From: a virus
Virus record (IMG/VR): IMGVR_UViG_3300046820_000092
Coordinates: 1 to 22,000 of that record
DNA: 22,000 bases
Reading direction: 5' to 3' (one strand)
A model generated the notes under the pieces. It ran no database searches. It saw only the letters and a list, made by a program, of their open reading frames with translations, and was not told the origin of the DNA. Positions 1 through 22,000 of the stretch are shown in pieces. Position 1 is the stretch's first letter, and each line of letters opens with the position of its first letter. A program made the position numbers and the translations under genes.

Positions 1-208
1 CATCTACACTCGGTTGTTTGGTGTGCCGATTGACAAGTTCTACTTCATCGCTATTGACAAGGCGAGCTTGGATGTAGGTATCTACTCCATCACTCCTGAA
101 TTTGTAGCAGAAGGCGAAAGAAAAACGCTTGAGGCAATAGAATTGTACAAGCAGTTCTTCATCTTGGGTGAGGACTTGGACTCGTACACAATCTTCGGAG
201 AACTATAA
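1..208 (+). CDS. PD-(D/E)XK nuclease-like protein, C-terminal fragment
   Basis: The frame is open from the first bases of the window to the TAA at 206-208, so only the last 68 or so residues of a longer gene are present. The readable end contains FYFIAIDK, then VGIYSITPEFVAEG, then a helix with LEAIELYKQFF. This pattern (a strand ending in an acidic/basic pair, 'vgvY.l.pe....G', then a helix) resembles the C-terminus of phage exonuclease-VIII/YqaJ-type PD-(D/E)XK nucleases (DUF3799-like). The catalytic core would lie upstream of the window. In phages such nucleases act in recombination or DNA processing. The assignment rests on the tail of the fold only; a Cas4-like or RecB-like nuclease would look similar here. 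Confidence 0.5.
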   Translation, partial: IYTRLFGVPIDKFYFIAIDKASLDVGIYSITPEFVAEGERKTLEAIELYKQFFILGEDLDSYTIFGEL

Positions 209-229
209 GGAGTCGGATACGACCCCTTT
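209..229 (+). terminator. Hairpin after the nuclease gene, possible weak terminator
   Basis: Directly after the TAA, GGAGTCG and CGACCCC can pair around a GATA loop (six pairs with one A/C mismatch), followed by TTTA. The T tract is short, so this may be a weak terminator, an attenuator or chance. Confidence 0.3.
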
Positions 230-241
230 AAAACCAATAAT

Positions 242-658
242 ATGATACTACACTATGTAAAACAATGGGAGGAGCGCAAGCATCTCCTTGAGCAATGGCT
301 AAACGAGAACGAGCCTAACTCTTATCAGGATATCTATGAGACTCTTTTTCGCTTGGTTGTAACAAAGCCACAGAAAACCTACTCACAATTAACTAATTTC
401 AACGAATGGAATTGGAACAGGTTTGTAAATATTGATGATGGAGAATATCAGGGAAATCAAATCTTCATCTTGTGCAGTAATGTATACGAACCCGAATTGA
501 CTGACTACATCTTTACATCGGTTGCCTATGGCTCTTGCAGTGGATGCGATACGTTCCAAGCGATTCAGGAATCAGAAGACAAAGCCGAACGAGTGAAGGG
601 CTATATGACTCTTGCTCTGCATATGGTTCAAGAAACGAAATCATTTAACACCAAATAG
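242..658 (+). CDS. Conserved phage hypothetical with YGSCSGCD motif
   Basis: This 138-residue soluble protein has no assigned function. It carries YGSCSGCD at residues 96-103, a short Cys-containing motif that I recognise from small uncharacterised phage proteins. A helical C-terminus with LALHMVQ follows. The N-terminus is acidic and rich in Trp and Tyr. No signal peptide or membrane segment is visible. The ATG at 242 is preceded by A-rich sequence (aaaaccaataat) rather than a Shine-Dalgarno sequence. It stands in a run of small accessory genes before the glycosyltransferases. The two cysteines could bind a metal, but with only one pair this is a guess. Confidence 0.7.
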   Translation: MILHYVKQWEERKHLLEQWLNENEPNSYQDIYETLFRLVVTKPQKTYSQLTNFNEWNWNRFVNIDDGEYQGNQIFILCSNVYEPELTDYIFTSVAYGSCSGCDTFQAIQESEDKAERVKGYMTLALHMVQETKSFNTK

Positions 659-660
659 AA

Positions 661-786
661 ATGAAAACCGAGTATCCGCCTGCGGTTAAGTGGTGGAAAA
701 TAAATAAAGATAGAAATGAAAAACAACTTATTTGTAATCCTATTGACCGCATTGTTTGTCACGCTCAAACTGACCTCCGTTATTGA
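661..786 (+). CDS. Possible 41-residue ORF overlapping the next gene
   Basis: ATG at 661 follows the preceding TAG by two bases and opens a 41-codon frame ending at TGA 784-786. It has a Trp-Trp pair and a basic stretch but no recognisable domain. It overlaps the membrane-protein gene at 716 for 71 bases in another frame, which argues against both being full genes. The same 13 bases, ATAGAAATGAAAA, surround this start and the start at 716, so one may be a duplicated initiation region. Confidence 0.25.
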   Translation: MKTEYPPAVKWWKINKDRNEKQLICNPIDRIVCHAQTDLRY

Positions 787-874
787 TTGGTCTTGGCTTT
801 GGGTGTTTTCACCTCTGCCAATTAGTTTTAGTTTAGGTTTCATTCGTGGATTTATTAAAGCCTTACGCAAATGA
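716..874 (+). CDS. Small two-helix membrane protein (TMEM185/Fragile-X-F-like)
   Basis: This 52-residue protein has two hydrophobic stretches, about residues 4-18 and 28-46, separated by TSVIDWSWLWVFSPL, and a basic end (KALRK). The arrangement 'LKLT.VIDWSW.WV..P' matches very small phage and bacterial membrane proteins annotated as Transmembrane Fragile-X-F / TMEM185A-like. Their function is unknown. A holin role is possible for any tiny two-helix phage protein, but no endolysin is seen next to it. The start is supported by the ATGA overlap of its stop with the next ATG at 871. Confidence 0.6.
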   Translation: MKNNLFVILLTALFVTLKLTSVIDWSWLWVFSPLPISFSLGFIRGFIKALRK

Positions 875-1092
875 AAGCAACACTCGTTTACAACCTACCA
901 GATGAGCAAGAGGAGTTCCAAGATGCAGTCAATGGTGCTAAATGGAAGTACGCTATGTGGGTAATGGATAACGAACTGCGAGCTTTGACCAAGTACGCTC
1001 CTGATTCTATGCCCGATATGGAACACGAAACCTACGAGAAGATACGCAACACCCTACACCGAATCCTAAACGAAAACGAACTAACCCTATGA
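871..1092 (+). CDS. Small hypothetical phage protein
   Basis: This 73-residue, mostly helical and acidic protein begins KATLVYNLPDEQEEF and has a Trp-Lys-Tyr-Ala-Met-Trp segment in the middle. Small phage proteins with the same N-terminal pattern ('LPdEqeEF..A..g..w......d..LR...KY') are common, but I know no function for them. It is start/stop coupled on both sides: ATGA at 871 with the membrane protein, and ATGA at 1089 with the next gene. It therefore sits in a polycistronic accessory block. Confidence 0.7.
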   Translation: MKATLVYNLPDEQEEFQDAVNGAKWKYAMWVMDNELRALTKYAPDSMPDMEHETYEKIRNTLHRILNENELTL

Positions 1093-1295
1093 GAGAGCAA
1101 TTTATGCGTATCGCTATGGCGAGGCTACGCAGCACCTATCCGTTTAAACCCCAACGCAGAGCCGTAGCTGCTCGTATGTGGGTGCAGTATCTTGAACGCT
1201 ACGCTAAACGTGAGTGGGAGCGTAACGAAGAAGAAATGAACAAGCGGATGGACATCATCGGGCAGAACGGGAATACGGGAGAGCATTATGAGTAG
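1089..1295 (+). CDS. Small basic hypothetical protein
   Basis: A 68-residue protein, strongly basic in its first half (RLRSTYPFKPQRRAVAARMW) and with a Glu-rich helix in the second. It has no recognisable domain. The basic helical character would suit nucleic-acid binding, which is inference only. It overlaps the preceding gene through ATGA and the following glycosyltransferase by 8 bases, so its translation is probably coupled to both. Confidence 0.6.
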   Translation: MREQFMRIAMARLRSTYPFKPQRRAVAARMWVQYLERYAKREWERNEEEMNKRMDIIGQNGNTGEHYE

Positions 1296-2229
1296 GCCGT
1301 TCGTTGTGGCCTTCCACAAGGTAAACTCAGGGGTAGCATACCATCGTGTGTTTGCCCCTTTGATTTGCCACCAAGAGGCAGACGTAATGTTCGTTGAGAA
1401 GATAACGGACATTGAGCCTGAGGTATGGCCTAAGATCACCCACTTCTTCTCAAGCCGTGCGTTCCCTGTTGAGCCGTTTGATGACTTCGTTAGGCTATGC
1501 CGCAAGGAGGGTATCAAGCTAATCATTGACAATGATGATTGGTGGGTGCTACCCCCTAACCATCCCCTAAACGGATTCTATGGAAGGCAGATGAAAGACC
1601 GCATCATTCGGTCTATGAAAGCAGCAGACGAGGTATGGGTAACCAACAAGCACCTCGCCTCAAAGGTGAAGAAGTACAACACTAACATCCGAATAATCCC
1701 AAACGCCATCAGCGTACCCACTTGGCAGATAAACCGAGAGCCGAGCGACAAAGTAAGATTCGGCTACATCGGAGGCAACCACCACCAAGCAGACATCCGA
1801 GATAGCACCATTGACCTATCGGGTTACGAATCGTATGTGGCGGAGGTAGATGGCTACCCAGAGATGATGCGAGCAGCATACAAGCTACCCACGATGCCTC
1901 CTACACACTACCATCGCCTGTATGAATACTTTGACGTTAGCCTTGTGCCGTTAACGACAAGCGAGTTTGCTAAGTGCAAATCGCACCTAAAGATGCTTGA
2001 GGCAGGATTCAGCAAGTGCGCTCTTATTGTGAGCAACACGCAGCCCTACTCACCCTACATCACCAAAGACAACTGCATTGCCATCAACCACCCAAGTGAA
2101 TGGGCATCAGCAATCAAGAGGCTAAACGAAAACCCCAACCAAGTCCAAGATCTTGCGGATTCGTTATACGAGTACGTTCAGGATTTCACGATGGACAAAA
2201 TAAACGAACTGCGATGCTTTACATTGTAA
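1288..2229 (+). CDS. GT-B fold glycosyltransferase (GT4-like), copy 1
   Basis: This 313-residue protein has the order of elements expected of GT4/GT1-like enzymes. The N-terminal Rossmann half has VAYHRV near residue 17 and the acidic motif DNDDWWVLP at 81-89. A linker carries IRIIPNAI. The C-terminal half has GYIGGNHHQADI and then KCKSHLKMLEAGF at 229-241, in the place of the nucleotide-sugar E-x7-E region. It should transfer a sugar from an activated donor; donor and acceptor cannot be read. It is a clear paralogue of the gene at 5834 (shared GIKLI.D.DDWWVLP, YHR, PNAI, KCKS.LK..EAGF). Its last 16 bases contain the start of the next glycosyltransferase, so the two are probably co-translated. 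No membrane segment is visible. Confidence 0.8.
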   Translation: MSRPFVVAFHKVNSGVAYHRVFAPLICHQEADVMFVEKITDIEPEVWPKITHFFSSRAFPVEPFDDFVRLCRKEGIKLIIDNDDWWVLPPNHPLNGFYGRQMKDRIIRSMKAADEVWVTNKHLASKVKKYNTNIRIIPNAISVPTWQINREPSDKVRFGYIGGNHHQADIRDSTIDLSGYESYVAEVDGYPEMMRAAYKLPTMPPTHYHRLYEYFDVSLVPLTTSEFAKCKSHLKMLEAGFSKCALIVSNTQPYSPYITKDNCIAINHPSEWASAIKRLNENPNQVQDLADSLYEYVQDFTMDKINELRCFTL

Positions 2230-2741
2230 CCCCTTGCTCACGCCCTCAGAACCTCAAACGCATCAAGCAGTACATTCCTGAATGGGCTACGTGGGTCGTG
2301 ATGATGGATGCCTCTACCGACTTCAAGGAAGCAACAGGCGCATCAGTAACGCACTACTCAAAGCGAACAGGTCATTGGGGACATCCTTTACGCAACGAGT
2401 TCCTTGACCTTTACCAAGACCAATTCACGCAAGAGGACTGGGTTTACTTTCTGGATGATGATAACATCCTACACCCTAAGTTCAACGAGCAATGGTCAAA
2501 CCTCCATAACCTTGACTCCTCAATCGTAACGTGGGGACAAGAGGGAAGGCTACGTCCTACCGACCAACCAAGAATCGGAAATATAGACACCGCTTGCTAT
2601 ATGTTCAAACCATACCACCTGCCTAAGCTGCGCTTTGAGAAGATCTACGAGGGAGATGGTATGTTTGCTAAAGCAGCATCCGAACAAGGAACGCTCATCT
2701 GCGTAGATGCTTACCTTTGCTACTATAACGCTCTGCGATGA
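2214..2741 (+). CDS. Small GT-A fold glycosyltransferase
   Basis: This 175-residue protein begins MLYIVTPCSRPQNLKRI, the usual first strand and helix of a GT-A enzyme. It has HPLRNEFLD near residues 57-65 and the metal/nucleotide-binding triad in YFLDDDNILHP (D81-D83). An EGDGMF segment near the end could supply the catalytic base. It is short, close to a bare GT-A core; the DDDN spacing recalls GT2 and GT43 enzymes. The frame stays open upstream to an ATG at 2100, but those codons lie inside the conserved end of the preceding gene, and homology-like sequence starts only at 2214. Its stop overlaps the HNH gene by ATGA. Donor and acceptor are unknown. Confidence 0.7.
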   Translation: MLYIVTPCSRPQNLKRIKQYIPEWATWVVMMDASTDFKEATGASVTHYSKRTGHWGHPLRNEFLDLYQDQFTQEDWVYFLDDDNILHPKFNEQWSNLHNLDSSIVTWGQEGRLRPTDQPRIGNIDTACYMFKPYHLPKLRFEKIYEGDGMFAKAASEQGTLICVDAYLCYYNALR

Positions 2742-2998
2742 AGAACCACACAAAAGTCTACCTGAAGGGGATGGGTTACGATACAACCGATTGGATTCCC
2801 TGTGAGGTGTGTCAAGCAACCGCAGTAGACATCCACCATCTGGAGGCTCGTGGTATGGGAGGGAGCAAACAGGCGGACACAATAGAAAACCTAATGGCTC
2901 TATGTAGGCAATGCCATAACGAGTACGGAGATAAGACCCAGCACAAAGAGATGCTAAAGGCAAGACACAACTACCAACTATCTAAAAGAGTTATTTAA
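2738..2998 (+). CDS. HNH endonuclease
   Basis: An 86-residue single-domain HNH nuclease. Zinc ligands C22-x2-C25 and C56-x2-C59 frame the catalytic DIHHL (H33, H34), an Asn in IENLMAL (N51) and CRQCH (H60). HNH proteins of this size cut double-stranded DNA with a divalent metal. In many phages they sit beside the terminase genes and assist packaging, or behave as homing enzymes. This one lies 1.4 kb before terS and directly before the ParB-like gene. It starts on ATGA shared with the GT-A gene. Confidence 0.85.
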   Translation: MKNHTKVYLKGMGYDTTDWIPCEVCQATAVDIHHLEARGMGGSKQADTIENLMALCRQCHNEYGDKTQHKEMLKARHNYQLSKRVI

Positions 2999-3000
2999 TT

Positions 3001-3594
3001 ATGAAACGAGTACCCATCTCGCAGGTTATCCCTAACCCGACAAACCCACGTATAATCAAGGATGATAAGTTCAAGAAGCTAACGAAGTCTATCCAAGAGT
3101 TCCCAGAGATGCTTGAGCTACGCCCTATCGTAGTGGATAGCAATATGGTGGTGCTTGGGGGCAATATGCGCCTGAAGGCTTGCATCGCAGCAGGACTGAA
3201 AGAAGTGCCTATCATCGTAGCGGACAACCTAACCGAGCAGCAACAGGCGGAGTTCATCATCAAGGACAACGTAGGCTTTGGTGAATGGGATTGGGACTTA
3301 CTCGCTAATCAATGGGATGTAGAAGCTTTGACCGATTGGGGCTTGGATGTTGGTGGCTTTGATTTAAACGCAGATCAGTTTGGCGATGAGTTTTCTTTAC
3401 CTGATGGCGATAAATCACCATTCCAACAAATGACCTTCACGCTTGCAGATGAGCAGACCGAGCAGATAAAGAACGCTATTGCAGACATAAAAGCAACAGA
3501 CGACTACAAATACTGCGAAACCTTTGGTAACGAGAACTCAAATGGAAATGCACTCTACTTAATTATTATGCAATGGGCAGAGCAAAAGAAATAA
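3001..3594 (+). CDS. ParB/sulfiredoxin-like domain protein
   Basis: This 197-residue protein opens with a ParB N-terminal (Srx-fold) domain: NPTNPR at 12-17, then a helix, then RPIVVD and the phosphate-binding GGNMR at 53-57. A 'WDWDLLANQWDVEALTDWGLD' type segment follows, which in many phage proteins joins ParB to a DNA methyltransferase. Here no methyltransferase is present; instead a C-terminal 70 residues contain MTFTLADEQTEQIKNAI and end near IIMQW. ParB-fold phage proteins may bind DNA, hydrolyse nucleotides or nick DNA. Its last 22 bases overlap the Mom-like gene, which suggests a joint role in DNA modification. The start is preceded by ttatttaatt. Confidence 0.75.
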   Translation: MKRVPISQVIPNPTNPRIIKDDKFKKLTKSIQEFPEMLELRPIVVDSNMVVLGGNMRLKACIAAGLKEVPIIVADNLTEQQQAEFIIKDNVGFGEWDWDLLANQWDVEALTDWGLDVGGFDLNADQFGDEFSLPDGDKSPFQQMTFTLADEQTEQIKNAIADIKATDDYKYCETFGNENSNGNALYLIIMQWAEQKK

Positions 3595-4286
3595 TCGTTA
3601 AGGTCATACCAAGCAAAATAGCAAACGAGTTTGTAAAGAAGCACCATTACTCGGGTAAGGTAGTTCCAAACAGTACCCTGCACTTTGGCGCATTCCTTGA
3701 TGACAAGCTGCACGGAGTTTTAAGTTATGGAACACCAATGGACAAAAGAAGAGTTATGCCTTTGGTAACCCCTTCTCTATGGAATGAGATGCTTGAGCTT
3801 AACAGAATGGCCTTTGATGATTATTTGCCAAAGTGTAGCGAGAGCCGATGTATTGCAATCAGCATACGACTTCTAAAAAAGAATGCTCCGCACATCAAAT
3901 GGATATTATCTTACTCTGATGGGACTCAATGTGGTGATGGTACAATATATCGTGCAAGCGGATTTGCTCTTACAGGAATAAAAGAGAATAAAACTATATT
4001 AAATTGGAATGGCAGAATAATAGCTGACAAAACCTTAAATAATTCAAACTATAAAAAACTTGGCTTTAGTGCTTCTGCCGCAAAGAAGGATGGAGCAACG
4101 CCATTAGACGGGTATCAATTACGATATATTTACCTCATTGACAAGTCCTGCAAAATAAATTCACCAATCATTCCCTTTAATAAAATAGATGAAATGGGAG
4201 CAGGTATGTACAAGGGGCAAAAAATAACCCTCCAAGAAAGGAGGGCTACTTTGAGCGAGGAGGTCGATTCGAACGCCACTTCCTGA
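3573..4286 (+). CDS. Mom-like DNA-modification acyltransferase
   Basis: This 237-residue protein resembles the GNAT-fold Mom family. It has KKHHYSG at 22-28, FGAF..DKLHGVLSYG at 38-53, LNRMAFDD at 76-83, PKCSESR at 86-92, IRLLKK, and SYSDG..CGDGTIYRASGF at 113-131. Mu Mom adds a methylcarbamoyl group to adenine in DNA and so protects it from restriction; whether this enzyme makes the same mark is inference. It is overlapped with the ParB-like gene upstream. Local composition is clearly AT-rich: by my count about a third G+C in 4021-4080 against over half in 5041-5100, which suggests separate acquisition. Its final codons (about 4219-4286) are antisense to a tRNA-like gene and its terminator, so the protein end EEVDSNATS is a reading of the opposite strand of a tRNA. 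Confidence 0.75.
   Translation: MGRAKEIIVKVIPSKIANEFVKKHHYSGKVVPNSTLHFGAFLDDKLHGVLSYGTPMDKRRVMPLVTPSLWNEMLELNRMAFDDYLPKCSESRCIAISIRLLKKNAPHIKWILSYSDGTQCGDGTIYRASGFALTGIKENKTILNWNGRIIADKTLNNSNYKKLGFSASAAKKDGATPLDGYQLRYIYLIDKSCKINSPIIPFNKIDEMGAGMYKGQKITLQERRATLSEEVDSNATS
4219..4245 (-). terminator. Intrinsic terminator of the minus-strand tRNA unit
   Basis: On the minus strand CCCTCC and GGAGGG pair perfectly around a TTTCTT loop and are followed at once by TTATTTTTT. It begins 8 bases after the tRNA-like gene ends. On the + strand the same sequence has no T tract, so it acts only for minus-strand transcripts. It lies inside the Mom-like coding region. Confidence 0.75.
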
Positions 4287-4324
4287 TTGGAATACCAAGT
4301 GTGCAACCATTACACTACCCTCGC
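4254..4324 (-). tRNA. tRNA-Gly(UCC)-like gene, divergent
   Basis: Read on the minus strand, GCGAGGG pairs with TCCTCGC as a 7-pair acceptor stem (one G-T). TAGTGTAATGG fits the A-box and D-arm (GTGT/GCAC stem), and GTTCGAATC is a perfect B-box/T-loop. The anticodon region TATTCCAA aligns with tRNA-Gly loops of the form ATTCCAA, giving anticodon TCC. Two oddities are visible. The best anticodon stem (CTTGG/TCAGG, two wobble pairs) leaves an 8-base loop, and the T-stem has two mismatches. CCA is not encoded. It overlaps the 3' end of the Mom-like gene in antisense. It has its own promoter and terminator, which argues that it is expressed. It could also be a degenerate tRNA or a tRNA-like decoy. 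Confidence 0.65.
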
Positions 4325-4332
4325 ATTTGAAA

Positions 4333-4363
4333 CAAATATAAGAAAAGAATTTATATGGACAAA
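4333..4363 (-). promoter_or_regulatory. Bacteroidota-type promoter for the tRNA-like gene
   Basis: On the minus strand TTTG (4363-4360), exactly 19 bases, then TATATTTG (4340-4333) matches the Bacteroidota housekeeping promoter consensus TTTG-N19-TAnnTTTG. The tRNA-like gene begins 8 bases downstream, at the expected transcription start. The -33 element lies within the first codons of terS on the other strand. Confidence 0.7.
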
Positions 4364-4702
4364 ACTGAACAACATAAAAGAGCAATGCTTGATGCCCTTG
4401 AGAAGTCATTAGGCGTTGTTACAGCCGCTTGCAAGGCCGTAGGCATAGGACGTACCACTCACTACCTTTGGATGCAGGAGGACGCAGAATATAAAGCAGC
4501 AGTTGAAGGGCTATCAGACGTTGCCCTTGACTTCGCAGAAAGCCAACTCCACAAGCAAATCAAAGACGGCAACTCAACCGCTACCATCTTCTTTCTCAAA
4601 ACAAAGGGCAAGAAGCGTGGGTACATAGAACGCCAAGAGGTAGAGGTAGCATCAGGCAAGATGTTCCAAATAGAGGTGCTTGGGGAAGATTCAAACCAAT
4701 AA
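4355..4702 (+). CDS. terS: Terminase small subunit
   Basis: This 115-residue protein has an N-terminal helix-turn-helix (roughly residues 8-40: LDALEKSLGVVTAACKAVGI then GRTTHYLWM), a central helical part (residues 45-75) and a segment STATIFFLKTKGKKRGY. That last pattern is typical of small terminase/phBC6A51-like HTH proteins. The small subunit recognises phage DNA at the packaging start and presents it to the large subunit, whose gene overlaps its end by 23 bases. The ATG is preceded by aagaatttat. The 5' end is shared in antisense with the tRNA promoter, so transcription from the two strands could interfere. Confidence 0.85.
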   Translation: MDKTEQHKRAMLDALEKSLGVVTAACKAVGIGRTTHYLWMQEDAEYKAAVEGLSDVALDFAESQLHKQIKDGNSTATIFFLKTKGKKRGYIERQEVEVASGKMFQIEVLGEDSNQ

Positions 4703-5837
4703 GGTATTCAACCACCTAAAGCGCAGCGACAAGAAGATAGTCGTTGAGCAGGGCGGCACTCGGAGTGGGAAGACGTACAACATCCTGCTTTGGGTAATTT
4801 TCTATTATACCGACCAACACACGAACAAGACCATCACCATCTGCCGTAAGACGTTCCCTTCGCTTCGTGCTTCGGTGATGCGTGACTTCTTTGACATACT
4901 GCGTAGCCACGACCTGTACCGAGAGGAGTACCACAACAAGTCAAACCACGAATACTACCTGAACGGTAACTTGGTTGAGTTTATATCGCTTGACCAACCG
5001 CAGAAGATACGAGGCCGCAAGCGTGACCTGTTGTACATCAACGAGGCCAACGAGCTAACGTACGAGGATTGGCAGCAGCTCATACTGCGTACCGAAGGCA
5101 GGGCAATCCTTGACTACAACCCTTCGGATGCGTTCCATTGGATTTATGATAAGGTTGTACCACGTGATGACTGCGACTTCTTCCAGACCACGTACATAGA
5201 CAACCCGTTCCTTGATGCGGGTGTAAAGGCAGAGATTGAACGCCTAAAGGAAACGGACGATGACTATTGGCGCATCTACGGATTGGGTGAGCGTGGTATG
5301 AGCCGTGCTACCATCTTCCAGTTCGGAGCAACAGACGTACCCAGCAACGCAAGGCTCTTGTCAATGGGGATGGACTTCGGTTACACGAACGACCCTACCG
5401 CCCTCGTAGCAGTATACGAAGCAGATGGATGCCTATACCTTGATGAGCTACTCTACCAGACGGGGCTAACCAACAACGACATCGCCAACGTGCTGACCTC
5501 GCTGGGTGTAGACCGCAGGAGTGAGGTGTATGCCGATAGCGCAGAACCCAAGTCTATTGAGGAGCTATACCGCAGGGGCTTCAACGTAAAGCCCACCGCA
5601 AAGGGTAACGATAGCGTTAACGCTGGTATTGACATAATGAAACGCTACAAGCTATTCATCACACCACGCAGCAAGAATCTTGAAAAGGAGCTGCGCAACT
5701 ACAAGTGGACAGAGGACAAGAACGGCAACCTGCTGAACAAGCCCATTGATGCGTTTAACCATTGCATAGATGCCGCACGATATGCTATCTTTAGCAAGAA
5801 AAACAACCCCAACTTCGGGCGATATTCAGTACGATGA
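4680..5837 (+). CDS. terL: Terminase large subunit
   Basis: This 385-residue packaging motor has both expected domains. The ATPase has Walker A GGTRSGKT at 25-32 and Walker B LLYINEANE at 117-125. The RNase H-like nuclease has acidic residues in MGMDFGYTNDPTAL (D232), YADSAEP (D286) and HCIDAARYA (D364). It belongs to the PBSX-like Terminase_3/6 group and is near the usual length, slightly short. An in-frame TAG at 4671 and the absence of any ATG before Walker A make the TTG at 4680 the likely start; it follows GAGG by a few bases. It overlaps terS, and its TGA is shared with the following glycosyltransferase start (ATGA), an unusual neighbour for a terminase. Confidence 0.95.
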   Translation: MGKIQTNKVFNHLKRSDKKIVVEQGGTRSGKTYNILLWVIFYYTDQHTNKTITICRKTFPSLRASVMRDFFDILRSHDLYREEYHNKSNHEYYLNGNLVEFISLDQPQKIRGRKRDLLYINEANELTYEDWQQLILRTEGRAILDYNPSDAFHWIYDKVVPRDDCDFFQTTYIDNPFLDAGVKAEIERLKETDDDYWRIYGLGERGMSRATIFQFGATDVPSNARLLSMGMDFGYTNDPTALVAVYEADGCLYLDELLYQTGLTNNDIANVLTSLGVDRRSEVYADSAEPKSIEELYRRGFNVKPTAKGNDSVNAGIDIMKRYKLFITPRSKNLEKELRNYKWTEDKNGNLLNKPIDAFNHCIDAARYAIFSKKNNPNFGRYSVR

Positions 5838-6754
5838 TTTTTGTAGCAGGCAAATTAGGTGGCGTATTCTACCACCGACTCCAAGTACCATACGAAGACC
5901 TTATGCTTCGGGGCTATATGGTCAAGTTCGGGCAGCTTGATGAGCTGGACAAATACAAGGGTGCTATCACGCACCTCGTTGTCAATCGTGGTGTAGCCAC
6001 CAAGAACCACCGTGCGTTTAGAGGGATGCTCAACAAGTACGGCATCAAGCTGATTCTTGACCTTGATGACTGGTGGGTATTGCCACGCCACCACGCCAAC
6101 AGGAACGCTCTTAAAACGAGCGACATCCTATGGACAATAAAGATTGCTGATGAAATCCACACGACCAATCCATTCCTCGCAGAGCAGATACAGAAGGAGA
6201 ACCCATACGTTCCCATCTGGGTACTGCCTAACGCTATTGACACACGCAGAGAGCAATGGACAGATATTGAAAAGGTAGAGGGCTTCAACGTGGGTTATAT
6301 GGGTGCATTGCACCACGATGATGATTTGGCCTACAATCGCATCAATTTAGCTGGCCTTAACTCGTACACCATTGAGTACTACAAAGCCTCGCTAAACGCT
6401 TCTAATGCGTTTGAAAGGGCTGACCACACCACCTACGGCAAGTTGTACAAGCAGATTCACGTCAGTATCGCACCTCTTGCTCCCAGCACTTTCAATAAAT
6501 GCAAGTCCAATCTCAAGGCGATTGAAGCTGGTTTCACCAAGACGTGCATCATTGCGCAAGATATGCACCCCTACACGCCCTTCCTAAACGAGAACAACGC
6601 CATCCTTTGCAAAGGCCCAGCCCATTGGGAGGAGGAACTCAAGAACCTTGACCCAGCAAGATGCGCTGAATTAGCAGAGCAGTTGCATAAGGACGTGCAG
6701 TTCTACACCATCCAGAATATAAACGACACACGCCAGCAATGCTTCGCACAATAA
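5834..6754 (+). CDS. GT-B fold glycosyltransferase (GT4-like), copy 2
   Basis: This 306-residue protein is a paralogue of the gene at 1288. It keeps VFYHRLQVP near the start, GIKLILDLDDWWVLP (D76, D78, D79), VLPNAID, GYMGALHHDDDL and KCKSNLKAIEAGF (K222-F234). The two proteins share the order and spacing of motifs but differ widely elsewhere, so the duplication is old or they arrived separately. It starts on the last bases of terL (ATGA) and its final 16 bases contain the start of the tail-chaperone gene, so it is translated with packaging and tail genes. Candidates for its acceptor are virion protein, modified DNA or a host surface glycan; the sequence does not decide. Confidence 0.8.
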   Translation: MIFVAGKLGGVFYHRLQVPYEDLMLRGYMVKFGQLDELDKYKGAITHLVVNRGVATKNHRAFRGMLNKYGIKLILDLDDWWVLPRHHANRNALKTSDILWTIKIADEIHTTNPFLAEQIQKENPYVPIWVLPNAIDTRREQWTDIEKVEGFNVGYMGALHHDDDLAYNRINLAGLNSYTIEYYKASLNASNAFERADHTTYGKLYKQIHVSIAPLAPSTFNKCKSNLKAIEAGFTKTCIIAQDMHPYTPFLNENNAILCKGPAHWEEELKNLDPARCAELAEQLHKDVQFYTIQNINDTRQQCFAQ

Positions 6755-7386
6755 ACGTCCCCAGCGTATGGGCTGACATCAAGCTCAAGGACTTCCAACG
6801 CTTTATGGGTGCAAACCCAACCGATGAAACGGCTGATGATTTAGCCCTGTCCATCTTCTGCGGTATTGACAAGGATGAGCAGAGCCTGTTCCCCGTGAAC
6901 GAGATTGAGGATATCAAGACCATTATGGCAGGGGTGTTTATCCAGAACCCAGAGTTGCAGCGCTTCGTGAAGATAGGAGGCGTGGAGTACGGATTCCATC
7001 CCAAGCTGGAGGACATCAGCATCGGTGAGTTCGTGGACTTGGAGGAGTATATGAAAGACCCCATCAAGAACGCCACCAAATGGATGGGCATCTTGTACCG
7101 ACCCGTTACAAAGAAGGTATTGAGCCGACACGAGATAGAACCCTACCACCCCGATAAGCACGATGGTGCTGCGTTTGAGGACATCACGATGGATGTAGTG
7201 CAAGGGGCGCTGCTTTTTTTTTATCGTTTAGAGATAGGACTGCAGATATCTTCTCTGACCTATTTGAAACAACAGGGGGAACAAGAGAAGTCCTTGATGC
7301 CCGAAGTGCCTTTGGAAAACGATGGGGATGGTACGCAGTCCTCCATCAGCTTGCTGCAGGGGCTATACAAAATCTTGACAAAGTAA
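6739..7386 (+). CDS. Tail assembly chaperone, short form (gpG-like)
   Basis: This 215-residue protein begins with a VWADIKLKDFQRFMG segment, has GGVEYGFHPKLEDISIGEFVDLEEY in the middle and an ILYRPV motif. It then has MDVVQGALLFFYRLEIGL. I recognise this pattern from Bacteroidota phage proteins that are followed by a second chaperone-like segment. At its 'LLFFY' codons lies a T9 run that permits a -1 shift into a long open frame (see the long form). The short form would continue to the TAA at 7384-7386 with an acidic, poorly conserved end. Chaperones of this type coat the tape measure before tube assembly. The start lies inside the last 16 bases of the glycosyltransferase gene. Confidence 0.65.
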   Translation: MLRTINVPSVWADIKLKDFQRFMGANPTDETADDLALSIFCGIDKDEQSLFPVNEIEDIKTIMAGVFIQNPELQRFVKIGGVEYGFHPKLEDISIGEFVDLEEYMKDPIKNATKWMGILYRPVTKKVLSRHEIEPYHPDKHDGAAFEDITMDVVQGALLFFYRLEIGLQISSLTYLKQQGEQEKSLMPEVPLENDGDGTQSSISLLQGLYKILTK

Positions 7387-7481
7387 CCGAGCTGCCCTTG
7401 TACCAATGCCTGACGTGGATAACATACGAGGCGGATAGGGCAAGACTTGAGCAGACCATATCACGACAACGTACCCGATAA
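6739..7481 (+). CDS. Tail assembly chaperone, -1 frameshift long form (gpGT-like)
   Basis: A join of 6739 to about 7221 and, after a -1 shift at the T9 run, 7221-7481 would give about 247 residues. The -1 frame is open from 7179 to the TAA at 7479-7481 with no ATG or GTG to start it independently. It encodes a protein-like sequence containing FGKRWGWYAVLHQLAAG, then VTELPLYQCLTWITYEAD and ending RQRTR. The W-G-W-Y-..-L-A-G and KLP/CLT pattern resembles the second half of tail-chaperone pairs in Bacteroidota phages. This frame also fills the 109 bases between 7386 and 7496 that would otherwise be empty. The alternative is that one T was lost in sequencing and the gene is a single unshifted frame. 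Confidence 0.65.
7214..7222 (+). other. T9 slippery run for -1 frameshift
   Basis: Nine consecutive T residues read as CTT TTT TTT TAT in the zero frame. T TTT TTT allows tandem re-pairing one base back, and the -1 frame then stays open for 86 codons. Either ribosomal slippage or RNA-polymerase slippage could operate. Confidence 0.6.
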
Positions 7482-7495
7482 GTGGTTTTCTATTT

Positions 7496-7963
7496 ATGAA
7501 GTACGGCTACTATCAAGTGTGTGAGGCTCTGCAATCAGCAGCCGAATCCGCATCATACGTCAACTCGGTAACGTGGGGCAACATCTTTGACGTTGATATG
7601 CGCAAGATGACCCTGTTCCCTCTGTGCCATATCCTCACGGGAACGGCTGAAATCCAAGAGCGCACCGTCACCTACTCCATTGACGTGCTGGTGATGGATG
7701 TGATGGACTACTCCAAGCAAGACCCGAATGTTGAGCCGTACTCGTTTCAAGGCGTAGCCCAGAAGCAAGACATCTACCATCGCAGCCTGTTCACCTTGCA
7801 AGAGATGATTGCCTCAATGCGTAGGGGTGACCTATACACCGATGGCTACCGCTTGGTCAACGACCCCGTATGCGAGCCTTTTGATGAGGACTTTGAGAAC
7901 ACGCTCTGCGGATGGAAATGCACGCTGCAGATTGAAACACCCAACCCAACCATCATCTGCTAA
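7496..7963 (+). CDS. Structural protein, tail-terminator/completion candidate
   Basis: This 155-residue protein has an N-terminal helix, then SVTWGNIFDVDMRKMTLFPLCHI, a beta-rich centre (YSIDVLVMDVMDYS), a helical LFTLQEMIASMRRG and a beta C-terminus with LCGWKCTLQIETPN. Short phage proteins of this shape, with 'G..f.vD..k.tlyPL.H' and 'W...l.i..pn', are common in Bacteroidota phages near the connector and tail genes. The size and alpha/beta layout suit a tail terminator or completion protein, but I cannot confirm it. The ATG is preceded by tctattt. Its TAA overlaps the next ATG (TAATG). Confidence 0.6.
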   Translation: MKYGYYQVCEALQSAAESASYVNSVTWGNIFDVDMRKMTLFPLCHILTGTAEIQERTVTYSIDVLVMDVMDYSKQDPNVEPYSFQGVAQKQDIYHRSLFTLQEMIASMRRGDLYTDGYRLVNDPVCEPFDEDFENTLCGWKCTLQIETPNPTIIC

Positions 7964-8478
7964 TGGCACGGCAGACAGGCAACCCAAACCTAAAGAAGGC
8001 AGAGAACACCCGACTTGCGTTAAACAAGTTCGGGAAGTATCTGGTTGCTGAAAGCCGCAAGAATCTAACCAAGAAGAAAAAGAACGTCACGGGCAACCTT
8101 TACCAGTCGCTTGCATACGAAATCACAACTGGCCCCAATAGCCTTGATTTTGACTTCTTGATGGCGGAGTATGGTGAGTGGGTAGATAAAGGCCGTAAGG
8201 CAGGGAAAATGCCCCCATTCGGAGCGATATACGCTTGGACTGCTCGCAGACGTTTGCAGTTCAAAGACAATAGCGGTAAGTTCCTATCGTATGCTGAAAC
8301 CGCACGCAAGGTGATGATAAAGATTAAGGCGAAAGGGATTGAGCCTTCTAACTTCTATTCACGCCCTTTCCAGCTGGGCTTTGAAAAACTACCCACCGAA
8401 ATACAGGAGGCATACGGACTTGACGTGGAGGACTTCCTTGAGTTCACCATCAACGCACTAAACAAAAAATACAAGTAA
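7963..8478 (+). CDS. Putative neck/tail-completion protein (HK97 gp10-like)
   Basis: A basic 171-residue protein. The N-terminal helix (LNKFGKYLVAESRKNL) is followed by a Lys-rich loop and GNLYQSLAYEI, then MAEYGEWVDKGRKAGKMPPFGAIYAW. The C-terminal part has SRPFQLGFEKLPTEI and a helical end. The pattern 'helix - G.L..Sl - YG..vdkGrk - aW - rPf' fits head-tail joining proteins of the HK97 gp10 kind, which complete the neck or tail end. The assignment is by layout rather than strong identity. It is joined on both sides by TAATG overlaps, to the terminator candidate and to the 423-residue structural protein. Confidence 0.55.
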   Translation: MARQTGNPNLKKAENTRLALNKFGKYLVAESRKNLTKKKKNVTGNLYQSLAYEITTGPNSLDFDFLMAEYGEWVDKGRKAGKMPPFGAIYAWTARRRLQFKDNSGKFLSYAETARKVMIKIKAKGIEPSNFYSRPFQLGFEKLPTEIQEAYGLDVEDFLEFTINALNKKYK

Positions 8479-9749
8479 TGGCTATCACTATCACCCAGCA
8501 GCCACCGACTATCAGCTTCGCAGGTAGCCCTATGGTCTACTCGGTAAGCTCTAACAACTCTGGCAACGCAGGATTCAAGTACGTTGCTGATGTATTCATT
8601 TGGTTTGGTGCTTCGGGTAGTGTGCCTGTGAGCTACACCTACCGCCTAATCAAGCGCAAGGAATCGGTCAGCAACCTCTACGGGTACTTTGACGTGAGCA
8701 ACATCGTAAGCTCCTACCTATCGCAGACCAACATTGACCACGCAGCAGGCACGGCTACCGACAACGAGCAGACCGTATGCAACGTACAGGTCAAGTTCCG
8801 TGAGTACACTACCGCAGGGGGCATTGGCGCAGTAAGCGCAACAAGCAATACCATCCAAGCCTACGATGGGTACACGGAGTTCGTAGATGGCGTAAACGAT
8901 ACGACCACCACAGGGGTGATGACAAGCGGAAGCAGCCAGCAGTATATCCAGCTTGAGCAGGCTATGACCATCGGCATCGTGCCTTCTCTGGTCAATGGTA
9001 TGCGTGTAGAGTACTCCGATGGGCAAGCAGCCGTAGTTGATGTGGCTGACTTCGGTGCGGTAAACTCTACCGACTCCACCGACAAGCTATGGTTTCTGCC
9101 AGCAGGCGTTGCCAACCTCAATGATTCGGTCATTGACCCGAAGCCAGAGGATGTCACCGACCTGCAGTACTACGACCTGTCGTTGGGTAACCTTGTTAGC
9201 ACCGCTTACGCCCAACGAGTAAAGGCAGATGGAGGCACTTGCGAGGGGCTGAACTGCCTTGATGCTGAACTGCTCGGCTTGGGGGTTGATGATGCCGAGT
9301 ACACCACTCGCTTCTACCCAACGTGCGAGCCACGCTATACGCCTATTACCATCGCCTACCAAAACAAGTACGGGGCTTGGGATTACATTGTGGCCTTCAA
9401 GAAGTCGGTTGAGTCAACCCGTACCGACAAGAAGCGATACACCACCAACGTAGGCACGATAGGCAGCAGCACTTGGACATACGACCCAACTACGGCTTCA
9501 CCTAACAAGACCTACAACAACTTCGGTACGGATAGCATCACCCTCAATACGGGCTTCTTGAACGATGGCTACAACCAAATGGTCAAAGAAATGCTGCTTT
9601 CTAACTCCGTATATTTGGTGGAGGAGGAGCGCTACGCTATCTTGAACGATACGCAGGTGGAGTACAAGACCAGCCTAAATGACAATCTGGTGCAGTACAC
9701 CTTCAATATGACCTACGCAGCACAAGTCAAAAACCGAGTATGGCTCTAA
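8478..9749 (+). CDS. Phage structural protein, tail/baseplate type, with DGG motif insert
   Basis: This 423-residue, beta-rich protein has Thr/Ser/Asn-rich composition typical of virion proteins. It starts with ITITQQPPTISFAGSPMVYSV and has FYPTCEPRYTPITIAYQNKYGAWDY in the second half. Its place between neck-type genes and the large 854-residue protein, ahead of the tape measure, suggests a tail or baseplate component. Residues 244-269 carry a Y-x2-RV-x2-DGG-x2-EG-x2-CL-x3-L motif that also occurs twice in the gene at 20672 and looks like an insert between two otherwise continuous parts. The TAA overlaps the next start by 10 bases. I cannot name a specific function. Confidence 0.65.
   Translation: MAITITQQPPTISFAGSPMVYSVSSNNSGNAGFKYVADVFIWFGASGSVPVSYTYRLIKRKESVSNLYGYFDVSNIVSSYLSQTNIDHAAGTATDNEQTVCNVQVKFREYTTAGGIGAVSATSNTIQAYDGYTEFVDGVNDTTTTGVMTSGSSQQYIQLEQAMTIGIVPSLVNGMRVEYSDGQAAVVDVADFGAVNSTDSTDKLWFLPAGVANLNDSVIDPKPEDVTDLQYYDLSLGNLVSTAYAQRVKADGGTCEGLNCLDAELLGLGVDDAEYTTRFYPTCEPRYTPITIAYQNKYGAWDYIVAFKKSVESTRTDKKRYTTNVGTIGSSTWTYDPTTASPNKTYNNFGTDSITLNTGFLNDGYNQMVKEMLLSNSVYLVEEERYAILNDTQVEYKTSLNDNLVQYTFNMTYAAQVKNRVWL
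9207..9284 (+). repeat. DGG-EG-CL peptide motif, copy in the 423-residue protein
   Basis: Residues 244-269 match, at protein level, two copies in the gene at 20672: Y-x2-R-[VM]-x2-D-G-[GA]-x2-E-G-x2-C-L-x3-L. DNA similarity is limited, so this is a protein-level repeat rather than a recent DNA copy. Confidence 0.6.
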
Positions 9750-12304
9750 CGCTTCAAACATCTACTGGCTATCTTGACATCTTTGAGGATGAAGGCATCA
9801 GCGTTGACTACAACATCGCTGACCTGCGTGACCCTGCGGTCATCTTTAGCCCCATATCCAAGAGCTTCAGCGTACCAGCAACAGACGCCAACAACCAATT
9901 CTTCAAGCACTACTACGATGTCAGCATAGCAGGTGGATTCAACCCCTACGCAAAGCAGGATGTCACGTTGTACTCGGATGACGTTATTGTCATTGAAGGT
10001 TACCTCCAACTGCTTGACGTGGCTATGGAGCAAGGCGTACCCACGCAGTACCAAATCTTGGTAGCTGGTGAGAACGCTCGCTTCGCCCGTGAGGTAGGCG
10101 AGAAGGAGCTGCGTGACCTTGCGCTTGACCCGTATCAGCATACGCTATCCTACGAGAACATCACCGATAGCTGGAATCTTGACCTATTTGATGGCGATAT
10201 CATCTATGCGCCTGTTGACACCCGTGTCTTTGCATCTGATACGCTATTCGCTCCGCAGCAGTTGTTCACCCCTATGTGGGAGTCGGACTTCTACCCAGCT
10301 ATTAAGACCAGCGTTCTGTTCAACCAAATCTTTGAGGATGCAGGCTACACGCTAAAGGCAGGCGAGGGTATTATGGATGACGCCAACTTCACCGACCTAT
10401 ACACCCTCTGCTATTCAAAGGATAGCCTTGTACCTTTGGAGGCTACGTTCAACGACCGCTTGGCGCAGGTATACTCAAGCGGTACGTTGGCCATTCCCGA
10501 CATCACGACCACCAATACAAGCAAGATTGCATTCAATACGGAGGTCTACGACAACGGCAACAACTTCAATACCACCACTAATGCCTACGAGCTTCCCCTT
10601 GTAGGTGAGTACAAGTTCAACATTCAAGGCAATATCACCTCGCCTTCGGGATTGCGGACATATCAAATCGTGATGTACTTGGGCAGCACGGCTATCCAAA
10701 GCAAGGATGTAATCACCAGCAGCGTATTCTCTATTGACTTTGCGCATACGTTTACCACCATTGCAGGTAGCAACCAAGTAACATTCCGCATTGGAGGTAT
10801 TGAATCAGGAGGTACGCTTGGCGCAAGCTGCCAGATGACGGTGATATCAGCACCCGACTTCCCATCCAACTTTGACATCACGCCTTCTATGTTCCTGCCG
10901 AAGATGAAGCAAAAGGACTTCCTCGCAGGGGTGGCAAAGATGTTTAACTTGGTATTCGTACCGAGCAAGGAAATACCCAACGAAATCGCAGCCTACTCGT
11001 ATAGCGAATGGATTGCTGCTGGGCAGGTGGTTAACTGGAACGAGGTCGTTGACATCAGCCAGCCCATTACCATCAAGCCTACTACAGAGCTGCAGGGCAA
11101 GAGCATCAAGCTGCGTATGGCGCAAGGCAACTCACTTTTGGATGTAGCCTACGAATCAGCATACAAATATCCTCACGGAAGCGTAGAGGTAAACGACACG
11201 AACAACGAGTTCGCAGAGGGCGAGATTGTTATTGAAGCTCCGTTTGCTGCTACCATCACCAACCGAATCAACTCCAACACCACCTTTGAGGTCATCCAGA
11301 TGTTTGACGGAGAAGGCAAGCCAGTGGACTCACCACCTCGTATGTTATACTTTCAAGGCACTAACGATACGAGCGACTATTACATCTTTAGGGCTTCCGA
11401 TGGCACGTTTCAAACGCAGAGCCAGTACCCTATCTTCTCGGTCAGCAGCGGCACGTTCACGGCAACATACGGCATCCCACAACTAGAAGGCGTAAAGCCC
11501 CCAAAGAACAACCTCCTCACCGAATACTACTCCACCTACCTGCTTGAGCTATACGCTACGGATGCGGTGATGATGGAGGTGAGTGTGGTTCTTGAACCGA
11601 TTGAGGTCTTTGGCTTGAGCCTAAACGACCAGATATACTACGATGGGGAGTACTGGAGGATTAACAAGCTATCTGGCTACAACCCCGACACGATGGTTGC
11701 GAAGGTAGAGTTGTTCCGTGCCTCGTTTGTCAACTCCTCGTTGTGTGCTAACACCATCACCTCGCTGAATAACAACGGCACAATCACCTTCAGCGGAGCA
11801 GCTACGCAGGAGTGCTGCGAGTTCTACGGCTACCGATGGGTGGACAACGCCTGCTACTGGCGCACCAGCAAGTACGTCAAGGCAGCGAGTGCTGGGTTGG
11901 TTGGCTTGGAGAAAGCCCCAATCGCTAACGTCAAGACCAACACTACCCGACCTACAGACACGCAGTACTGGTTTGATGTAACGAGCGACCTTGAGGCAAC
12001 TGCATTCCGCTGCGTACCCATACACAACTACGCCACTCCTTTGTTTGATTTAAACGTGGGTGACCATCAGGTAGTACGCATTACGTTAACCTGCGAAACG
12101 TACTCCTACCAAACCGACTACACGATTGTACGTGGAGCAGCAGGCGATACGATACACGGATTGAGCAACACGGGTTCAGACCGATACAACATAACTATTC
12201 AAAAGGTAAACGGCTTTGCATCGTACCTGCAGCTCAACCATCAGGGGGGTACACAGGTAGCTGAAACGTGGAGCGTTATCGCAACAAGACAACAGGTGTT
12301 ATGA
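9740..12304 (+). CDS. Large tail/baseplate hub-like structural protein
   Basis: This 854-residue protein is the largest in the window. The N-terminus (ISVDYNIADLRDPAVIFSPISKSFSVPATDANNQFF) resembles the first domain of large Bacteroidota phage tail proteins ('i.dl.dP.k.f...SksFtvPat..Nn.iFkhyYn'). A middle domain (about 190-490) has LFNQIFEDAGYTL and FLAGVAKMFNLVF, a pattern seen in hub/tail-associated proteins. Later come TEYYSTYLLELYATDA and IYYDGEYWRINKLSGYNP. A Cys segment near residue 690 has ECCEFYGYRWVDNACYW. The last part is beta-rich and may be an exposed domain. It probably forms part of the baseplate or tail tip. It is ATGA-coupled to the next small gene. Confidence 0.65.
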   Translation: MALTLQTSTGYLDIFEDEGISVDYNIADLRDPAVIFSPISKSFSVPATDANNQFFKHYYDVSIAGGFNPYAKQDVTLYSDDVIVIEGYLQLLDVAMEQGVPTQYQILVAGENARFAREVGEKELRDLALDPYQHTLSYENITDSWNLDLFDGDIIYAPVDTRVFASDTLFAPQQLFTPMWESDFYPAIKTSVLFNQIFEDAGYTLKAGEGIMDDANFTDLYTLCYSKDSLVPLEATFNDRLAQVYSSGTLAIPDITTTNTSKIAFNTEVYDNGNNFNTTTNAYELPLVGEYKFNIQGNITSPSGLRTYQIVMYLGSTAIQSKDVITSSVFSIDFAHTFTTIAGSNQVTFRIGGIESGGTLGASCQMTVISAPDFPSNFDITPSMFLPKMKQKDFLAGVAKMFNLVFVPSKEIPNEIAAYSYSEWIAAGQVVNWNEVVDISQPITIKPTTELQGKSIKLRMAQGNSLLDVAYESAYKYPHGSVEVNDTNNEFAEGEIVIEAPFAATITNRINSNTTFEVIQMFDGEGKPVDSPPRMLYFQGTNDTSDYYIFRASDGTFQTQSQYPIFSVSSGTFTATYGIPQLEGVKPPKNNLLTEYYSTYLLELYATDAVMMEVSVVLEPIEVFGLSLNDQIYYDGEYWRINKLSGYNPDTMVAKVELFRASFVNSSLCANTITSLNNNGTITFSGAATQECCEFYGYRWVDNACYWRTSKYVKAASAGLVGLEKAPIANVKTNTTRPTDTQYWFDVTSDLEATAFRCVPIHNYATPLFDLNVGDHQVVRITLTCETYSYQTDYTIVRGAAGDTIHGLSNTGSDRYNITIQKVNGFASYLQLNHQGGTQVAETWSVIATRQQVL

Positions 12305-12450
12305 ATATAGGTTCTTTAATTAACGCTTTGAAGGGTGACCACTACGGAATCTGCGAGGAAATTGAAATCGCAAAGGGCAAGTGGGAAGTCATTGAAAGCT
12401 GGGCAGAAGCAAAAGAGCAAATCAAAAGGCAATGGCGGTTGAGAAAGTAA
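12301..12450 (+). CDS. Small hypothetical protein before the tape measure
   Basis: A 49-residue mixed-charge protein (IGSLINALKGDHYGICEEIEIAKGK, ending in a basic helix QIKRQWRLRK). The frame is open 11 codons upstream, but the ATG at 12301 overlapping the previous stop (ATGA) is the natural start. It overlaps the tape-measure start by 19 bases in another frame. Function unknown; its position between baseplate and tape-measure genes suggests a tail role. Confidence 0.55.
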   Translation: MNIGSLINALKGDHYGICEEIEIAKGKWEVIESWAEAKEQIKRQWRLRK

Positions 12451-14165
12451 TCAAGCTAAAGGTTGAGAATGGGGAAGCCTTGCTCAACATTGAGGAGGTC
12501 AACAAGGCTCTTGCCGACACCAATAAGCAGACCGACAACCTAAACGAAACAATGTCTTCGGCAACGGAGGCTATTGACAAATTCACTGGTGGTGCTGCCT
12601 CTGGATTAAAAGCCGTAGTAAGTGGAGTTAAGACCTTCATAGGCTCATTGACCGCAGTTAAGACTGCTCTTGTAGCTACAGGCTTGGGAGCATTGGTAGT
12701 TGTACTCGGTTCGCTATTTACCTACTTTACCCAGACCTCTAGGGGGGCGGACAAGTTCGCTGAGATTATGGGCGGTGTATCCGCAGCCGTCAAGGTCGTA
12801 ATTGACCGAGTGGTTCTTCTAGGTGAGGGTATCGTTGAATTATTCTCTGGCAATTTCACCAAAGCAATTGAAACTGTAAAAAATGCTTTTACTGGAATTG
12901 GTGCTGAAATTGTCAAAGAAACAAAGGCAGGCGCAGCCCTAGCCAAGCAACTTGATGAGATTGAAGACCGTGAGCGTGACCTCATCAAGCTACGTGCAAA
13001 AGCTAATCTTCAGATAACAGAGGCTCGGCTAATCGCTGATGACCAAACCAAAAGTATTGAAGAACGTGAAAAGGCAGTAAGGCGAGCAGCTGAACTTGAG
13101 GGACAAGTAGCAGCAGCCGAGCAAAAGAATGCACAGGCATACGTAAAATATCTTAAGGAGCGTATCAAGCTTGGCGAATCTACCGATGAGGACTTGCGCC
13201 AGCTCGCAGAGAAGGAGGCTGAAGTTGACAGGCTACGTGCTGAAACCTCTCGCAGAAATAAGAAACTACAATCGGAGCTGAATCAACTCAAGCAAGAACA
13301 AAAGGCTCTTGATGATGCAGCCCTTGAGCGCACTAAAAAACTTTCAGAGGAGGAGCAAAAGCTCGCTGACCTTCGCAAGCAATGGGCGATGGAAGATTCA
13401 GCGGCTCGTGAAAAGAACGCAATTGAGCAAGAGGTTACTCGCAAAAAGAATATAGACTCATTTAGGGATGCGTTAGCGCAGTTCCGTGCTTCCAATATGA
13501 ACGCCCAGCAGCAGGAGCTAGCAGCGGCCGAGCAGCAGTACACCGCCATCACTACGCTTGCTATCAAGGCAGGAAAAGATACTACCGCCTTGACTGCTGA
13601 ATACGAGGAGAAGAAAAAACAAATCAAGAAGAAGTACGCTAATGAGGAGCGTGCCAGAGAAATCGCAGCAGCTGCTCAATCGGTAGAGCTGGTATCGCAG
13701 TCGCTTGGTGCTATTGCAGGATTGGTTGAGGCGTTGAGCAAAGGCAATGAACGCAACGCAGAGAAGAACTTTAAAATCACCAAAGCCCTCCGCATAGCCG
13801 AAGCCGTAGCGAACACCGCTGCAGGTATTATGAGCCAGCTCGCAGTACCGCAGGATGCCCTAACGGGAGCAAACTTTGTGAAGGCTGGTATCGTTGCAGC
13901 AACAGGCGCAGCCCAAGTAGCAATCATATCAAGCACCAAATTCCAAAAGGCAGGAGCAAGTGCAGGTCGTGTATCATCACCAAGCATCCCTACCTCTACG
14001 CCTACGGCTACCCCAATGACCCCGAACATTCAGTTCGGCAATACCGAAAACCAACTTGCAGGTCTGCTCGGACAACCGATGCGTGCCTATGTGGTGAACC
14101 AAGACATACAAAGTGCTAACCAGCTTGAGCGCAAGATTCGCTCCAGCGCAACAATCGGAGGATGA
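12432..14165 (+). CDS. Tail tape measure protein
   Basis: This 577-residue protein has an N-terminal helical part, then a hydrophobic segment (about residues 75-97: LTAVKTALVATGLGALVVVLGSLF). A long Ala/Glu/Lys/Gln-rich coiled coil covers about residues 160-420, and a C-terminal helical part has Ala/Gly repeats (ANTAAGIMSQLA; GAAQVAIISS). This is the layout of tape measures, which set tail length, are packed in the tube and may cross the host membrane at DNA entry. At about 0.15 nm per residue it would predict a tail near 85 nm. The alternative, a coiled-coil scaffold, is less likely given the hydrophobic segment. It ends on ATGA shared with the protease gene. Confidence 0.8.
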   Translation: MAVEKVIKLKVENGEALLNIEEVNKALADTNKQTDNLNETMSSATEAIDKFTGGAASGLKAVVSGVKTFIGSLTAVKTALVATGLGALVVVLGSLFTYFTQTSRGADKFAEIMGGVSAAVKVVIDRVVLLGEGIVELFSGNFTKAIETVKNAFTGIGAEIVKETKAGAALAKQLDEIEDRERDLIKLRAKANLQITEARLIADDQTKSIEEREKAVRRAAELEGQVAAAEQKNAQAYVKYLKERIKLGESTDEDLRQLAEKEAEVDRLRAETSRRNKKLQSELNQLKQEQKALDDAALERTKKLSEEEQKLADLRKQWAMEDSAAREKNAIEQEVTRKKNIDSFRDALAQFRASNMNAQQQELAAAEQQYTAITTLAIKAGKDTTALTAEYEEKKKQIKKKYANEERAREIAAAAQSVELVSQSLGAIAGLVEALSKGNERNAEKNFKITKALRIAEAVANTAAGIMSQLAVPQDALTGANFVKAGIVAATGAAQVAIISSTKFQKAGASAGRVSSPSIPTSTPTATPMTPNIQFGNTENQLAGLLGQPMRAYVVNQDIQSANQLERKIRSSATIGG

Positions 14166-15124
14166 AAATCTACGAACTGATTTTAGAAGATGACAAGCTG
14201 ATGGGCGTTGATGCTATCAGCATCGTTGAAAGCCCAGCCATAGAGGAGCAGTTCATTGCTCTGTCAAAGCAGCAGGTGCAGTTCAAAGTACAGAACGAGG
14301 ACAAGCGTATCTTGATTGGCGCAGCCCTCGTACCCAACAAGCCCATCTACCGCATTGATGAGAAGACAGGCGAGGAGTACTACGTCTACTTCAGCGAGGC
14401 TACCATCCGAGCAGCAGCCGAGTTGTATATGATTAAGGGCAACCAGAACAACGCTACCCTTGAGCACGCAGAAGAACTCAATGGCCTATCGGTGGTGGAG
14501 TCTTGGATTATTGAGGATGAGGACAAGGACAAGACCCGTGCCTACGGCTTGGACTACCCTGTCGGCACTTGGGTTGTGATGATGAAGGTCAACAACGAAG
14601 CCATCTGGACAGAGTACGTCAAGGAGGGCAAGGTCAAAGGCTTCAGCATTGAGGGCTGGTTTGCGCAGCGTGAGAAGATGCGTGGCGAGAACCTGCAGGA
14701 TGTACTCAACCAGATTGAGATGGCAGAGGCCGAGCATATCCTTGAGCAGTACATCTTCGGTTCGGTTCGTGCTATCATCAAAAAAGATGGGCGTAGAAAG
14801 GCTGGAAAACGCCTTGAGATGGAATCCTACTCGGACTACCCAGAGGCGGTGCGTAACAACGCCAAACGAGGCGTAGAGCTGAACGATAAGAACGGCAACA
14901 AATGTGCTACCGATGTAGGCAAGATTCGTGGTCAGCAGCTCGCTGACGGCAAGCCTGTGTCTGTAGAAACCATCACCCGTATGTACTCGTACCTATCAAG
15001 AGCCGAAGAATACTACGATGAGAACGACACGCAAGCCTGCGGCACTATCAGCTACCTGCTATGGGGTGGGCTTGCTGCAAAGCGTTGGGCGGAATCTAAA
15101 CTCAAAGAACTCGACAGATTATGA
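14162..15124 (+). CDS. XkdF-like prohead protease with extra C-terminal domain
   Basis: Residues 1-170 match the XkdF-type putative serine protease: GAALVPNKPIY at 53-63, YYVYFSEATIR, TLEHAEELNGLSVVESWII (H102), YGLDYPVGTWVVMMKV at 128-143 and VKGFSIEGWF (S162). H102 and S162 are the likely catalytic pair. Such proteases process scaffold and capsid proteins during head maturation. From about residue 218 a second domain begins (YPEAVRNNAKRGVELNDK, then ATDVGKIRGQQL, TRMYSYLSRAEEYY and ACGTISYLLWGG), which recurs in Bacteroidota phage head proteins. It may be a head-internal or DNA-binding domain; its role is not known to me. It is coupled to the Cys-rich peptide by ATGA and lies just before the scaffold and capsid genes. 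Confidence 0.8.
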   Translation: MKIYELILEDDKLMGVDAISIVESPAIEEQFIALSKQQVQFKVQNEDKRILIGAALVPNKPIYRIDEKTGEEYYVYFSEATIRAAAELYMIKGNQNNATLEHAEELNGLSVVESWIIEDEDKDKTRAYGLDYPVGTWVVMMKVNNEAIWTEYVKEGKVKGFSIEGWFAQREKMRGENLQDVLNQIEMAEAEHILEQYIFGSVRAIIKKDGRRKAGKRLEMESYSDYPEAVRNNAKRGVELNDKNGNKCATDVGKIRGQQLADGKPVSVETITRMYSYLSRAEEYYDENDTQACGTISYLLWGGLAAKRWAESKLKELDRL

Positions 15125-15276
15125 AAGGATTCAATCAAGGGCCAAAGCCCCCCGTACCACAGAACAACAAGCGAGGCTGCCTATGCAAAGACAAGGTGAC
15201 CTACTCTACCAAGTGCTGCGACAAGGGCGATATGTGGACTCAAGGAATTGGCTTTATCGGGGGCAAAGGCCAATAG
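15121..15276 (+). CDS. Cys-rich 51-residue peptide (GCLCKD..CC type)
   Basis: A short ORF with ATG inside the protease stop (ATGA) and TAG at 15274-15276. The sequence has a basic, Pro-rich start (GPKPPVPQNNK), then RGCLCKDKVTYSTKCCDKGD and a Gly-rich end with QGIGFIGG. The C-x-C...CC arrangement followed by 'QGIG' is familiar to me as the last 30 residues of many Bacteroidota phage proteins; here it stands alone. Four closely spaced cysteines could bind zinc or form disulphides. Function unknown. Head-gene context (between protease and scaffold) suggests a virion or assembly component. Confidence 0.6.
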   Translation: MKGFNQGPKPPVPQNNKRGCLCKDKVTYSTKCCDKGDMWTQGIGFIGGKGQ

Positions 15277-15313
15277 TAAAATCCCCAAATATCAATCTAT
15301 TTATTTTTTAGTT

Positions 15314-15874
15314 ATGAATCTGCAAGACGTATTCAAGAAAATTGAGCTGGCTCTGACACCCGAAAAGGTGGAGCTTGCCTCTATGATGTTGGCTGATGGT
15401 ACTATGGTGGAAGCCGAAGTATTTGAGGCTGGCGCTAACGCATTCCTCGTTGATGGTGAGGGCAACCGTGTTGCCGTACCCGTTGGCGAGCATAAACTTG
15501 AAGATGGCAAAATCCTCGTTGTTGAGGAAGAAGGCATCATCAAGGAAATCAAAGAGGCCGAAATGGAGGAATCTATTGAGGTTGAAATTGAAGCCGCTGA
15601 AGAAGTAGCTCCCGAAATGACTATCGGTGACCTTGCTGCAATGGTTGATTCACTCCGTGAGGAAGTTGAAATGATGAAACAAGAGATGGGTAAAAAGCAA
15701 GAGATGGCTGAAGAAGTCGTTGAAGAAGTACCCGTAGCTGAAGTTGCAATGGCTGCCCAAAAGCCAATCGTTGCTGCTCCAGTAGAAAAGAAACACGAAC
15801 TGAAATTTCACATCGGTGCAGAGCGTGTTGCAACAACCAAAGACCGAGTGTTCTCCAAACTTTTCAATAATTAA
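15314..15874 (+). CDS. Scaffold-like protein before the capsid gene
   Basis: This 186-residue, highly acidic protein starts NLQDVFKKIELALTPEKVELA. A beta-like segment (about residues 25-75: MLADGTMVEAEVFEAG, FLVDGEGNRVAVPVGEHKLEDGK) leads into a Glu-rich coiled coil (about 85-150) and a basic end with HIGAERVATTKDRVF. Size, charge and position immediately before the major capsid gene fit a scaffolding protein or a protease-processed delta domain partner. The frame is open upstream to 15248, but the ATG at 15314 starts the conserved-looking part and is preceded by TTTAGTT, as at other gene starts after gaps. It is separated from the capsid gene by only 11 bases. Confidence 0.65.
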   Translation: MNLQDVFKKIELALTPEKVELASMMLADGTMVEAEVFEAGANAFLVDGEGNRVAVPVGEHKLEDGKILVVEEEGIIKEIKEAEMEESIEVEIEAAEEVAPEMTIGDLAAMVDSLREEVEMMKQEMGKKQEMAEEVVEEVPVAEVAMAAQKPIVAAPVEKKHELKFHIGAERVATTKDRVFSKLFNN

Positions 15875-15885
15875 ATCTTAAAACA

Positions 15886-16818
15886 ATGCCTACGTCTACG
15901 AGCATTACTACTACCTACGCAGGTGAGTTTGCAGGGAAATACATCTCTGCAGCCCTCTTGTCAGGTGACACCATCGCCAAAGGCGGTATTGAGGTTGTAC
16001 CTAACGTAAAGTACAAGCAAGTACTGAAGAAGGTAAACCTTAACGACATCGTTAAAGACCAAACTTGTGACTTTACCGATACGTCTACCTTGACCTTGAG
16101 CGAAGCTATCCTTCAGCCCGAGTTCCTGCAGGTAAACCTTGAGCTTTGCAAGAGCGACTTTGAGTCTGACTGGGAAGCCATCCAAATGGGCTACTCTGCA
16201 TTTGACCAGTTGCCTACTTCATTCGTTGACTACTTCATCGGCTACAACGCTGGTAAAGTTGCCGAGTGGGTTGAGAGCAAAATCTGGACTGGTGCTACTG
16301 CCAACGCTGGTGAGTTCAACGGATTCCAAACCCTGCTTGCTGCCGATACGACCGTTATTGACGTGACCGCTGCTACGGGTGGTGTTACGGCTGCTAACGT
16401 AATCACGGAGATGGGTAAGGTTCTTGACGCTGCTCCTAACGCAGTATACGGTAAGGATGACCTTTACCTCTACGTTCCGACCAATGTTTACAAGGCTTAC
16501 GTTCGTGCGCTTGGTGGCTTCGCTGCTTCAGGTGTAGGTGCTAACGGTGTGAACAATCAAGGTACTTTGTGGTACGCTGGTCAAGACCTGTTCTTTGACG
16601 GAGTGCGTGTATTCCACGCTCCTGGCTTGGGAAGCAACAAGATGGTACTTGCTCAAAAGAGCAACCTGTACTTCGGAACTGGCCTGTTGTCAGACCACAA
16701 CGAGGTGAAGGTTCTTGATATGGCTGACCTTGACGGCTCAAAGAACGTGCGTTTTGTGATGCGCTTCACGGCTGGTGTACAGGTAGGCTTCGGTGCTGAC
16801 GTTGTTTACTACGCCTAA
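15886..16818 (+). CDS. Major capsid protein, HK97-fold
   Basis: This 310-residue protein lies after protease and scaffold-like genes and before a strong terminator. It has an N-terminal region with TTYAGEFAGKYISAALLSG, a central helix (DYFIGYNAGKVAEWVESKIW, the spine-helix position) and the P-domain/A-domain pattern DLYLYVPTNVYKAYVRALGG. The C-terminus is beta-rich (VRFVMRFTAGVQVGFGADVVYY). Length and layout suit the HK97 fold used for T=7-type heads. Alanine and glycine are coded largely by GCT and GGT here, which is less marked in most neighbours and suggests selection for high expression. No long N-terminal delta domain is present, consistent with a separate scaffold. Confidence 0.8.
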   Translation: MPTSTSITTTYAGEFAGKYISAALLSGDTIAKGGIEVVPNVKYKQVLKKVNLNDIVKDQTCDFTDTSTLTLSEAILQPEFLQVNLELCKSDFESDWEAIQMGYSAFDQLPTSFVDYFIGYNAGKVAEWVESKIWTGATANAGEFNGFQTLLAADTTVIDVTAATGGVTAANVITEMGKVLDAAPNAVYGKDDLYLYVPTNVYKAYVRALGGFAASGVGANGVNNQGTLWYAGQDLFFDGVRVFHAPGLGSNKMVLAQKSNLYFGTGLLSDHNEVKVLDMADLDGSKNVRFVMRFTAGVQVGFGADVVYYA

Positions 16819-16840
16819 TCCGCTGACTGATTAACCATAG

Positions 16841-16875
16841 GGGGGTGGTGGTTTCAAAGCCCCATCCCCTTTTTT
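16841..16875 (+). terminator. Intrinsic terminator after the capsid gene
   Basis: GGGGGTGG (16841-16848) pairs with CCATCCCC (16862-16869) in eight pairs including one G-T. Further TTT/AAA pairing inside the hairpin is possible. Six T residues follow. It lies 22 bases after the capsid stop. Confidence 0.8.
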
Positions 16876-16891
16876 AATTCTAAAAAACAAA

Positions 16892-17446
16892 ATGGCTTGT
16901 ACTTTAACTCTGGGGCGCATTGAGCCTTGTAAAGACCAAGTAGGCGGATTGAATGCCGTTTACTTCATCAACTCTATTGACCTCAACGCTATCAGCTACG
17001 ATACGGCTGACACGGATGTCATTGACCAGCTTGCTACGGCTGCTGTTTCTGCTTACTGCTACGACCTCAAGGGTACGTCAAACTTTGAGCAGGCTATCAA
17101 CTCAAGCCGTGACAACGGCACGACCTTCTTTGAGCAGGTTCTGAACATCGTGCTGAAGAAGCAAGATGCAGACACCCACAAGGAAGTGAAGCTCCTGTCT
17201 TGGGCGAAGCCTGTAGTTGTCGTAGAGGACAACAACGGCAACTCTTGGGTAATGGGCTTGGAACACGGTGCTGAAGTAACTGGTGGTTCTATCGTAACTG
17301 GTGCAGCCTTCGGTGACCTGACTGGCTACAACATCACGTTGACTGGTCAAGAGCGTGTACCTGCAAACTTCTTGCTCGGTGCAGTTGCAAATAATCCATT
17401 CGCTGGACTTCTTGGTACGAAGCCTACGATTGTTCGTGGTTCGTAA
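16892..17446 (+). CDS. Abundant structural protein, major tail protein candidate
   Basis: This 184-residue protein starts ACTLTLGRIEPCKDQVGG followed by AVYFINSIDL, and later has NFEQAINSSRDNGTTFFEQVL, LLSWAKPVVVVEDNNG and VMGLEHGAEVTGGSIVTGAAFGDL. The family (GR..PCKDqvGGl.AvYF) is frequent next to capsid genes of Bacteroidota phages. The beta-rich content and its own pair of flanking terminators suggest an abundant virion protein. A tail-tube protein or a head decoration protein both fit; the 'e.g..vTGG.ivTG...Gd..Gy...' part resembles tail-tube strands. Codons lean to GCT/GGT as in the capsid gene. Confidence 0.6.
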   Translation: MACTLTLGRIEPCKDQVGGLNAVYFINSIDLNAISYDTADTDVIDQLATAAVSAYCYDLKGTSNFEQAINSSRDNGTTFFEQVLNIVLKKQDADTHKEVKLLSWAKPVVVVEDNNGNSWVMGLEHGAEVTGGSIVTGAAFGDLTGYNITLTGQERVPANFLLGAVANNPFAGLLGTKPTIVRGS

Positions 17447-17448
17447 CC

Positions 17449-17456
17449 TATATTTG
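17449..17456 (+). promoter_or_regulatory. TATATTTG -7 box-like sequence
   Basis: TATATTTG fits TAnnTTTG and lies two bases after the upstream stop. The only upstream TTG is 16 bases away rather than 19, so the promoter is weakly supported. A terminator follows within 50 bases. Confidence 0.3.
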
Positions 17457-17497
17457 TAGCGTACTACTGAACGGAGTAGGACAAATGGATGGGAGAA

Positions 17498-17524
17498 GGG
17501 GGGCGAAAGCCTCCCTTTTCTTTT
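17498..17524 (+). terminator. Intrinsic terminator after the 184-residue structural gene
   Basis: GGGGGGC pairs with GCCTCCC (one G-T) around a GAAA tetraloop and is followed by TTTTCTTTT. This is a strong, classical terminator 51 bases after the gene stop. Confidence 0.85.
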
Positions 17525-17565
17525 GACACTTACCCCACTTTGTAGTCACTTGGGGTTATTTAGAT

Positions 17566-18063
17566 ATGATATTCCTGTCATACAACGCCCAACAGAGCAT
17601 CACTTTGCCCATCCGCAACTGGAAGTACGGCAATGATGACCTAACAAACTACGGTGACTACTGGCGAATCCAAGCCAAGTTCATCAACAAAGACACCCGT
17701 GAGGTCATCACATACACGCTCGTTGCGCCTACGTTTGATGAGGACACCCGTGAGCTTACGTTCACCTACAACTCCGCCAACCTTGATGCGGAAGTGCCGT
17801 ATGTTATGCGCCTTGAAGACCAACGCTACGCAGCAGGAGTCGCTAACGAATACGAAGACCGAGTTATTGCAGATGCAGGAACGATAGAATCACTATCTTG
17901 CGTAACAACTGCGCTCACCGAATTGGGTGCAGATGATGCAAAGGTGCTGGCGATTGACAAGATTTATATGCTGCCGAGTGGTGATACCATCAGCACATAC
18001 CAGCCCGTGCTTGACACCACCGAAAAAACAATGAACAACGACTTTGTAATCTATGGCGAGTAA
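17566..18063 (+). CDS. Hypothetical structural-module protein
   Basis: This 165-residue acidic, beta-rich protein begins IFLSYNAQQSITLPIRNWKYG, followed by DYWRIQAKFINKDTREV and a second beta block. The C-terminus has IDKIYMLPSGDTIST. No domain is recognised. It begins a new translation unit after the terminator (its ATG follows ttatttagat) and overlaps the portal gene by 11 bases, so it is probably a virion or assembly protein made with the portal. A six-base inverted repeat (ACCCCA/TGGGGT, 17532-17556) lies just before its start. Confidence 0.6.
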   Translation: MIFLSYNAQQSITLPIRNWKYGNDDLTNYGDYWRIQAKFINKDTREVITYTLVAPTFDEDTRELTFTYNSANLDAEVPYVMRLEDQRYAAGVANEYEDRVIADAGTIESLSCVTTALTELGADDAKVLAIDKIYMLPSGDTISTYQPVLDTTEKTMNNDFVIYGE

Positions 18064-20074
18064 CATCAAACTCATCAATCTGGCTTCGTACACAAGCCCG
18101 AAAATCAGCGAAAGCCCACGCTTAAGCTGGGTGGAGTATGGCGATGACAACAACTACTTTGAGTACTTGATTGACCGCTTCAACGGAAGCCCCACCAACA
18201 ACGCAGTAATCGCTGGCGTGGTGGATATGATTTACGGCAAGGGCGTAAACGCAACCAACGCTGCAGACAACGCTGCTGGCTTTATGGAGCTGCGCAGGCT
18301 CATCACCCCAGAGCAGCTCAAGCGTGTGGTCAATGACTTCTATATGCTCGGCAATGCCGCCTTTCAGGTGGTCTACACCGCTGACAAGAGCAAGATTGCA
18401 GAGGTATACCATATGCCTGTTGAAACGCTGCGTGCGGAGAAGTGCAACGATGAAGGCGAGATTGAAGCCTACTACTACGCATACGACTGGAGCAAGGTGC
18501 GTAACAAGAGCCAAGCAGAGCGCATCCCTGCGTTCGGCTACGGAGCAGCAGGTGAGAAGATTGAAATCCTCTACATCCGCCCATACCGCAGCGGCTCGTA
18601 CTACTACTCACCCGTTGACTATCAAGGTGGTCTGCCATACGCAGAGCTTGAGGAGGAGATTGCCAACTACCATATCAACAACATCAAGAACGGACTTGCT
18701 CCGTCAATGATTATTAACTTCAACAACGGCATCCCACCGCAGGAGGAGCAGGACAACATTGACTTTGCCATCCGCCAGAAGTGGAGTGGTAGCAACAACG
18801 CAGGCAAGTACATCCTTGCGTTTAACGATGACTCGCAGAAGGCAGCTACGATTGAGCCTGTAACGCTATCGGAAGCCCACCTGCAGTACGAGTTCTTGAG
18901 CCGTGAATCCTCGCAGAAGATTATGGTTGCGCATCGTGTCACCTCGCCTATGCTTTTCGGCATCAAGGACAACACGGGATTGGGCAGCAACGCTGATGAA
19001 ATCAAGAATGCGTTTCAGTTGATGGACAACGTAGTGGTGCGCCCCAAGCAGGAAGAAATCCTCAAGGGCGTTGACAAGCTGCTTGCCTACAACAAGGTCA
19101 ACCTTGACCTGTACTTTGAAACGCTTACGCCTATTGAGTTCACGGATATTGACGTGGTTGACGCAGCAACAGTCCAAGAGGAAACGGGAGTAGACGTAGC
19201 CGAAGCGGTAACGCCACAGGCGCAGGAGGAACTCATCCAGAAGGAGGCCTCGTACAATGGTGCGCAGATTGCCAGCTCGCTGGACATTATGCGTGCCGTA
19301 CAGGAGGGCGTTCTGTCGCAAGACCAAGCCATCACCTTCCTTGTGCAGATGCTTCAGTTTGACCCACAGGTCGCACGGGCATTATTCGCTGGTAACTCAT
19401 CATCTGTAATTACGCAGATGAAGTCGCAGAAAGGAGGAGGGGATAGCCGCCCTTTTCTGAAGGAGGAGCTTGCTGCTGAACTGGTAGCCAAGCTCCAAGA
19501 GATTGGAGAATCGGAGGAAGACTTGCTCAAGGACTTTGAGCTTGTTGATGCGGAGCTGGTTGATGATGAGGAGGCAGAGTACGATGTAGAGTCGTACCTG
19601 AACTCACGCATTGAGCTTGCTGCGCAGGACAAGAGCGAGCAAGATACGGAGCGTTACAAGGTGCGTTACTTCTATACCATCGGAACACGCAGGTCACCCA
19701 ATGGCACAAGCCGTGTGCTTTGCTCTACGCTGATGAACGCAGCCCGTGTGTACCGCAAGGAAGACATTGAGGCGTTAAGCTCTAACGGTGGCGCAGAGGC
19801 TCAAGGCAAGTCGTATAGCGTATGGCTCTACAAGGGAGGCGCTAACTGCTACCATCGCTGGGAGCGTAGGGTATACCGCAAGAAGCTAACGAAAGATGGT
19901 AAGGTTTGGGGAGGCGGAACGCTAAACGGAACGGACATCATCAACGTAAACGAAGCGGTACGGCAGGGCTTCAAGCTACCGAAGAACGCCAAAGAGGTAG
20001 CCATTGCACCCATTGAATCGGACTACTCTGGCTACACGGCTGACTACGCCCGTAAGCACGGCATACCCAAATAG
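18053..20074 (+). CDS. Portal protein with C-terminal extra domain
   Basis: This 673-residue protein starts with a portal-type N-terminus (PRLSWVEYGDDNNYFEYLID, SPTNNAVIAGVVDMIYGKG). The wing/stem region has NDFYMLGNAAFQVVYTADKS, IRPYRSGSYYYSP, NNIKNGLAPSMIINFNNG and SSQKIMVAHRVTSPMLFGI. This matches PBSX/HK97-type portals, the 12-mer through which DNA enters the head. An acidic stretch follows (about 490-525). From about residue 533 a second domain appears: RYKVRYFYTIGTRR, LCSTLMNAARVYRKEDIEAL, SYSVWLYKGGANCYHRWERR. This module is known to me as a fusion in Bacteroidota phage head proteins; its Cys/His residues may bind metal. Its position far downstream of terL is unusual. Confidence 0.85.
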   Translation: MASNIKLINLASYTSPKISESPRLSWVEYGDDNNYFEYLIDRFNGSPTNNAVIAGVVDMIYGKGVNATNAADNAAGFMELRRLITPEQLKRVVNDFYMLGNAAFQVVYTADKSKIAEVYHMPVETLRAEKCNDEGEIEAYYYAYDWSKVRNKSQAERIPAFGYGAAGEKIEILYIRPYRSGSYYYSPVDYQGGLPYAELEEEIANYHINNIKNGLAPSMIINFNNGIPPQEEQDNIDFAIRQKWSGSNNAGKYILAFNDDSQKAATIEPVTLSEAHLQYEFLSRESSQKIMVAHRVTSPMLFGIKDNTGLGSNADEIKNAFQLMDNVVVRPKQEEILKGVDKLLAYNKVNLDLYFETLTPIEFTDIDVVDAATVQEETGVDVAEAVTPQAQEELIQKEASYNGAQIASSLDIMRAVQEGVLSQDQAITFLVQMLQFDPQVARALFAGNSSSVITQMKSQKGGGDSRPFLKEELAAELVAKLQEIGESEEDLLKDFELVDAELVDDEEAEYDVESYLNSRIELAAQDKSEQDTERYKVRYFYTIGTRRSPNGTSRVLCSTLMNAARVYRKEDIEALSSNGGAEAQGKSYSVWLYKGGANCYHRWERRVYRKKLTKDGKVWGGGTLNGTDIINVNEAVRQGFKLPKNAKEVAIAPIESDYSGYTADYARKHGIPK

Positions 20075-20106
20075 TCGCAACATCTGATTCTTTAGGTTTA
20101 TTAAAT

Positions 20107-20607
20107 ATGGCATACGCCCTTTTTGTATCACCAGACGACATCGTAAAGCGCACGGGTATTTCGGGCAACGTAGACCGTGACCAAATGGTGCAGTTTATTA
20201 AGACCGCACAGGACATCCATATCCAAGCGTTGCTGGGTACTGCCCTGTACGACAAGCTGAAGAACGATGTGCTGGCAAACACCCTCACGGGCAACTACCT
20301 CACCTTGATGACCGAGTACGTACAGGACGTGCTGGTTCACTACACGATGGTAGAGCTGATGCCTTTCTTGGCTTACAAGCTGAGCAACGGAGGCGTATTT
20401 AAGAAGCAGAGCGAGAACTCGGAAGGCATTGACAAGAGTGAGCTGGAGTACCTCATCCAAAAGGAGCGAGATACGGCAGAACACTACGGAAGACGTTTGG
20501 TCAGCTACCTGACCTTTTACGGAAGTTTAACCCCAGAGTACTACGCTAATCAGAATGGCGAGATGTACCCAACAGACGGACAATCATTTCACGGATGGTA
20601 CCTATGA
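20107..20607 (+). CDS. Head-tail connector protein (DUF6712-like)
   Basis: This 166-residue, mostly helical protein has SPDDIVKRTGISGNVDRDQMV at residues 8-28, QFIKTAQDIHIQALLGTALYDKL at 29-51, then LTGNYLTLMTEYVQDVLVHY, GGVFKKQSENSEGIDKSEL and a helix ending SFHGWYL. This matches the DUF6712 family of short connector proteins common in Bacteroidota phages. They are related in layout to gp6-type head-tail connectors that form a ring under the portal. Placement just after the portal supports this. The ATG follows ttattaaat. Its TGA is shared with a micro-ORF start (ATGA). Confidence 0.8.
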   Translation: MAYALFVSPDDIVKRTGISGNVDRDQMVQFIKTAQDIHIQALLGTALYDKLKNDVLANTLTGNYLTLMTEYVQDVLVHYTMVELMPFLAYKLSNGGVFKKQSENSEGIDKSELEYLIQKERDTAEHYGRRLVSYLTFYGSLTPEYYANQNGEMYPTDGQSFHGWYL

Positions 20608-20675
20608 AGTACGGAGTAAAGCGGGAGAATATCCAGAAGCTGAAGTTGTTTTTAAGTAAAGCGAAAAAGAAGTGA
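20604..20675 (+). CDS. 23-residue basic micro-ORF
   Basis: ATG at 20604 overlaps the connector stop (ATGA), and its TGA at 20673-20675 overlaps the GTG start of the next gene (GTGA). The 23-residue product has nine Lys/Arg residues (ending SKAKKK). The double coupling suggests real translation, either for a peptide or to pass ribosomes to the next gene. No function is known. Confidence 0.5.
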   Translation: MKYGVKRENIQKLKLFLSKAKKK

Positions 20676-20992
20676 GTAACCTAATTGGATGGGGAGTTGT
20701 ATACTGCTCTACTTGGTTTGGTCAAGTGGATGAAACCACTTTGTCCATCCAGAACGAGTCAGCGCCTCCGTGCTTTTCTCCTGCAAATGAAATCGTAGAC
20801 CAATACGTTACCCGTGTTACCAATGATGGTGGGATAGTTGAGGGCTACGATTGTTTGGTTGCTGCGCTTCAGGATCTGAACGAGGACACCTACTACGATA
20901 TTTTTGATACTTACATCCAGCGTATGACCGATGACGGAGCAACATTGGAGGGAGAAGAATGCTTGATTGACCAACTATTTATTTTGAACTGA
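20672..20992 (+). CDS. Duplicated DGG-motif protein
   Basis: This 106-residue acidic protein starts at GTG inside the micro-ORF stop. Residues 1-35 hold a short segment with two Cys (WGVVYCSTWFG, SAPPCF). Residues 45-66 and 81-102 are two copies of Y-x2-R-[VM]-x2-D-G-[GA]-x2-E-G-x2-C-L-x3-L, with a period of 36 residues. The same motif is found once in the structural protein at 8478. The protein may be little more than these two motif units. It lies between the connector and the fibre-like gene and overlaps the latter (TGATG), so a virion role is plausible. Function unknown. Confidence 0.65.
   Translation: MSNLIGWGVVYCSTWFGQVDETTLSIQNESAPPCFSPANEIVDQYVTRVTNDGGIVEGYDCLVAALQDLNEDTYYDIFDTYIQRMTDDGATLEGEECLIDQLFILN
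20804..20985 (+). repeat. Tandem DGG-EG-CL peptide repeats
   Basis: Two copies (20804-20877 and 20912-20985) encode YVTRVTNDGGIVEGYDCL and YIQRMTDDGATLEGEECL, 108 bases apart. Identity is clear at protein level and weaker in DNA. Confidence 0.7.
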
Positions 20993-22000
20993 TGAGCAGT
21001 TTTTTTGATGAGGCAAGCCTCGTAATGATTCCTTCGGGATACAAAGACCAGAAGGTGTATTCCATCAAGCCTCTGGACGGTGCAGGGGATTTGGCGTTCA
21101 GCCGTGCCTCAAGTGCAACCCGTGTTGCAAGTAATGGCCTTATTGAGAAGGTGCGTACCAACTTAATCCTGCAAAGCAATACGTTTAGTAACGCCTCTTG
21201 GACAAAAAACAATGCAACCTTAACTGGTGGTCAAGCAGGGTACGATGGCTCTACCAATGCTTGGAGCTATACCGAAGGAACTTTTACTGCGTCTTTGCCA
21301 CAATTAGCGCAAAGTTTTACAGCCTCAAGTAATTTAGAATCGTATAGCTTTTATGCAAAAGCTGGTACTCGTAACTGGATTATAGTATCGGTTGCTGGCG
21401 CTGGTTACATCTTTATTAACTTAACAAATGGTACGATTGGAGGTTCAGCTGGTGGTTCAGCCCCAACCGCTACTACGCAGTCAGTAGGCAATGGTTGGTA
21501 TCGTGTTAATGTAGTAAGCGAAGCTGGGATTTTGTATTTAAAGACTGGCATCACTATACATATAACTGATGCTAATAACTCGGTGGCTTACAATGGCAAT
21601 GGCACTGGTAATGTATTTATTCAAAATTTACAAAGAGAAACAGGTGACGTAGCAACCGCCTACATCGCCACCACCAGCGCAGCAGTAAGCGTTGGCCCCG
21701 TTAGCGGGTTACCCCGTTTGGATTATCTCGGCTCTACCTGCGGAAAATTGTTGCTTGAGCCCCAACGGACGAACCTCGCCCTATACTCGGAGCAATTCAA
21801 CAACGCTTGGTGGGCAGCATCAAATTCTACTATTTCAGCTAATGCGGTAGTAAGTCCTGATGGCTACACAAACGCTGATAACATCGTTGAGAACACGGCT
21901 AACTCTACGCACGGAGTAGGCAACGTATCGGGCTTGACCCTTACGGCAGCAGCCTACACGTTCTCGGTTTTTGTTAAGAAGCAAACTCGCAACTTCTTCG
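20992..22000 (+). CDS. Tail fibre/spike-like protein, N-terminal part (runs off the window)
   Basis: ATG at 20992 overlaps the previous stop (TGATG), and the frame stays open to the window end (336 codons seen). The start (SFFDEASLVMIPSGYKDQKVYS, LAFSRASSATRVASNGLIE) is a common opening of Bacteroidota phage fibre or spike proteins. Two similar beta-rich domains follow, beginning RTNLILQSNTFSNASW (from residue 55) and RTNLALYSEQFNNAWW (from residue 259), with jelly-roll/lectin-like 'SFYAKAGTRNWIIVSV' and 'TFSVFVKKQTRNFF' strands. Such domains bind carbohydrate or form spikes for host recognition. The middle (21240-21660) is more AT-rich than its surroundings, which suits an exchangeable domain. 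No enzymatic motif is visible in the part present. Confidence 0.7.
   Translation, partial: MSSFFDEASLVMIPSGYKDQKVYSIKPLDGAGDLAFSRASSATRVASNGLIEKVRTNLILQSNTFSNASWTKNNATLTGGQAGYDGSTNAWSYTEGTFTASLPQLAQSFTASSNLESYSFYAKAGTRNWIIVSVAGAGYIFINLTNGTIGGSAGGSAPTATTQSVGNGWYRVNVVSEAGILYLKTGITIHITDANNSVAYNGNGTGNVFIQNLQRETGDVATAYIATTSAAVSVGPVSGLPRLDYLGSTCGKLLLEPQRTNLALYSEQFNNAWWAASNSTISANAVVSPDGYTNADNIVENTANSTHGVGNVSGLTLTAAAYTFSVFVKKQTRNFF

Follow-up and report, generated by a model that had tools for sequence, protein, structure and literature searches.

Gene content and reading frames of the locus

The window (the whole analysed stretch of 22,000 nucleotides, positions 1 to 22,000 of the IMG/VR virus record IMGVR_UViG_3300046820_000092) carries a gene at 6739 in which a run of nine T residues is followed by an open -1 reading frame. 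The features of the locus and of its surroundings are as follows:

4680-5837, + strand: large terminase gene, the upstream landmark (PF04466, 3.4e-22)
5834-6754: glycosyltransferase gene (phrog_7162) between the terminase gene and the putative chaperone gene
6739-7386, + strand: frame-0 ORF coding for the G protein; of its 215 aa, 161 aa precede the slip and 54 aa form the frame-0 tail
7214-7222, + strand: T9 run, the putative slip tract, within ORF 6739-7386 and containing T_TTT_TTT at 7215-7221
7221, + strand: doubly silent T/C position with an invariant T (T in 58 of 58 lineages)
7221-7481, + strand: -1-frame T domain, 86 codons and a stop (switch of codon periodicity; profile match to phrog_38404, E 3e-4; helical model, pLDDT 84)
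7223-7386, + strand: dual-coding overlap of the G tail and the T domain, both frames constrained
7496-7963, + strand: next gene of the tail module after T, 155 aa
12432-14165, + strand: tape measure protein, the expected client of the chaperone (phrog_1538, 6.1e-10)

The T9 run spans the frame-0 codons CTG CTT TTT TTT TAT. An earlier note on this DNA had placed the run at these positions, described a -1 frame open from 7179 to 7481 with an 86-codon tail and with neither ATG nor GTG, and let the two frames overlap up to 7386; all of this is exact in the sequence, as is the 215-aa ORF. The first TTG of the -1 frame lies at 7398. As the note argued, annotation by start codons would miss these 86 codons, which code for a domain conserved in relatives. 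The presence of a T9 run is unremarkable in itself: when the window is shuffled with its dinucleotides preserved, 25 of 100 shuffles contain such a run on either strand. The case for a frame change therefore rests on comparison, where the conservation of the run far exceeds chance.

The gene stands first in a series of tail genes extending to the tape measure gene at 12432. Four larger genes separate the two, whereas in lambda the chaperone and tape measure genes adjoin directly. Two further observations concern the surroundings. A second gene of the phrog_7162 glycosyltransferase family is located at 1288-2229, and the gene order between 4355 and 20607 is unusual, with terminase, a tail module including the tape measure gene, protease, a probable capsid gene and the portal gene (at 18053) following one another.

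Conservation of the T run among relatives

A search with the frame-0 protein returned 42 viral contigs. Forty of these close relatives extend to the site, and all of them keep T9 and its near 3' flank together with an open -1 frame; both frames end at the same places wherever the contigs are not cut short. Eleven contigs from other samples, with 96-99% protein identity to the window, all have nine T, making it very unlikely that the true count is ten and the gene a single continuous one. Alignment searches extended the set by hundreds of sites in viral contigs, and by another five in genomes or MAGs of Bacteroidota.

Profile HMMs, applied without use of the run itself, picked out 308 loci with both domains. 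In 307 of them, T is encoded in the -1 frame. The run measures nine T in 268 loci, ten in 39 and eight in a single one (L193); after dereplication by 400-nt context the numbers are 190, 33 and 1. A T9 or T10 run is thus retained in 307 of the 308 loci at protein identities down to 21-25%, within the reach of searches beyond which relatives with another slip site may lie. Flavobacterium phage 6H (NC_021867; L312:9586-10927, - strand) seems to be one such relative. Its gp10 (191 aa) structurally matches G, and an unannotated gap of 304 nt before gp09 has an open -1-frame stretch like T. Phage 6H is without T9 and has a T6 run followed by TAG, so the frame change must work differently there.

Phage collections yielded matches only to two Nonlabens (Persicivirga) phages, P12024L and P12024S (29% identity), which extend across both frames. 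In 395 genomes of the phylum to which the Dysgonomonas host belongs, only the copy already known was found, which argues that the family resides mostly in free phages.

Coding in two frames

The variability of codon positions was measured in 30 distinct near relatives. Upstream of the tract, the most variable position is the third of frame 0 (diversity 0.35); past the frame-0 stop, it is the third of the -1 frame (also 0.35). In the overlap both third positions are lowered, to 0.15 and 0.18, and next to the tract variation is almost nil. Past the run, the codon periodicity of these relatives thus changes over to the -1 frame, in line with the earlier proposal of a plausible domain encoded there, and the intermediate variability up to 7386 agrees with coding by both frames in the overlap. 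The frame-0 tails that follow the tract have a median length of 58 codons, compared with a mean of 23 obtained by synonymous recoding of T. As the tails are longer than such recoding predicts, the G tail is probably also under selection; a pairwise test of the frame-0 tail in near relatives gave a weaker signal (mean z 1.3).

Ribosomal or transcriptional slippage

The G/GT frameshift is a textbook case of conserved ribosomal frameshifting, and a ribosomal -1 shift needs seven bases only, T_TTT_TTY. Every one of the 308 loci has the heptamer T_TTT_TTT in frame. The foremost competing explanation accordingly keeps the same chaperone pair and has GT made by an ordinary -1 ribosomal frameshift on U_UUU_UUU; the known G/GT pairs, including that of lambda, use such shifts (PMC5009743), and the records of HK97 and P2 describe chaperone pairs made in this way. 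In E. coli, U_UU.U_UU.U shifts even without stimulators, although weakly, and U_UUU_UUC falls within the efficient class of heptamers (PMC4066793).

The two routes make different use of position 7221. In the common phase of the run, this position ends a Phe codon in frame 0 and begins a Leu codon (TTR/CTR) in the -1 frame, so that T or C is silent in both, and a C would leave an intact heptamer, T_TTT_TTC. Conservation limited to the heptamer, with T and C exchanging freely at its last base, is not seen: 7221 is T in 58 of 58 lineages (clusters at 70% identity, which, like the lineages in our other comparisons, are not fully independent), as against C in 37 of 87 control sites (43%; Fisher p 1.3e-10), the controls being the remaining sites of these overlaps at which T and C are silent in both frames. 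The disparity persists with clustering at 50% (T in 18 of 18, C in 12 of 29 controls, p 0.001). The run is moreover found in all three codon phases. Where it starts one base later, it always extends on the 3' side and keeps at least nine T (6 of 6 lineages, versus 6 of 69). The tree displays six phase changes, nearly all in the same direction, and four independent pairs lie on branches with good support; these four to six independent changes are too few for significance alone.

Two common elements of ribosomal frameshifting were also sought. RNA structure downstream of the tract shows no excess (family mean z +0.2, window z -0.06; pseudoknots not modelled), and a stimulatory hairpin 3' of the tract was rejected on these values. 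Shine-Dalgarno motifs are not enriched upstream, with SD-like sequences in 7 of 75 cases and in 7 of 75 controls. Both kinds of stimulator are common in ribosomal frameshifting but not obligatory.

Bacterial RNA polymerase slips efficiently on runs of nine (PMC5009743), and in many genomes the avoidance of A/T runs sets in at this length (PMC1088944). The invariant T at 7221, the maintenance of at least nine T and the lack of stimulators together point to selection acting on the homopolymer itself, and an A/T homopolymer of about nine or more residues under selection as such is what programmed transcriptional slippage would lead one to expect. Such selection makes slippage by RNA polymerase the likelier route to GT. 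We consider it somewhat probable that this lineage of Bacteroidota phages produces its GT chaperone by RNA-polymerase slippage at T9/T10, in replacement of the ribosomal switch. An exclusively ribosomal shift appears a good deal less probable, while still a serious possibility: it requires seven bases where nine are kept, and leaves the avoidance of a doubly silent C, the sliding of the run and the lack of conserved stimulators unaccounted for. Ribosomal slippage could possibly act alongside the transcriptional kind, with the heptamer always present, and the Bacteroidota ribosome may itself prefer T at the last base of the heptamer. The lambda G/GT logic invoked in the earlier note accordingly holds in one part, a programmed change of frame giving G and GT, which is strongly supported by the 307 loci and by dual coding; its other part, slippage of the ribosome, is not favoured by the comparative data. 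In the open-access literature we found no report of transcriptional slippage or of a T9 run in a phage tail chaperone.

The window's own group has, in addition, a stem of 7 pairs abutting the tract on its 5' side (7195-7213, + strand). Only 3 of 76 lineages have such a stem, which exceeds the control rate of 0.35% without being family-wide. The stem resembles those hairpins of nascent RNA by which slippage of RNA polymerase is promoted. An intrinsic terminator at the T9 run was considered and rejected, since the stem is confined to these 3 lineages and upstream folding does not exceed that of shuffles.

Identity of the G and T domains

The G protein matches the profile of phrog_32199 (E 2.6e-14), which, like the phrog_38404 matched by T, is a PHROG of unknown function. 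AlphaFold2 predicts residues 1-161 of G with a pLDDT of 95. When 71 chains were compared with this model in VIA-align, Z values of at least 2 were obtained only for the HK97 tail assembly chaperone 2ob9 (Z 2.3, rmsd 3.3, 57 residues), and plain Foldseek searches against the PDB gave no confident match for G and no matching chain for T. Neither protein has a convincing direct match among Pfam and PDB sequences. Weak matches, below family thresholds, link 2 of 76 members to Pfam Phage_TAC_7 (PF10109; best 2.4e-3) and 5 of 76 to the tail protein family phrog_166 (best 3.6e-4); the window's own G protein matches no TAC family, and the databases searched name no family for G/T.

The G/GT architecture, the position in the tail module and the weak structure and profile matches make a G/GT-type tail-assembly chaperone the best reading of 6739-7481, and a very likely one. 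The tail-chaperone pair of the earlier note holds as a functional assignment drawn from these lines of evidence, and not as membership of a named family. It is improbable that the conserved frameshift fusion yields some other kind of protein. The lack of a named family, the function-unknown PHROGs, the T fold without a PDB counterpart and a gene that does not adjoin the tape measure gene would suit such a protein; its place in the tail module, the logic of the fusion and the matches to 2ob9 and TAC families would not.

Independence of T and stability of the run

T as a separate protein with a start of its own, or as a product of re-initiation, is highly improbable. The annotation of P12024L does present the end of T as a gene beginning at an internal ATG, but in 69 of 75 lineages the -1 frame lacks an ATG all the way from its last stop to 30 codons beyond the tract, and the conserved residues of T start inside the tract. 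An independent T gene was rejected for its lack of starts. The T stop overlaps the ATG of the next gene as ATGA in 40 of 75 relatives, and with so few -1-frame ATGs this indicates that T belongs integrally to the operon.

A sequencing error or DNA-level phase variation at the run is scarcely credible: homopolymers are prone to error, and in a Dysgonomonas sp. 520 prophage (L149:7968-8723) a T10 run brings G and T into one continuous ORF, but the -1 relation in 307 of 308 loci spans many samples and platforms, and the dual-coding signature also stands against it. Sequencing error was rejected because relatives from many samples keep T9, and phase variation because only 1 of 308 loci has a run length that places T in frame 0. 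The single 251-aa ORF of L149 is either a fusion that exists in nature or an artefact of assembly; this Dysgonomonas genome has another copy, with T9 and the -1 relation.

Proposed mechanism and its significance

Conserved coding in two frames and selection on the homopolymer are borne out by the sequence comparisons; that RNA polymerase is the slipping machine, and that G/GT serves as a chaperone, we infer from them. The account that we put forward, and regard as moderately probable, is that of a G/GT chaperone gene of a Bacteroidota tailed-phage family whose GT arises by RNA-polymerase slippage at the T tract. Most mRNA would carry U9 and give G (215 aa). On the T9/T10 template the host RNA polymerase would slip and generate some U10 mRNA, which would be read straight through into a minority product, GT (247 aa), consisting of the G domain and the helical T domain. 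Transcripts with U8 or U11 would meet a stop within a few codons and give a short G. In silico, a U10 mRNA reads directly into the fusion, and U8 or U11 leads to a stop at 163-164 aa. The roles of G and T are known in lambda (PMC5009743); by analogy, coating of the tape measure protein would fall to G and recruitment of tail-tube subunits to T, and neither product would be expected in virions.

If correct, this account suggests that a protein-ratio problem is solved at the step of transcription in a large unannotated family. It also assigns a likely role to two PHROGs of unknown function and brings to light a conserved domain missed by start-codon annotation.

Comparison with known systems

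As in lambda G/GT and HK97 gp13/gp14, an N-domain would be produced from one start within the tail cluster either alone or fused to a -1-frame C-domain. No sequence family common to these pairs and the present one could be demonstrated, however. The slip site here is always T9/T10 and no other heptamer, a 54-codon frame-0 tail overlaps T, and the gene heads the tail module, four large genes ahead of the tape measure gene. P2 E/E+E' is likewise a -1 frameshift pair ahead of the tape measure gene; compared with it, Phage_TAC_7 and phrog_166, G is longer, with 161 aa before the slip.

Transcriptional slippage is described in Thermus dnaX, Shigella T3SS genes, Citrobacter tssM and IS elements (PMC5009743, PMC4256274, PMC1088944). 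These share with the present gene an A/T homopolymer of at least nine residues, an absence of ribosomal stimulators and two products per gene. They are cellular, plasmid or IS genes, whereas ours is a phage gene.

The closest named counterparts are gp40-gp41 or gp38-gp39 of the Nonlabens phages P12024L/S, annotated as hypothetical proteins. They are homologues of G and T with the same T9 and the same -1 relation, situated directly after the terminase gene; they differ in their 29% identity, in a frame-0 tail of 25 codons after the slip and in the annotation of T as a separate small gene. The deposited start of P12024L gp41 (L044:11522-11689) is an internal ATG, so the annotation misses the conserved N-terminus of T (FFLSFRERL...).
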